A DNA stretch of 64,000 bases from Mitsuaria sp. GD03876 (lineage in GTDB: Bacteria > Pseudomonadota > Gammaproteobacteria > Burkholderiales > Burkholderiaceae_C), in NCBI RefSeq assembly GCF_029840635.1, contig NZ_JAOCCU010000009.1, positions 62,001 to 126,000 of the forward strand. The letters run 5' to 3'. A program made the translations under genes and the position numbers. The notes below the pieces were generated by a model. That model worked only from the letters and a program-made list of their open reading frames with translations. It did no database searches and was not told the origin of the DNA. Positions 1 through 64,000 of the stretch are shown piece by piece; position 1 is the stretch's first letter; every line of letters begins with the position of its first letter.

Positions 1-5688
<5,688 letters not shown>

Positions 5689-5697
5689 GGATCGACG

Positions 5698-8600
5698 ATG
5701 AATGCGGAGTTGGAATCGCTGGCCCGCCGTTTCGCGCAGCTGAGCGCGCCGAAGCGGCGGATCTTCCTGGAGCGGCTGCGAGGCGAGGGACTCGACTTCG
5801 CGACGCTGCCGATCGTGCGGCGTGAACCGACCGCCCGGGCCGGCGCCGGCCCGATCGCGACCACCACGGCCACCGCGGCCACCGCGGCCACTGCGGCCAC
5901 TGCGGCCACGGCGGCCACGGCGGCCACGGCAGCTTCGTCGGTGCCGCTACCGCGAGCCGGGGCCGCATCGCCCGTTCATGACTCGACGGCGCCGCTGGCC
6001 TGCGCGCAGCGTGGCCTGTGGCTGGCATGGCAGCGGGCGCCGCAGTCGCCGGCGTACAACCTGGCGGGCCGGCTGAGCCTGCGCGGCCGAGTGAGCCCAG
6101 ACGCCGTCGCCGCGGCGGTGCGCGGATTGGTCGAGCGCCACGGCGCGCTGCGCACCTGCTTCGGCATCGACGCCGACGGCGAGCCCGAGCAGCGCGTGCG
6201 GCCGGCCGGTGACGCCGCCGCCTTCGAGTGGACGCGCCGCGATTGGCCCGTGCCGCGCGACGGTCAGGACGACGCGCTGCGGACCTGCGAGCTCGACTTC
6301 GCGAGCCGACCGTTCGACCTCGCGGAGGGTCCGGTGTTCCGCGCGGCGCTGCATGTCTTCGAGGACGAGGCGCTGGAGTTGCTGCTCGGCGTGCACCACA
6401 TCGCCGCCGACGGCAGTTCGGTGGACCAGCTGATGCAGGAGCTGGTGGCTGACTTGCAAGGGCGTGGCGTGCCGCCGCCATCGGCGGTCGACTACGCGGA
6501 CTACGCGACCTGGCAACGCCATTGGCTCGAGGCGGGGGAGCAGGACCGGCAGCTCGCCTACTGGCGCGAGCGCCTGAACGGGCTGCCGGCGGCGACCGCG
6601 CTGCCGCTGGACCGCGCGCGCGGCCGCGGTCAGCATGCGGGCGGCGAGCTGGTGAGCTTCCAGCTCGATGCCGGCGTGAGCGCCGCGCTGATCGCGCTCG
6701 GACGTCAGCATGCGGCGTCGCCGTACATGGTCACCGTCGCCTTGTTGAACCTGCTGGTCGCCCGCTACGCCGGCGAGACCGACGTGTGCATCGGCCTGCC
6801 GACGGTCAACCGCGACCGGGTCGAGCTGGAGTCGGTCGTCGGGCACTTCACCAACGTGCTGCCGCTGCGCACGCGCATCGACACGGACGCCGGATTCGTC
6901 GCGCTGCTGCTGCAAGTCCGGCGGGGGCTGCTCGATGCGAAGCGACACGCCGAGCTGCCGCTGGACCTGCTCGTCGACCAGCTCGGTGTCGAGCGGCAGC
7001 CGGGGTTGCATCCCTTCTTTCAGATCAAGTGCGCGCAGCAAACGGGCGGACAGCCCACGTCGGCAGGGGCCGCCGGGAGGCCCGGCGCGACCGTGGGCGA
7101 AGGTGAGAGCGTGGGCGGTGGAGAGGGCGAGAGCGAGGTTGCGCCAGCGAGTACCGCCGCCGAGCTGCAGGTCTCCGCGCGCGGGATTAACGTTGACGAC
7201 GTCCACTTCGACCTGAGCCTGGACGTGGTCGTCGACGGCGATCGGCTCGGCTTCGACCTCGCGTATGCGACGCAGCTGTTCGATCGCGCCACGATCGATC
7301 GCCTGATCGCCGCCTTCCATGCGGTCGCGGCGCAGGCGTCGCGCGATCCGCAATGCGCCATCGGTGCGATGACCCTGCCGGGTTCCGGCTCGGCGCTGAT
7401 CGCCGATGGCCACGCCACGCCGCCGGACAGCGTGCCGGCGATGTTCACCGCCTTCGCCGAGGCACGCGGCGACGCGACGGCTCTGGTGCAGCGCGATCGC
7501 CGTCTCAGCTACGTGGAACTCGCGCGCTCGGCCGACCATTGGGCCGTGCAGCTGCGCGCGCTGGAGATCGGCCCGGAACACCGCGTGGCGATCTGCCTCG
7601 AACGATCGCCGGAGTTTGTGCTGGCGATGCTGGCGGTGATGCGATCCGGGGCAGCCTTCGTGCCGCTGGATCCGACGGCACCGCCGGAGCGGCTGCGCCA
7701 GGTGCTGCAGGACAGCGGCGCCGCGGCGCTCCTGAGCAGCGAGGTCCCGGCATGGGCCGAGGTCGTGCCGACGCTCGTGCCGCGTTTCGACGCGCCCACG
7801 GGCGAGGATGCCCCGCTGCCGTCATCGCTGCCGCATCCCGCCCAGGCGGCCTACGTGATCTACACGTCCGGCTCGACCGGACGGCCAAAGGGCGTGGTCG
7901 TGTCGCACGGCGCACTCGCCAACTACGTGCTGGGGCTGTTGACGCGCCTGGCGCTGCCGGCCGGCGCGAGCTTCTCGATGGTCTCGACCGTGGCCGCGGA
8001 TCTGGGCCACACCGCGCTGTTCGGCGCGCTGTGCAGCGGCGGCGCGCTGCATCTGCCCGACGCCGCCGAAGCCTTCGACCCCGATGCCTTCGCCGCGCAC
8101 ATGGCGCGTCATCCGGCCGACGTGCTGAAGATCGTCCCCAGCCATCTGCGCGGTCTGCTCAACGCGCGCGATGCCGCGGCTGTGCTGCCGGCGCGCGCGC
8201 TGGTGCTCGGCGGCGAGGCGGCCGATGAATCGCTGCTGCGCCAGATCCGCCAGCTGCGCCCCGACCTGCGCGTGGTCAATCACTACGGCCCGACCGAGAC
8301 GACGGTCGGCATGCTGACCCACGCGCTCGCGCCGTCGGAGACCGCGCCGGACATCCTGCCGCTCGGCCGCCCGCTGCCGGGCATGACCGCCTACGTGCTG
8401 GACGAGCGGATGAACGTCCTGCAGCCGGGCATGGCCGGCGAGCTCTTCGTCGGCGGTCCCGGCGTGGCGCGCGGTTATCTCGGCCAACCGGGCCTGAGCG
8501 CGAGCCGCTTCGTCGCCTCGCCGTTCGCGGACGGCGAGCGGCTCTATCGCACCGGCGACCGCGTGCGCCTGCGCAGCGACGGAACGCTCAGCTTCCTGGG

Positions 8601-10137
8601 CCGACAGGACGACCAGGTCAAGATCCGCGGCTACCGCGTCGAGCCCGGCGAGCTGCAAGGCGTGCTGCGCGAGGCGCCGGACGTGGCCGATGCCTTCGTG
8701 CTCGCGGGCACCGGCGACCAGGGCCGCGCCGAGTTGTGGGCCTACGTGGTCCCGAGGACCGGCGCGGCGATCGACGTGGCGGCCTTGCAGGCCGGCCTGC
8801 GCCAGCGCGTGCCGGCCTACCTGCTGCCCGCCGCCGTGATGGTGCTGCCGGCGCTGCCGCTGAGCGCCAACGGCAAGGTCGACCGCCGTGCGTTGCCGCG
8901 GCCGGCGTTGCCCGATGCCGACGACGTCGCCGTCGGGCAGGGGGCGGAAGGCGTTCAGACGCGCGATCCGTCCGAGCAGGCGCTCGCCACCCTCTGGGGC
9001 GAGCTGCTGAACCTGCCGCCCGAGCGCATCCGCGCCGAGGACAGCTTCTTCGACCTCGGTGGCGACTCCGTCCTCAGCCTCAAGCTGATCGCGCGCATCC
9101 GGCGCCAGGTCAAGGGCGGCGCGCGGTTGTCGCTGCCGGCGGTGATGCAGGCCGCGAACCTCGGCGAGCTGGCGGCGTCGCTGCGACGCGGGTTGGAGGA
9201 ATCGCACGACGCGGTGCGCCTCGCGCCTGGGCCGGGCGCCGTCCCGGCATCCGGATCGACAGCGGCGTCCGCGGCATCGGCGGCAACTGAACCTGCATCG
9301 GCGGCGATGTCAGCGTCCCAAGCGTCTTCCGGATCGACAGCCGCTTCGACCGCGGCGGGCCTGCCGCTCTACTGCATCCCCGGGATGATCGTGAACACGC
9401 GCGAGTTCTCCGCGCTGGCCGACGCGCTCGGCCGTGACCGGCCGGTGCATGCCTTCGTCAGCCATGTCTACACCGGCAAGCGCTGGCGCGGTTTCTCGAT
9501 CCCGGCGCTGGCCGCCGAGTACGCCGACTACATCGAGGCGACCGCGCCCGGCGCGCGTTGCGCGCTGCTGGGCTGGTCCTCGGGCGGCGACCTGGCGCAC
9601 GAGGTGGCGCGCTTGCTGAAGGGCCGCGTCGACGTGCGCTTCGCCGCGATGGTCGACGTCTTCGAGACCGAGCCGTTGCGCACCGAGGCCGTGCTCGACG
9701 ACACCCGCCGCGCGGCGGCCGACGCGACCCTCGCCGATTGGCTGGCCCAGTCGTCGATGGCCGATCGGTGGCGCGACCTGCTCGACCGCATGGACGAGCC
9801 GGCCCGCGCTTTCGTGGCCGAGAACGCGTTGCGCGAGGACGTCCCGCTGCCGTTGGACGGCGACGGCGAGGACGCGGCCGAGTACCTGCTCTGGACCACG
9901 CTGGACAAGCGCCTGCAGGCGACCCGCCATCGCCATGAAGCGAGCGACACGCCGCTGCACGTGTATCAGGCGCAGGAGTCGCTGAGCGCCGAAGGCACGC
10001 TGCGCGACTGGTCCGCGCTGGCGCCGGTCCTCGCGACCCGCCACATCCCGGCGGCGACGCACCTGGACATCATCCGCAGCCCGGCGCTGCTGGCCGATCT
10101 GGCGGAGCGGCTCGCCGCCGCCGACCGCGGCGGATGA
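5698..10137 (+). CDS. Terminal nonribosomal peptide synthetase module (C-A-PCP-TE), predicted Asp-activating
   Basis: A 1479-residue protein starting 9 nt after the upstream NRPS stop, with GAGG of the previous reading frame as a likely ribosome site. After an Ala/Thr repeat linker come a condensation domain (VHHIAADGSS; about nt 5980-7370), an adenylation domain (YTSGSTGRPKG; NHYGPTE; nt 7430-8900), a carrier domain (FFDLGGDSVLSL) and a C-terminal thioesterase with a GWSSGGD nucleophile elbow near nt 9575. Read by eye against GrsA, the pocket code is D-L-T-K-V-G-H-V-G-(K). This is one conservative change from the published aspartate code DLTKVGHIGK, so Asp is the likely last residue. Asp, often beta-hydroxylated, is a common iron ligand in burkholderial siderophores, but no hydroxylase gene is visible here. 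The thioesterase releases or cyclises the peptide. Confidence 0.95.
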   Translation: MNAELESLARRFAQLSAPKRRIFLERLRGEGLDFATLPIVRREPTARAGAGPIATTTATAATAATAATAATAATAATAASSVPLPRAGAASPVHDSTAPLACAQRGLWLAWQRAPQSPAYNLAGRLSLRGRVSPDAVAAAVRGLVERHGALRTCFGIDADGEPEQRVRPAGDAAAFEWTRRDWPVPRDGQDDALRTCELDFASRPFDLAEGPVFRAALHVFEDEALELLLGVHHIAADGSSVDQLMQELVADLQGRGVPPPSAVDYADYATWQRHWLEAGEQDRQLAYWRERLNGLPAATALPLDRARGRGQHAGGELVSFQLDAGVSAALIALGRQHAASPYMVTVALLNLLVARYAGETDVCIGLPTVNRDRVELESVVGHFTNVLPLRTRIDTDAGFVALLLQVRRGLLDAKRHAELPLDLLVDQLGVERQPGLHPFFQIKCAQQTGGQPTSAGAAGRPGATVGEGESVGGGEGESEVAPASTAAELQVSARGINVDDVHFDLSLDVVVDGDRLGFDLAYATQLFDRATIDRLIAAFHAVAAQASRDPQCAIGAMTLPGSGSALIADGHATPPDSVPAMFTAFAEARGDATALVQRDRRLSYVELARSADHWAVQLRALEIGPEHRVAICLERSPEFVLAMLAVMRSGAAFVPLDPTAPPERLRQVLQDSGAAALLSSEVPAWAEVVPTLVPRFDAPTGEDAPLPSSLPHPAQAAYVIYTSGSTGRPKGVVVSHGALANYVLGLLTRLALPAGASFSMVSTVAADLGHTALFGALCSGGALHLPDAAEAFDPDAFAAHMARHPADVLKIVPSHLRGLLNARDAAAVLPARALVLGGEAADESLLRQIRQLRPDLRVVNHYGPTETTVGMLTHALAPSETAPDILPLGRPLPGMTAYVLDERMNVLQPGMAGELFVGGPGVARGYLGQPGLSASRFVASPFADGERLYRTGDRVRLRSDGTLSFLGRQDDQVKIRGYRVEPGELQGVLREAPDVADAFVLAGTGDQGRAELWAYVVPRTGAAIDVAALQAGLRQRVPAYLLPAAVMVLPALPLSANGKVDRRALPRPALPDADDVAVGQGAEGVQTRDPSEQALATLWGELLNLPPERIRAEDSFFDLGGDSVLSLKLIARIRRQVKGGARLSLPAVMQAANLGELAASLRRGLEESHDAVRLAPGPGAVPASGSTAASAASAATEPASAAMSASQASSGSTAASTAAGLPLYCIPGMIVNTREFSALADALGRDRPVHAFVSHVYTGKRWRGFSIPALAAEYADYIEATAPGARCALLGWSSGGDLAHEVARLLKGRVDVRFAAMVDVFETEPLRTEAVLDDTRRAAADATLADWLAQSSMADRWRDLLDRMDEPARAFVAENALREDVPLPLDGDGEDAAEYLLWTTLDKRLQATRHRHEASDTPLHVYQAQESLSAEGTLRDWSALAPVLATRHIPAATHLDIIRSPALLADLAERLAAADRGG
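5868..5930 (+). repeat. Tandem 9-bp repeat (GGCCACNGC x7) in the N-terminal linker of the terminal NRPS
   Basis: Seven 9-bp units with drift at the seventh base (C, C, T, T, G, G, G) encode a Thr-Ala-Ala run between the N-terminal helical segment and the condensation domain. The pairwise order of variants suggests stepwise duplication. Confidence 0.9.
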
Positions 10138-10170
10138 AAAAAGGCTGCCCGGGCCGGAGCCCGGGCAGCC
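10137..10170 (-). terminator. Intrinsic terminator of the receptor operon
   Basis: A perfect 12-bp inverted repeat (GGCTGCCCGGGC at 10143-10154 and its complement at 10159-10170) around a 4-nt loop. Read on the minus strand it is followed by six T residues, so it ends leftward transcripts from the TonB receptor gene. The T tract abuts the stop codon of the rightward NRPS gene, so the hairpin may also weaken read-through from that side. Confidence 0.9.
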
Positions 10171-10314
10171 ATCATGTCGGGCACCCCCCGCCGGGGCGCC
10201 CGGAGCAATCGCTCGAGAGGGGCCGGGCCCCTCCGGATCGACCGGTCAAGGAAAGGGCCGTGGCCTCGGCTGGCCGGTCCCAGTCCTCGATCCTCGGTCC
10301 CGATCCTGGTCAGG

Positions 10315-12543
10315 TCAGAAGTGGTACTTGGCGCTCAGCAGCAGCGCGCGTTGTTCGCCGCGGAAGAAGCTGCCATAGGCGGCGGATGCGTAGTACTTCT
10401 TGTCGAACAGGTTGCTGCCGCTCAGCGCGAAGCGCCACGGTCCGGTGACGTAGCGCACCGACGCGTCGACCAGCGTGTAGGCCGGCTCGGACGAGGTGTT
10501 GGCCTCGTTGTTCCAGCGCTTGCCGACATAGCGGAGTCCACCGCCGAAGCCCAGGCCCGACAGCGCGCCGTCGGCCACCGTGTAGTCCAGCCACAGCGAG
10601 CCGGTGCGCTCGGGCACCAGCATCGGCGTCTTGTCGAGCTCGACCGGGTTGACGGTCTTGACGACCTTCAGGTCCAGCGCGGTGAACGACGCGGTCAGGT
10701 TCAGCTGCCGCGTCAGTTCCGCCTTGGCCGACAGCTCCAGCCCGCGCGAGCGGACCGCGCCGATCTGGTGGGCCTCGAAGCTGACCGGGTCGTAGCCGAC
10801 GACGTTGGTCTTCTTCAGGTCGAAGACGGCGGCGGTGAACGAGTAGGGCAGATGGGTCGGCAGGTACTTCACGCCGACCTCGACCTGGCGGCCGTCGCTG
10901 GGCACGAAGGTCTTGCCGGTGTAGTCGACGCCGACGTTGGGCACGAAGGATTCGGCGTAGCTGACGTATGGCGCCCAGCCGTTGCCCAGCAGGTAGTTCG
11001 CGCCGACGCGGAAGGTCGTCGCGCTGTCCTTCTGGCGCGACTGCGCGGAGGCGAGCCGGTCCTCGCCGTCGGTCTTGACGCGGTCATGGCGCGCGCCCAG
11101 CGTGAAGCGCCAGTGGTCGCCCCACTGGATCTGGTCCTGCGCGTAGAAGCCCAGCTGGGTCGTGGTGGCCTCGTTGTCCGCCACCGGCGTCTTCGGCCGC
11201 GGCAGGTCGACGTTGTAGACCGGGTTGAGCAGGTCCAGCGGCGTGGTCATGTCCTGCCAGCGCTGCCAGCGCGCCTTGCTGCGGTCCCAGTCGGCGCCGA
11301 ACAGCAGCCCGTGGCGCAGCTCGCCGGTGTCGACGGTGCCCTGCAGCGTCGTGTCGGTCGTCGCCTCCCGCACCGACTCGACGTCGTGCCGCGCCTGGCG
11401 CAGCAGCGTGCGGCCGTCCTCGTCGATGAAGGACAGGATGTGGTTCTTGTCCATCGTGCGGCGCACGTAGCGCAGCTTGTGGCCCAGGCGCCAGCCGTTG
11501 TCGAAGCGGTGCTCCAGCTGGTAGCCGCCGGCGTCCGAGCCGGTCACCATGCGGCTGTAGCGCGGGTCGCCTTCCTTGATGTCGGTCGGCTTGCCGTCCG
11601 GCCCGGTGACGTACTGGATGTCGTCGGACGCGTCGTCGCGCAGGTGCTCGGCCTGCAGGATCAGCGAGGTGCGCGGCGTGAAGTCCCAGCGCAGCGACGG
11701 CGCGACGTAATCGCGCTGGCGCTTCATCCGCTGGCCGGTGGGGTACTTCTCCTGCGTGCCGGTGTCCAGGTACAGGCCGACCAGGCGGTAGCGCAGCTTG
11801 CCGTCCTCGGTCAGCGCGCCGCCGATGTCGGCCGCGGCCTGCTTGCGGTCGAAGCTGCCGGTCTGCAGCTCGATCTCGTTGACCTGGTCGGGCGTGGGCG
11901 TCTTGCTGACGCGGTTGACCACGCCGCCGACGTCGCCCTTGCCGAACAGCACCGACGACGGGCCCAGCAGGATCTCCAGCCGCTCCAGGCCGTAGATCTC
12001 GGTCTGCACGCCCAGGAAGGTCATGCCGACGGTCTGCACCATGCCGTCGCGGTAGCTGCTGGAGTTCCAGCCGTCGAAGCCGCGCAGCACCACCCAGTCC
12101 GGCGCGCGCGAGTCGGCGCCGTACGGGTTCACCGACACGCCGGGCGTGCCCCGGACCGCTTCGGTCAGCGTGGTCAGGCCCATGTTCTCCATGTCGCGCG
12201 CGGTGATCACGTGCAGCGACTGCGGCACCTCGATCAGCGGCGTGTCGGTCTTGGTGCCGGACGAGGCGCGCTTGACGACGGTGCCCTTGTCGCCGTTGCG
12301 GTTGCCGTCGACGCGGACGGTGGGCAGCGCGGGCTGGGCCGTGTCGGCGGCCGGCGCTTCCTGCGCGCGGACCGGACCGGCGGCGGCCAGGCCGGCCAGG
12401 GCCGCCGCCGCGGCCAGCGCGGTCAGGGAGACGCCGGAAGCGCCGGCGGACGGCGCGACAAGACGGGAAGGACGGGAAGAACGGGAAACGGGGGACGGGC
12501 GGGGGGAGGAAACCCGGGCGGGGGCGGTCATCGTGTTGCTCAT
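10315..12543 (-). CDS. TonB-dependent ferric-siderophore receptor
   Basis: A 742-residue outer-membrane receptor. An Ala-rich signal peptide is followed by a TonB-box-like segment (PTVRVDG), the plug domain (EVPQSLHVITARDMENMG; TPGVSVNPYG) and a beta-barrel ending in YHF, the usual terminal aromatic residue. There is no N-terminal STN signalling domain, so it probably does not signal directly to an anti-sigma factor. I chose ATG at 12543 because the upstream in-frame extension is only the antisense frame of the monooxygenase; a second Met lies four codons in. It follows the monooxygenase gene by 101 nt on the same strand and is closed by a strong terminator, so it is likely the last gene of the acetyltransferase-monooxygenase-receptor operon. 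It should import the siderophore made by this locus. Confidence 0.93.
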   Translation of the reverse strand: MSNTMTAPARVSSPRPSPVSRSSRPSRLVAPSAGASGVSLTALAAAAALAGLAAAGPVRAQEAPAADTAQPALPTVRVDGNRNGDKGTVVKRASSGTKTDTPLIEVPQSLHVITARDMENMGLTTLTEAVRGTPGVSVNPYGADSRAPDWVVLRGFDGWNSSSYRDGMVQTVGMTFLGVQTEIYGLERLEILLGPSSVLFGKGDVGGVVNRVSKTPTPDQVNEIELQTGSFDRKQAAADIGGALTEDGKLRYRLVGLYLDTGTQEKYPTGQRMKRQRDYVAPSLRWDFTPRTSLILQAEHLRDDASDDIQYVTGPDGKPTDIKEGDPRYSRMVTGSDAGGYQLEHRFDNGWRLGHKLRYVRRTMDKNHILSFIDEDGRTLLRQARHDVESVREATTDTTLQGTVDTGELRHGLLFGADWDRSKARWQRWQDMTTPLDLLNPVYNVDLPRPKTPVADNEATTTQLGFYAQDQIQWGDHWRFTLGARHDRVKTDGEDRLASAQSRQKDSATTFRVGANYLLGNGWAPYVSYAESFVPNVGVDYTGKTFVPSDGRQVEVGVKYLPTHLPYSFTAAVFDLKKTNVVGYDPVSFEAHQIGAVRSRGLELSAKAELTRQLNLTASFTALDLKVVKTVNPVELDKTPMLVPERTGSLWLDYTVADGALSGLGFGGGLRYVGKRWNNEANTSSEPAYTLVDASVRYVTGPWRFALSGSNLFDKKYYASAAYGSFFRGEQRALLLSAKYHF

Positions 12544-12644
12544 GGTGGTGGACGGAATTTCTTGTTCTTGCGGCCGGCGGCGCGGCTGTCGCCAGGGGGC
12601 GACCCGAAGCCGCGCCGGGCCGGAGGGAGCGTCGGGGCGGCGCG

Positions 12645-13943
12645 CTACAGGGCGCCCGCCGTCTGCGGCGAGGGATGGTGGTGGGCCTTCAGCAGGGCGT
12701 CGCAGATCTCGCCGGTGCGCACCGCCGTCACCGACAGCAGCGTGTCGCTCAGGCCGTGCGTGTCCTCGCAGGCGCCCTGCAGGAAGACCGCCGGGCGGAA
12801 GCCGGCCGGGCCGCGCACGCGGTAGTGGCGGTCGACGGCGAACTCGCCCAGCCACGGCGCCAACGGCGCCAGCAGGCCGCGGTGCATCTCGCGCTCGTAG
12901 CCGGTGGCCAGCACGACCGCGTCGTAGCGCTCCAACGTCGCCTGGCCGTCGTGCAGTTGCCGCAGGCGCAGGTGCAGCCCGTCGCGGTCGGCGGTGACGG
13001 CCTGGACCTCGTGGCGGCGCAGCAGCCGCAGCCGCGTGTTGCCGTGCACCTTCTGCTCGTAGAGCACCTTGTAGATCTGCTGGATCAGCTCCAGGTCCGG
13101 GCAGGCGTAGTTGGTGTGCCAGAACTCGCGCAGCATCTGCGAGCGCTCGACATCGCTGGCGCTGTAGACGTCGTCGATGAACTCGGCATTGAAGATCTCG
13201 TTGACGAAGGGGCTGTCGTCGGACGGCTTGATCGCCCGCGCCCGCATCACCAGGTCGACCTGCATGTCCTCGCCCCGGCCCTGCAGGTCCAGGAAGATTT
13301 CCGCCGCGCTCTGGCCGGCGCCGATGACGGCGACCTTGCGCGCGCGCGGCAGCCGCGCGATGCCGGAGCGGTAGCGGCTGGAGTGGAAGACCCGCGCGTC
13401 GCCATGCAGCGGCCGGAAGACCTCCGGCACGTTGGCGCTGCCGCCGGGGCTGACGACGAGGTGGCGCGCCAGGCGGTCCCGCACCTGGCCGTCGGCGCCG
13501 CGCGCGCGCACGCGCAGCGCGTCGATGACGTCGCGGTCGTGCGCGGCGCGCTCGGGCAGCACCTCGATCACCTCCTCGCCGTAGGCGCAACAGTCGTCGA
13601 ACTGCGCGGCCGCCCAGGCCAGGTAGTCGTTGAACTCCAGCCGGCTGGGATAGAAGGTCTTCAGGTTGATGAAGTCGGCCAGGCGGCGCTTCTCGTGCAG
13701 GTAGTTCAGGAAGCTGAAGCGGCTGGTCGGGTTGCGCAGCGTCGCCAGGTCCTTGATGAACGAGATCTGCATGTGCGTCTGGTCCAGCAGCATGCCGGGG
13801 TGCCAGGCGAAGGCGTCCTGGCGCTCGATGAAGAGCGCGTCGAGGCGGCGTCCGGGCGCGCGCTGCTCGTCCAGCGCGACGGCCAGCGCGATGTTGGACG
13901 GGCCGAAGCCGACGCCCACCAGGTCGTGGATCTGCGGTTGCAT
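12645..13943 (-). CDS. L-ornithine/L-lysine N-monooxygenase (siderophore hydroxylase)
   Basis: A 432-residue protein of the PvdA/IucD/SidA family, FAD- and NADPH-dependent enzymes that hydroxylate the side-chain amine as the first step to a hydroxamate. Visible motifs: FAD site GVGFGPSNIALA near residue 10, the substrate/FAD region HPGMLLDQTHMQISFIKDL, NADPH site GAGQSAAEI near residue 205 and a C-terminal ATGYE. A strong Shine-Dalgarno AAGGAGG lies 7 nt before the ATG and overlaps the end of the upstream acetyltransferase gene, only 2 nt away, so translation is probably coupled. Ornithine is more likely than lysine in an NRPS locus, but the sequence alone does not decide. Confidence 0.95.
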   Translation of the reverse strand: MQPQIHDLVGVGFGPSNIALAVALDEQRAPGRRLDALFIERQDAFAWHPGMLLDQTHMQISFIKDLATLRNPTSRFSFLNYLHEKRRLADFINLKTFYPSRLEFNDYLAWAAAQFDDCCAYGEEVIEVLPERAAHDRDVIDALRVRARGADGQVRDRLARHLVVSPGGSANVPEVFRPLHGDARVFHSSRYRSGIARLPRARKVAVIGAGQSAAEIFLDLQGRGEDMQVDLVMRARAIKPSDDSPFVNEIFNAEFIDDVYSASDVERSQMLREFWHTNYACPDLELIQQIYKVLYEQKVHGNTRLRLLRRHEVQAVTADRDGLHLRLRQLHDGQATLERYDAVVLATGYEREMHRGLLAPLAPWLGEFAVDRHYRVRGPAGFRPAVFLQGACEDTHGLSDTLLSVTAVRTGEICDALLKAHHHPSPQTAGAL

Positions 13944-13945
13944 GC

Positions 13946-15040
13946 TCAGGCCTCCTTCACGGCGGTGGCGGGGACGGCGGCTTCCACGCGGGGCCACCAC
14001 AGCGCGTCGGTGAAATAGCGCTCGCGCAGCAGCAGCACCAGCATCGCGCGCTTGTGGGGGAAGTCGAATTCCTTGACCTTGGCGTAGCCGGAGCGGTCCA
14101 GGTTGCGGATCTGCTGCGCGTGGTCCGCGCGCGGCTCGCCGACGGCGCGATCGGTGCGCGGGTCGTCGAGGAAGAGGTAATGCGAGATCGACGTCAGCCA
14201 GGCCGTCGCGATGCCCTTGCCGCGGAACGACGGCTCGCCGATCAGCACATGCCAGCCGCGGTCGTGGTCGTCGGCGTCGTAGAACGGCGCCACGCGGTTT
14301 TCCTTGGTCCAGTACACCTCGAAGTAGCCGAAGGGCTCGCCGTCGAGGCTGGCGATCATCGGGTAGATGTGGGGATCGGCGGCCAGGCCGGCCAGGTAGG
14401 CACGGTGCTTGTCGAGGTCGCCGGCCTCGTCCCAGACCTTGGCGACCGCGGGCTCGTTCATCCAGCGGTTCAGGCGCTCGAGGTCGGTGGCCGCGTCGGC
14501 CATCCGGAACGAGAAGGTCTTGCCCAGCCACGGGATGAAGCGCTGGTAGACCAGGCCCTCGGGCTTGGGCGGGCGCAGCGGATGTCGCTTGCCCTGGCTG
14601 AGCGCGTACTGCAGCGGCATCACCGGCGGCACCGCCGGTTTCCACAGCCGGGGCAGTTGCCACAGCAGCTCGCGGGTGGCGCGGACGGCGCCCGGGGCGC
14701 CCTCGACGCCGGCGTCGCGCAGCAGCGCGCCCATGCGGAACAGCTCCGCCGGCCACTCGGCGCCGGTGAGGCGGCAGTCGCGGAAGGCGGGGTGGAAGGT
14801 GAAGGTCGCCTCCAGCGCGGCGAGCACGCCGTCGACGCCGGGCGTCGAGGCGCCGGACCAGGCGAGTTCCAGGCCGGCCGGGCCGGTCGTGAACGACCAG
14901 CGCTGCGGCGCCGGGACGCCCTCGGCCTGCACCAGCAGGGCGTGGCCGTCGCGCAGGACGGCATGGGGAACTCCGCCGGGGTAGCTGCGGAGGGTGGTGA
15001 CTTCGCTCCAGTCCAGATCGGAGGCCGCGGGATCAGACAT
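13946..15040 (-). CDS. Siderophore N-acyltransferase (GNAT, AlcB/IucB type)
   Basis: A 364-residue protein. The C-terminal half is a GNAT domain of the siderophore type (FRMADAATDLERLNRWMNEP, GYFEVYWTKENR, HVLIGEPSFRGKGIATAW, KEFDFPHKRAML). The N-terminal half resembles the extension found in IucB-like enzymes. It should acetylate the N-hydroxylated side-chain amine made by the next gene, giving the bidentate hydroxamate. The start at 15040 is set by GAGGAG spaced 7 nt upstream; longer in-frame versions would run through the divergent promoter. First gene of the leftward operon. Confidence 0.92.
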   Translation of the reverse strand: MSDPAASDLDWSEVTTLRSYPGGVPHAVLRDGHALLVQAEGVPAPQRWSFTTGPAGLELAWSGASTPGVDGVLAALEATFTFHPAFRDCRLTGAEWPAELFRMGALLRDAGVEGAPGAVRATRELLWQLPRLWKPAVPPVMPLQYALSQGKRHPLRPPKPEGLVYQRFIPWLGKTFSFRMADAATDLERLNRWMNEPAVAKVWDEAGDLDKHRAYLAGLAADPHIYPMIASLDGEPFGYFEVYWTKENRVAPFYDADDHDRGWHVLIGEPSFRGKGIATAWLTSISHYLFLDDPRTDRAVGEPRADHAQQIRNLDRSGYAKVKEFDFPHKRAMLVLLLRERYFTDALWWPRVEAAVPATAVKEA

Positions 15041-15074
15041 CGGAAAACTCCTCAAGGTGGCCAATCCCTGTCTG

Positions 15075-15098
15075 GACGATCCAGCGATCCGGATGTTC
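15075..15098 (-). promoter_or_regulatory. ECF-sigma-type promoter of the acetyltransferase operon
   Basis: On the minus strand, GAAC (complement of 15095-15098) and CGTC (complement of 15075-15078) are separated by 16 nt. The surrounding bases are TGAACATCCG-N7-GGATCGTC, identical in layout to the divergent plus-strand promoter. Transcription would start roughly 30 nt before the acetyltransferase ATG. Confidence 0.7.
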
Positions 15099-15113
15099 AG
15101 ACCGGGGCGTGTT

Positions 15114-15137
15114 GAACATCCGCCGCGTCGGATCGTC
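15114..15137 (+). promoter_or_regulatory. ECF-sigma-type promoter of the acylase gene
   Basis: GAAC at 15114-15117 and CGTC at 15134-15137 are 16 nt apart, in the context TGAACATCCG-N7-GGATCGTC. Together with the minus-strand promoter, the two -35 regions form an inverted repeat with 10-bp arms (15090-15099 and 15113-15122). The likely transcript has a leader of about 90 nt before the acylase ATG. Confidence 0.7.
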
Positions 15138-15236
15138 TGGGCAGGGACGGGCGCGCGCCCGAGGGCGGCGCGTGCCCGCCCACTCCCCGACGCGGGCCTC
15201 CGGCCCCGGTTTTCATTGGCGACGACAAGGATCCAG

Positions 15237-17939
15237 ATGACAGCGAACAGCGGATGGCATGAAGGGCGAGCGGCGTCTCGCCGCGGGCGGCGCGCATGGG
15301 CGCTGGCAGGCGCGGCGGCGGTCGCGCTGCTGGGCGCGCAGGGCCTGGCGCAGGCCCGGGACACCGGCAAGGCGGGCCAGGCCGAGGCGGCCGGAAAGGC
15401 CGGAAAGGCCGGACGGGCCGCCAAGGCCCGCGTGGCGCTCGCGCCGGGCGATGTCGAGATCCGGCGCACGACCGACGGCATCCCGCACCTGAAGGCCAAG
15501 GACTGGCGCTCGCTGGGCGCGGGGATCGGCTACGTCCAGGCGCAGGACGCGCTGTGCACGCTGGCCGAGGCCTTCGTCACCTACGAGGGGCGGCGCTCCT
15601 GGTTCTTCGGCCCGGACGAGCGCCCGGCGCGTCACGCGACCTTCGGCCGGTCGAAGAACCTGGACCTGGACTTCTTCTTCCGCGGCTTCGCCGACGAGGC
15701 GGTGACGAAGCGCTATCGCGCCGAGCAGCCGGCCGAGCTGAACGACCTCGTCGACGGTTTCGCGGCGGGCTACAACCGCTACCTCGCGGAGTTCCGCCAG
15801 GACCCGAAGGCGCAGGCGGGCCGGCCCTGCGCCGGCGCCGACTGGCTGCGCGAGATCAGCGCCGACGACCTCTACCGCCGCATGTACGCGGCGCAGGTCG
15901 CGGCCGGCCTGGCGCGCTTCATCCCAGAGATCGTCAATGCGAAGCCGGCTCATCTGCCGGCCGCCGCCGCGCCGGCAGCGTCGAGTGCATCGAGCGCATC
16001 GGCTGTATCGACCGCTTCCCCCGCGCTGGCTGTCGCGTCCATCGGTAGGCCCGGGCGCGATCTCGACGGCGCCGAACCGCTGCAGTCGCGCCTGTCTCAC
16101 TCGATCGGCGAGCAGCCGGCGCTGGGCAGCAACATGCTGGCCTTCGGCCGCGAGGCCACCGGCGAGGACCAGGCGCTGCTGATCGGCAATCCGCACTGGT
16201 TCTGGGGCGGGCCGGACCGCTTCTATCAGATGCACCTGACCGTGCCGGGCCAGCTCGACGTGGCGGGCGTGTCCTTCCTGGGCGTGCCGGTGGTGATGAT
16301 CGGCTTCAACGACCAGGTGGCGTGGAGCCACACGGTGTCGGCGGCGCGGCGCTTCGGGCTGTTCCAGCTGACGCTGGATCCGGCGGACCCGACGCGCATC
16401 CTGCGCGACGGCCAGTCCGAGCGGCTGGAGGCGAGGGAGGTGCGCGTCGAGCTGCGCGGTCCCGACGGCAAGCCCGCGCCGGTGACGCGCACGCTGTACC
16501 GCAGCCGCTTCGGCCCGGTGGTGGACCTGGGCCGCCACAACGCGGCCTTCGGCTGGACCGGGCGGACCGCGATCGCGATCCGCGACGCCAACGAGCAGAA
16601 CTTCGGCGCCTTCCGCAACTTCTTCCGCTGGAACCGGGCGGCGTCGCTCGACGAGTTCATCGCGATCCAGCGCGGCGAGGCGGCCACGCCGTGGGTGAAC
16701 ACCTCGGCGATCGGGCGTGGCGACGGGCGGGTCTGGTTCGCCGACATCGGCCCGGTGCCCAACGTGCCCGACGCCTTGCGCGCCGCCTGCGGCACGCCGT
16801 TGGGCGCGGGCTTCGCGCAGCTCGACCCGACGACGCCGTTCCTGGACGGCAGCCGCGCGGCCTGCGACTGGAGCGAGGCGCCCGGCGCGACGAAGCCGGG
16901 GCTGATGCCCGCGGAGGCGATGCCGGCGCTGCTGCGGCGGGACTACGTCGCCAACATGAACGACAGCTACTGGCTGACCAACGCGAGCGCGCCGCTGGAG
17001 GGCTATCCGACGGTGCTCGGCGGGGAGCGCAAGGCGCTGACGCTGCGCGGGCGGCTGGGACACCAGATGGCCGGCGAGCTGCTGAAGGCGGACGCGCGCT
17101 CGGCCGGGGCGTTGAGCCGCCGCCTGAAGCAGGCGGCGCTGACGCCGCGGGCCTACTCGGCGGAGCTGTTCAAGGACGAGGTGCTGCGCCAGGCGTGCGC
17201 GAGTCCGGTGGTCGAGTGGCCGGTGGCGACGGCCGCTTCCGGCCCCGCTGCCGCATCGGCCGGTGCCGCGGCCTCCGCCGCCACGGCTGCCGGTGCCGGG
17301 GTTCCCGCATCGGCGCCAGCGCCGGCGATGCAACGGGTCGATATCGCCCAGGCCTGCGAGGTGCTGCGTCGCTGGGACGGTCGCGCCGACGCCAATGACC
17401 ACGGCGCGCTGTTGTGGGATGCGTTCTGGGACCGCGTCGACGCGCTGCCCGACGCGGCGCTGTATCGCGTGCCCTTCGCCGCGGACAAGCCGCTGGTGAC
17501 GCCAGCGTCGCCGGGCGCCGCGGACGGGCGCGTCGCGCGCGCGCTCGCCGAGGCGGTGCAGGCGCTGCAGGCCAAGGGCCTGCCGCTGGATGCCGCCGTC
17601 GCGCGGCATCGCGAAGTGGCCAGCGGCGGGCAGCAGTTGCCGATCTACGGTGGCTGCCATTCGGCGGGGTACTTCGTCGTCGCCTGCAACAGCGAGGGCG
17701 GTGAGCGCATGGGTCCGAATACCTCGGGCAACACCTACCTGCAGGTCGTGAGCTTCGGCGCGGCCGGCGTCGAGGCGTTCACGCTGCAGGCCGCCGGCCA
17801 GGACGAACGCGCGCTGGACGCGGGCATCGGGCTCGATCCGATCCGGCGCTATTCGCGCAAGGACTGGCTGCCGTTCCCGTTCCACGAGCGCGACATCGCG
17901 CGCGATCCGGCGCTCAAGCGGTCGGTGCTGTCGTTCTGA
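15237..17939 (+). CDS. Penicillin-acylase-family Ntn hydrolase, PvdQ-like
   Basis: A 900-residue secreted precursor. A twin-Arg-containing hydrophobic signal peptide (residues about 17-43) is followed by a Gly/Lys-rich stretch and the alpha chain. The autocatalytic Gly-Ser junction with the N-terminal nucleophile Ser is at about residue 298 (ALGSNMLAFGRE). After it come beta-chain motifs typical of acyl-homoserine-lactone/PvdQ acylases (IGNPHWFWGGPDRFYQMHL, VAWSHTVS). Ala/Ser low-complexity inserts sit just before the junction and in the beta chain, making it longer than PvdQ (about 760). In pyoverdine synthesis PvdQ removes a fatty acyl chain from the precursor in the periplasm. By analogy this enzyme may deacylate a lipidated precursor; quorum-signal or beta-lactam acylase activity is an alternative. 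Start ATG has AAGGA upstream. Confidence 0.88.
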   Translation: MTANSGWHEGRAASRRGRRAWALAGAAAVALLGAQGLAQARDTGKAGQAEAAGKAGKAGRAAKARVALAPGDVEIRRTTDGIPHLKAKDWRSLGAGIGYVQAQDALCTLAEAFVTYEGRRSWFFGPDERPARHATFGRSKNLDLDFFFRGFADEAVTKRYRAEQPAELNDLVDGFAAGYNRYLAEFRQDPKAQAGRPCAGADWLREISADDLYRRMYAAQVAAGLARFIPEIVNAKPAHLPAAAAPAASSASSASAVSTASPALAVASIGRPGRDLDGAEPLQSRLSHSIGEQPALGSNMLAFGREATGEDQALLIGNPHWFWGGPDRFYQMHLTVPGQLDVAGVSFLGVPVVMIGFNDQVAWSHTVSAARRFGLFQLTLDPADPTRILRDGQSERLEAREVRVELRGPDGKPAPVTRTLYRSRFGPVVDLGRHNAAFGWTGRTAIAIRDANEQNFGAFRNFFRWNRAASLDEFIAIQRGEAATPWVNTSAIGRGDGRVWFADIGPVPNVPDALRAACGTPLGAGFAQLDPTTPFLDGSRAACDWSEAPGATKPGLMPAEAMPALLRRDYVANMNDSYWLTNASAPLEGYPTVLGGERKALTLRGRLGHQMAGELLKADARSAGALSRRLKQAALTPRAYSAELFKDEVLRQACASPVVEWPVATAASGPAAASAGAAASAATAAGAGVPASAPAPAMQRVDIAQACEVLRRWDGRADANDHGALLWDAFWDRVDALPDAALYRVPFAADKPLVTPASPGAADGRVARALAEAVQALQAKGLPLDAAVARHREVASGGQQLPIYGGCHSAGYFVVACNSEGGERMGPNTSGNTYLQVVSFGAAGVEAFTLQAAGQDERALDAGIGLDPIRRYSRKDWLPFPFHERDIARDPALKRSVLSF

Positions 17940-18684
17940 GCGTGGCCCGGTGCTGCGGCGCCAGCGGGCAGCCGCCGCAGTAGGGCTGCTCGGGCAGCAG
18001 GTAGTACAGGCAGCAGTGGCGGTGCAGCGTCACCCGCTGCCCGGCCGCGTCGCAGGCGCTGCGGCGCGGCAGCGCGAGCATCGGGTTGCCGCGCCCTTCC
18101 GGCCAGGAGCCGCCTTCGAGCAGCATGGCCTGGTCCGCCACCAGCGGCGGCAGCGGGCCGGCGAGGGCGATGCCCTGCTCGAGGATCTCGCCCAGGTAGC
18201 GGGCGGTGTTGGCCCAGAGGATCTTCTCGGCCACGCGCGTCTCGCGATGCAGCGCGGCGAAGAGCGGCTGCAGGTGCTCGTGCAGCAACGGCGAATAGCG
18301 CTCGACCGTGCCGGTGCCGGGCATCGCCTCGCCGAGGTCGCCGATGTGGAAGCGCACCGGGTGCGCGTCGTCGTCCAGCACCAGCGCCATGCGCGCGGGG
18401 CTGACCGGAAAGCGGTGCTGCAGCAGGCTGGCCGCGGCAACGACCGGCGGCAGCAGCGTCCACAGGTAGTCGAGGCTCCACGCGGAGGCGACGGCGCGCC
18501 AGTCGCGGCCGGTCACGCCCAGGTGGCCGGCGTGGCGCGCCATCACGTCGGCGAGCAGCCCCGGCCGCGACACCAGGTCGGCGACGAGGATCGCCCCTGG
18601 CGGAGGCGGCGAGCACTGGACGGTTTCGCCATGGGGCGCCCAGTCGCCCTGGAAGATCGGTTGCAGCAGCGGAATCATCGACAT
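17914..18684 (-). CDS. FhuF-type siderophore-iron reductase
   Basis: A 256-residue cytoplasmic protein whose C-terminus carries C-C-x10-C-x2-C (HCCLYYLLPEQPYCGGC), the 2Fe-2S ligand pattern of FhuF. FhuF-like proteins reduce ferric siderophores so that iron is released. The 3' end overlaps the convergent acylase gene by 26 nt. ATG at 18684 is preferred; a second Met two codons later is possible and the ribosome site is weak. The protein reads well throughout and fits the siderophore locus as the iron-release step. Confidence 0.88.
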   Translation of the reverse strand: MSMIPLLQPIFQGDWAPHGETVQCSPPPPGAILVADLVSRPGLLADVMARHAGHLGVTGRDWRAVASAWSLDYLWTLLPPVVAAASLLQHRFPVSPARMALVLDDDAHPVRFHIGDLGEAMPGTGTVERYSPLLHEHLQPLFAALHRETRVAEKILWANTARYLGEILEQGIALAGPLPPLVADQAMLLEGGSWPEGRGNPMLALPRRSACDAAGQRVTLHRHCCLYYLLPEQPYCGGCPLAPQHRATLRTTAPTA

Positions 18685-18717
18685 CGGTGTCCGGAGCTGG
18701 TTCCGGTCTCGAGACAG

Positions 18718-18742
18718 GACGAACGGCGACCGTCGCTTGTTC
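18718..18742 (-). promoter_or_regulatory. ECF-sigma-type promoter of the FhuF-like gene
   Basis: On the minus strand, GAAC (complement of 18739-18742) and CGTC (complement of 18718-18721) are separated by 17 nt, in the context GCTGAACAAGCG. The expected leader is about 27 nt. Confidence 0.65.
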
Positions 18743-18761
18743 AGCCGCTGCCGCACCCGCT

Positions 18762-18786
18762 GAACATGCGTGGGGTCTGAGGCGTC
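18762..18786 (+). promoter_or_regulatory. ECF-sigma-type promoter of the exporter gene
   Basis: GAAC at 18762-18765 and CGTC at 18783-18786 are 17 nt apart, in the context GCTGAACATGCG. It is back to back with the FhuF promoter; the two -35 regions form an inverted repeat (TGTTCAGC at 18738-18745, GCTGAACA at 18759-18766). Confidence 0.65.
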
Positions 18787-18851
18787 AAGGGGGGAGCGTC
18801 GCGCGGTCGCGCGTCGTCTTTTCCTCGGCATTACCTCGGGATGGGTGCACC

Positions 18852-20495
18852 GTGCTTGCTTATCTGATTCGACAGTCCCGCCTGCTGCTGTGGGCGGCGG
18901 GCTTGGCCAGCGTGGTCACCGGCGTGTGCAGCGTGCTGGTGGTGGCGCAGATCAACATGGCGCTGACGCAGGAGGCCGGCGCGGACCGGACGGTCCTGGC
19001 CTGGCGTTTCGCCGCGGCGGCGCTGGGCGCGATGCTGAGCCAGATGGTGGCCTCGGTGATGTTCGAGCGCCTGAGCCAGCGGGCCCACGCGGAGCTGCGG
19101 CGCTTCATTTCGGCGCGGGTGCTGTCGGCGGACTTCCGCCGGCTGGAGGAACTGGGCGCGCCGAAGGTGCAGTCCGCGCTGTCCGAGCACAGCGCGAAGG
19201 TGGCGGAGTTCTTCGTCAGCTTCCCGACGATCCTGGTGAACACCATCATCGTGGTGGGCTGCATGGTCTACATGGCTCTGCTGTCGTGGCAGGTCTTCGC
19301 CGCGGCGGTGCTGGTGATCGGGCTGGGCTCGCTGGGCTACCACCTGGCGCACCTGCGGGCGATCCGGCACCTGGACACGGCGGCCAAGGAGCAGGACCGG
19401 CTGTTCGACCACTTCCGCTCGCTGGTGGACGGCGCGAAGGAACTGCGGCTGAACGCCGCCAAGCGCGAGCGCTTCGCCGGCGCGGTGCTGGGCGATTCGA
19501 TCGAGACGGTGCGGCGCGAGCGGGCGACGGGGATGTCGGTGTTCGTGCTGTCGGCGTCGTGGGGCAATTTCCTGATCTACGGCTTCATCGGGCTGGTGCT
19601 GTTCGTGCTGGTCGGCGACGTGCCGGACCGGGCGCGGGTGATGACGGGCTTCGCGCTGGTGTTCGTCTACATGGTGGCGCCGCTGGAGACGCTGCTGCTG
19701 TGCCTGCCCAAGGCCAACCTGGCCAAGGTCTCGGGCGCGCGCATCGACGAGATCGCCAAGCAGCTCGAGCGCGTCGAGCGCGAGACGACGCCGGTGCCGG
19801 CGCGGACTTTCCGCAGCGTGGCGCTGAACGGGATCGGCCACCGCTACTTCCACGAGGGCGCCAATGAGATGTTCGCGCTCGGGCCGGTGCACCTGCAGTT
19901 CCGGCCGGGGGAGATCACCTTCCTGGTGGGGGGCAACGGCAGCGGCAAGACGACGCTGGCCAAGCTGCTGGCGGGGCTGTACCGGCCGGACGGCGGGGCG
20001 ATCGCGCTCGACGGCGAGCCGGTGACGGATGCCAACCGGGACGCGTATCGCCAGCTGTTCAGCGCGATCTTCTCGGACTTCCATCTGTTCGAGCAGCTGC
20101 TGGACGGGGCGTCGACGGAGCTCGACGAGCGCGGCAACCAGTTGCTGGAGAAGCTGCTGCTGGACAGCAAGGTGCAGGTCAAGGACGGCGCGTTCACGAC
20201 GCGCCAGTTGTCGCAGGGCCAGCGCAAGCGGCTGGCGCTGGTGGTGTCCTACCTGGAGGACCGGCCGTTCCTGATCTTCGACGAATGGGCGGCGGACCAG
20301 GATCCGGTGTTCAAGGAGGTCTTCTACCGGGAGCTGCTGCCCGAACTGCGGGCGCAGGGGAAATGCGTGCTGGTGATCTCGCACGACGACCGGTACTTCC
20401 ACCTCGCTGACCGCGTCGTGCGGATGCAGGACGGGCAGGTGGTGGGGCAGAGGAAGGAAGAGCCCGCGGCGGTGGCGGTGCCGTCGTTGGGGTGA
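18852..20495 (+). CDS. Cyclic-peptide/siderophore exporter, ABC type with fused permease (PvdE/SyrD family)
   Basis: A 547-residue protein if started at GTG 18852, matching the roughly 550 residues of PvdE. The N-terminal half has six hydrophobic segments. The C-terminal half is an ATPase with Walker A GGNGSGKTT (about residue 360), signature LSQGQRKRLAL, Walker B FLIFDEWAADQDP and a switch His (LVISHDDRYF). The DEWAADQDP form is characteristic of this exporter family. Upstream in-frame codons would begin before the predicted transcription start, which argues for the GTG; its ribosome site is poor. It should move the peptide precursor across the inner membrane, where the PvdQ-like acylase could act. 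Confidence 0.92.
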   Translation: MLAYLIRQSRLLLWAAGLASVVTGVCSVLVVAQINMALTQEAGADRTVLAWRFAAAALGAMLSQMVASVMFERLSQRAHAELRRFISARVLSADFRRLEELGAPKVQSALSEHSAKVAEFFVSFPTILVNTIIVVGCMVYMALLSWQVFAAAVLVIGLGSLGYHLAHLRAIRHLDTAAKEQDRLFDHFRSLVDGAKELRLNAAKRERFAGAVLGDSIETVRRERATGMSVFVLSASWGNFLIYGFIGLVLFVLVGDVPDRARVMTGFALVFVYMVAPLETLLLCLPKANLAKVSGARIDEIAKQLERVERETTPVPARTFRSVALNGIGHRYFHEGANEMFALGPVHLQFRPGEITFLVGGNGSGKTTLAKLLAGLYRPDGGAIALDGEPVTDANRDAYRQLFSAIFSDFHLFEQLLDGASTELDERGNQLLEKLLLDSKVQVKDGAFTTRQLSQGQRKRLALVVSYLEDRPFLIFDEWAADQDPVFKEVFYRELLPELRAQGKCVLVISHDDRYFHLADRVVRMQDGQVVGQRKEEPAAVAVPSLG

Positions 20496-20543
20496 CGCAC
20501 CGATGATCCGGCGCGGTGCCCGGTAGCGGCGCTGGAGCCGGGG

Positions 20544-20936
20544 TTACTCCTCGGTGCGGGTGAGTCCCTCCCGATCCCGCTCGTAATGCCTCGCGAGCGG
20601 GAACGCCGGCAGCCAGGACTCCCGGCGGATGGTCCAGAGCTCGTAGGTGGGCTGAAGCTGATCGGGCGCGTCGAGCGCGCCGAGGTTCACCTCGACTTCG
20701 TCGCCGGAGATCGAGAACACCGACGAGCCGCAGCGCGGGCAGAAATGCCGGCCGCGGTACTCGCGGGTCTCGCCCTCGATCGCCACTGCGCCCTCGGGAA
20801 AGATCCCCGACGAATGGAACAGCGCGCCGTGATGCTTGCGGCAGTCGAGGCAGTGGCAGACGCCGACGCGATAGGGGCGTCCGGTCGCGACGAGGCGGAC
20901 GTCGCCGCAAAGGCAACCGCCGGTGAATCGGTCCAT
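20544..20936 (-). CDS. GFA-family (CENP-V/GFA) zinc-binding protein
   Basis: A 130-residue protein with the Cys pattern of the glutathione-dependent formaldehyde-activating fold: GGCLCGDV near the N-terminus, CHCLDCRKHHG, and FCPRCGSSVF. Family members bind zinc; most are not proven formaldehyde enzymes, so the substrate is unknown. It is convergent with the exporter gene and not part of the siderophore promoter set. Confidence 0.85.
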   Translation of the reverse strand: MDRFTGGCLCGDVRLVATGRPYRVGVCHCLDCRKHHGALFHSSGIFPEGAVAIEGETREYRGRHFCPRCGSSVFSISGDEVEVNLGALDAPDQLQPTYELWTIRRESWLPAFPLARHYERDREGLTRTEE

Positions 20937-20968
20937 CGCGGGGTCCTTTCGTCCTGGGCCGTCGGCGG

Positions 20969-21466
20969 TCAGCGCGTCATCGCGCTGTCGCAGCTGACGC
21001 GCTTCATCGGGAAGTCGATGCCGCGCGTGGTGCCGTTGCGCTGGCCTTCGATGCGCGCCTCGAGGCGGTCCACGCCGACCTGCTTGTAGAGGATGCGCTG
21101 CGGGAAGTCGTGCTCGGGGTTCTCGAAGGTGACGGCGCGGTCGCCGATCGACGCGGCGACGAAGGTCGCTTCCTTCTGCCGGGACGGCATCGCGATGTAG
21201 ACCGCCTTGCCTTCGGCGTTCAGGCGGATCTGCAGGAACTCGTGCTCGACGGTGCGGCCGTTGCGGATGGTGCGGCTGACGCCGAGCATCGTGCCGCCGG
21301 CCAGCGGCAGCCAGTGCTCGACGGAGCCGGGGTCGCCCTTCTCCGCGGCCCAGCAGCCGGCGAGCCAGCTCAATTGCTCGAGCGGCCCGTCCTGGGCATG
21401 CGCCGGCAACGACGCGAGCGAAGAAGCGGCGAGCACGCCCATCAGGGTGGATACGAGGTGGCGCAT
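20969..21466 (-). CDS. Secreted DUF6265-like protein
   Basis: A 165-residue protein with a clear signal peptide (MRHLVSTLMGVLAASSL…AHA). The mature part begins with LSWLAGCWAAEKGD and contains EHWLPLAGGTMLGVSRTIRNG, ENPEHDFPQRILY and RIEGQRNG, the pattern of small lipocalin-like periplasmic proteins annotated as DUF6265. No biochemical role is known to me. The next gene upstream on this strand is more than 1.5 kb away, so it seems monocistronic or downstream-coupled to the GFA gene. Confidence 0.75.
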   Translation of the reverse strand: MRHLVSTLMGVLAASSLASLPAHAQDGPLEQLSWLAGCWAAEKGDPGSVEHWLPLAGGTMLGVSRTIRNGRTVEHEFLQIRLNAEGKAVYIAMPSRQKEATFVAASIGDRAVTFENPEHDFPQRILYKQVGVDRLEARIEGQRNGTTRGIDFPMKRVSCDSAMTR

Positions 21467-21672
21467 GGCGGTCGAGTCCGAGTGGGGATGGGGGAATCTA
21501 CCGCCGCGGCGTCGACGTCGCCACCCCTTGGAGGGGAGTAGGAACTCGTGGTCGGCCCCATCCACGCGAGCGCCGTGGCGACGGCGCAACCATTCCCTGG
21601 GACGGTTGAAATCGGACAGGTCTGGCCGGCCATAGACTTTTCCTCGGCCCCAATTCCTGTCGAGGTGATGAC

Positions 21673-22335
21673 TTGGCAACGCAGCAGTACCCGGTTGAAT
21701 TCAAGTCGCAGCTTCTCCAACCAGCGAGTTCCTGGAGGGCAGCGCTCGTCATCGAGCGCCTGCAGATCCTGACCGAACTCGAGCAAGCATTGCTCGTTGA
21801 TTCCCCGTCCCAGGAGTCATCGCGCGCCACGTGGGTGGACCGTCTGCTGGGTCCGAATCCTTGGCTCTTTGGCGACGAGTTCCTGTTGGCAATGAGGGCG
21901 CCCAAGCCCACCCTCGTCGCGAGTCTTCATATGCAGGAGTGGTCGACCGATGCCCTCACGGATCAGCCCATGATGTGGTCGCTGAACGAGTCGGAGTCGA
22001 CGTCCGGATCGCACTTGGTGGTCTTGGCCGGAAGCGCCACCGCGGAACTGGACGGCCGCGCGATCTCTGCCATCGAAGGGCTGGCGGCATCTATCGCCAT
22101 GGATGACCGAGGCGCTGGCGCGCGTTCACGGTGGACGTTTCTAGCCATTGCCGGAACGCTTGGAACGCATGCCGCCTTTCGGATGCGGGAGCACGGTGAC
22201 TGCATCGTTCGACAAGGCTCGACGGTCGTGCTTCTGAAGACATGGAGGCAACTCGTCGACGAGCAGCGGGCACGCCTGCATGCCATCATCCCGCCCCATG
22301 TCCTCCGCCCCCTCCACCGTCTTCTCCGACGCTGA
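21673..22335 (+). CDS. Hypothetical protein, possibly a degenerate C-terminal PD-(D/E)XK-like domain
   Basis: A 220-residue frame starting at TTG, supported by GAGGTGA 8 nt upstream and a TAGACT -10 at 21633-21638. Base composition is lower in GC than its neighbours. Segments such as GPNPWLFGDEFLLAM, RWTFLAIAG and LKTWRQLVDEQRARL recall, from memory, the C-terminal nuclease-like domain attached to some large ATPases (WLFGEEY…, …KTWAEVI…RARL). The place where a catalytic VELK would be expected reads VVLAG. It may be a remnant or a non-catalytic copy. The family assignment is an inference and weak. Confidence 0.5.
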   Translation: MATQQYPVEFKSQLLQPASSWRAALVIERLQILTELEQALLVDSPSQESSRATWVDRLLGPNPWLFGDEFLLAMRAPKPTLVASLHMQEWSTDALTDQPMMWSLNESESTSGSHLVVLAGSATAELDGRAISAIEGLAASIAMDDRGAGARSRWTFLAIAGTLGTHAAFRMREHGDCIVRQGSTVVLLKTWRQLVDEQRARLHAIIPPHVLRPLHRLLRR

Positions 22336-22984
22336 CGCCGTCGCCCGCTACGCCGAGGGTCCGCCGCGCGCGGTCCCCGGCTATCACGGCATCCTGCCGA
22401 TGACGCGCATCCTGCTGGCCGAGCGCGTCGGCGCGCAGGCGCGGGTGCTGGTCGTCGGCGCGGGTGGTGGATTGGAGCTCGAGGCCTTCGCCAAGGCCGA
22501 GCCCGGTTGGGAGTTCGACGGCGTCGATCCGAGCGCCGCGATGCTGGACCTCGCCGCCCGCCGGCTCGGACCGCTCGGCGACCGGGTCCGGTTGCACGAG
22601 GGCTACGTGCAATCGGTGCCCGAAGGCCCGTTCGACGCCGCCACCTGTCTGCTGACCTACCACTTCGTGTCCGTCGCCGAGCGCCGCGCGATGAACGCGG
22701 AGATCCATCGCCGGCTCAAGCCCGGCGCGCCCTTCGTCGCGATGCACCTCAGCGTAGACGACCGCGAGGGCGGTCGCGATCGCTGGATGTCGCGCTACCA
22801 GGCCTTCCTCGTCGCGTCGGGCACGCCGCCGGAAAGCGCCGCGATGACGCGCCAGAAGGTCGAGCGCGAACTGACCATCCTCACGCCCGACGAGGACGAA
22901 GCCCTGCTGCGGGAGGCCGGCTTCAGCGGTGTGAGCCAGTTCTTCATGGGGTTCTCGTTCCGGGGCTGGGTCGCCTACGCCTGA
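22298..22984 (+). CDS. Class I SAM-dependent methyltransferase
   Basis: A 228-residue protein (234 from an alternative ATG at 22280). The SAM-binding core is visible as VLVVGAGGGLELEAFA, FDGVDPSAAMLDLAARRL, FDAATCLLTYHFV and HRRLKPGAPFVAMHLS. The acceptor substrate is unknown. The start overlaps the 3' end of the preceding hypothetical gene by 38 nt, but the two differ in base composition and look historically unrelated. Confidence 0.85.
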   Translation: MSSAPSTVFSDADAVARYAEGPPRAVPGYHGILPMTRILLAERVGAQARVLVVGAGGGLELEAFAKAEPGWEFDGVDPSAAMLDLAARRLGPLGDRVRLHEGYVQSVPEGPFDAATCLLTYHFVSVAERRAMNAEIHRRLKPGAPFVAMHLSVDDREGGRDRWMSRYQAFLVASGTPPESAAMTRQKVERELTILTPDEDEALLREAGFSGVSQFFMGFSFRGWVAYA

Positions 22985-23002
22985 GGCCGCGGCGCCAGGC
23001 CC

Positions 23003-23404
23003 TCAGGCCTGCCTCTCCGGCAGCTTCGCGATCACCTTGATCTCGAAGTCGAAGCCATAGAGCCAGGTCACGCCGATGCCGGTCAGCGTCGGATGCGGCG
23101 CCTCGCCCCAGAACTCGCCGACGATCGGCCACGCGCGCTCGAAGGTCTTGTCGGGGTTCACCAGGAACACCGTCACGTCGACCACGTCGTCGAAGCTGCA
23201 ACCAGCCGCCGCCAGGATCGCGTTCAGGTTCTGGAACGCGAGCCGGACCTGCGCCTCGAGCTCGGGTTCGGGCGAGCCGTCGGGCCGGCTGCCCACCTGG
23301 CCCGAGACGAAGAGGAAGCCGTTGGAGCGGATCGCCGGCGAGTAGCGGTTGCGCTCGTACAGCGCCTGGCGGCCGGGAGGGAAGACGACATCGCGTGCGG
23401 ACAT
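23003..23404 (-). CDS. RidA (YjgF) family protein
   Basis: A 133-residue protein with family features (SNGFLFVSGQVGSRPDG, NLNAILAAAGCSFDDVVDVTVFLVNP, HPTLTGIGVTWL). RidA proteins hydrolyse reactive enamine/imine intermediates; this one belongs to the broader RidA-like group and its substrate is not known. AAGGAA sits 8 nt before the ATG. It is divergent from a LysR gene, which is its probable regulator. Confidence 0.85.
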   Translation of the reverse strand: MSARDVVFPPGRQALYERNRYSPAIRSNGFLFVSGQVGSRPDGSPEPELEAQVRLAFQNLNAILAAAGCSFDDVVDVTVFLVNPDKTFERAWPIVGEFWGEAPHPTLTGIGVTWLYGFDFEIKVIAKLPERQA

Positions 23405-23499
23405 GCGGGGAGTTCCTTGAAAGTCAGGTGGATCGGAAAGCGATGCGGGGACTTTAGGAAGCCGGGGCGGGTCGATAAACAGGCAGGTCGCACAATGAC

Positions 23500-23518
23500 T
23501 GTTTGGAGATTCCAAACA
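23500..23518. promoter_or_regulatory. Palindromic operator candidate between ridA-like and lysR genes
   Basis: TGTTTGGA and TCCAAACA, perfect 8-bp arms with a 3-bp GAT centre, placed 20 bp before the LysR ATG and about 95 bp before the RidA-like ATG. The position fits autoregulation together with divergent activation. Confidence 0.55.
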
Positions 23519-23537
23519 ATCCCGAGGGGCTTCCGGC

Positions 23538-24461
23538 ATGGACCGATTCGATGCGCTGCAGGCCTTCGCCCGCGTGGTGGAGGCGGGCAGCTTCACCAAG
23601 GCGGCGCAGACGCTGCACCTGAGCAAGACCACGGTGACGCAGCTGGTGCAGCAGCTCGAGGCGCGGTTGCGCGTGAAGCTGCTGCATCGGACCACGCGCC
23701 AGGTACGGGTGACGCCGGACGGCGCCGCGTACTACGAGCGCGTCGTGCGGGTGCTGGCCGAGCTCGACGACGCCGACACCGCGCTGTCCAGCGCCACGGC
23801 CTCGCCGCGCGGCCGGCTGCGCATCGACGTCCCGAGCCCGTTCGCGCGCCTGATCCTGATGCCGGCCTTGCCGGAGTTCCATGCGCGTCATCCGGAGATC
23901 CAGCTCGACATGGGCGTCAGCGACCGGATCGTCGACGTGATCGGTGACAACGTCGATGCAGTGCTGCGCGGCGGCGAGGTGACGGTGCCGTCGCTGATCG
24001 CGCGCCGCATCGGCGATCTGGCGTTGGGCGTTTATGCCGCGCCGGCCTACCTGGCCGCCGCGGGCGCGCCGGCACATCCGCGCGAGATCGAGGAGCCACG
24101 ACATCGCATCGTCGGGTTCCTGCGCTCGAGCACCGGCCAGGTGGCGCCGGTCGAGATGCATCGCGGCGAGGAATCGATCGAGGTGCGGGGCCGGTACGTC
24201 GTCGCGGCCGACGACGGCAATGCCTACCTGGCGGCGGGTCTCGCCGGGCTGGGCGTACTCTGGCTGCCCCGCTACATGGCGGAGGCGCACGCCACTCGCG
24301 GCGAGCTGGTGCCCTTGCTCGAGGAGTGGCGGCTGGCGCCGATGCCGATGTACCTGGCGTATCCGCCCAATCGCAACGTCAGCGCCAAGCTGCGCGTCTT
24401 CATCGAGTGGATCGATGAGTTGATGGCCCGGCACGCGCCCGTGATCGGCACGGGCTCCTGA
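23538..24461 (+). CDS. LysR-family transcriptional regulator
   Basis: A 307-residue regulator: N-terminal winged helix (FARVVEAGSFTKAAQTLHLSKTTVTQ) and a C-terminal periplasmic-binding-protein-like effector domain (RGRLRIDVPSPFARLILMPALPEFHARHPEIQLDMGV split across the hinge). It belongs to the CrgA-like group common in Burkholderiales. The divergent RidA-like gene is the likely target. Confidence 0.93.
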   Translation: MDRFDALQAFARVVEAGSFTKAAQTLHLSKTTVTQLVQQLEARLRVKLLHRTTRQVRVTPDGAAYYERVVRVLAELDDADTALSSATASPRGRLRIDVPSPFARLILMPALPEFHARHPEIQLDMGVSDRIVDVIGDNVDAVLRGGEVTVPSLIARRIGDLALGVYAAPAYLAAAGAPAHPREIEEPRHRIVGFLRSSTGQVAPVEMHRGEESIEVRGRYVVAADDGNAYLAAGLAGLGVLWLPRYMAEAHATRGELVPLLEEWRLAPMPMYLAYPPNRNVSAKLRVFIEWIDELMARHAPVIGTGS

Positions 24462-24482
24462 CCCGGAGCGCAGAAGGCGCGC

Positions 24483-26348
24483 TCAGGGCGCGGAAACGGC
24501 CGCGCCCGCTCCGGCGCCGCGCCGGCTGTCCACCCATTCGTCGACGACCTGTTCCAGCACCGTCAGCGGCACGTCCCCGGTCAGCAGCACGGTGTTGTGG
24601 AACTGCTTGATGTCGAAGCGGTCGCCGAGCTGCTGGCGCGCCTTCTCGCGCAGCGCCTCGATGCGCAGCCGGCCCAGCATGTAGGCACAGGCCTGGCCCG
24701 GCCAGGTGACGTAGCGGTCGACCTCCTGCGGGGTGATGCCGTAGTCGATCGCCTGCTGGCGGGTCCACTTCATCGCGTGCAGGCCGGTGTCGACGACCAG
24801 TCGACGCGCCCGGAACAGCGCGCCGTACAGCTGGCCGAGGTGGCCCACCGGATCGCCGTCGTACCAGCCGTCCTCGACGGCCAGTTGCTCCGCGTACAGC
24901 GCCCAGCCCTCGACATAGGCCGAACCCGCGAGGAACGCGGCGCGGCGGCGGAAGTAGGGCAGGTCCTTGGCCTCCATCTGGATGGCGAGCTGGAAGTGAT
25001 GGCCCGGCACCGCCTCGTGGTGGACCAGCGTGCGCATGTCCGCGATGTCGTAGGTGGGGCCCGGCAGCGGCGCCCAGAACACGCCCGGCTGCGAGCCGTC
25101 CGGCGCGGGTGTCGTGTAGTGCGCCGAGGCGGTGGGCTCGGTCAGCGCCGGTTCGCGGCGGACCTCGACCGGCGCCTTGGGCATCACGTCGAAGAGCAGC
25201 CGCGCGCGCGATTCGGCGTCGCGCAGGAAGCCGGTGTAGCGGTCCAGCAGGTTCACCTGCGGCGCGGCGTCCTTGGGCTGGCGGTCCGCGTCCATCTTGC
25301 GGTAGCGCTGCTCGATCGTGCCTTCGGTGTAGCCCAGCTGGCGCAGCAGGCCGTCCATCTCGGACTCGATGCGCGCGACCTGCTGCAGCCCGATCGCGTG
25401 GATCTCGGCCGGCGTGAGCTCGGTGGTGGTGTTCTCGCGCAGGCGTGCGGCGTAGTACTTGTCGCCGTCGGGCAGTCGCCAGACGCCGGCGTCGTCGGTG
25501 GTCAGCGGCAGCTGCGCGCGCACCAGCGCGAGGCCGCGTTTCCAGGCGGGGATCACCGATGTCTTGACGATCGCCTCGGCCTGCGCCCGGGCGCGCTTGC
25601 GCGCGGCCGGCGTCATCGCGTCGATGCGGGCCATGCCCGCGGTGAGCCCGACGACGAGGGGATTGGCCGCCGGCGGCGCGGCGACGAACTGCTCGAACTG
25701 GCCGATCGTCGTCGCGGTGATGAAGCGCGGCATCAGGATGCCCTTGGCCTGGGCCTCGCGGGCGCGCGCGATGCCCTGGTCCATCAGCGCGGCCAGGCCG
25801 GCCATGCGCTGGAGGTAGCTCTGCACGTCGCGCGGATTGCGCAGCGGGTGTTCCTGGACCAGGAAGGTGATCGGCTCCACGTGCACGCCGGACATGTGCT
25901 CGAACACGTAGTGGTGGTCGAGGAAGGCGGCATCGGCGACGCGTTGCCGCATCGTCCAGGCCATCAGCGCGGCGGAGGTGCGCTGCGTGGGCGAGAGCTC
26001 CTCGCGCTTGAAGCGGTCGAGCTCGGCCAGCGCCTGCCGGTCGCGGGCGATGTCGGCGAGGGCGGACTGGCGGGTGTGGGCGCCCCACTGGCCGTCGATG
26101 CGGGCCTGCTCGGCGCCCTGGAAGTACTGCATGCGGGTGGCGTGCTCGGGATCGGCGCGCATGCGCTCGGCGGCGACGCGTTCGGCCCAGGCGTCGAAGC
26201 CGGCGGCGGTGAAGTCGGTGGAGGCGGACTTGGCCGCGGCGGTCGTGGCGGCGGCCGCGGCCACCGGCGTGAGGGCCATCGCGGGCATGGCAGCCAGCAG
26301 CCCGCCCAGACCGGCCGCGAGCAGCGCGGTGCGGATCGACTTGGTCAT
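24483..26348 (-). CDS. DUF885-family secreted metallopeptidase-like protein
   Basis: A 621-residue protein with an N-terminal signal peptide (…AMPAMALTPVAAAAA) and the family hallmark HHEAVPGHHFQLAIQME, a thermolysin-like HExxxGHH helix, followed by a Glu-rich YVEGWALYAE segment. DUF885 proteins are presumed zinc carboxypeptidase-like enzymes; substrate unknown. GGGAGATC precedes the ATG. It is convergent with the LysR gene, with a gap of 21 nt. Confidence 0.88.
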   Translation of the reverse strand: MTKSIRTALLAAGLGGLLAAMPAMALTPVAAAAATTAAAKSASTDFTAAGFDAWAERVAAERMRADPEHATRMQYFQGAEQARIDGQWGAHTRQSALADIARDRQALAELDRFKREELSPTQRTSAALMAWTMRQRVADAAFLDHHYVFEHMSGVHVEPITFLVQEHPLRNPRDVQSYLQRMAGLAALMDQGIARAREAQAKGILMPRFITATTIGQFEQFVAAPPAANPLVVGLTAGMARIDAMTPAARKRARAQAEAIVKTSVIPAWKRGLALVRAQLPLTTDDAGVWRLPDGDKYYAARLRENTTTELTPAEIHAIGLQQVARIESEMDGLLRQLGYTEGTIEQRYRKMDADRQPKDAAPQVNLLDRYTGFLRDAESRARLLFDVMPKAPVEVRREPALTEPTASAHYTTPAPDGSQPGVFWAPLPGPTYDIADMRTLVHHEAVPGHHFQLAIQMEAKDLPYFRRRAAFLAGSAYVEGWALYAEQLAVEDGWYDGDPVGHLGQLYGALFRARRLVVDTGLHAMKWTRQQAIDYGITPQEVDRYVTWPGQACAYMLGRLRIEALREKARQQLGDRFDIKQFHNTVLLTGDVPLTVLEQVVDEWVDSRRGAGAGAAVSAP

Positions 26349-26490
26349 GTGATCTCCCTGATCGACGAAGCGTCGATTGAAACGGGAGCGAGCGTACCCG
26401 CCATTCGTCACTCCCGCGGGAGGGGAGGGGCGGCGACAGGCCGGACGGGCAGGGAGGGTCCGCGGGCGCGCCGGTCCCGGCGCGCCGCGG

Positions 26491-26916
26491 TCATTCGGCG
26501 GCGAAGTCGTAGTCGGCGAACTCGGCGTGGCTCCACTTGATGAGCACCTTCAGCCGGGCGCCGGTCGCGGGCACGGACGCGCGGGTGAACTGGCAATGGA
26601 CGCTGACGTTGCCGTCCTCGCCGAACAGGCTGAGCTTGCTGCCCGGGCCGCAGGCGAACGGCTGGCCGTCGAGCTCGGGGACGATGCTGGCGGACGTGTC
26701 GTCATGGCCGCCGGTGAACATCGCGCGGAAGCTGAAGCGGTCGAGCTTGGCGTCGGCGGGGAGAGCGCAGGTGATCTCGCGCCAATCCATCATGCGATCG
26801 GTTTCCTGGCAGGCGGAGGCCTTGATCGAGACCGCCGCGGTGGACGTTGGCTCATTCGCCGCCTGCGCGGTGAATGGGGCGGAGAACGACAGCAGCAACA
26901 GGGCGATCGATCGCAT
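26491..26916 (-). CDS. Small secreted hypothetical protein
   Basis: A 141-residue protein with a signal peptide (MRSIALLLLSFSAPFTAQA). The mature part has three Cys (SACQETDR, EITCALP, PFACGPGS, plus SVHCQF) and many beta-strand-like segments. I recognise no family. GC and codon use match the surrounding chromosome. Confidence 0.7.
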   Translation of the reverse strand: MRSIALLLLSFSAPFTAQAANEPTSTAAVSIKASACQETDRMMDWREITCALPADAKLDRFSFRAMFTGGHDDTSASIVPELDGQPFACGPGSKLSLFGEDGNVSVHCQFTRASVPATGARLKVLIKWSHAEFADYDFAAE

Positions 26917-27006
26917 GGCGAACCTCGGTCGGCGGAACAGGCGGAGATCTTCGCGAAGGCGTGTGACAAGCAGAGGTAGCGTGCGCGAGGTTGTCGGATG
27001 GAAGTC

Positions 27007-27035
27007 TTGCAACGCCGCAGGCATCTCACTAGACT
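27007..27035 (+). promoter_or_regulatory. Sigma-70-type promoter of RNA copy 1
   Basis: TTGCAA at 27007-27012 and TAGACT at 27030-27035, spacer 17. The same elements, and similar DNA further upstream (TTGTCG at 26991), precede copy 2. Confidence 0.65.
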
Positions 27036-27041
27036 TCGCGC

Positions 27042-27175
27042 CTCAAGATCTACCTGGGCGGAGTGTGATGGGTAGAGCCACCCGAGCAATCGGGTTCCAG
27101 CTGGACTGGTAGTTCGCGGTCAACGCGATAGAGACCCCCGCATGCGGCGGCCCCTTCGGGGGCCGTCTGTCTTTT
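27042..27175 (+). ncRNA. Candidate structured small RNA, copy 1
   Basis: No open frame is shared with copy 2, but about 150 bp is 85-90% identical by eye, with the changes concentrated in loops and one variable segment (27056-27070). Predicted elements in order: a 5' segment beginning CGCCTCAAGATCTACC, a hairpin CCCGA-GCAA-TCGGG with a GNRA loop (27081-27094), a hairpin TCGCG/CGCGA (27114-27128), and a terminator with a UUCG loop. Start is inferred about 7 nt after the -10. Length about 134 nt. I know no family match. A regulatory RNA is likely; a protein-binding RNA is also possible. Confidence 0.6.
27148..27175 (+). terminator. UUCG-loop terminator of RNA copy 1
   Basis: CGGCCCC-TTCG-GGGGCCG (27148-27165) followed by TCTGTCTTTT. 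It also faces the 3' end of the convergent minus-strand gene. Confidence 0.8.
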
Positions 27176-27189
27176 CAGCTCTGCGGCTT

Positions 27190-27834
27190 CTATCCGGACA
27201 CCTTCCGCCGCAGCGAGGTGGCTTTCAACAAGTTGAGGAATGCGATTCGGCGACGAAGTCGGAATCGCTGTTGTTCGGATAGCTCCACGGCATAGGCGGA
27301 CTGGACCTGCAGGAGCAGACGACCTTTCCGCTTGTTGTCGCGCGAGATCTCGAAGAAGACGACGTACTGGTGGCCGGAGGGATTCTGGCCGTCGACGGAA
27401 GTCGATGTGACGAAGTTCGGCGGGTTGTCCCGTGCAAACTGAATGGTTCGACGATGCAGGTCACGCACGAGCACTGGCAGATGGCGGCGTGAATGCTCGT
27501 ACCGGCGTTCGCATAGCACTCGTACTTCACGGCCATCGTCAAAGAGCTCCGCAAGTGGGATCAGACGGCGAGGACGACCATCGCGCGCAAGCGATTTGGT
27601 GAAGCAGTGAGAAGAGAACAGGACGACAACGGTCACTTCGAAGCCCAACCCTGGATCGACGCGGAAGGCAAATGGGTCGAGATGCGACAGATCCCATGGG
27701 TCGCCGCCATGAGAGACCCCCCTGAATCGATGATGGGGGCGCACCAGTTCAATGTGATCGGCGATCGAAACTTCGGTGAGAACTGGGGACTCGGAGGATG
27801 GCCGTGGCTCATCCTCCAGCACGGAATTGCTCAT
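27190..27834 (-). CDS. Hypothetical protein between the two RNA copies
   Basis: A 214-residue protein without a signal peptide or membrane segment. Visible features: an acidic N-terminus, PWDLSHLDPFAFRVD, VVVLFSSHCFTKSL and a basic C-terminal part (RRRIAFLNLLKATSLRRKVSG). GC is clearly lower than in neighbours and Ser/Arg codon use differs, suggesting acquisition. I recognise no family. Its leader can fold over the ribosome site (see the hairpin at 27843). Confidence 0.6.
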   Translation of the reverse strand: MSNSVLEDEPRPSSESPVLTEVSIADHIELVRPHHRFRGVSHGGDPWDLSHLDPFAFRVDPGLGFEVTVVVLFSSHCFTKSLARDGRPRRLIPLAELFDDGREVRVLCERRYEHSRRHLPVLVRDLHRRTIQFARDNPPNFVTSTSVDGQNPSGHQYVVFFEISRDNKRKGRLLLQVQSAYAVELSEQQRFRLRRRIAFLNLLKATSLRRKVSG

Positions 27835-27842
27835 GACGGGAA

Positions 27843-27862
27843 GCCCTCGAAATCAAGAGGGC
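27843..27862 (-). promoter_or_regulatory. Leader hairpin covering the ribosome site of the hypothetical gene
   Basis: GCCCTC (27843-27848) and GAGGGC (27857-27862) form a 6-bp stem with an 8-nt loop. On the minus strand the 3' arm contains GAGGG, the only Shine-Dalgarno candidate for the ATG at 27834. Confidence 0.45.
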
Positions 27863-28071
27863 GGTCATGTTTCCGATGAAGTTCATCTCGAGCGTTGCGC
27901 TCGATCAAAGGTGTCGGGGGTCAAGCAAAACCTGGTTGCGCTGTCGCCAGCCGACCACCCTCAACGAGTCAATTTTCCGGAGACCCTGACTGGGGCTTGC
28001 GTTCGATCGACGCGTTGTTGTCGCAGGAGGCCGCACCGTTCAGCGGGCGACGTGGGTTGTCGACCGGAATC

Positions 28072-28099
28072 TTGCGGAGCGGCCTGGAATCACTAGACT
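28072..28099 (+). promoter_or_regulatory. Sigma-70-type promoter of RNA copy 2
   Basis: TTGCGG at 28072-28077 and TAGACT at 28094-28099, spacer 16; homologous to the copy 1 promoter. Confidence 0.6.
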
Positions 28100-28105
28100 G
28101 CGCGC

Positions 28106-28241
28106 CTCAAGATCTACCCGTGGTGGGGTGAAAAAGGTAGTGCCGCCCGAGCAATCGGGTCCCAGCTGGAATGGGCGTTCGCGGTCGACGCGATAGAGAA
28201 TCCCCGCAATGCGGCGGCCCCTTCGGGGGCCGTCTGTCTTT
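28106..28241 (+). ncRNA. Candidate structured small RNA, copy 2
   Basis: The second copy of the RNA described at 27042. Both stems are preserved exactly (CCCGA-GCAA-TCGGG at 28147-28160; TCGCG/CGCGA near 28179-28193), with the loop of the second stem changed from GTCAA to GTCGA. The terminator CGGCCCC-TTCG-GGGGCCG is at 28215-28232, with a tail of TCTGTCTTT that meets the stop codon of the convergent YhiN-type gene. The interval 27835-28071 between the hypothetical gene and this promoter holds no gene that I can support. Confidence 0.6.
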
Positions 28242-29428
28242 CAGACGAACTGCGCCGCCGCGTGCGCCGACGCCCACGCCCACTGGAAGTTGAATCCCCC
28301 CAGGTGGCCGCTCACGTCCAGCACCTCGCCGATGAAGTACAGCCCCGGCGACTTCAGCGATTCCATCGTCTTGGACGACACCTCCTTGGTGTCGACCCCG
28401 CCCAGCGTGACCTCCGCCGTGCGGTAGCCCTCGGTGCCCGCGGGCACCACCTGCCAGGCGCTCAACCGCTCCGCGATCTGCTCCAGCTCCGCGTGCGTGT
28501 ACTGCTTCGTCGGCTTGGACACGAACCACTGCTCGCCGATCAGCGTCGCCATCTTCTTCGTGAAGCGCTCGGCCAGCAGCGTCTTCAACTCGGCGTTCGG
28601 CCGGTCGTTGCGCTGCTGCGCCAGCCACGCCGGCACGTCCAGGTCGGGCAGCAGGTTGATCGCCACCGCCTGCCCCGGCAGCCAGTACGACGAGATCTGC
28701 AGGATCGCCGGCCCGCTCAGGCCGCGGTGGGTGAACAGGATGTTCTCCCGGAAGCTCTTGCCGTTGCAGCTGACCAGGCAGTCGACCGAGGTGCCGCTGA
28801 GCTCGTTGCACAGGTCCTTCAGCTGGTCCGTGATCGTGAACGGCACCAGGCCGGCACGCGTGGGCAGGAGGTTGTGGCCGAACTGCCTGGCCACCTGGTA
28901 GCCAAAGCCGGTCGCGCCCATCGTCGGGATCGACAGCCCACCGGTGGCGATCACCAGCGACTGGCAGCGCATCGGTCCCGCCGAGGTCGCGAGCAGGTAA
29001 CCCGCCTCGGTCTTCTCGATCGTCTCGACCGAGGTCTCGAGCATCGGCGTCACGCCGACCTCGGCGCACTCGGCCAGCAGCATGCGCAGGATGTCGATGG
29101 ACTTGTTGTCGCAGAACAGCTGGCCCAGCTTCTTCTCGTGGTGCGGGATGTCGTGCTTGTTGACCAGCGCGATGAAGTCCCACTGGGTGTAGCGCGCGAG
29201 GGCCGACTTGCAGAAATGCGGGTTCTGCGAGAGGAAGTTGGCCGGCTCGGTGTAGAGGTTGGTGAAGTTGCAGTTGCCGCCGCCGGACATCAGGATCTTC
29301 TTGCCGGCCTTGTTGGCGTGGTCGACGAGCAGCACCCGGCGGCCGCGCTGCGCGGCCATGAAGGCGCACATCAGCCCCGCGGCGCCCGCGCCCACGATCA
29401 CGACATCGGTGTCCCGCACTTCCTGCAC
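28241..29428 (-). CDS. NAD(P)/FAD-dependent oxidoreductase of the HI0933/YhiN family
   Basis: A 395-residue flavoprotein: Rossmann FAD motif VVIVGAGAAGLMCAF at the N-terminus, the family signature GKKILMSGGGNCNFTN, and a C-terminal GLYFIGEVLDVSGHLGGFNFQWAW. The physiological reaction is not established for this family. I chose GTG at 29428 because AAGGGA lies about 8 nt upstream and the FAD motif begins 9 residues in; the long upstream open frame is a shadow of neighbouring genes. Confidence 0.9.
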   Translation of the reverse strand: MQEVRDTDVVIVGAGAAGLMCAFMAAQRGRRVLLVDHANKAGKKILMSGGGNCNFTNLYTEPANFLSQNPHFCKSALARYTQWDFIALVNKHDIPHHEKKLGQLFCDNKSIDILRMLLAECAEVGVTPMLETSVETIEKTEAGYLLATSAGPMRCQSLVIATGGLSIPTMGATGFGYQVARQFGHNLLPTRAGLVPFTITDQLKDLCNELSGTSVDCLVSCNGKSFRENILFTHRGLSGPAILQISSYWLPGQAVAINLLPDLDVPAWLAQQRNDRPNAELKTLLAERFTKKMATLIGEQWFVSKPTKQYTHAELEQIAERLSAWQVVPAGTEGYRTAEVTLGGVDTKEVSSKTMESLKSPGLYFIGEVLDVSGHLGGFNFQWAWASAHAAAQFV

Positions 29429-29629
29429 AACTGCTTCCCTTCCGGCCTGGCCTCGACTGCATGCCCGGCCGACACGGCGGGCGCGGGACTTTACCGCACG
29501 AGGTCCGGCGGCCTCCGGCCCCCGCGCTAACGGGTTCTTGACGGGAGGTCGCTTACCCTGCGCGCCGATCCGGGCAAGGAGCGGCCTTCGCCGGTCCCGG
29601 AAGCGCCGGCAAGACGAGGGAGATCGCCC

Positions 29630-30310
29630 ATGAGGCTTGAGGGAAGGACGGCGCTTCGCCGCCTGGCGCTGTCGATCGGCGCCGCGCTGGCGCTCGGCGC
29701 GCCGCTGCTGGCGAACGCCGCGAGCTTCGATTGCAAGAAGGCATCGACGAAGGTCGAGCGCCTGATCTGCGAGGACCGCGCGTTGTCCGAGATGGACGAC
29801 GACCTCGGCGACATCTACCCGGTCGAGGACGACGTGCCCGCCAACGACCCGGTGCGGATCGCGCAGCGCAGCTGGCTCGCCAGGCGCAACGCGTGCACGA
29901 CGGCGGACTGCCTGACGCAGCAGTACGAGCTGCGCCTGTCCCAGCTTTTCTGCGACGAGAGGATCGCGTCGCGCTCGCTGGGCTCGGGCATCGGCGCCGG
30001 GAAGTGCCAGTACATGCGCGTGGCGGTGCTCAAGCGCGAACTGGCGCCGCTGGTGCAGCGCCATGCCGCGATGGACATCGAGAACACCACCTCGCCCGAT
30101 TACACCCGCGAGGTCGGCCTGAAGGTGCACCGCACCTGGTACGAGCACATGCAGGCTCGCTGCGAGCTGCACGGCGCGCAGGAAGGCGGCACGAGCGCCT
30201 GGCAGTCCGCCTGGGCCGGGGGCTGCATGGTCGACGAGATCAAGCAGCGGATCGCCTGGCTGCACAAGGAACTGGGCGACACCGCGCCGGCGGGCAAGGC
30301 CAGGCGCTGA
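29630..30310 (+). CDS. LprI-like (DUF1311) secreted protein
   Basis: A 226-residue protein with a signal peptide ending …LLANA. The N-terminal part is the LprI/DUF1311 motif (SFDCKKASTKVERLICEDRALSEMDDDL) followed by RSWLARRNACTTADCLTQQYELRL. The C-terminal half (TWYEHMQARCELHG…GGCMVDEIKQRIAWLHKEL) repeats a similar Cys-containing pattern. Some LprI proteins inhibit lysozyme; that role is not shown here. Confidence 0.8.
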   Translation: MRLEGRTALRRLALSIGAALALGAPLLANAASFDCKKASTKVERLICEDRALSEMDDDLGDIYPVEDDVPANDPVRIAQRSWLARRNACTTADCLTQQYELRLSQLFCDERIASRSLGSGIGAGKCQYMRVAVLKRELAPLVQRHAAMDIENTTSPDYTREVGLKVHRTWYEHMQARCELHGAQEGGTSAWQSAWAGGCMVDEIKQRIAWLHKELGDTAPAGKARR

Positions 30311-30405
30311 GGCCCGCGGCGTCCCGTCCGTCCTCGCCCGTCCTCGCCCGCCCTCACGCCCCCTCGCGCGCCGGCGCTCGGCGGCCCGCCCGCGGCCCGC
30401 GCGGC

Positions 30406-31533
30406 TCAGAAGCTGTGCCGGATCCCGGCACCCAGCCCCGTCTGCGAGCCGCCCGCCACCGGCGTGCTGCCCGCCGCCGCGGCCGCGTTGCTGACGCCCA
30501 GCGCGAGCGTGCCGTCGTTGTCGATGCGGCCGGCCGTCGCGTAGACCGACGTGCGCTTGGACAGGAAGTAGGTCCCGCGCACCGCCCACAAGGTGGCCTC
30601 GTTGGCGCTGTGCTGGTAGTCCAGCTTGAACACCTGGCCGTCGATCGCCCAGTTCGGCAGCAGCGACCAGGTGGCGCCGGCGTACCAGAGCCGGCTCTTG
30701 GGTGTCGTCGCGCTGCCCTCGTTGCGGCGCGCGATCACGCCGGCCGCCAGCTTCCAGTCGCCGGTCTTGAACCACCCGGCCACCGTCCCGCGCCGGTCCG
30801 TCATCGCGCTGCTCGTCAGCCCGGCGAAGGCGCCCGCGCCGCCGCGGATCTCGTCGATCGCGGCCGCCAGGCCCCATACCGGCGTGTCGTACTTGACCAT
30901 CGCCGACCACTGCCGGCAGGCCTTCTTGTCCGCCGCGTTCTCGCCGGCGCAGTTGGTGCCGGAGGGACTCGGCCCCGCGTTGACCGCGTCGCGGCCGGGG
31001 CTCCAGGTGGCGCCGACGGTGAAGCCGCTGAACTGGCCGCGGTACGCGATCGCGTTGTCCACGCGCGCGTTGGGCAGGTAACTGTCCAGCGAGCCCGAGC
31101 CGAACATCGCCGGGCCGAGGATGTCGGCATCGGTCTGCGACCAGAACAGCATCGAGTACTGCCGCCCGAGGCTGATCGTTCCCCAGCCGCCCTGCAGCCC
31201 GACATAGGCCTGCCGGCCCCAGGCGCGGCCGCCCTGGTTCAGCGTGCCGCTGTCGGCGCCCAGGCCCATCTCGAGCGTGAACACCGCCTTCAGCCCGTCG
31301 CCGAGATCCTCCGTGCCGCGGAACCCAAGCCGCGACGGCGCGAAGCCGCCGCTCAGCCCCGGCATCCGCGTCAGGCTCGCCCCCGACGCGCCCACGTGGT
31401 TGAGGTACTCGACCGGCACGTCCAGCAAACCGTAGATCTGCACGTTGGTCGCCGTCTGCGCCTGCGCCGCCGCGCAGAGCGCGCCGGCCGCCGCCATCAC
31501 CGTCGTCGCCTTGGCGATCGTTCTTGTCGTCAT
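30406..31533 (-). CDS. General porin, Burkholderia OmpC-like trimeric type
   Basis: A 375-residue outer-membrane porin: signal peptide ending AAAQAQ, first strand SNVQIYGLLDV-like (TNVQIYGLLDVPVEYL), FAPSRLGFRGTEDLGDGLKAVF, the GRQ motif in LGRQYSMLFW and terminal GIRHSF with C-terminal Phe. GAGGAG lies 9 nt before the ATG. It is divergent from a LysR gene, which may regulate it. Confidence 0.93.
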   Translation of the reverse strand: MTTRTIAKATTVMAAAGALCAAAQAQTATNVQIYGLLDVPVEYLNHVGASGASLTRMPGLSGGFAPSRLGFRGTEDLGDGLKAVFTLEMGLGADSGTLNQGGRAWGRQAYVGLQGGWGTISLGRQYSMLFWSQTDADILGPAMFGSGSLDSYLPNARVDNAIAYRGQFSGFTVGATWSPGRDAVNAGPSPSGTNCAGENAADKKACRQWSAMVKYDTPVWGLAAAIDEIRGGAGAFAGLTSSAMTDRRGTVAGWFKTGDWKLAAGVIARRNEGSATTPKSRLWYAGATWSLLPNWAIDGQVFKLDYQHSANEATLWAVRGTYFLSKRTSVYATAGRIDNDGTLALGVSNAAAAAGSTPVAGGSQTGLGAGIRHSF

Positions 31534-31612
31534 CGCGTTGTCTCCTCGTTGCGAAAACCGGCGCGACTCTAGGGAGCGCACCGCGCCACGAATAGATGGC
31601 GCGAACGGGGAG

Positions 31613-31633
31613 GCGATAACCGCTCGTTATCGC
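31613..31633. promoter_or_regulatory. LysR-type operator candidate (T-N11-A palindrome)
   Basis: Perfect 8-bp arms GCGATAAC / GTTATCGC separated by 5 bp, containing the T-N11-A core of LysR sites. It sits 18 bp before the LysR start, just upstream of its TATCAT -10 (31638-31643). Confidence 0.6.
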
Positions 31634-31651
31634 TGGCTATCATCCGGCCGC

Positions 31652-32560
31652 ATGAAGCTCACCAACTTGCGGGCGCTGGTCGCCGCGGTGGAGGAAGGCA
31701 GCCTGCGATCGGCCGCGCGCCGCGTCGGCGTGTCCCAGCCGGCGCTGACGAAGATGATCCGCGAGCTCGAACGCGAGCTCGCGACCACGCTGCTGCTGCG
31801 CTCGACCACCGGCGTGCTGGCGACCGCGCAGGGCATGGTGCTGTACGAGCGCGCGCTGGCCGCGGACCGCGAGCTCGCCCATGCCCGGGAGCAGATCCAC
31901 CAGCTCAGCGGCCGCATGACGGGCTCGTTGACGATCGGCGCGGTGCCGCTGGCGGTGATGCTGCTGGTGCCCGAGGCGCTGCGCACCTTCGGCGCCGAGT
32001 TCCCCCAGATCCAGCTGCGCATCGTCGAGGAGCTCTACATCGCGCAGCTGACGCGGGTGCGCAAGGGCGAGGTCGACATCGCGCTGGGCCCGCTGCCCGA
32101 GCACCTGCCGCGCGGCGAATGCACCGTCGAGTCGCTGATGCCGATCGACATGGTGGTGGTCGTGCGCAAGGGCAATCCGCTGGGGCGGTCGCGGCACCTG
32201 GCCGAGCTGGGCGAGGCGCGCTGGGTCTACACCGGCGCCACCGAGGCCACCGGGCTGCCGCGCACGCTGTTCGAGCAGCACGGCCTGGCGCCGCCGCCGG
32301 CGGGCGCGGTCGTCAACTCGACGCTGGGCCTGCTGTCGGTGATCGCCAGCGGCAACTGCGTCGGCCTGCTGCCGCGCCAGATCGCCGCACATCCGTTCGC
32401 GAGCCAGTACCTGCACGTCGTCCCGGTGAAGGAGGCGCCGCTGCGCCTGACGCTCAGCGCCATGGCGCGCAACGACGCGGCGGTGAAGCCCGCGGTGCGG
32501 CACTTCATGGCCCACCTGCATCGGGCGGCGTACTCGCTCACGCAGGGGCGGGCTCAGTGA
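31652..32560 (+). CDS. LysR-family transcriptional regulator (GbpR/LigR-like)
   Basis: A 302-residue regulator with N-terminal helix-turn-helix (VEEGSLRSAARRVGVSQPALTKMI) and an effector-binding domain (TGSLTIGAVPLAVMLLVPEAL). The -10 TATCAT ends 8 nt before the ATG, so the mRNA may be leaderless. Neighbours are the divergent porin and the downstream co-directional ligJ; both are plausible targets. Confidence 0.92.
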   Translation: MKLTNLRALVAAVEEGSLRSAARRVGVSQPALTKMIRELERELATTLLLRSTTGVLATAQGMVLYERALAADRELAHAREQIHQLSGRMTGSLTIGAVPLAVMLLVPEALRTFGAEFPQIQLRIVEELYIAQLTRVRKGEVDIALGPLPEHLPRGECTVESLMPIDMVVVVRKGNPLGRSRHLAELGEARWVYTGATEATGLPRTLFEQHGLAPPPAGAVVNSTLGLLSVIASGNCVGLLPRQIAAHPFASQYLHVVPVKEAPLRLTLSAMARNDAAVKPAVRHFMAHLHRAAYSLTQGRAQ

Positions 32561-32606
32561 GACCCTCATCCCGGCACTGTCCCGCCATGCCCGATTCGCA
32601 TAGCAG

Positions 32607-32626
32607 CTAGTTCGGGCCATAACTAG
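32607..32626. promoter_or_regulatory. Inverted repeat upstream of ligJ
   Basis: CTAGTT-N8-AACTAG, sharing an ATAAC half-site with the operator at 31613. It lies about 100 bp before ligJ, a position expected for an activator site. Confidence 0.45.
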
Positions 32627-32727
32627 GACGCCGGAGCCGGGCTGTCCACAATCCGCCGCAGTCGATCGCGGCAGGGCGCCGCCGTGGCGCGATCGTTCCC
32701 CACCGGCTTGAGACAGCGAGAGGGCTC

Positions 32728-33756
32728 ATGATCATCGACGTCCACGGACACTACACGACGGCCCCGGCGGCGCTGGGCGCCTGGCGCGACCTGCAGGTCG
32801 CCGGCCTGAAGGACCCCTCCCAGGCGCCATCGGCCAGCGCGCTGCGCATCTCCGACGACGAGCTGCGCGAGTCCATCGAGACCAACCAGCTCAAGAAGAT
32901 GAAGGAGCGCGGCTCCGACCTGACGATCTTCAGCCCGCGCGCGAGCTTCATGGCGCACCACATCGGCGACTTCCAGACCTCGTCGACCTGGGCGGCGATC
33001 TGCAACGAGCTCTGCGCGCGCGTGGCCGAGATGTTCCCGGACCACTTCGCCGGCGCGGCGATGCTGCCGCAGAGCCCCGGCGTCGATCCCGCCAGTTGCA
33101 TCCCGGAGCTGGAGAAGTGCGTGAAGGACTACGGCTTCGTCGGCATCAACCTGAATCCCGATCCGTCCGGCGGCCACTGGACCAGCCCGCCGCTGACCGA
33201 CCGGCACTGGTACCCGCTCTACGAGAAGATGGTCGAGCTGGACATCCCCGCGATGATCCACGTCAGCACCAGCTGCAACGCCTGCTTCCACACGACCGGC
33301 GCGCATTACCTGAATGCCGACACCACCGCCTTCATGCAGTGCCTGACCGGCGACCTGTTCAAGGACTTCCCGACGTTGAAGTTCCTGATCCCGCACGGCG
33401 GCGGCGCGGTGCCGTACCACTGGGGCCGCTTCCGCGGCCTGGCGCAGGAGCTCAAGAAGCCGCTGCTGGACGAGCACCTGCTCGACAACGTGTTCTTCGA
33501 CACCTGCGTCTATCACCAGCCCGGCATCGACCTGCTGACGAAGGTGATCCCGGTGAAGAACGTGCTGTTCGCGTCCGAGATGATCGGCGCGGTGCGCGGC
33601 ATCGACCCCGAGACCGGGCACTCCTACGACGACACCAAGCGCTACATCGAGGCCACGCCGCACCTCAGCGCCGAGGAACGGCACCAGGTCTACGAGGGCA
33701 ACGCGCGGCGCGTGTTCCCGCGCCTGGACGCGCGGCTCAAGGCCCAGGGGCGCTGA
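32728..33756 (+). CDS. ligJ: 4-oxalomesaconate hydratase
   Basis: A 342-residue amidohydrolase-fold protein, the same length as LigJ of Sphingobium. Recognisable segments: metal-binding IDVHGHYTTAP at the N-terminus, FSPRASFMAHHIGDF, LNPDPSGGHWTSPPL, IHVSTSCNACFHTTG, IPHGGGAVPYHWGRFRGL and FASEMIGAVRGIDPETG. LigJ converts 4-oxalomesaconate to 4-carboxy-4-hydroxy-2-oxoadipate in the protocatechuate 4,5-cleavage (also gallate) pathway. No ligAB, ligC, ligI or ligK homologue is in the window, so it is an orphan here, paired only with the LysR gene. Confidence 0.93.
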   Translation: MIIDVHGHYTTAPAALGAWRDLQVAGLKDPSQAPSASALRISDDELRESIETNQLKKMKERGSDLTIFSPRASFMAHHIGDFQTSSTWAAICNELCARVAEMFPDHFAGAAMLPQSPGVDPASCIPELEKCVKDYGFVGINLNPDPSGGHWTSPPLTDRHWYPLYEKMVELDIPAMIHVSTSCNACFHTTGAHYLNADTTAFMQCLTGDLFKDFPTLKFLIPHGGGAVPYHWGRFRGLAQELKKPLLDEHLLDNVFFDTCVYHQPGIDLLTKVIPVKNVLFASEMIGAVRGIDPETGHSYDDTKRYIEATPHLSAEERHQVYEGNARRVFPRLDARLKAQGR

Positions 33757-33877
33757 GCGCGGCTCGGCCTGGCCCGGCCCGGCCCGGCGGGGCAGCCCCG
33801 GAAGGGACTTCGCCGTTGCCGGCGATTGCGGGACAATGCGCGCCCTTCGCGGGCACGCAACCTGCTTTGTCTACGCC

Positions 33878-34570
33878 ATGAGCGAACCCCACTCCTCCCC
33901 GCCGTCCTCCGCGACCGCCGCGTCGCCCGAGGCCTCCGACCCGGCCGCGTCGGCCGAACCCCTGGCCGACCTGGCGATCCGCTCGCACACCGCCTTCGAG
34001 GACGCGCAGGCGATCTTCACCGGGACGCTGTTCGTGTCGCTGGCGCTGATCCTGTTCGCGCAGGTCGGGCTGCTGACCGGCGGCACGGCCGGCGCCGCCT
34101 TCGTGCTGCATTACGCGACCGGCATCAGCCTGGGCAAGCTGTTCTTCCTGATCAACCTGCCGTTCTACTGGTTCGCGTGGACCCGCATGGGCCGCGAGTT
34201 CACGATCAAGACCTTCCTCTCGATCGCGCTGCTGTCGGTGATGACCGAGTTCTCGCCCAAGCTGTTCGCCATCGACCGCATCCACCCGGCCTACGCGGCG
34301 ATCCTCGGCGGCGCACTGCTGGGCTCGGGCTGCCTGTTCCTGGCGCGGCACCGCGCCAGCCTGGGCGGCGCGACCATCGTGTCGCTGTACCTGCAGAAGG
34401 CCAAGGGCTGGCGCGCCGGCAAGGTGCAGATGGGCATGGACTGCGCGATCGTGCTGCTGGCGCTGACGGTGGTGGAGCCGGAGCGGGTCGCGTACTCGGT
34501 GCTCGCGGCCGTGGTGATGAATCTCTTCATCGCGGTCAATCACAAGCCGGGCCGCTACGCGGTGCTCTGA
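33878..34570 (+). CDS. YitT-family inner-membrane protein
   Basis: A 230-residue protein with a Pro/Ser/Ala-rich cytoplasmic N-terminus and about six hydrophobic segments. Family-like sequence: FEDAQAIFTGTLFVSLALILF, GLLTGGTAGAAFVLHYATG split over two helices, FFLINLPFYWFAW and HRASLGGATIVSLYLQ. Transport function unknown. ATG at 33878 is preferred over 33836, which would add an unlikely Cys/His-rich tail. Confidence 0.85.
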   Translation: MSEPHSSPPSSATAASPEASDPAASAEPLADLAIRSHTAFEDAQAIFTGTLFVSLALILFAQVGLLTGGTAGAAFVLHYATGISLGKLFFLINLPFYWFAWTRMGREFTIKTFLSIALLSVMTEFSPKLFAIDRIHPAYAAILGGALLGSGCLFLARHRASLGGATIVSLYLQKAKGWRAGKVQMGMDCAIVLLALTVVEPERVAYSVLAAVVMNLFIAVNHKPGRYAVL

Positions 34571-34607
34571 GCCCGCGTCGCGCGGCCCGCGCGGCGGGCC
34601 CCTGCCA

Positions 34608-34639
34608 ACCTAGGGGTGGGGAGGCGACCTAGGGATGGG
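34608..34639 (+). repeat. Pair of 13-bp direct repeats ACCTAGGGRTGGG upstream of a hypothetical gene
   Basis: ACCTAGGGGTGGG (34608-34620) and ACCTAGGGATGGG (34627-34639), start to start 19 bp. A TAGTCT -10-like hexamer follows at 34659-34664, so the repeats would cover roughly -63 to -32, a typical activator position. Confidence 0.5.
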
Positions 34640-34735
34640 CCGCTTCCCGGGCCCTGCCTAGTCTGGCTCACGGCTTCTTCACGGCCCGATCACGGGCGGT
34701 GGCCGAGATGCGAGACCTCGCAGGGGAGACACGCG

Positions 34736-35275
34736 ATGCCCACACGCCAGCTCATGGTGACGCAGCTCAAGTGCGTCGACGACACCAGCGAATCGGGCGA
34801 CGACGCCCCCTACCTGGTGGTCTTCATGGCCCACCGCAACGTGCCGGGCGGCAAGCTGATCCGCGTGCGCGACCCCGACTGGGACAACGCCTTCCATGCC
34901 GGCAAGACGGTCAACACGCGCCAGATCGTCGACGAGGCCGAGGCTGGCGGCGCCTTCGTCTTCGCCTTCCTGCTCGAGGAGGACTGGGATCCCGACCTGG
35001 GCAGCGGCGGCGTGCTGCAGCTGATGATGCAGTCGGTCTGGAACGTCTACGGCCAGAGCGGCTGGGCCAACCTGACCGCGTCGCAGCTGCGCTCGGTGGT
35101 CGGGCCCAAGCTGGCCAACTTCCTCAGCAGCTCGCTGTCCAACGACGAATACCTCGGCTGGCACAGCTTCGTCGTGCCGACGGTGACGGTGGAGACGCCG
35201 CTGTCGCCGCTCTCGTACAACGGCGACGGCGGCAGCTACAAGATCACGTTCACCGTGCGGATCAAGGGCGGCTGA
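34736..35275 (+). CDS. Hypothetical protein, 179 residues
   Basis: No signal peptide or membrane helix. The sequence begins MPTRQLMVTQLKCVDDTSESGDDAPYL in form, with an acidic, possibly metal-binding turn, and ends in beta-rich YKITFTVRIKGG. GGGGAGA upstream of the ATG supports the start. I recognise no family. The paired direct repeats upstream suggest dedicated regulation. Confidence 0.65.
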   Translation: MPTRQLMVTQLKCVDDTSESGDDAPYLVVFMAHRNVPGGKLIRVRDPDWDNAFHAGKTVNTRQIVDEAEAGGAFVFAFLLEEDWDPDLGSGGVLQLMMQSVWNVYGQSGWANLTASQLRSVVGPKLANFLSSSLSNDEYLGWHSFVVPTVTVETPLSPLSYNGDGGSYKITFTVRIKGG

Positions 35276-35315
35276 CCCCCCCGATCCCCACGGCGACACG
35301 CTTTCGAGGGCCTCC

Positions 35316-35552
35316 CTAGCCCGGCGTGCCGGCCTGCCGGCGTCGGAACTCCGGCGTCGGCAGGCCGCCCACGCCCCAGTTCTCGAGCTCGACCTCGTCG
35401 ATGACGACGAAGGTCATGTGGTGCGGCTTGCCCATCACCTCGAACAGCAGGTCGCTGACGCCCTGGATCAGGGCCGCCTTCTGCTCGGGCGTGGTGGCGC
35501 TGGCGCCGGGGGCGGTGCCCTCGCGGGTCACCTTGATGTTGACGTAGGGCAT
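35316..35552 (-). CDS. 4-oxalocrotonate tautomerase-family protein
   Basis: A 78-residue protein with Pro immediately after Met (MPYVNIKV), the catalytic residue of the family once Met is removed, plus EQKAALIQGVSDLL and PHHMTFVVIDEVELENWGVGG. The reaction is unknown. It lies 49 nt downstream of an SDR gene on the same strand, so the two are probably cotranscribed. Confidence 0.88.
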   Translation of the reverse strand: MPYVNIKVTREGTAPGASATTPEQKAALIQGVSDLLFEVMGKPHHMTFVVIDEVELENWGVGGLPTPEFRRRQAGTPG

Positions 35553-35601
35553 GGGGGCTCCTTCGATCGCGTGGGAGAGGCGGGATGGCGTGGCGCGTCG
35601 C

Positions 35602-36327
35602 TCAATGGCCGGCGTGCTGGCCGCCGTCGACGTTCAGCGTCTCGCCGGTGACGAAGCCGGCGCGCTCCAGGTACAGCACCGCGTCGACGACCTCGTCGAT
35701 TTCACCCATGCGGCCCATCGGGTGCAAGGCCGACAGGAAGTCGTGCGTCTCCGGCGCGTGCATCGGCGTCTTGATGACGCCCGGCCGCACCGCGTTCACG
35801 CGCACGCCGGTCTTGGCGTACTCGATCGCCAGCGCGCGGGTGACCGCGTCCAGGCCGCCCTTGGTCAGCCCGGCCAGGCCGGTCGGCACCGCGGAGATCG
35901 CCTGGTCCACCAGCGTGGTCGTCACCTGCACGATGTGGCCGTGCTTCTGCAGCAGCATCTGCGGCAGCGCCAGCTGCGTGACGTGGAAGAAGCCGGCCAG
36001 GTTCACCGACAGCGCGTTCTGGAAGTCCTCGGCGGTGTACTCGGTGAAGGGCTTGGCGATGAAGATGCCGGCGTTGTTGATCAGCGTGTCGATGCGGCCG
36101 AAGCGGTCGAGCGCCGTCTGCACGACACGCTGCGCGACGAGACGGTCGCCGATGTGGCCGGGCACGGCGATCACGCCGGCGTCGTCGCCTTGCCGGATGT
36201 TCCGGGAATTGGCGACGACGGCATAGCCCTGTGCGCGATACGCGGCGACGAGGCCGGCGCCGATGCCTTGCGACGCGCCGGTGACGATGGCGACCTTGGG
36301 GGCGGTGGTGCTGGAAGCGATGGACAT
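35602..36327 (-). CDS. Short-chain dehydrogenase/reductase with an atypical active site
   Basis: A 241-residue protein with the NAD(P) motif TGASQGIGAGL, NNAGIF and a C-terminal GGQHAGH. In the region where classical SDRs have YxxxK, the sequence reads GLAGLTKGG: the Lys is present but the Tyr position is Ala. Such a variant may be inactive or use another residue. AGGAG 8 nt upstream supports ATG 36327 over 36345. Divergent from a LysR gene. Confidence 0.85.
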   Translation of the reverse strand: MSIASSTTAPKVAIVTGASQGIGAGLVAAYRAQGYAVVANSRNIRQGDDAGVIAVPGHIGDRLVAQRVVQTALDRFGRIDTLINNAGIFIAKPFTEYTAEDFQNALSVNLAGFFHVTQLALPQMLLQKHGHIVQVTTTLVDQAISAVPTGLAGLTKGGLDAVTRALAIEYAKTGVRVNAVRPGVIKTPMHAPETHDFLSALHPMGRMGEIDEVVDAVLYLERAGFVTGETLNVDGGQHAGH

Positions 36328-36459
36328 GGAGAAGCTCCTGGGCATGGGGGATCCGGAGGATCCGGGGTGGTCGATGGCGCCGGCGGGATCGAGGATCGTT
36401 CGGCGTTGTCGAGAGCGTAGGAGCCGGCCCTCCCGGGCGGTAGCCGCTATCCTGTCTCA

Positions 36460-37371
36460 ATGGCTGAGCAAAAACGCACAGGGTCCCGCAAGAGGGTCGA
36501 GCGGCTCGACTGGGAGGACCTGCGGGTCTTCCTCGCGCTGGGGCGGCACGGCAGCCTGTCCGCCGCGGCGCGGGCGCTGGGGGTCAATCACGCGACGATC
36601 TCGCGACGCATCCAGGCGCTGGAGGACAGCCTCGAGGAGCGGCTCGTCGATCGCCGGCCCGACGGCTACGTGCTGACGCCAGCGGGGCGCCTGGCGCTGG
36701 CGGCGGCGAGCGACATGGAAGCCGCCGCGCAGACGCTGGCGCGGGAAGGCGACGACGACGGCGCGGTGCGCGGGCTGGTGCGGATCAATGCGTCGCCGGC
36801 GCTGGCGCAGGGGTTCCTGATCGACCGGCTGGCGCGCTTGACGACGGCGCATCCGGGGCTGGACATCGACCTCGCGACGGACCTGCGGTCGGTGAGCCTG
36901 GACCGGCACCAGGCCGACATCGCGGTGCGGCTGACGCGGCCGCGCGATGGCGACTTCATCGCCAAGCCGCTGGGGACGATGGCGTTCGGGTTCTACGGCA
37001 CGCCGGCGGTGTGCGACGCGGTCGAGAGCGGGTCGCCGCCGGTGTTCATCACCTTCGACGAGCAGAACAGCGACATGCCGGACGCGACCTGGCTGGCGCG
37101 GCACTTCCCCCGGGCGCGGGTGGCGTTCCGGGCCGACAACCACCTGTCGCAGGCGATCGCCGCGCGGACCGGGGTGGGCATCGTGCTGCTGCCGCATTAC
37201 CTCGGGCGGCAGGTGCCGGGACTGCGGGTGTGCGCGCTCGACGCGGTGCGCGAGCCGCGCGAGGTCTGGCTGCTGATCCGCGGCGGGGATCGCAAGGACC
37301 GGCCGATCCGGACCGTGGCGGATCACCTGCAGCGGGTGTTCGAGGAGGAACGGGTGCTCTTCGAGGCCTGA
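36460..37371 (+). CDS. LysR-family transcriptional regulator
   Basis: A 303-residue regulator with helix-turn-helix FLALGRHGSLSAAARALGVNHATISRR after a basic N-terminus and a LysR effector domain. TATCCT (36448-36453) ends 6 nt before the ATG, so translation may begin at the mRNA 5' end. The divergent SDR-tautomerase pair is the probable target. Confidence 0.92.
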   Translation: MAEQKRTGSRKRVERLDWEDLRVFLALGRHGSLSAAARALGVNHATISRRIQALEDSLEERLVDRRPDGYVLTPAGRLALAAASDMEAAAQTLAREGDDDGAVRGLVRINASPALAQGFLIDRLARLTTAHPGLDIDLATDLRSVSLDRHQADIAVRLTRPRDGDFIAKPLGTMAFGFYGTPAVCDAVESGSPPVFITFDEQNSDMPDATWLARHFPRARVAFRADNHLSQAIAARTGVGIVLLPHYLGRQVPGLRVCALDAVREPREVWLLIRGGDRKDRPIRTVADHLQRVFEEERVLFEA

Positions 37372-37443
37372 ACGCGGCGCGGCCGATCGGCCCGGCCGGC
37401 TGGAGCGATGGTCGAGCGCGGCGCCGGATCGCGGCGCCCGGCC

Positions 37444-38289
37444 TCAGGCGCTCCGCAGCAGCGCCCGGACGGCGTCCTCGTCCTGCGGCGTCGCCGGCTG
37501 GTAGACGACCAATCCCAGGTCCGGCCGGCCATCGACGGCGAAGGCCGAGTATTCGAAGGCCAGCGGCCCGGCGACCGGATGGTTCAGGCGCTTGAGGCCT
37601 TCACCGAAACCGCGCACGTCGTGCTCGCGCCAGAACGCGGCGAACTCCGGACTGCGCGCGCCGACCTCGGCGACCAGCGCCTCGACCTTCGCCGGATCGC
37701 CCGCGCGCGCCGCGTCGGCCCGGAACGCGGCGACGACGAATCGCGCCACGCCCTCCCAGTCGTCCTGCGCGGCCCGCACGCGCGGGTCGCAGAAGATGAG
37801 CCGGACGATGTTGCGGTCCTCCGGCGCGCGGGCGCCGTAGTCCGTCAGCACGACGGTGGCGGCGAGGTTCCAGGCGACGACGTCCCACAGCGCGGTCTTC
37901 ACGATCGCGGGGCTGAGCGTCAGCGCGTCCAGCACGCGCTGCAGGCGCGGCGTGACGCCGGTGGTTTCCGGCGCGCGGAGCTCGGGCGCGCGGCCGAAGG
38001 CGAGCAGGAACAGGTGTTCGCGCTCGACATCGGTCAGCAGCAGCGCGCCGGCGATGCGCTCGAGCACGACCTCCGACGGCGCGCCGCCGCGACCCTGCTC
38101 CAGCCACGTGTACCAGGTCGAGCTCACGTGCGCGCGCTGCGCGACCTCCTCGCGGCGCAGGCCCGGCGTGCGCCGGCGCGTCATCGGCAGGCCGAAGGCC
38201 GCGGGGTCCAGGCGCTCGCGCCGGTCGCGGAGGTAGGCGCCGAGCAGGTTGTCCCGCTCTGGGGCGATGGAGGAGGGGCGGGCGCTCAC
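37444..38289 (-). CDS. XRE-family regulator with MmyB-like ligand-binding domain
   Basis: A 281-residue protein: N-terminal helix-turn-helix (TPGLRREEVAQRAHVSSTWYTWLEQGR) and a C-terminal MmyB-type domain (LWDVVAWNLAATVVL, RNIVRLIFCDPRVR). It is divergent from the NAD(P)-dependent epimerase-like gene at 38417. The 127-bp spacer holds GTAGTG (38328-38333) and CACTAC (38352-38357) as a loose inverted repeat. Confidence 0.9.
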   Translation of the reverse strand: MSARPSSIAPERDNLLGAYLRDRRERLDPAAFGLPMTRRRTPGLRREEVAQRAHVSSTWYTWLEQGRGGAPSEVVLERIAGALLLTDVEREHLFLLAFGRAPELRAPETTGVTPRLQRVLDALTLSPAIVKTALWDVVAWNLAATVVLTDYGARAPEDRNIVRLIFCDPRVRAAQDDWEGVARFVVAAFRADAARAGDPAKVEALVAEVGARSPEFAAFWREHDVRGFGEGLKRLNHPVAGPLAFEYSAFAVDGRPDLGLVVYQPATPQDEDAVRALLRSA

Positions 38290-38416
38290 GAAGATCCTGA
38301 GGTGGGAGGGAGCCAGGGGCCTGGGGGGTAGTGGCTATACCTGGATAAGGTCACTACTACACCAGGATGCATTCTGCGCGGAGGATCCGCCCCATTCATC
38401 ACAGAGGGCATTTCCC

Positions 38417-39304
38417 ATGCGAGTTTTCGTCACTGGTGCCACGGGCTTCGTCGGATCGGCGGTCGTGCAGGAATTGATCGACGCGGGCCACCGCGTGCTG
38501 GGCCTGGTCCGCTCCGACGCGTCGGCCGAAGCGCTGGCGCGGACCGGCGCCGAGGTGCATCGCGGGTCGATCGACGACCTGGACGGCCTGCGCGCCGGCG
38601 CCGCCGCCTGCGACGGCGTCATCCACACCGCGTTCGACCACGACTTCTCCCGCTTCGCCGAGAACTGCCGGCGCGACCGCGTCGCCATCGAGGCGATGGG
38701 CGAGGCGCTCGCCGGTTCTTCGCGGCCGCTGGTCGTGACCACCGGCCTCGCGATGGCGGTCCAAGGCCGCCTCGGGCAGGAGAGCGACGCCTGCCTGCCG
38801 GTCTCCGAGGGCTATGCCCGCGCGTCGGAGCCGACGGCGCTGGCGCTCGCGGAGCGCGGTATCCACGCGTCCGTCGTGCGCCTGCCGCCGACGACGCACG
38901 GCGCCGGCGACCACGGCTTCGTGCCCATCCTCATCGACCTGGCGCGGCGCACGGGCCGGTCCGCCTACGTCGGCGACGGCATGAACGCGTGGAGCGCCAC
39001 GCACCGGCGCGACGCGGCGGTCGTGTTCCGGCGCGCCGTGGAGACGGCCGAGGCCGGCGCGCGCTGGCACGCGGTCGCGGAGGAGTCGATCCCCTTCAAG
39101 GACATCGCGGCCGCGATCGGGGAGGGGCTCGGCGTGCCGTTGGCGCGCCTGGACGGCGACGAGGCGGCGGCGCACTTCGGCTGGTTCTCGAAGTTCGCCG
39201 GCATGACGCTGGCGGCGTCGAGCGCGAAGACCCGCGCGGCGCTCGGCTGGACGCCGCGGCAGCCGACGCTGGCCCAGGACCTGGCGGACGCGGGGTACTT
39301 CTGA
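38417..39304 (+). CDS. NAD(P)-dependent epimerase/reductase, extended SDR type
   Basis: A 295-residue protein with the nucleotide motif VTGATGFVGSAVV at the N-terminus and a YVGDGMNAWSATHRRDAA segment typical of the YeeZ/NmrA-like extended SDR group. The catalytic Tyr-x3-Lys is replaced by a segment around EGYARASEPTAL, so Tyr is present but the usual Lys is not in its place. Substrate unknown. Regulated, by position, by the divergent XRE protein. Confidence 0.85.
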   Translation: MRVFVTGATGFVGSAVVQELIDAGHRVLGLVRSDASAEALARTGAEVHRGSIDDLDGLRAGAAACDGVIHTAFDHDFSRFAENCRRDRVAIEAMGEALAGSSRPLVVTTGLAMAVQGRLGQESDACLPVSEGYARASEPTALALAERGIHASVVRLPPTTHGAGDHGFVPILIDLARRTGRSAYVGDGMNAWSATHRRDAAVVFRRAVETAEAGARWHAVAEESIPFKDIAAAIGEGLGVPLARLDGDEAAAHFGWFSKFAGMTLAASSAKTRAALGWTPRQPTLAQDLADAGYF

Positions 39305-39311
39305 TCGGCTC

Positions 39312-39359
39312 GCCGCTCTAGCCGCCGCTCTAGCCGCCGCTCTAGCCGCCGCTCTAGCC
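39312..39359. repeat. Four tandem copies of a 12-bp unit GCCGCTCTAGCC
   Basis: Four identical 12-bp units in the short convergent gap between two genes, followed by a partial unit and one further isolated GTCTAGCCGCC near 39386. It adds four CTAG tetranucleotides within 48 bp. Confidence 0.9.
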
Positions 39360-39387
39360 GCCGCGCGGCCTCAGGCGTCGCGCGTGT

Positions 39388-40281
39388 CTAGCCGCCGGGC
39401 GGGCGCCGTCCGCCCGCTTCCCGGGCGGCTTCCTGGTCGGCCCGCGCCTTCTTGGCCGCCGCGATCCATGGCGCGGCGAGCGCCGCCGCCTGGCGGGCCT
39501 CGTCCTCGGTGAGCGACACGGTCGCCTCGCCGGATTGACGGGTCACGATCTCCCTGATCCCGTCGGCGGACAGCGTGTCGAAGGCGATCTCGTAGGCGCG
39601 GACCTCGACGGCCGACAGTCCCCAGCGTCGGCCGTTCAGCGCGAGCGTCAGGGCCGGGGAGGGATCGCCGTCCAGGAGGTCGGCGTGCAAGGCGGCGATC
39701 AGCGGGCGGCGCATGGATTCCGCGGGATCGAACTGGACGGACTCCGCGTAGACCGCGCCGATGCCTTTGACGCCCCCGAGCAGCGCGCGCTCCGCGAGCT
39801 CCTTCTTCTTGGCTTTCATCTCGTCGGTGAGCGACTGGCATTGCCGGTCCTGCTCGTCGACCTGCGCGAGCACGCGGTTGGCCATGGCGTTGTCGAACCG
39901 GCCGTTCTCCTTCAAGGTCTCGACCGCGAAGCGGGTGGTCGGGTTCACGCCGCACACCGAGATCAACCTGGCGACATCGCCCGCCTGTTGTGGCGTGCCG
40001 CCGTTGATCGCGGCCAGCGCGCGCTGGCCATAGTCCTGCATGGACGCGGAGGCGCCGATCGACGCGGGCATCGCGACGGAAGGCCCGTTTCGGCCGCTGG
40101 CTCCGACGGGCGCGGACGCGGGCGTGCCGGTGTTGTCGTGTTTCGCGCCGGCGGCGGCGGCTCCCGGCAGCGGCGCGGCCATGACGGCGCGCTGGCCGGT
40201 GGGCGGCGCCACCCAGAGCCAGGCGCTCGCGCCGGCCAGCGCCAGCGCGGCGGCCGCGATCCAACGGCGTCGATCGGACAT
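39388..40281 (-). CDS. Hypothetical protein with N-terminal membrane anchor
   Basis: A 297-residue protein. A basic N-terminus and hydrophobic segment (MSDRRRW…AWLWV) precede an Ala/Gly/Pro-rich linker and a helical soluble domain (QDYGQRALAAINGGTPQQAGDVARL; CQSLTDEMKAKKKELAERALLGG). It ends Gly/Arg/Pro-rich. Probably anchored in the inner membrane facing the periplasm. No family recognised. Confidence 0.65.
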   Translation of the reverse strand: MSDRRRWIAAAALALAGASAWLWVAPPTGQRAVMAAPLPGAAAAGAKHDNTGTPASAPVGASGRNGPSVAMPASIGASASMQDYGQRALAAINGGTPQQAGDVARLISVCGVNPTTRFAVETLKENGRFDNAMANRVLAQVDEQDRQCQSLTDEMKAKKKELAERALLGGVKGIGAVYAESVQFDPAESMRRPLIAALHADLLDGDPSPALTLALNGRRWGLSAVEVRAYEIAFDTLSADGIREIVTRQSGEATVSLTEDEARQAAALAAPWIAAAKKARADQEAAREAGGRRPPGG

Positions 40282-40345
40282 CGGTCGCTTTCCTCTCGCG
40301 GCCGGTCGCCGCATCGAAGGCGCGGATGTTATCGACGCCGCCATG

Positions 40346-40382
40346 GAAAAAGGCCGGTGCCCCCCATCGGAGGGCACCGGCC
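40346..40382 (-). terminator. Intrinsic terminator of the peroxiredoxin gene
   Basis: GGCCGGTGCCC (40352-40362) and GGGCACCGGCC (40372-40382) form an 11-bp stem. On the minus strand it is followed by a run of T (complement of 40347-40351). Confidence 0.88.
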
Positions 40383-40448
40383 TTCGCGACCCGTGAACGG
40401 CATGTCGATGGCCCGTGACGGCGGGCTCACCCGGCCGTCATCGCGGCC

Positions 40449-41108
40449 TCACTTCGGCTGCTTGACGATGCGCAGGTAGGGCTTGGGCGCCTTCCAGCCT
40501 TCGGGGTAGATCGTCTTGGCTTCGTCGTCCGACACCGAGCCCGCGATGATCACGTCGTCGCCCTGCTTCCAGTTCACCGGCGTGGCCACGCGGTGCTTGG
40601 CGGTCAGCTGCAGCGAGTCCAGCACGCGCAGGATCTCGTCGAAGTTGCGGCCCGTGGTCATCGGGTAGGTCAGCATCAGCTTGATCTTCTTGTCCGGACC
40701 GACGATGAACACCGAGCGCACCGTCGCGTTCGTCGCCGCGGTGCGGCCGTCCGAGCCGCCCGCTTCGTCGGCCGGCAGCATGTTGTAGAGCTTGGCCACG
40801 TTCAGGTCGGTGTCGCCGATCATCGGGTACTTCACCTCGGCGCCCTGCGTCTCCTGGATGTCGGCGGCCCACTTGCTGTGGTTCTCGACCGGGTCGATCG
40901 ACAGGCCGATCAGCTTGGCGTTGCGCTGGGTGAATTCAGGCTCGATGCGCGCCATGTAGCCCAGTTCCGTCGTGCACACCGGGGTGAAGTCCTTGGGATG
41001 CGAGAACAGGATGGCCCAGCTGTCGCCGATCCAGTTGTGGAAGTCGATTTCCCCTTGCGTGGTCTTGGCGGTGAAGTTCGGGGCGGTGTCGTTGATGCGC
41101 AGAGACAT
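40449..41108 (-). CDS. 1-Cys peroxiredoxin (Prx6 type)
   Basis: A 219-residue thiol peroxidase: catalytic motif HPKDFTPVCTTELG with peroxidatic Cys near residue 45, LIGLSIDPVENHSKW and the long C-terminal Prx6 domain (LTAKHRVATPVNWKQGDDVIIAGSV). It reduces peroxides in the cytoplasm. The ATG at 41108 fits the family N-terminus (MSLRINDTAPNF). Confidence 0.95.
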   Translation of the reverse strand: MSLRINDTAPNFTAKTTQGEIDFHNWIGDSWAILFSHPKDFTPVCTTELGYMARIEPEFTQRNAKLIGLSIDPVENHSKWAADIQETQGAEVKYPMIGDTDLNVAKLYNMLPADEAGGSDGRTAATNATVRSVFIVGPDKKIKLMLTYPMTTGRNFDEILRVLDSLQLTAKHRVATPVNWKQGDDVIIAGSVSDDEAKTIYPEGWKAPKPYLRIVKQPK

Positions 41109-41203
41109 GGTGGGCTCCAAGGTTGAAGGGTCGAGTCTGCCCAATGGCTTTACTCGACCCGCGACTTTACTCATGCGCCGGCCGCATGTGGCCGGCGATG
41201 GCC

Positions 41204-41875
41204 TCACTGTCCCAAGGTCCAGTTCACGCCGGCGGTCCACCAGCCTTCCTTCGGTCCGCGGCCGGTCGCCGAGGCCCGCGCGAAGCTCAGATCGAGCGAC
41301 AGGCGCTCGTTGACGTCGTGTCGCAGGCCGAGCCGGGACATCGGCCGGAGCCCGTCGTGGAAATGCTCGACGAGCAGCTGCCATCCGGCGACCATCTGCC
41401 ACTCGACGGCGATGCCGCGCTGGGTGCGGTCCTCGCCGCCGCGGACGAAGGCGCGGCCCAGGTTCAGGTGCAGGGCGAGGTCGTCGCGCGGCGTCCAGCT
41501 CAGCGGCACCAGCAGCGAGCGCTGCGACCGCGGGGCCTGGTCTTGCCAGCTGAGCGCGCCGACCAGCCCGATGGCGAGCCGGGGCCGCAGGTCGGTGGCC
41601 CACTTCAGCTGCACCGCGTGGGCGTGGAGGTTGGGCACGGGCTGGGCGGTCTCGCGGTCGGCGTTGATCTCGGCTTCGACGCCCAGGACGTAGCAGCCCA
41701 GGCCGGCGTGCTGGCGCTGGCGCCGGTCGAGGTTGGAGCGCTCGGCCCAGAGCTCGAGGTTGCACTGGCCGGGCACGGCGATGACGGCGTCGTCGACGGC
41801 GTGGTGACCGCCGGCGGCCAGGCAGGACAGTGGCAGCAGCAGGCCGGTCAGCAGGACCAGCAGGACGAGGGGCAT
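41204..41875 (-). CDS. Secreted beta-rich hypothetical protein (outer-membrane-like)
   Basis: A 223-residue protein with a signal peptide (MPLVLLVLLTGLLLPLSCLA) and alternating amphipathic strands (LRPRLAIGLVGALSW, DDLALHLNLGRAFV, RLSLDLSFARAS) ending AGVNWTLGQ, suggesting a small beta-barrel. Strong AGGAG precedes the ATG. Function unknown. The interval 41876-42050 upstream holds nothing I can support. Confidence 0.7.
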   Translation of the reverse strand: MPLVLLVLLTGLLLPLSCLAAGGHHAVDDAVIAVPGQCNLELWAERSNLDRRQRQHAGLGCYVLGVEAEINADRETAQPVPNLHAHAVQLKWATDLRPRLAIGLVGALSWQDQAPRSQRSLLVPLSWTPRDDLALHLNLGRAFVRGGEDRTQRGIAVEWQMVAGWQLLVEHFHDGLRPMSRLGLRHDVNERLSLDLSFARASATGRGPKEGWWTAGVNWTLGQ

Positions 41876-42066
41876 GAACAGTCTCCTGGCGACCAGTGTG
41901 GTCGCCGAAGGGGACTGAGTGATGACGGTGGGGGAGAAGGGCGCGATCGACGGGTGGGGGCGTCGGGCGCGGACAACAGGTGCCAAGTTCCCGGCCGCTG
42001 GAATGCCCCTGTGGTCATCTGAAAATCGATCGCGAAGGGCGCGCAGGCCGATAGACTTCGCATCCC

Positions 42067-42128
42067 CGCCCCAGGCTGCCCCCCGTCCTAATACATCGTG
42101 GATGGGCTGTGCCCCTGGGGCGTTTTTT
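42067..42128 (+). terminator. Leader terminator/attenuator before the NYN gene
   Basis: CGCCCCAGG (42067-42075) pairs with CCTGGGGCG (42114-42122), directly followed by TTTTTT (42123-42128). A TAGACT -10 lies at 42052-42057, so transcription would meet this hairpin within about 65 nt, before the NYN start at 42151. It can make a short RNA or attenuate the gene. Confidence 0.6.
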
Positions 42129-42150
42129 CTCCGAAGTGCGGGAGATCCTC

Positions 42151-42873
42151 ATGCCGACGGCGATCCTTATCGACGGTGCGTTCTTCGTGAAGCGGTTTCG
42201 CGCTTTGGAGCCGGGCAATGCGCACGATGCCGAGCGAGCGGCCGATTGCGCGTTCAGGTGGGCGCTTGCCCATCTCGTCGAACGAGGACGGGGGCGCGGC
42301 AAGCGCTTCCGGGAGCTCTTCCGCATTTATTTCTACGATTGCCCACCGCTGATGAAGCGACTGCAGAACCCGATCTCTGGGAAAGGCATCAACTTCTCGA
42401 CAAGCTCGGAGGCCCTGTTTCGTATCCAACTCCACGAGCGGCTGAAGACGAAGCGCAAGATGGCGCTTCGATTGGGGCATCTGGCTTCTGACTCTGTCTG
42501 GACGATCAAGCCCGAGGCGATCCAGGCCCTCCTCAAGCGAAAGATCCGGTCGGACGATCTCACGGAAGGCGATGTCGTTCCTCACCTTCGCCAAAAGGGC
42601 GTCGATATGAACATCGGCGTTGACATCGTGACGCTCGCGCTGCGAAAGCAGGTCGATCAGATCGTTCTTGTGTCCGGCGACTCTGACTTTGTTCCGGCCG
42701 CCAAGTTGGCCCGCCGCGAAGGCGTTGACTTCATCCTCGATCCGATGTGGCAGCCCGTTTCGGCCAACCTCCAGGAACACATCGATGGCCTTCGCTCGAC
42801 CGCTCGTCGCCGCGAGCGGCGTGACGGCGAGGACGCCAGACGGCCGGAGTCCGTTCTTGAAGAAGCGGCCTGA
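42151..42873 (+). CDS. NYN-domain (LabA/DUF88) putative ribonuclease
   Basis: A 240-residue protein with the PIN-like NYN fold: acidic residues in ILIDGAFFVKR, in QKGVDMNIGVDIVTLAL and in VLVSGDSDFVPAA are the expected metal ligands. The C-terminus is basic and Arg-rich. Base composition is lower in GC than in the flanks, suggesting acquisition. NYN proteins act on RNA in several settings; the target is unknown. Start at 42151 follows GGGAGA; a longer form from 42109 would begin inside the leader hairpin. Confidence 0.85.
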   Translation: MPTAILIDGAFFVKRFRALEPGNAHDAERAADCAFRWALAHLVERGRGRGKRFRELFRIYFYDCPPLMKRLQNPISGKGINFSTSSEALFRIQLHERLKTKRKMALRLGHLASDSVWTIKPEAIQALLKRKIRSDDLTEGDVVPHLRQKGVDMNIGVDIVTLALRKQVDQIVLVSGDSDFVPAAKLARREGVDFILDPMWQPVSANLQEHIDGLRSTARRRERRDGEDARRPESVLEEAA

Positions 42874-42901
42874 TCCGAACGGCCCGGGTCCCTCAGAAAA
42901 G

Positions 42902-45217
<2,316 letters not shown>

Positions 45218-45226
45218 CCCTGGACA

Positions 45227-45260
45227 GGGCCGCCGCCCGGGAGGGCGCGCGGCCCTTTTT
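45227..45260 (+). terminator. katG terminator
   Basis: GGGCCGC (45227-45233) and GCGGCCC (45249-45255) followed by TTTTT (45256-45260), 10 nt after the katG stop. Confidence 0.85.
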
Positions 45261-45275
45261 CCGTCCGAAAAGACC

Positions 45276-45352
45276 GTAGGCAAATTGGCTACGGTGTAGG
45301 CAATCTGGCTACGACGTAGGCGACTTGCCTACAATGTGGGCAAATTGCCTAC
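45276..45352 (+). promoter_or_regulatory. Four 17-bp palindromic operators at exact 20-bp spacing
   Basis: Units at 45276-45292, 45296-45312, 45316-45332 and 45336-45352. The best unit reads GTAGGCAAATTGCCTAC in form (fourth unit has one G for A at position 3); units 1 and 2 have one degenerate arm. A TACAAT -10 at 45330-45335 lies in the junction of units 3 and 4, so bound protein would block the promoter. The last unit ends 9 bp before the ATG of the next gene. Confidence 0.85.
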
Positions 45353-45361
45353 ACACGAGCC

Positions 45362-45967
45362 ATGAACGAACTGCAGCTCACCGAGATCTTTGGCAGCGTC
45401 GGACGCTTCCGGGTCCTACGGGCGCTGTTCTCCGAACCTGAGCGCGGATTCGGACAGCGCGAACTGGCTGCCGAAGCCGGCACGGACGCGGGAAGCGTCG
45501 CCCGCTGGCTCAGACGCTGGGCCAGCACCGGACTGGTCGTCCGCCGGGAAACGGCAGGGGTGCCGCGGTACTCGGCGAGTGCCGATCCCACGCTGATGCC
45601 ACTGGTGCAGTTGATGCAGCAGGACAGCGCGCTGGCGCGGGCGTTGCGCGAGGCCCTTGAACCCTTGAAGGGCATTCAGGCGGCCGTCGTGTTTGGATCG
45701 GTCGCTCGCGGCGAAGCCGGCGCTGGCAGCGACATCGACGTGCTGGTGCTCGGAACTTTGTCCGAACTCAAGCTCAATGTGGTGTTGAAGCCTGTGGGGC
45801 GGGCGCTTCGCCGCGAGGTGCGCGCCACGGTTTCTACGATCGCCTCCTTTCAGGAACAACTTCGTGGCGGGGAGAGCTTCGCGCAGGACATCGTGCGAGG
45901 GCCGCGAATTCCCTTGATCGGAGAGTTCGATGCTGAAGTCCTTTCGGGAGCTGGCCGCCCAGCCTGA
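45362..45967 (+). CDS. Winged-helix protein fused to a MNT-type nucleotidyltransferase domain
   Basis: A 201-residue protein. The N-terminal part is a winged helix (GSVGRFRVLRALFSEPERGFGQRELAAEAG; SVARWLRRWASTGLV). The C-terminal part is a minimal nucleotidyltransferase with VVFGSVARGEAGAGSDIDVLVLG, keeping the GS and DxD residues. There is no clear ribosome site and the leader would be about 20 nt. The four palindromes upstream are probably its own operators. It overlaps the next gene by 38 nt. MNT domains are often the antitoxin or AMPylating part of HEPN-MNT modules, so a toxin-antitoxin-like or defence role is possible. Function not known. Confidence 0.8.
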   Translation: MNELQLTEIFGSVGRFRVLRALFSEPERGFGQRELAAEAGTDAGSVARWLRRWASTGLVVRRETAGVPRYSASADPTLMPLVQLMQQDSALARALREALEPLKGIQAAVVFGSVARGEAGAGSDIDVLVLGTLSELKLNVVLKPVGRALRREVRATVSTIASFQEQLRGGESFAQDIVRGPRIPLIGEFDAEVLSGAGRPA

Positions 45968-46196
45968 TGCGCCGCTCCGCGCGATCGCGGTGAACGCGCG
46001 CGATGCCATCCAGTGGCTCGGGCAGGCCCAGACCAAACTGCGGGACGCCCGCCATCCGGCGATCTCGAACGGCACCCGGATGGATGCCTCCTGGGATGAT
46101 GAGGCGATGGCGTGGGTCGTCCCGTTCCTCGATGACGTTGCCGCATGGTTCGAGAAGAATCACCGCGGGCTGTTGCAACGCGGCCTCGCACGCTGA
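45930..46196 (+). CDS. Small partner protein of the winged-helix/nucleotidyltransferase gene
   Basis: An 88-residue mainly helical protein (RAIAVNARDAIQWLGQAQTKLRDARH; WVVPFLDDVAAWFEKNHRGLLQRGL). It overlaps the upstream gene in another frame, which implies coupled translation. It does not show the canonical HEPN R-x4-6-H motif with certainty, although RDARH and EKNHRG are basic/His-rich. I recognise no family. Confidence 0.65.
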   Translation: MLKSFRELAAQPDAPLRAIAVNARDAIQWLGQAQTKLRDARHPAISNGTRMDASWDDEAMAWVVPFLDDVAAWFEKNHRGLLQRGLAR

Positions 46197-46200
46197 CCTT

Positions 46201-46217
46201 TGGAACGTTTCGTTCCA
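46201..46217. repeat. 17-bp palindrome TGGAACGTTTCGTTCCA
   Basis: Perfect 7-bp arms around TTT, 4 nt after the stop of the small partner gene and 33 nt before the CAP-domain gene. It is followed by GAATTCTTT, so it could be a weak terminator or an operator of the downstream gene. Confidence 0.45.
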
Positions 46218-46250
46218 GAATTCTTTCGAGTCGTTTCCTAAGATGTCCAG

Positions 46251-46901
46251 ATGGACGTCACTTCCAACAAGCCGGCCCACCGGCATTTCCCCATGGCCAC
46301 GATTGCCGCCGCCCTCCTGGCGCTCGGACTGGGCGCGTGCGGCGGCGGAGGCGGCGATGCGCCCGCCGCCGGCGGCACACCGGTCTCCACGCCTCCTCCC
46401 GCCGCCTCTTCCCCGACCGATCCCAGCCAGCCCGCGCCGACGAATCCGCCGGTCGTCGCCGGCACCTGCGACCTGCCCAACTTCAAGCAGGAACTGTTGG
46501 ACCGCATCAACGCGCTGCGCGCCTCGGGCGCGACCTGCGGCAGCACGAACTACCCGGCCGTGGCCCCGGTCGTCTGGAACGACAAGCTCACGCAAGCCGC
46601 CGACGGCCACGCGCTCGACATGGCCACGAAGAACTACTTCGAGCACGACAGCCAGGACGGCCGCACCTTCGTCGACCGCATCAACGCGGTCAACTACGGC
46701 TGGAGCGCCGTCGGCGAGAACATCGCCGCCGGCCAGACCACCGTCGCCTCGGTGATGACCTCCTGGCGCAACAGCGCCGGGCACTGCGCCAACCTGATGT
46801 CGGCCAACTTCGTCGACATGGGCGTCGCCTGCCGCCCGGCGGCCTCCTCGGCCAACGCCTACAGCAAGTACTGGGTCATGGACCTGGGCAAGCCGCGCTG
46901 A
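46251..46901 (+). CDS. CAP-domain (SCP/PR-1) lipoprotein
   Basis: A 216-residue protein. The hydrophobic segment ends in the lipobox LGLGAC followed by a Gly run, then a Pro/Ser linker. The CAP domain contains LLDRINALRASG, WNDKLTQAADGHALDMATKNYFEHDS, GENIAAGQ and SWRNSAGHCANLMSANFVDMGVAC, with the conserved His and Glu residues. Probably outer-membrane anchored. Function in bacteria unknown. Confidence 0.9.
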   Translation: MDVTSNKPAHRHFPMATIAAALLALGLGACGGGGGDAPAAGGTPVSTPPPAASSPTDPSQPAPTNPPVVAGTCDLPNFKQELLDRINALRASGATCGSTNYPAVAPVVWNDKLTQAADGHALDMATKNYFEHDSQDGRTFVDRINAVNYGWSAVGENIAAGQTTVASVMTSWRNSAGHCANLMSANFVDMGVACRPAASSANAYSKYWVMDLGKPR

Positions 46902-46943
46902 CGCGGCCGGACCCGCCCGGCCCGGCCCGCCGCGACGCCGCCT

Positions 46944-47765
46944 TCAGCCCTTCGCGTAGCGCGGCGCCGGCACGCTGGCCGACAGCCCGCCGAACATCGC
47001 CCGGCGCGCGCCGTCGAAGGCCTGCCACTGCGACTCGTCGCTCAACGCCGGGATCGTGATCAGCTCGCCCCGGTCGAAGCCGACCAGCGAGGCATCGACC
47101 ATGTCCTCGGCGCTCATCACGATCTCCTGCGGCAGGTGCTCGACCGGCCGGCCGCCGATGGCCCAGAAGTCGGTCGCGGTGGCGCCCGGCAGCACCGCCT
47201 GCACGCGCAAGCCCTGCCCGCCGAGCTCATGCTGCAGCGACTGGCTGAACGCGACGACGAAGGCCTTGCTGCCGCCGTAGACGCCGTTCAACAGCTCCGG
47301 CGCGATCGCCACGATGCTGGCGACGTTGATCACCGCCCCGCGCCCGCGGGCCACGAAGCCGGGCACCGCCGCGTAGGTCAGCCGCGTCAGCGCGGTGACG
47401 TTCAGCTCGACCATCTGCGTCATCCGCTCGACGTCGCTCTCCAGCAGCGGCGTGTGCGTGCCGATGCCGGCGTTGTTCACCAGCAGCGTGATGCTGGCGT
47501 CCTCGCGCAGCTTGTCCTCGACGCGCCGGCGCTGGGCGGCGTCGCCGAGGTCGGCGTCCAGCACCTCCACCGCGCGGCCATGCTCATTCGCCAGGCGCGC
47601 GGCCAGGGCGGTCAGGCGATCGCGCTGGCGGGCGACGAGGATCAGGTCATGGCCGCGCCGGGCGAGCCGGTCGGCGTAGATGGCGCCGATGCCGGTCGAG
47701 GCGCCGGTGATCAGCGCGGTGCCCGGGCGGGCGGAAGCGGTGGCGGAGACAGGGGTCGCGGTCAT
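46944..47765 (-). CDS. Short-chain dehydrogenase (classical SDR)
   Basis: A 273-residue protein with TGASTGIGAIYADRLARRGHDL, NNAGIG, and the catalytic Ser and YGGSK (YxxxK). AAGGAA precedes the ATG at 47765. Divergent from the DJ-1/AraC regulator. Substrate unknown. Confidence 0.9.
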   Translation of the reverse strand: MTATPVSATASARPGTALITGASTGIGAIYADRLARRGHDLILVARQRDRLTALAARLANEHGRAVEVLDADLGDAAQRRRVEDKLREDASITLLVNNAGIGTHTPLLESDVERMTQMVELNVTALTRLTYAAVPGFVARGRGAVINVASIVAIAPELLNGVYGGSKAFVVAFSQSLQHELGGQGLRVQAVLPGATATDFWAIGGRPVEHLPQEIVMSAEDMVDASLVGFDRGELITIPALSDESQWQAFDGARRAMFGGLSASVPAPRYAKG

Positions 47766-47902
47766 GGAGATTCCTTCGGTCCGGTGGACGCAAGTGGCTG
47801 AAAGTGCGTTCATGGTAGGAATCAGGTCGGATGGCGTAAATGACGTAGAGGGTTATGATTCGTGCCATCGACGTTCACCGACGACCGGAATCCGGACACC
47901 TC

Positions 47903-48850
47903 ATGCATCGCATCGGCTACGTGCTCAACGAGGGCTTCCAACTGCTGGCACTGGGCACCCAGGCGGCGTTCGAGTACGCCAACTTCGTCACTGGCCAGCC
48001 CTTCTATGAGATCGCCTGCTACACGCCGGGCGGCGGCGAGGTGCGCTCATCGATGGGCGTGAGCGTGTCGGCCAGGCCCCTCACCGCTGCGACGCGGGCC
48101 GACACCTGGATCGTGGCCGGCGTGTCGGAGCCGGTCGAGATGCCGGCCCCTGAGGAGGTCCTGCAGTTCCTGCGCCGCGCCGACCGGCATGCGCGCCGCA
48201 TCGCCGGCATCTGCACCGGCGGGTTCGTGCTGGCCGACGCGGGACTGCTCGACGGCCGGCGCGCCACGACCCACTGGCATTTCGCGCGTGCGATGAAGGA
48301 ACGCCATCCGTCGATCGACGTCGACAGCGACCGCATCTTCATCGTCGACGGCCCGGTGTGGACCTCGGCCGGGATGACGGCGGGGCTGGACCTGGCGCTG
48401 GCGATGGTGGAGAAGGACCTGGGCGAGGAGATCGCCCGGTCGGTGGCGCACAAGTTGGTGATGCAGCAGCGGCGCAGCGGCGGCCAGTCGCAGCATTCGG
48501 AGATGCTGGACCTCGCGCCCAGGTCGGACCGCATCCAGCAGGCGCTCGCCTATGCGCGGGCCAACCTCGCCCGGCCCTTGTCGGTCGAGGAGCTGGCGGA
48601 GGTGGCGGCCTTGAGCCCGCGGCAGTTCAGCCGGGTGTTCTCGGCGGAGACCGGCGTGCCGCCGGCCAAGGCGGTCGAGGGCCTGCGGCTGGAAGCGGCC
48701 CGGCTGATGATCGAGCAGAGCCGCCATTCGCTCGAGGTGGTGGCCCGAGAGGTGGGCTTTCGCGACCGGCGTCACCTGCGCGAGGTCTACGTGAAGCACT
48801 TCGGTGTCGCGCCGCAGGCCGCGCGCCGGGGAGCTCGCGCGGCTCAATGA
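47903..48850 (+). CDS. AraC-family regulator with DJ-1/PfpI domain
   Basis: A 315-residue GATase1-like regulator: N-terminal DJ-1/PfpI domain with the elbow Cys in AGICTGGFVLADAGLL, then an AraC DNA-binding domain (LSVEELAEVAALSPRQFSRVFSAETG; HSLEVVAREVGFRDRRHLREVYVKHFG). I rejected ATG 47855 because it falls inside a TATGAT -10 (47854-47859); 47903 follows it properly. The divergent SDR gene is a likely target. Confidence 0.92.
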   Translation: MHRIGYVLNEGFQLLALGTQAAFEYANFVTGQPFYEIACYTPGGGEVRSSMGVSVSARPLTAATRADTWIVAGVSEPVEMPAPEEVLQFLRRADRHARRIAGICTGGFVLADAGLLDGRRATTHWHFARAMKERHPSIDVDSDRIFIVDGPVWTSAGMTAGLDLALAMVEKDLGEEIARSVAHKLVMQQRRSGGQSQHSEMLDLAPRSDRIQQALAYARANLARPLSVEELAEVAALSPRQFSRVFSAETGVPPAKAVEGLRLEAARLMIEQSRHSLEVVAREVGFRDRRHLREVYVKHFGVAPQAARRGARAAQ

Positions 48851-49440
48851 GATGCGTCGGGCGCTGACGGCGAGCGCCGGCGCGCGGCCGCGCTCCATCG
48901 CCCCGCCAGGTGGAGCGCGCGCGTCGCGAGCAGGCCGGCCATCCCTCCGGCGACAAGCATGCCCGCCGCGTGCACCGCCACCACCAGGAGCGCCAGCGGG
49001 AGCGAGCCGGAGGCGGTGATCTCCCGCCCCACCGTCGCGCCGAGGCACAACGGCGCCAGCGCCGGCAGCAGCATCATCCCGGCGCCGTGCGCCGTCGCGG
49101 CGACGAAGGACCAGGCGCCCAGTCCCCAGCCGGTGAGCCGCGCGCTTGAAGCCGTCGTCCGCCGGCGCGCATGACGGACCCCGATGACGACGAGTCCGGC
49201 GACCGCGAGGAGCGCCAGCCAGGTCCGTCCGTGCTCGAGGCCCTGGGCGATCGCGACGGCGGTGAGTCCGACCGACAGCAGGTGCCCCGCCGCGATCGGC
49301 GCGAGCGCGCGCAGCATCCGCCGTGAGCCGGCGTCGCCGCGCATCGCGAGCGCGACGGCGGGCCCCCAGCCCGCCGCCGGGTTCAGGCCGTGCAGCGCGC
49401 CGGCACCGGCCACGGCGATCCAGGGCCAGAGCGTGTCCAT
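48844..49440 (-). CDS. Polytopic membrane protein, UreH/NicO-like
   Basis: A 198-residue protein with about six hydrophobic segments and family-like motifs ALHGLNPAAGWG, APIAAGHLLSVG and ATAHGAGMMLLPAL. Similar proteins are related to nickel/cobalt or sulfite-type transporters, but the substrate is unproven. The 3' end overlaps the convergent AraC gene by 7 nt. Confidence 0.7.
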   Translation of the reverse strand: MDTLWPWIAVAGAGALHGLNPAAGWGPAVALAMRGDAGSRRMLRALAPIAAGHLLSVGLTAVAIAQGLEHGRTWLALLAVAGLVVIGVRHARRRTTASSARLTGWGLGAWSFVAATAHGAGMMLLPALAPLCLGATVGREITASGSLPLALLVVAVHAAGMLVAGGMAGLLATRALHLAGRWSAAARRRSPSAPDASH

Positions 49441-49491
49441 GAGCGCCTCCGTGGTCCGGTCTCGTCGTCGAGAGCGTGGTCGGTCGTGGCG

Positions 49492-50361
49492 TCAGTCGTG
49501 GGACGCGCAGCAACCGCTGCTGGCGCTGGGCACCCCCACGGCGCTCGAAGCGCTCGAAGCGCCCGAAGCGCCCGATGCGCTCGATGCGCCAGACGCGACC
49601 GACGCCGGCGTCGGCGTCGGCGCCTCGGCCTGGTCGTACCGGTCGTGATGCTTCACCCACGCCATCGTGTACGGCAGTGCGTCCTCGTCGCGGCCTTCGG
49701 GCAGCAGGTCCATGAAGCGATAGGTGTGCATCATCAGTTCGACCCCGCGCCCGAAGGTCGAGTAGGTCAGGTGGACCGTCCCGTCGTCGTCCTTGGCGAA
49801 CACGCTGATGCCGGGCGCTTCCTCCTGCGGGAAGGGCTGCATCGTGAAGTTGTAGAAGACGTCGCCGCGGGCGCGCTCCTCGTCGGTGAACGAGACGTGG
49901 AAGTCGCGGTTGAAGTCGTTGCCGAAGGAGGAGACCCAGTCGAAGCGCCAGCCCATGCGGGCCTTGAACCGCGCCAGGTCCGCCAGCGGCGCCCGCGACA
50001 CCGCCACGAAGGCGACGCCGCGCGCCGCGAGGTGCGGCAGCGCCGGGTCCGTGTGGTCCGCCATGAACGAGCAGCTCTTGCAGGCCGCCTCCCAGCCCGG
50101 CGCGAACATCAGGTGTTGCAGCACCAGCCGGCGGTGCGGGCCGAACAGCTCGCCCAACCGGCGCGGGCCGGCCGCGGTGTCGAAGACGTAGTCCTTGTCG
50201 ATGCGCACCCACGGCAGCGCGCCGCGCTCGCGGGCGACCTGGTCGCCCAGGCGCGTCAGTTCCTTCTCGCGGGCCAGCAGCCGCTTGCGTTCGGCGATCC
50301 AGCGATCGCGGGAGACCACCTCGTGGCGGGCGAGGACTTGGGGATCGGTCGGGCTGTTCAT
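49492..50361 (-). CDS. DUF899 thioredoxin-like protein
   Basis: A 289-residue protein of the DUF899 family: HEVVSRDRWIAERKRLLAREKELTR at the N-terminus, LFGPHRRLVLQHLMFAP, CKSCSFMADH and FHVSFTDEERARGDVFYNF. The fold is thioredoxin-like with CKSC in the usual redox position. The C-terminus is an Ala/Ser/Gly repeat tail ending in GCCASHD, encoded by 9-bp repeats. Confidence 0.88.
   Translation of the reverse strand: MNSPTDPQVLARHEVVSRDRWIAERKRLLAREKELTRLGDQVARERGALPWVRIDKDYVFDTAAGPRRLGELFGPHRRLVLQHLMFAPGWEAACKSCSFMADHTDPALPHLAARGVAFVAVSRAPLADLARFKARMGWRFDWVSSFGNDFNRDFHVSFTDEERARGDVFYNFTMQPFPQEEAPGISVFAKDDDGTVHLTYSTFGRGVELMMHTYRFMDLLPEGRDEDALPYTMAWVKHHDRYDQAEAPTPTPASVASGASSASGASGASSASSAVGVPSASSGCCASHD
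49541..49594. repeat. Six 9-bp units (GCGCTCGAA and variants) in the DUF899 gene
   Basis: Units drift between GCGCTCGAA, GCGCCCGAA, GCGCCCGAT and GCGCTCGAT, encoding the Ser/Ala/Gly tail on the minus strand. Frame-neutral. Confidence 0.85.
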
Positions 50362-50520
50362 GTCGAGCTCCAGAAGCAGAGGGGAGTGAGGGTTCGGGAA
50401 ACGCGGGCGTGAGGACGCCCATCGCCGCGGCGCCGGAGCGCGCGGACGGGATCGAAGGACAGGGGAATGCGGGGGAGAAAGGCGGCGGGGAAGGGCGCCG
50501 TCGCGGGACGGCGCCGTGCC

Positions 50521-51231
50521 TCAGGCGCGCGCCGGGCGCTTGACCGCGCGCAGCTTGCCGCTGCCGCCTCCGCCGCAATAGAACAGGTCGGCGCCATCGG
50601 ACTCGAGGCCGCTGACGCCGACGTTGTCGGGCATCGCCAGGCGCTCGATCACCTGGCCGTCCCGCGGGTCGACGCGGCGCAGCTCGCTCTCGTCGCCTTC
50701 CCAGGTGGCGTGCCAGAGTTCGCCGTCGACCCAGGTGACGCCGGTGACGAACCGGTTGGACTCGATCGTGCGGCGCACCGCGCCGGTCTCGGGATCGATC
50801 TGGACGATCTTGCGGTCGCGGTACTGGCCGACCCACAGGCTGCCTTCGGCCCAGGTCAGGCCCGAGTCGCTGCCCTGGCCGGACGGCGCCGGGATGGAGC
50901 CGACGACCTGGCCGCTGGCGGGATCGATCTTGTCGATGCGCGACTCCGCGATCTGGTACAGGTGGCGCCCGTCGAAGGCGGTGCCCGCGTCCGCGGCACA
51001 GGGCAGCGTGCGCCGCACCTCGCCGCTGGCCGGGTCGATCGCCAGCAGGCCCAGCGCCGTCGCGGCCCAGACGCGGTCGCCGTCATGGCTGACGCCGTGC
51101 ACGGCGGGGGCGCCGGGGTAGGGGCCGTACTCGCGGACGACCTCGGCGGGCCGGGCTTCCGGCAGTCCCTCGTTGGAGGCCATGCGCGCCTGGGCATGCG
51201 GGTCGCAGGCGGTGGAATCGGAACAGGACAT
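50521..51231 (-). CDS. Beta-propeller protein (SMP-30/virginiamycin-B-lyase-like)
   Basis: A 236-residue protein with repeated blades of the form DPASGEVRRTL, DPASGQVVGSI, DPETGAVRRTI, DPRDGQVIERL and W-rich connectors. No signal peptide; the N-terminus is Cys-containing (MSCSDSTACD). AAGGAGAG precedes the ATG. It lies 44 nt downstream of an HTH regulator gene and is probably cotranscribed with it. Ligand unknown. Confidence 0.8.
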   Translation of the reverse strand: MSCSDSTACDPHAQARMASNEGLPEARPAEVVREYGPYPGAPAVHGVSHDGDRVWAATALGLLAIDPASGEVRRTLPCAADAGTAFDGRHLYQIAESRIDKIDPASGQVVGSIPAPSGQGSDSGLTWAEGSLWVGQYRDRKIVQIDPETGAVRRTIESNRFVTGVTWVDGELWHATWEGDESELRRVDPRDGQVIERLAMPDNVGVSGLESDGADLFYCGGGGSGKLRAVKRPARA

Positions 51232-51275
51232 CGCTCTCTCCTTGGCGGCGAAACCCTCGCCGCATGGACCGCAAT

Positions 51276-52625
51276 CTATCCAGCCGGCGGCAAGGCGGGG
51301 AGTAACAAGATCGTCGCGATTCCGGTCATCGGCGGCGCCAGCCAGCGCTTGGCGCGCGCCTGGCCGATCGCCCGGACCCGCCCGTCCGCCTCGAGTTCCG
51401 ACAGCGCGCGCTGCACCGTCCGCTGGCTTGCGCCCAGCGCCAGCGCGAGCGCCGAGGTCGACCAGGCCGCGCCGTCGGCCAGCAAGGCCTGCAGCGAGGC
51501 GAGCTCGCCCTCGATCGGCGGCACGAGCACCGTCACCGCGCGGAATCCGCCATGGCTGCCCTCGCCGCCGCGACGATCGCCATCGCCATCGCCATCGCCA
51601 TCGCCATCGCCATCGCCATCGCCATCGCCTACGCCTACGCCTACGCCTGCGCCGCGATTCCCACCACCGCTGTCCTCGCCCACGCGCAAGGCGAATCCTT
51701 CGGGCGTCGCCTCGATGGCGGCCGCGGGCTCGACCAGCGCGCGCAGCCGGCCGAGCTCGACCCGCAGCCGCGCGCGATGCGTCTCGTCCGGGTGTCGAGT
51801 GCGGAAGGCGCGGAGGATCAGCGTCTGTCGGTCGACATCGCCGGGCCAGGCCTCCGCCAGCGCGCGGGCGAGGGTGAACAACACCGGCCGCCGCGCCAGG
51901 TCGACGTCGAGCCCCGCGCCGCGGATCGCGCGGCGGCAGGCGTCGACGACCAGCGTGGGCGAGTCCAGCAGGGCCTCCACCTCGCCCAGGACGAGGGGCC
52001 GCTCCTCGCCGGCATCGATGCGCCGCGCGACCGGCCGTTCGAGCAGGCCGCGGAGTTCGACCGCTTCCGCGATCAGCGCCGGCACGCCGGAGCGTCGCGC
52101 CGCGTCGGTCGCGCGTCCGGCGGCGGCCAACGCATCGCCGCTGCGCAGCGAGCGCATCGCCAGTTCCGCGGTCGCGAGCGCCGCCATCGCGGCCAGCATC
52201 GGAGGGAGTCCATCGAGGTCGACGGCCGGCAGCGCCGCGGCGGCCTCGTCGAGCCGCCCGAGCAGGATCAGCCGCCGCGCCGCGATCAGCCGGGCCTGCA
52301 GCGCGTTGACGCGGTCGTCGTGCGCCTCCAGCGCCGCGGCCGCCTGCAGCAGCGCGCGCGGCGCGTCGCCGAGATCGCGCATCGCGAGCGCCACCTCCGC
52401 CTCGGCGACGACGCAGCGCGCCCGGGCCACGGCCTCCTTCGGCCCGAAGGCCTTGGCCGCGCGCCGCAGCAGCTCGCGGGCGCGCGGATGCTCGCCGAGC
52501 TGCGCCATCGCGATCCCGCGCAACGCGAGCGCCGGCGGATCGTCGCGCAGCGCCACGCGCTGCAGCGCGCTCAACGCGTCGCCGGCGGCGAGGAAACGGG
52601 CGGCGGCGGTGATCAGGGCGTCCAT
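51276..52625 (-). CDS. HTH regulator with N-terminal helical (TPR-like) domain and Gly-Asp repeat linker
   Basis: A 449-residue protein. Residues about 1-300 are Ala/Leu-rich helical repeats. A linker with (Gly-Val)n and (Gly-Asp)n runs near residues 325-352. A C-terminal winged helix (STSALALALGASQRTVQRALSELEADGRVRAIG) follows. It looks like a transcription factor with a protein-interaction or ligand domain; family unclear. Divergent from a TetR gene and upstream of the beta-propeller gene. Confidence 0.75.
   Translation of the reverse strand: MDALITAAARFLAAGDALSALQRVALRDDPPALALRGIAMAQLGEHPRARELLRRAAKAFGPKEAVARARCVVAEAEVALAMRDLGDAPRALLQAAAALEAHDDRVNALQARLIAARRLILLGRLDEAAAALPAVDLDGLPPMLAAMAALATAELAMRSLRSGDALAAAGRATDAARRSGVPALIAEAVELRGLLERPVARRIDAGEERPLVLGEVEALLDSPTLVVDACRRAIRGAGLDVDLARRPVLFTLARALAEAWPGDVDRQTLILRAFRTRHPDETHRARLRVELGRLRALVEPAAAIEATPEGFALRVGEDSGGGNRGAGVGVGVGDGDGDGDGDGDGDGDGDRRGGEGSHGGFRAVTVLVPPIEGELASLQALLADGAAWSTSALALALGASQRTVQRALSELEADGRVRAIGQARAKRWLAPPMTGIATILLLPALPPAG
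51576..51653. repeat. Hexanucleotide microsatellite (ATCGCC x9, TACGCC x3, TGCGCC)
   Basis: Nine perfect ATCGCC units (51576-51629), then three TACGCC and one TGCGCC. On the minus strand they encode alternating Gly-Asp then Gly-Val. Nine perfect units are prone to slippage, changing linker length in steps of two residues. Confidence 0.95.
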
Positions 52626-52671
52626 GGGGGCGGAGCTTAAGCGCGCGGGCGGAGCCCCTAGACTCCCGGCC

Positions 52672-53271
52672 ATGTCCGAGACGCCCCCGACCCCGCCCGT
52701 CCGCCGCCGCGACGCCGCCGCCACGCGGCAGGCCATCCTCGACTCCGCCCGCGCCGCCTTCGCCCGTGCCGGCTACGACGGCGCCGGCCTGCGGGAGATC
52801 GCCGCCGGGGCCGGCGTCACCGCGATCCTGGTCAACCGCTACTTCGGCAACAAGGAAGGGCTGTTCGCCGAGGCCGTCGCCGCCAGCATGGCGACCACCA
52901 CCGTCGTGCTGCCGCGCATCCTGAAGGCCGGCGCGACCGGCGCCGACATCGCCGCCGCGCTGCTCAGCGTGACCGACGCGCACGACGTGCCGCTCGAGGG
53001 GTTCCAGATCATGCTGCGATCGGCCTCCAGCGAGGTCGCGGCCCGCATCGCGCGCGAGCAGATCGAGCTGTTCCACCAGAAGGCCATCGCCGGCAGCCTC
53101 AAGGGCGCCCGGCGTGACCAGCGTGCCGCGCTGCTGCTGAGCCTGATCGCCGGGCTGCAGATCATGCGCCAGATGATCGCCCTGTCGCCGCTGGCCGAGG
53201 CCGATCCGAAGCGTTTGGCCGAGGTCCTCGGCGGCGTGATCCAGCACCTGATCGACGCCCCCGCCAAGTAG
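52672..53271 (+). CDS. TetR-family transcriptional regulator
   Basis: A 199-residue repressor: N-terminal helix-turn-helix (RQAILDSARAAFARAGYDGAGLREIAAGAGVTAILVNRYFGNKEGLF split over three helices) and an all-helical effector domain. TAGACT (52659-52664) ends 7 nt before the ATG, so the mRNA is probably leaderless. The downstream reductase gene has a palindrome over its promoter and is the likely target. Confidence 0.93.
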   Translation: MSETPPTPPVRRRDAAATRQAILDSARAAFARAGYDGAGLREIAAGAGVTAILVNRYFGNKEGLFAEAVAASMATTTVVLPRILKAGATGADIAAALLSVTDAHDVPLEGFQIMLRSASSEVAARIAREQIELFHQKAIAGSLKGARRDQRAALLLSLIAGLQIMRQMIALSPLAEADPKRLAEVLGGVIQHLIDAPAK

Positions 53272-53319
53272 CCGCGCCGCGCGACCGGGACCGCTTCCCG
53301 GAGGCTTGTCGCGTCTTAT

Positions 53320-53335
53320 GTATACATGTGTATAC
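53320..53335. promoter_or_regulatory. TetR-type operator over the reductase promoter
   Basis: GTATAC-ATGT-GTATAC. The second arm overlaps a TATACT -10 (53331-53336); TTGTCG at 53306-53311 is a poor -35 with 19-bp spacing. Unusually A/T-rich for this window. Confidence 0.6.
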
Positions 53336-53401
53336 TTGCGCCGTTTTCGGATGCGGTGCCGGCGTGCGCCGGCGCATCCGGTCCACGAGCGGAGCGTCGA
53401 C

Positions 53402-54469
53402 ATGATGGAGCGTGTGCTGGTCACGGGCGGGAACGGATTCGTTGCCGGATGGTGCGTCGTCGAGTTGCTGCGGCGCGGTTACCGGGTGCGCGCGACGGTG
53501 CGCGGCGCCGGGCGGGAAGCGGCGATGCGCGCGGCGATCGCTTCGCAGGCGGGCGAGGCCGCCCACGACCGCGAGCGGCTGGAAGTCGCCGTGGCCGACC
53601 TGCTGTCCGATGACGGCTGGGACGCCGCGATGACGGGCTGCCGTTACGTGCTGCATGTCGCCTCGCCGCTCGGCGCCAAGACGCCCAAGGACCTCGACGC
53701 GCTGCTGGTGCCGGCGCGTGACGGCACGCTGCGGGTCCTCGCGGCGGCGCTTCGCGCGGGGGTCGAACGCGTCGTGATGACCTCGGCCGCCGCCGCGGCG
53801 CGCGCCGAGCGCGACGGCCGCGTGCGGATCGACGAGACGCTGTGGCCCGACCCGGCGGTCCGGCAGGACCCCTATCGCGCGTCGAAGGTCGCGGCCGAAC
53901 GCGCCGCCTGGCAATTCATGGGCGAGCGCGGCGCGACCTCGCGGCTGACCACGGTGCTGCCCGGCGCGGTCTTCGGACCGGTGCTATCGCGCGACGGATG
54001 GGGATCGGTCCAGGTGATCCAACGGATGTTGGCGGGCCGGCCGCCGGCGGTGCCGCGCCTGGGCTTCGCGGTGGTGGACGTCCGCGACCTGGCGGTGCTG
54101 CACGTGGCGGCGATGACGTCGCCCGCGGCGGCGGGGCAGCGCTTCCTGGCCACGCATGAGTTCCTCTGGATGAGCGACATCGCCACGCACCTGCGCCAGG
54201 CGCTCGGCGCGCGCGCGGCGAAGGTGCCGACGCGACGCATGCCGGACGTCGTGTTCCGGCTGCTGGCGCTGGCGATGCCGCCGCTGCGCATGCTGGCCGC
54301 GGACCTCGGCCGCGTGCATCACCCGGCGGCGGACAAGGCGCGCCGGCTGCTCGGCTTCGCGCCGCGGCCGGGCGTGGAGACGGTGGTCGACTGCGCGCGC
54401 AGCCTGCTGGCCACCGAGGACCCGCAGTGGCGCGGCGCGCCGGACGCCGGCGCCAGGACCGCGCCATGA
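53402..54469 (+). CDS. NAD(P)-dependent reductase, dihydroflavonol-4-reductase-like extended SDR
   Basis: A 355-residue protein with VLVTGGNGFVAGWCVVELLRRGYRVRATVR at the N-terminus (nucleotide binding), VLHVASPLG and the catalytic YRASKVAAERAAW (YxxxK). Substrate unknown; many relatives reduce aldehydes or ketones. Two adjacent ATG codons at 53402 and 53405. The stop overlaps the start of the next gene (ATGA), so the two form an operon. Confidence 0.9.
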   Translation: MMERVLVTGGNGFVAGWCVVELLRRGYRVRATVRGAGREAAMRAAIASQAGEAAHDRERLEVAVADLLSDDGWDAAMTGCRYVLHVASPLGAKTPKDLDALLVPARDGTLRVLAAALRAGVERVVMTSAAAAARAERDGRVRIDETLWPDPAVRQDPYRASKVAAERAAWQFMGERGATSRLTTVLPGAVFGPVLSRDGWGSVQVIQRMLAGRPPAVPRLGFAVVDVRDLAVLHVAAMTSPAAAGQRFLATHEFLWMSDIATHLRQALGARAAKVPTRRMPDVVFRLLALAMPPLRMLAADLGRVHHPAADKARRLLGFAPRPGVETVVDCARSLLATEDPQWRGAPDAGARTAP

Positions 54470-55698
54470 GCCGCTGGCATCGCCGCGGCGCCTGGGCGCT
54501 CGCGATGGGCGCGATGCTCGCCGTGTCGGTCGCCGGCCTGGTCAGCGGTTGCACCGCGCTCGGCGGCAAGCTCGACGGCGCCCGCCTGGACGCCGCTACG
54601 CAGTCGCCGCAATGGCAGGGGACGCGTTTCGTCGATCCGCAACCGCTGTGGGCCGACGCCAGTGGCGCCTGGCAGGACCTGCTGTTCGGCCCCGCGACGC
54701 CCGACGCCACGCCGCATGTGCCGGTCGCGGTCGACGCGAACGCGGCGGAGCGCCTGCGCTCGCCGCCGTCGAGCGGGCTGCGGCTCACCTGGTTCGGGCA
54801 CTCGTCGATGCTGCTGGAGATCGACGGCCTGCGCGTCCTCATCGATCCGCTGTTCTCCGAGCGGGCCTCGCCGGTCGCCTGGGCCGGCCCGAAGCGCTGG
54901 TACGCGCCGCCGGCGACGCTGGACGACATCGCCGCGGCCGGTCCGGTGGACGCGGTGCTGATCTCCCACGATCACTACGACCACCTCGACCAGGGCGCGA
55001 TCGCGGGCATGGCGGGCTGGTCGACGCGCTTCATCGTGCCGCTCGGCGTCGGCGCGCATCTGGAGCGCTGGGGCGTGCCCGCGACGCGCATCGTCGAGCT
55101 CGACTGGTGGCAGGAGACGGCGCTGCGGGGCGTGCGCCTCGTCGCAACACCGGCGCGCCATCGGTCCGGCCGCGGCCTGGGCGGCGGCAACCGGACGCTG
55201 TGGGCGGGATGGGCGGTCGTCGGGCCGGCGCACCGCGCCTGGTACTCGGGCGACACGGGCTTCCACGACGGCCTGGCCGAGATCGGCCGCCGGCTCGGTC
55301 CCTTCGACCTCACGATGATCGAGGCGGGCCAGTACAACCCGCTGTGGCCCGACACGCACCTCGGGCCCGAGCACGCGGTGCTGGCGCACCAGCAGGTGCG
55401 CGGCCGGACGATGGTGCCCGTGCACTGGGGCCTGATCCAGGAGGCGCCGCATCCGTGGATCGAGCCGGTCGAGCGCGCGCTGGCGGCCGCGGCCTGCGCG
55501 GCGGTGGACGTGGCGACGCCGCGTCCGGGCCAGTCGATCGAGCCGCCGTTCGACACCGCCCGCGAGCGCTGGTGGCCGGCCGCGACCTGGCGCAGCGCGG
55601 CGGCGTCGCCGCAGCGGCCGACGCGTCGGGGCGATCCGGCCGATCGCCTGCCGGCGCCCGCCTGTCCGCCGCCATCGACATCGACATCGACGATGTGA
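54466..55698 (+). CDS. Metallo-beta-lactamase-fold lipoprotein (UlaG/NAPE-PLD-like)
   Basis: A 410-residue protein with a lipobox (LVSGC) after a hydrophobic N-terminal segment. The hydrolase domain shows WFGHSSMLLEIDG, the metal motif SHDHYDHLD, TPARHRSGR and YSGDTGFHD. The similarity is to the NAPE-PLD-like group, whose bacterial members mostly have unknown substrates. The C-terminal 40 residues are Pro/Ser/Thr-rich. Translationally coupled to the reductase gene. Confidence 0.87.
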   Translation: MSRWHRRGAWALAMGAMLAVSVAGLVSGCTALGGKLDGARLDAATQSPQWQGTRFVDPQPLWADASGAWQDLLFGPATPDATPHVPVAVDANAAERLRSPPSSGLRLTWFGHSSMLLEIDGLRVLIDPLFSERASPVAWAGPKRWYAPPATLDDIAAAGPVDAVLISHDHYDHLDQGAIAGMAGWSTRFIVPLGVGAHLERWGVPATRIVELDWWQETALRGVRLVATPARHRSGRGLGGGNRTLWAGWAVVGPAHRAWYSGDTGFHDGLAEIGRRLGPFDLTMIEAGQYNPLWPDTHLGPEHAVLAHQQVRGRTMVPVHWGLIQEAPHPWIEPVERALAAAACAAVDVATPRPGQSIEPPFDTARERWWPAATWRSAAASPQRPTRRGDPADRLPAPACPPPSTSTSTM

Positions 55699-55833
55699 TC
55701 GATGCGACGCGAGGAGCGGGGTGTCGGAATCCTGGATCCCCATGTCCGAGCGGCGGAGCGGGCAATGGCCCCGGCGCCATCAGGGACAGCCCGCAACGAC
55801 GTCGCGCGGGACCGGCGAATACACTCCCGCCCC

Positions 55834-56076
55834 ATGCAGCTCAAGATCGTCGTCTACTCCAAGTCCGCCTGCCCGCAATGCGACACGGCGAAGAGTCTCC
55901 TCAAGTCCCGCGGGATGGACTACCAGGAGATCCTGATCGACGACGAGGCCGAACGGATGGCCTTCTACGAGAAGTGCGGTCCCTCGGTGCGCCAGATGCC
56001 GCAGGTCTTCATCAACGACCAGCGCGTCGGCGGCGTCACCGGCCTGCAGGCCGCGCTGAAGCAACTCGGCCGCTGA
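55834..56076 (+). CDS. Glutaredoxin
   Basis: An 80-residue protein with the redox motif SACPQCDTAK, the cis-Pro in RQMPQVFIND and GGVTGLQ for glutathione binding. Small cytoplasmic thiol-disulfide exchange protein. TACACT (55820-55825) ends 8 nt before the ATG, so a leaderless mRNA is likely; the longer upstream frame is not needed. Confidence 0.92.
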   Translation: MQLKIVVYSKSACPQCDTAKSLLKSRGMDYQEILIDDEAERMAFYEKCGPSVRQMPQVFINDQRVGGVTGLQAALKQLGR

Positions 56077-56199
56077 GCCGCCGGGATCTGTCCCCGGGGC
56101 CCTGACTCCCGGGGCAGCCCTTCGAGGCATGACTCCCGGTCGATGGGGGCCGGACGACGCTAGAGTCGGCGGCTTCTTCCACCGACTGCGAAAGCGCTC

Positions 56200-56838
56200 A
56201 TGTCCCTGCTCGACGTCCCCAGCCCGATCGACCTGCGCCAGATGGCCGATGCCCGCCAATGGGCCGACGAGGCGATGGTCAAACGGCCGTGGCGGACCGA
56301 GTTCTTCGAGACCTTCGCCCAGACGCTCGACGCCGGCAACGCGCACCACGTGCTGGAACTCGGCTCGGGTCCCGGTTTCCTCGCCCACTACCTGCTGGGC
56401 GCGCTGCCCGAGATCGACTACGTCGCGCTCGACTTCTCGTCGGCGATGCACCAGCTCGCGGCCGAGCGCCTCGGCCCCGCCGCGTCGCGCGTGCGCTTCG
56501 TCGAGCGCAGCTTCCGAGAGCCGGACTGGGTCGAGGGCCTGGGCCCGTTCGACCACGTCGTCACCAACCAGGCGGTGCACGAACTGCGCCACAAGCGCCA
56601 CGCGCGGGCCCTGCACGAGCAGGTGCGCGGGCTGCTCAAGCCCGGCGGCCGTTACCTCGTCTGCGACCACTTCGCCGGCGACGGCGGCATGAAGAACGAC
56701 CAGCTCTACATGAGCATCGAGGAGCAGCGCCTCGCGCTGGCCGAGGCCGGCTTCACGCGCGTCGAGCCGCTGCTGCTCAAGCGTGGGCTGCTGCTCTACG
56801 TGGCCTCGGTGGCCTCCGCGGCTTCGATGGCGGAGTGA
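56200..56838 (+). CDS. Class I SAM-dependent methyltransferase
   Basis: A 212-residue protein with VLELGSGPGFLAHYLL (SAM motif I), VALDFSSAMHQLAAERL, FDHVVTNQAVHELRHK and LLKPGGRYLVCDHFAG. Acceptor unknown. The 3' end overlaps the convergent LysR gene by 43 nt. Confidence 0.88.
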   Translation: MSLLDVPSPIDLRQMADARQWADEAMVKRPWRTEFFETFAQTLDAGNAHHVLELGSGPGFLAHYLLGALPEIDYVALDFSSAMHQLAAERLGPAASRVRFVERSFREPDWVEGLGPFDHVVTNQAVHELRHKRHARALHEQVRGLLKPGGRYLVCDHFAGDGGMKNDQLYMSIEEQRLALAEAGFTRVEPLLLKRGLLLYVASVASAASMAE

Positions 56839-57800
56839 CGCGCTGACTCGGCGCCCGCGTCGATCGGCCTGAACACCGCCTCGATCCAGTCCATGAAGCG
56901 CCTCACCTTGGGCGCTGGCGGCCGCTCCGCCGGATGCAGCACATGGATCGGATACCTCGGCCGGCTCCAGGCACCCAGCACCTCGACCAGCGAGCCCTCG
57001 TCCAGCTGCCGCGTCACCGCGGCGCGCAGCGTCTGTCCGACGCCGACCCCCGCCATCAGCGCCGCGATGTGGGAATGCGCGTCGTCGACGCACAGCTCGT
57101 CGCTCCGGTCGATGCTGACCGATACGTCGCCGCGCTCGAAGATCAGCGGATGCGCCTCGCCGGTGCCCTTGGTCCGATGACCCAGGCACGAATGCGGCCG
57201 CCGCGTCCCGAGCGCCGATGACGACGGCGCCGGCGCCGGCATCAGCTCCGACGGGTCCAGCGGCGTCCCGCGCGCCTGCAGGTAGCCGGGGCTCGCGCAG
57301 GTCACCCACTCGAGCTCGGCGAGCTTCCTCGCCACCAGCGCCTGGCCGTCCAGGGGTCCGCCGCGGACCGCGCAGTCCACGCCATCCCGGATCAGGTCGA
57401 CCGGCCGGTCGCTGACGCCGAGTTCGAGCTGGATGCCCGGATGCATCGCCTGGAAGGCCGGCAAGGCCGGCACGATCAGCAGGTCCGCGATCGCCGACCC
57501 CGCGTCGACGCGCAATCGCCCGCGCAGCGCCGCATCCGCGCCACGGGCGCTGATCTCCAGTTCGTCGAACGCCAGCAGAAAACTGACGGCGTGCTCGTAG
57601 TACGCGGCGCCTTCCTCGGTCGGCACGACCTTGCGCGGCGTGCGCTGCAGCAGCCGGATCCCGAGATGCCGTTCCAGCCGCTGGATCACCTTGGTCGCGG
57701 TGGGACGTGGAATGCCGAGCGAATCCGCGGCGTGGGCGAAGGCGCCCGATTCAGTGATGCGCACGAACAGGCGCAAGGCAAGAAGCTGATCCATGTCCAT
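56796..57800 (-). CDS. LysR-family transcriptional regulator
   Basis: A 334-residue regulator: winged helix (FVRITESGAFAHAADSLGIPRPTATKV) and CrgA-type effector domain (RGRLRVDAGSAIADLLIVPALPAFQ in part). GGAGGG just upstream supports ATG 57800, with an alternative at 57794. It is divergent from a second, closely similar LysR gene, with no structural gene between. Confidence 0.9.
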   Translation of the reverse strand: MDMDQLLALRLFVRITESGAFAHAADSLGIPRPTATKVIQRLERHLGIRLLQRTPRKVVPTEEGAAYYEHAVSFLLAFDELEISARGADAALRGRLRVDAGSAIADLLIVPALPAFQAMHPGIQLELGVSDRPVDLIRDGVDCAVRGGPLDGQALVARKLAELEWVTCASPGYLQARGTPLDPSELMPAPAPSSSALGTRRPHSCLGHRTKGTGEAHPLIFERGDVSVSIDRSDELCVDDAHSHIAALMAGVGVGQTLRAAVTRQLDEGSLVEVLGAWSRPRYPIHVLHPAERPPAPKVRRFMDWIEAVFRPIDAGAESARHSAIEAAEATEAT

Positions 57801-58034
57801 CCAACCCTCCGGGGCGACGCAGGTCCGCCGTTCCCCGATGTCATGCACTGTCGACGCGGGCCGTGGAGCTTCGGTGAACGAAGCATGGAGCCCCGATGGA
57901 GGCGACCGGGCCCACGGTGACGTGCTTCCCTGTGCACACGATGCGCCGCGGTTCCCGCGCGCCTCTCCCTCGACCGGGACGAGGCCCGCGCGCCGACACT
58001 CCGACGCGTTTCTCCCGCCGCCTCCGCCCCGCTC

Positions 58035-58991
58035 ATGGACAAGCTCCTGGCCATCCGCCTCTTCCTCCACATCGCGTCCACCGGCACCTTCACGAAAGCC
58101 TCCGCCGCCGTCCAGATCCCGCGCTCCACGGCGTCGCAGGTGATCAGCCGGCTGGAGTCGCACCTGGGCGCGTCGCTGCTGCATCGCACGACCCGCCGGG
58201 TGCGCCTGACCGCGCAAGGCGAGGCCTTCCTGGCCGGCGCCGCCGACCTGATGTCCCAACTCGAGGCCATGGACCGCCACGTGAAGGACGCGGGCGCCTC
58301 CGCCCGGGGCGTGCTGCGCGTGGACGTCGGGTCCGCGCTCGCGCGCGCCATCGTCATTCCCGCGCTGCCGTCCTTCCACGCCCGCCATCCGGGCATCAAG
58401 ATCAAGCTCGGCATCAGCGATCGCGTCGTCGACCTGGTGCACGAAGGCGTGGACTGCGTGATCCGCGGCGGCGAGCTCGCGGACGCCGCGCTCGTGGCGC
58501 GCCGCATCGCGGAGCTCGACTGGGTGACCTGCGCGTCGCCGTCCTACCTGGACAGCCGCGGCGTTCCCCGGCACCCCGCGGAACTGCATGGCGCGGACGC
58601 CGTCGCTGGCGGCACGGCCGAGGCGCCCCACGCGCTGGTGGGCACCTTCTCGAAGCGCTCCGGCCGGCGCTGGCCGCTGGCGTTCCGCCGCGGCGCCGAG
58701 AGCGTCGTGATCGACCGCCCCTTCGCCCTGTGCGTCAACGAGACCAGCACCCAGCTGCACGCGCTGCTTTCCGGCGCGGGCATCGGGCAATGCCTGCGGG
58801 TCGTCGCCGCGCCGCATCTGCAAACCGGTGCCCTGCGGGAGGTCCTGGGCGAGTGGTCGCGCCCGCGCTACCCCGTGCACCTGGTCCACCCCGGCGGGCG
58901 CCATGCCAGCGCCAAGCTGCGGCACTTCATGGCCTGGGCCGCCGAGGTCTTCGAGCGCCACGACCGCAGGCCGCGCCGCGCGGCGGCCTGA
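58035..58991 (+). CDS. LysR-family transcriptional regulator (paralogue of the divergent one)
   Basis: A 318-residue regulator with MDKLLAIRLFLHIASTGTFTKA in form and the same domain order as the divergent paralogue; shared segments include ELDWVTCASPSYL / ELEWVTCASPGYL and EWSRPRYPVHLVHP / AWSRPRYPIHVLHP. The 234-bp spacer holds the presumed operators but no third gene. Targets unknown. Confidence 0.92.
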   Translation: MDKLLAIRLFLHIASTGTFTKASAAVQIPRSTASQVISRLESHLGASLLHRTTRRVRLTAQGEAFLAGAADLMSQLEAMDRHVKDAGASARGVLRVDVGSALARAIVIPALPSFHARHPGIKIKLGISDRVVDLVHEGVDCVIRGGELADAALVARRIAELDWVTCASPSYLDSRGVPRHPAELHGADAVAGGTAEAPHALVGTFSKRSGRRWPLAFRRGAESVVIDRPFALCVNETSTQLHALLSGAGIGQCLRVVAAPHLQTGALREVLGEWSRPRYPVHLVHPGGRHASAKLRHFMAWAAEVFERHDRRPRRAAA

Positions 58992-58994
58992 GCC

Positions 58995-59837
58995 TCAGCC
59001 GCGCAGCAGCGCCAGCACCTGCTGGGGCGCCTGGTTGGCCTGCGCGATCATCGCGTTGCCGGCCTGCTGCAGGATCTGCGCGCGGCTCAGGTTGGCCGTC
59101 TCCTTCGCGAAGTCCGCATCCATGATCCGGCTGCGCGCGGCCGTCTGGTTCTCCGACGCGATGTTCAGGTTGGACACGATCGCGTCGAAGCGGTTCTGCG
59201 ACGCGCCCATCTTCGAGCGCTCGTCGGTCACCGTCTTCATGGCCGTGTCGATGTCGTTGATCACCGTGGCCAGCGTGGCCGGCGTCGAGGTGCCGTCCAC
59301 CGTGGCCGCGGTGACCTTGGTGATGGTGGCATCGGTGCTCATGTTGGTCGTGACCACGTCCACCGAGTCGTTGGCCGTCGTGTTGGCGCCGATCTGGAAG
59401 GTCTGCGTGCCCGCGCCGCCGGCCAGGATGGCCTTGCCGTTGAAGGTCGTGCCGCCCAGCACGCGCTGGATCTCGGCGCCCAGCTGCGCGTATTCCTGGC
59501 CGATCGAGCCCAGGTCGGAGGTCGTGTTGGTCGCGTTGCGCGCCTGCACCGCCAGCTCCCGCATGCGTTGCAGCGAGTCGCCGACCTTGGACAGCGCGCC
59601 TTCCGCCGTCTGCGACAGCGAGATGCCGTCGTTGGCGTTGCGCATGGCCACGTTCATGCCGCGGACCTGCGCCTGCATGCGTTCCGCGATGGCCAGGCCG
59701 GCGGCGTCGTCCTTCGCCGAGTTCACCCGCAGGCCCGACGACAGCCGCTGCATCGACGTCGCCAGCGAGTTCTGGCTGGTCGACGTGTTGCGCTGCGCGT
59801 TGAGCGACATCAGGTTGGTGTTGATGATTTGCGCCAT
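58995..59837 (-). CDS. fliC: Flagellin
   Basis: A 280-residue short flagellin: conserved N-terminus (MAQIINTNLMSLNAQRN; QRLSSGLRVNSAKDDAAGLAI) and C-terminus (RSRIMDADFAKETANLSRAQI; QAGNAMIAQANQAPQQVLALL), with a small central region, so D2/D3 surface domains are minimal. GAGGGA precedes the ATG. I could not find a convincing sigma-28 promoter in the 205-bp upstream gap. No other flagellar gene lies in the window, so it is either a detached main gene or a secondary copy. Confidence 0.95.
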   Translation of the reverse strand: MAQIINTNLMSLNAQRNTSTSQNSLATSMQRLSSGLRVNSAKDDAAGLAIAERMQAQVRGMNVAMRNANDGISLSQTAEGALSKVGDSLQRMRELAVQARNATNTTSDLGSIGQEYAQLGAEIQRVLGGTTFNGKAILAGGAGTQTFQIGANTTANDSVDVVTTNMSTDATITKVTAATVDGTSTPATLATVINDIDTAMKTVTDERSKMGASQNRFDAIVSNLNIASENQTAARSRIMDADFAKETANLSRAQILQQAGNAMIAQANQAPQQVLALLRG

Positions 59838-60043
59838 GGATCGAATCCCTCGAATCGGAGTGTTGAAGCGGCGGGACGCCCGTGCTCACAAGAGCGGAGG
59901 TCCCTGCCTGTCGTGTCCGTCAGCCGCTCGATGCGATGCTGCGGACACCTCCGATTTCGTCGTGGAAACGGGGGCGGTGAAGAGCGGTTCCGGAAACGTC
60001 ACGTTGCCCGGAACGCGCAATGCGCGTCACGCCCCGCGGCCGA

Positions 60044-60646
60044 TCACTTCGACGGCGGCAAACCCAGCAACCCGTCCCGGGTGCTGCCGCGGACCTTCGG
60101 GCCGATCCAGACCTTCATCATCATCGGGAAGAAGCTCTCGCCCTGGATCGTGTCGCCGACCTTCTGGCCGTTGACGCTGAACTCGGTGGTCTGCTTGGCC
60201 GGGTCGTAGTCGATCACCACCAGGTCGCCCTTGAGCAGCTTGGCGCGATTGCCGAAGACCACGCCCAGCTGCGAGGTCTGGATGATGTTCTTCGCGAACT
60301 CGTCCGCCGCGTTCTGGCGGATGCGGTCCAGCATCGCGTTGGCCAGGTCGCGCGAGGACACGTCGCGCATCATGTAGAAGGTGATGCGCTTGGCACCCTT
60401 CTCGGCGACGGCGGCTTCCATCGTCGTCTGCTTCTTCGGCAGGTAGAAGGCCACCGCCGTCGAGCGCGTCGACAGGATGCTGGACGTGGCCGCGCCGTTG
60501 AGCTGCAGCGCCTGGCCGTGCACCGTCGCGGCGTCCTGGAACTTGTAGCCCTCGACCTCGATCTCCGCCGCGAAGGCGAGGCTGGAAATCACGGCGAGGC
60601 CGATGGCGACGGCGTTGCGGGCGAACTGGATCTTTTGAATGGGCAT
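60044..60646 (-). CDS. Chalcone-isomerase-like secreted protein
   Basis: A 200-residue protein with a signal peptide ending SLAFA and the bacterial chalcone-isomerase-like domain (VEGYKFQDAATV, KRITFYMMRDVSSRDLANAMLD, LKGDLVVIDYDP, GESFFPMMMKVWIGPK). Bacterial members lack proven isomerase activity and may bind fatty acids. Function unknown. Confidence 0.85.
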   Translation of the reverse strand: MPIQKIQFARNAVAIGLAVISSLAFAAEIEVEGYKFQDAATVHGQALQLNGAATSSILSTRSTAVAFYLPKKQTTMEAAVAEKGAKRITFYMMRDVSSRDLANAMLDRIRQNAADEFAKNIIQTSQLGVVFGNRAKLLKGDLVVIDYDPAKQTTEFSVNGQKVGDTIQGESFFPMMMKVWIGPKVRGSTRDGLLGLPPSK

Positions 60647-60834
60647 GGGTGTCTCCTCCGCTCATGTCGCGGCGGGCCGGATTAAAACGCGGCGCGGTGT
60701 GGCGCGTCAGCCCCGGAAACTGGGGCTGTGCCTCTAATCGACGGGGCCGCGTGACGTTTGGCACGCGAGACGCGCGCATCCGCTGGCACGATGCGCGCCG
60801 TTTCGCAAATCCAGAACAACCGGAGGGGATCCCC

Positions 60835-61872
60835 GTGTCCATCGATAGTTCCAGCCGTCGCGTGTCCGCGACCGCCACCGCGCTGTGCGCCGCGACGCTG
60901 CTCGGCCTGGGCGCCGGCGCCGCGCGCGCCACCGAGAACAGCCAGGTCCGCGCGCTGCTCGGCGCGCCGTCCTACGAGATCTCGACGCCGCAGTTCCCCG
61001 GCCTGTACCTGCAGACCTGGTACCAGCACTACGAGGCCGACAAGCTGCGCGACGCCGACGGCAACACGCCCACGCGCGCGCTGGCGATCCCCGGTGTCGG
61101 CACGCTGCCGCTGACGGTCCACGGCTCGATCAAGGCCGACGTCTTCGTGCCGCGCCTGACCTGGGTCACCGACCAGATCGTGATGGACGGCCGCCTGGGC
61201 TTCTCCGCCGCGTTCCCGCTGGTCCGCCAGACCAACGACTTCACGCTGACGACGGTGATCCCCGCCGCCGTGCCGCCGGCCGCCGCCGCGCAGATCAACG
61301 CGCAGCTGGCGGGCGCCGGCGCCGCGCTGTCGGGCACCCGCAGCGGCCTGGCCGACCCCGAGCTCGCCGCCTACATCGACTGGCAGCAGGACGAGTCGCG
61401 CGTCGCGCTGGGCGTGGCGTTCAACCCGCCGATGGGCGCGTACGACGCGGACCGCCCCGTCAACCCGGGCGCCGGCAAGTTCTGGACCTTCAAGCCGCTG
61501 CTGGTGGCCTCGCGCGTGTGGGAGAACGGCTTGGCCGTCGGTCTGCGCGCGACCTACTCCTTCAACACCCGCAACGACGACACCGGCGTGCGCTCCGGCC
61601 AGTACCTGCACGCGGACTGGTCCGGCACCTACCAGCTCAACGACCAGTGGAAGCTGGGCGTGCAGGGCTACGTGCTCAAGCAGTTCACCGCCGACCGCGG
61701 CGGGGACGCCGGCGCCAACAAGGTGCAGGCGCTGTCGGCCGGCCCGCTCGTGGCCTACCTGTCGGAAAGCGGCGACTGGGGCGTCGACTTCAAGGTCATG
61801 AAGGAGTTCTCGGTGCGCAACCGCCCCGAAGGCACCATCACCTGGCTGCGCCTGAACTACCGCCTGAACTGA
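60835..61872 (+). CDS. Outer-membrane transporter-like protein (phenol MetA-pathway type)
   Basis: A 345-residue secreted beta-barrel-like protein. GTG start at 60835 with GGAGGGGAT upstream. A signal peptide ends AARAT; then FPGLYLQTWYQHYEADKL, VPRLTWVT, GRLGFSAAFPLV and terminal TWLRLNYRLN. Similar proteins are annotated as transporters of aromatic-degradation loci, but here no such pathway genes are adjacent. Confidence 0.8.
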   Translation: MSIDSSSRRVSATATALCAATLLGLGAGAARATENSQVRALLGAPSYEISTPQFPGLYLQTWYQHYEADKLRDADGNTPTRALAIPGVGTLPLTVHGSIKADVFVPRLTWVTDQIVMDGRLGFSAAFPLVRQTNDFTLTTVIPAAVPPAAAAQINAQLAGAGAALSGTRSGLADPELAAYIDWQQDESRVALGVAFNPPMGAYDADRPVNPGAGKFWTFKPLLVASRVWENGLAVGLRATYSFNTRNDDTGVRSGQYLHADWSGTYQLNDQWKLGVQGYVLKQFTADRGGDAGANKVQALSAGPLVAYLSESGDWGVDFKVMKEFSVRNRPEGTITWLRLNYRLN

Positions 61873-61953
61873 GCGGTATCGCGGTGGCCACGCGCCACCG
61901 CCAGTGGCCCTGCGCCGGTGCGGGGGCGTCACCCCGCGCCGGGCATGCAGCGC

Positions 61954-62337
61954 TCAGCGCTCGTAGAGCTCGAGCGGCAGGCCGTCCGGGTCGGCGAAGA
62001 AGGTGAAGCGCTTGCCGGTGAGCTCGTCGACCCGCACCGGCTCGACGGCGATGCCCTGGGCCTCGAGCGCGCGCTTGCCGGCCTCGACGTCGTCGACCTC
62101 GAAGGCGAGGTGGCGCAGCCCCTGCGCCTCGGGATACGACGGCCGCGGCGGCGCGCCGGGGAAGCTGAACAGCTCGATCTGCGCGCCGTCCGGCAAGGCC
62201 AGGTCGAGCTTGTACGAGCGCCGCGCCTCGCGGTAGGTCTCGGCGATCACGCGCAAGCCCAGGACCTCGGTGTAGAAGCGGCGCGAGCGCTCGTAGTCCG
62301 AGCAGATGATCGCGGCGTGATGAATGCGCAGCAGCAT
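61954..62337 (-). CDS. VOC/glyoxalase-fold protein, YaeR-like
   Basis: A 127-residue protein with LRIHHAAIICSDYERSRRFYTEVLG, IELFSFPGAPPRP, LRHLAFEVDDVEA and FTFFADPDGLPLELYER, containing the metal-ligand His and Glu positions of the SMU1112c/YaeR subgroup. Substrate unknown. It begins 8 nt after the histidine kinase stop, so it is probably in the same operon. Confidence 0.9.
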   Translation of the reverse strand: MLLRIHHAAIICSDYERSRRFYTEVLGLRVIAETYREARRSYKLDLALPDGAQIELFSFPGAPPRPSYPEAQGLRHLAFEVDDVEAGKRALEAQGIAVEPVRVDELTGKRFTFFADPDGLPLELYER

Positions 62338-62345
62338 GGTCGTCG

Positions 62346-64000
<1,655 letters not shown>

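What the first reader, a model, noticed from the sequence alone, without database searches (positions are those of the whole stretch)
27007..28241. Duplicated structured small-RNA gene flanking a hypothetical gene
Two copies about 1.06 kb apart each have a sigma-70-like promoter (TTGCRR, TAGACT), a hairpin with a GNRA loop, a second hairpin and a UUCG-capped terminator. Both stems are conserved exactly while loop and linker bases vary, the signature of selected RNA structure. Each copy points into the 3' end of a minus-strand gene. I know no family that matches. The gene between has lower GC, so the duplication may be linked to its arrival.
Basis: partly seen in the sequence, partly recalled or inferred. 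Interest (0 to 1): 0.85.

Follow-up and report, generated by a model that had tools for sequence, protein, structure and literature searches.

The report
Pseudoknot RNA paired with YjaZ gene
Two copies of a folded small RNA sit beside a gene related to the E. coli protein YjaZ, and because similar RNAs sit beside relatives of that gene in other bacteria, including the E. coli small RNA SroH, the pair is probably a little-known RNA-protein unit that may work like a toxin and its RNA antidote.

The parts
27007..27035 (+). sigma-70-like promoter of RNA copy 1 (TTGCAA, 17 nt, TAGACT)
   Evidence: sequence; similar elements at the other genus copies
27043..27174 (+). RNA copy 1, convergent with and 15 nt from the stop of the YjaZ-like gene (5' end estimated, no transcript data)
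   Evidence: alignments A8/A10; model match 145.9 bits, but it is a training sequence
27050..27075 (+). copy 1 stem P1 (CUACC 27050-27054 / GGUAG 27071-27075)
   Evidence: three of five pairs changed on both sides among 13 RNAs
27058..27141 (+). copy 1 pseudoknot, weak: GCGG 27058-27061 with CCGC 27138-27141
27080..27095 (+). copy 1 hairpin P2 with GCAA loop
   Evidence: 100% of cells paired, two pairs changed on both sides
27097..27109 (+). copy 1 hairpin P3 (CCA/UGG), outer pair lost
27114..27128 (+). copy 1 hairpin P4 (UCGCG/CGCGA)
   Evidence: 98.5% of cells paired in 13 RNAs
27146..27174 (+). UUCG-capped intrinsic terminator of copy 1
   Evidence: fold and sequence
27190..27834 (-). YjaZ-like gene, 214 aa, basic (pI 10.2), candidate RelE-like protein
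   Evidence: NCBIfam NF007263 E 4.1e-7, below cut-off; profile comparison to K-12 YjaZ probability 99; models and VIA-align; dN/dS
27832..27869 (-). inverted repeat CATGAC...GTCATG whose 3' arm holds the gene's start codon
   Evidence: sequence; also in the five other genus copies compared
28072..28099 (+). sigma-70-like promoter of RNA copy 2 (TTGCGG, 16 nt, TAGACT)
   Evidence: sequence
28107..28241 (+). RNA copy 2, convergent with the neighbouring reading frame that ends at 28241
   Evidence: model match 145.3 bits, a training sequence
28114..28140 (+). copy 2 stem P1 (CUACC 28114-28118 / GGUAG 28136-28140)
28123..28207 (+). copy 2 pseudoknot: GUGGGG 28123-28128 with CCCCGC 28202-28207
28145..28160 (+). 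copy 2 hairpin P2 with GCAA loop
28161..28175 (+). copy 2 hairpin P3 (CCCA/UGGG)
28179..28193 (+). copy 2 hairpin P4 (UCGCG/CGCGA)

Best explanation
The locus is an accessory RNA-protein module: a YjaZ-family gene and its partner RNA, the RNA present here twice. The RNA has its own promoter and terminator and folds into hairpins P1, P2 (GNRA-type loop in the window), P3 and P4, tied by a pseudoknot between the P1 loop and the segment before the terminator. Proposed mechanism: the protein is a RelE-like factor that acts on RNA or the ribosome, and the folded RNA binds and restrains it, as RNA antitoxins do in type III toxin-antitoxin pairs. Two RNA genes per protein gene would raise the RNA dose or buffer its loss. 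Shown: partnership, RNA hairpins, conservation, two gene orders. Moderately supported: the pseudoknot, the fold resemblance. Inferred: toxicity, direct binding, inhibition, the role of the second copy.
Confidence: 0.55

Rival explanations
1. The RNA acts as a cis-antisense regulator (type I-like): converging transcription makes it complementary to the 3' end of the gene's mRNA and lowers its expression.
For: 42 of the 47 RNAs are convergent; of the 23 opposite-strand terminators detected, 21 end within 20 nt of the stop codon. Some convergent type I pairs are known (recalled).
Against: Five loci have the RNA upstream on the same strand, where it is not complementary to the gene. Copy 2 does not overlap the gene, yet a second copy is kept in 4 genomes. 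Covarying structure is not needed for antisense action. Pairing with the mRNA 5' end is at chance; overlap with the mRNA 3' end was not tested.
Confidence: 0.15
2. The RNA is a trans-acting base-pairing small RNA (SraL/SroH-like regulator of other mRNAs) and its neighbour is only an evolutionary companion.
For: Two plasmid-borne RNAs beside family genes match Rfam sraL at 39.7 and 38.5 bits, cut-off 39. SraL is reported to lower tig expression (PMC4014581, passage) and SroH to bind kbl (PMC6172242, passage). An RNA copy without the gene in the stretch held exists (L083).
Against: An independent regulator need not travel with one protein family in two gene orders. Sequence differs so much between groups that models R1 and R2 do not find each other's RNAs, while architecture is similar.
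Confidence: 0.2
3. RNA and protein form a working ribonucleoprotein in which the RNA is a cofactor rather than an inhibitor, for instance in stress response or defence.
For: Same association and structure evidence; recalled heat-sensitivity of htrC mutants.
Against: The RelE-like resemblance and the plasmid and accessory spread fit toxin-antitoxin better; no PADLOC match.
Confidence: 0.2

Closest known systems
E. coli yjaZ (htrC)-sroH locus; Rfam RF00372 sroH
   Same: Convergent YjaZ-family gene and small RNA, one base apart; homologous protein. Seven relatives of the gene have a neighbour that scores 36-98 bits to sroH, one of them above the cut-off of 80.
   Different: Window RNAs give no sroH match; Rfam's sroH shows only a terminator hairpin as structure; the window has two RNA copies.
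SraL/RyjA, Rfam RF01408
   Same: Two RNAs beside family genes on plasmids score 39.7 and 38.5 bits, cut-off 39; P1 with CCGG in its loop and CCGG near the 3' end.
   Different: In K-12 it is convergent with soxR, not with a YjaZ gene. The window RNAs do not match the model.
Type III toxin-antitoxin systems (ToxIN, CptIN, TenpIN)
   Same: Pseudoknotted RNA next to a small protein gene; in 5 loci the order is RNA then gene on one strand (PMC5086642, abstract and passages).
   Different: No tandem repeats, own promoter, convergent in 42 of 47 loci, no Pfam match for the protein.
RelE/ParE/HigB toxin superfamily
   Same: Best structural neighbours of both models.
   Different: Longer (180 and 214 aa against about 80-120 in the chains listed), no Pfam match; an RNA neighbour instead of a protein antitoxin.

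Membership tests
Rfam sroH (RF00372) | score at or above the gathering score | tested here: not met
   no match in the window; of the loci scanned, met in L037 and K-12 only
Rfam sroH (RF00372) | lies beside a YjaZ-family gene, as in K-12 | tested here: met
Rfam sraL (RF01408) | score at or above the gathering score | tested here: not met
   none in the window; L018 39.7, L022 38.5, cut-off 39
YjaZ (NCBIfam NF007263) | score above the equivalog cut-off of 324 bits | tested here: not met
   30.2 bits, E 4.1e-7: a homologue, not an equivalog
Type III toxin-antitoxin | antitoxin RNA of tandem repeats | tested here: not met
   no repeat of 12 nt or more inside either window RNA
Type III toxin-antitoxin | RNA upstream in one operon, terminator between | tested here: not met
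   convergent in the window; upstream on the same strand in 5 of 47 loci
Type III toxin-antitoxin | pseudoknotted RNA | tested here: met
   letter shuffle clear, permutation modest, copy 1 weak
Type III toxin-antitoxin | RNA neutralises a toxic endoribonuclease | not testable with these tools
   needs expression tests
RelE superfamily | RelE fold | tested here: inconclusive
RelE superfamily | sequence match to its Pfam families | tested here: not met
   none for the 9 members of A2 at E<=1
Type I (antisense) toxin-antitoxin | RNA pairs with the toxin mRNA | tested here: inconclusive
   no excess pairing with the mRNA 5' end; overlap at the 3' end not tested

The most novel reading that the evidence does not exclude
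YjaZ and its neighbour RNA are an overlooked class of RNA-protein toxin-antitoxin spread over Proteobacteria: a RelE-like protein held by a single pseudoknotted RNA, independent of gene order. E. coli SroH would be a resident antidote and SraL/RyjA an antidote that lost its partner and became a regulator.
Probability: 0.45. Interest if true: 0.9.

Novelty: new variant of a known kind. Interest (0 to 1): 0.74.

Why it matters
It gives a partner and a testable role to SroH, an E. coli small RNA that a 2018 paper still calls under-characterized (PMC6172242, passages), and to YjaZ, which NCBI annotates in K-12 simply as 'protein YjaZ'. It would join Rfam sroH, tentatively sraL, and many RNAs without annotation into one structural class, and would suggest how a base-pairing small RNA can arise from a protein-binding one.

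Tried and rejected
Rfam on the window: nothing at gathering score; a sul1-like match on the minus strand (21 bits, E 0.36) and five short matches taken as chance. tRNA or tmRNA: none. Single-sequence folding energy: not informative. DNA search of plasmids and phages with the RNA: no match. DNA search of 200 family genomes: 2 with a match, one of them the own genome, the other a 33-base piece; that sample held one other genus member, and the genus search found the RNA later. Protein against phage records: none. Viral-contig scans with the window protein, A5, A4 and L028: no relative. Model R1 did not find the window RNAs and R2 did not find the ten Pseudomonas-type loci put into its search, so the link between groups rests on R1 to L026 (E 3.8e-5), R2 to L028 and L030 (E 8e-5 and 0.0079), shared architecture and the shared protein partner. 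R2 also matched L020 1831-1954(+), E 0.014, which is not the RNA seen there; taken as chance. While collecting A7 a motif search gave a second place in L045, which I dropped before counting. The terminator pairs in my A8/A10 structure were out of register (43.5% and 38.5% paired) and are not evidence. The pseudoknot was not counted on A10 (string of wrong length); two searches were used instead. One family-library match to a single member, KorA (E 0.0022), and weak Pfam matches were not followed. Foldseek alone gave no significant fold in PDB or BFVD. L053 is the one family gene with no RNA seen: nothing in the 330 bases read downstream, and no match by Rfam, R1 or R2 in the locus.

Full report
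What is there. The window holds two + strand RNA genes, 27043-27174 and 28107-28241, each with a sigma-70-like promoter and a UUCG-capped terminator. Between them lies a minus-strand gene of 214 codons, 27190-27834. Copy 1 converges on that gene and ends 15 nt from its stop; copy 2 converges on the next reading frame, which ends at 28241. Rfam has no match at gathering score and single-sequence folding is unremarkable, so exact stems in two close copies would not by themselves prove much.

The gene is part of it. A DNA search of the own genome found a third copy of the RNA, and it too converges on a gene, 55% identical in protein to the window's. The protein has no Pfam family above cut-off but a below-cut-off match to NCBIfam NF007263, YjaZ (30.2 bits, E 4.1e-7); 7 of 9 members of alignment A2 match that family, best E 2.9e-17. 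A profile comparison of A2 with K-12 YjaZ gives probability 99, E 2.3e-18. Invariant columns in A2 are H51, L52, P54, H76, C77, F78, R105, R111, S115, L119, Y157, S179 and A180 of the window protein.

The RNA follows the protein. I looked for an RNA beside 48 family genes: 7 in the window's genus, 8 of the 17 plasmid records found, 17 from the genome searches, K-12, 10 from genome contigs and 5 from viral contigs. An RNA of this kind was found beside 47: 38 by alignment or model and 9 by eye only. Of the 38, 20 are training loci (the 17 of A7; the window, L003 and L032 of A8) and 18 are not: L028 and L030 by R2, L071, L072, L074, L082 and L085 by R2, L026 by R1, L018 and L022 by Rfam sraL, and L037, L065, L066, L035, L064, L067, L052 and K-12 by Rfam sroH. 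Among the Rfam matches only L018, L037 and K-12 reach the gathering score. By eye only: L017, L019, L023, L027, L029, L033, L034, L036, L068. L053 had none. As a check that does not depend on my eye, an opposite-strand terminator ends within 60 nt of the stop in 23 of 39 family genes given to the script (9 of the 48 were not given) and in 11 of 103 control reading frames of the same loci. The 39 include genes with the RNA upstream, which count against; the controls are long reading frames, some of which may not be genes.

The known relatives. One order brought the key, that of G822, which I take to be Enterobacterales because G822 carries a full sraL (157.5 bits). RNAs of its YjaZ-family loci match Rfam sroH: L037 97.9 bits (cut-off 80), L065 63.0, L066 58.4, L035 51.9, L064 45.4, L067 43.4; so does L052 from a viral contig, 36.4. 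In K-12, yjaZ (4189786-4190325, +) and sroH (4190327-4190487, -) are convergent and one base apart. That YjaZ is the protein once called HtrC is recalled; some plasmid homologues are annotated 'heat-shock protein C'. Two plasmid RNAs beside family genes match sraL (39.7 and 38.5 bits, cut-off 39), whereas K-12 SraL/RyjA converges on soxR, so SraL may be an orphan member. That step is tentative.

Two gene orders. In L035, L064, L066, L067 and L052 the sroH match lies upstream of the gene on the same strand. There the RNA is not complementary to the gene. Pairing of the RNA with the first part of the gene's mRNA is at chance: mean z -0.03 over 21 RNA-gene pairs from 20 genes, one at z -2 or lower (L003; start codons are partly guesses). 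Both argue against a purely antisense role, although pairing with the mRNA 3' end was not tested.

RNA structure. In 17 RNAs of the Pseudomonas-type group, 98.0% of cells form standard pairs, 12 of 21 pairs have changes on both sides, and no shuffle of 500 reaches the percentage or the covariation score; sliding the partner drops pairing to 44.8% or less. Related sequences inflate such counts. The pseudoknot joins the P1 loop to the segment before the terminator: CCGGA/UCCGG, with CCAGA/UCUGG in 3 of 17. In the window's group, 13 RNAs (12 from the genus, plus L032) pair P1, P2, P3 and P4 in 93.8, 100, 94.2 and 98.5% of cells, with 6 pairs changed on both sides (that alignment was fitted to the structure). 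Each of the 13 has a loop-tail helix of at least 4 pairs, for example GCAAAGU/GCUUUGC in L003 and GUGGGG/CCCCGC in copy 2. Over the 11 and 10 distinct loop-tail pairs of the two groups, shuffling the tail letters never reaches the observed sum (0 of 300 each), but permuting tails among sequences does in 302 of 5000 and 68 of 5000, so covariation of the knot is suggestive rather than overwhelming. Copy 1 and L085 have the weakest knots (4 pairs), and copy 1 shares a broken outer P3 pair with its orthologues in L072 and L074.

Spread and selection. The family is sparse: 6 of 369 genomes of the class sample, 7 of 398 of the phylum sample (both counting the own genome), 2 of 399 of an order sample around G798, 7 of 247 of an order sample around G822 (the samples overlap), and 17 plasmid records. 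In the genus, 4 of 16 genomes, own included, carry three full copies of the RNA; a fifth genome, G1501, has a 33-base match only. In the 4, the same site has RNA-gene-RNA. In L073 and L075 the sequence at window 26416 is followed within about 13 bases by that at 28235, so the module and the small gene beside it are absent there. In G1504 the third RNA copy has no gene in the 1.5 kb held on each side (L083). dN/dS between genus proteins is 0.09-0.27 in the 18 of 21 pairs that could be computed, most with saturated dS, so the protein is under purifying selection. The stretch with the gene is 67-72% identical in DNA to the orthologues, against about 88-91% for the neighbouring gene.

Mechanism. 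The evidence fits a protein that goes with a nearby folded RNA, in either gene order. With a RelE-like resemblance, basic charge, plasmid spread and a pseudoknotted RNA, the closest functional analogy is the type III toxin-antitoxin pair, in which an RNA pseudoknot occludes an endoribonuclease (PMC5086642, abstract and passages). It is not a member: no tandem repeats, a promoter of its own, usually the other strand. Shown: partnership, hairpins, selection, two gene orders. Inferred: toxicity, binding, inhibition, and the use of two copies. The odds given to the readings overlap, since they do not exclude one another fully.

Literature. Seen as passages only: PMC6172242 (SroH 'under-characterized'; kbl confirmed as a target), PMC4606813 (a table row for SroH), PMC3415461 (sroH the least conserved of 34 expressed orthologous small RNAs between E. 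coli and K. pneumoniae), PMC4014581 (SraL, sigma-S, tig; sraL mutant of similar fitness), PMC6863780 and PMC5864857 (htrC mentions), PMC5086642 (type III review). Searches of the held open-access library for YjaZ, SroH or htrC (40 of 247 listed), SroH with sRNA (7 papers), htrC with heat shock (9 papers), and pairs among SroH, YjaZ, HtrC and toxin-antitoxin (4 papers) listed no paper whose title, start of abstract or passages read link SroH to YjaZ or call them a toxin-antitoxin pair. Most of the papers listed were not opened, and most subscription journals are not in that library.

Noticed in passing
window 27832-27869 (-); L003, L071, L072, L074, L085: An inverted repeat CATGAC...GTCATG covers the start codon of the YjaZ-like gene and is present in all six copies compared, window included; it could hide the start codon in the mRNA.
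   Followed up: no
L083 1501-1635 (G1504): A full RNA copy without the gene in the 1.5 kb held on each side, with an altered -35.
   Followed up: partly
L071 301-437 and 1336-1470: Both RNA copies flanking the gene look like the copy-2 type, unlike in the window, L072 and L074: possible gene conversion.
   Followed up: no
L029, L030, L037; L032: Gene copies that look truncated or interrupted (L032 by the search listing's internal stop) while an RNA is still beside them.
   Followed up: no
L024 3927-4067 (K-12 ryjA): SraL/RyjA may be an orphan member of the same RNA class, judged by plasmid RNAs beside YjaZ-family genes that match its Rfam model.
   Followed up: partly
L019 2719-4110: A gene annotated as putative phage abortive infection protein is the next annotated gene downstream of a family gene and its RNA on an Erwinia plasmid.
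   Followed up: no
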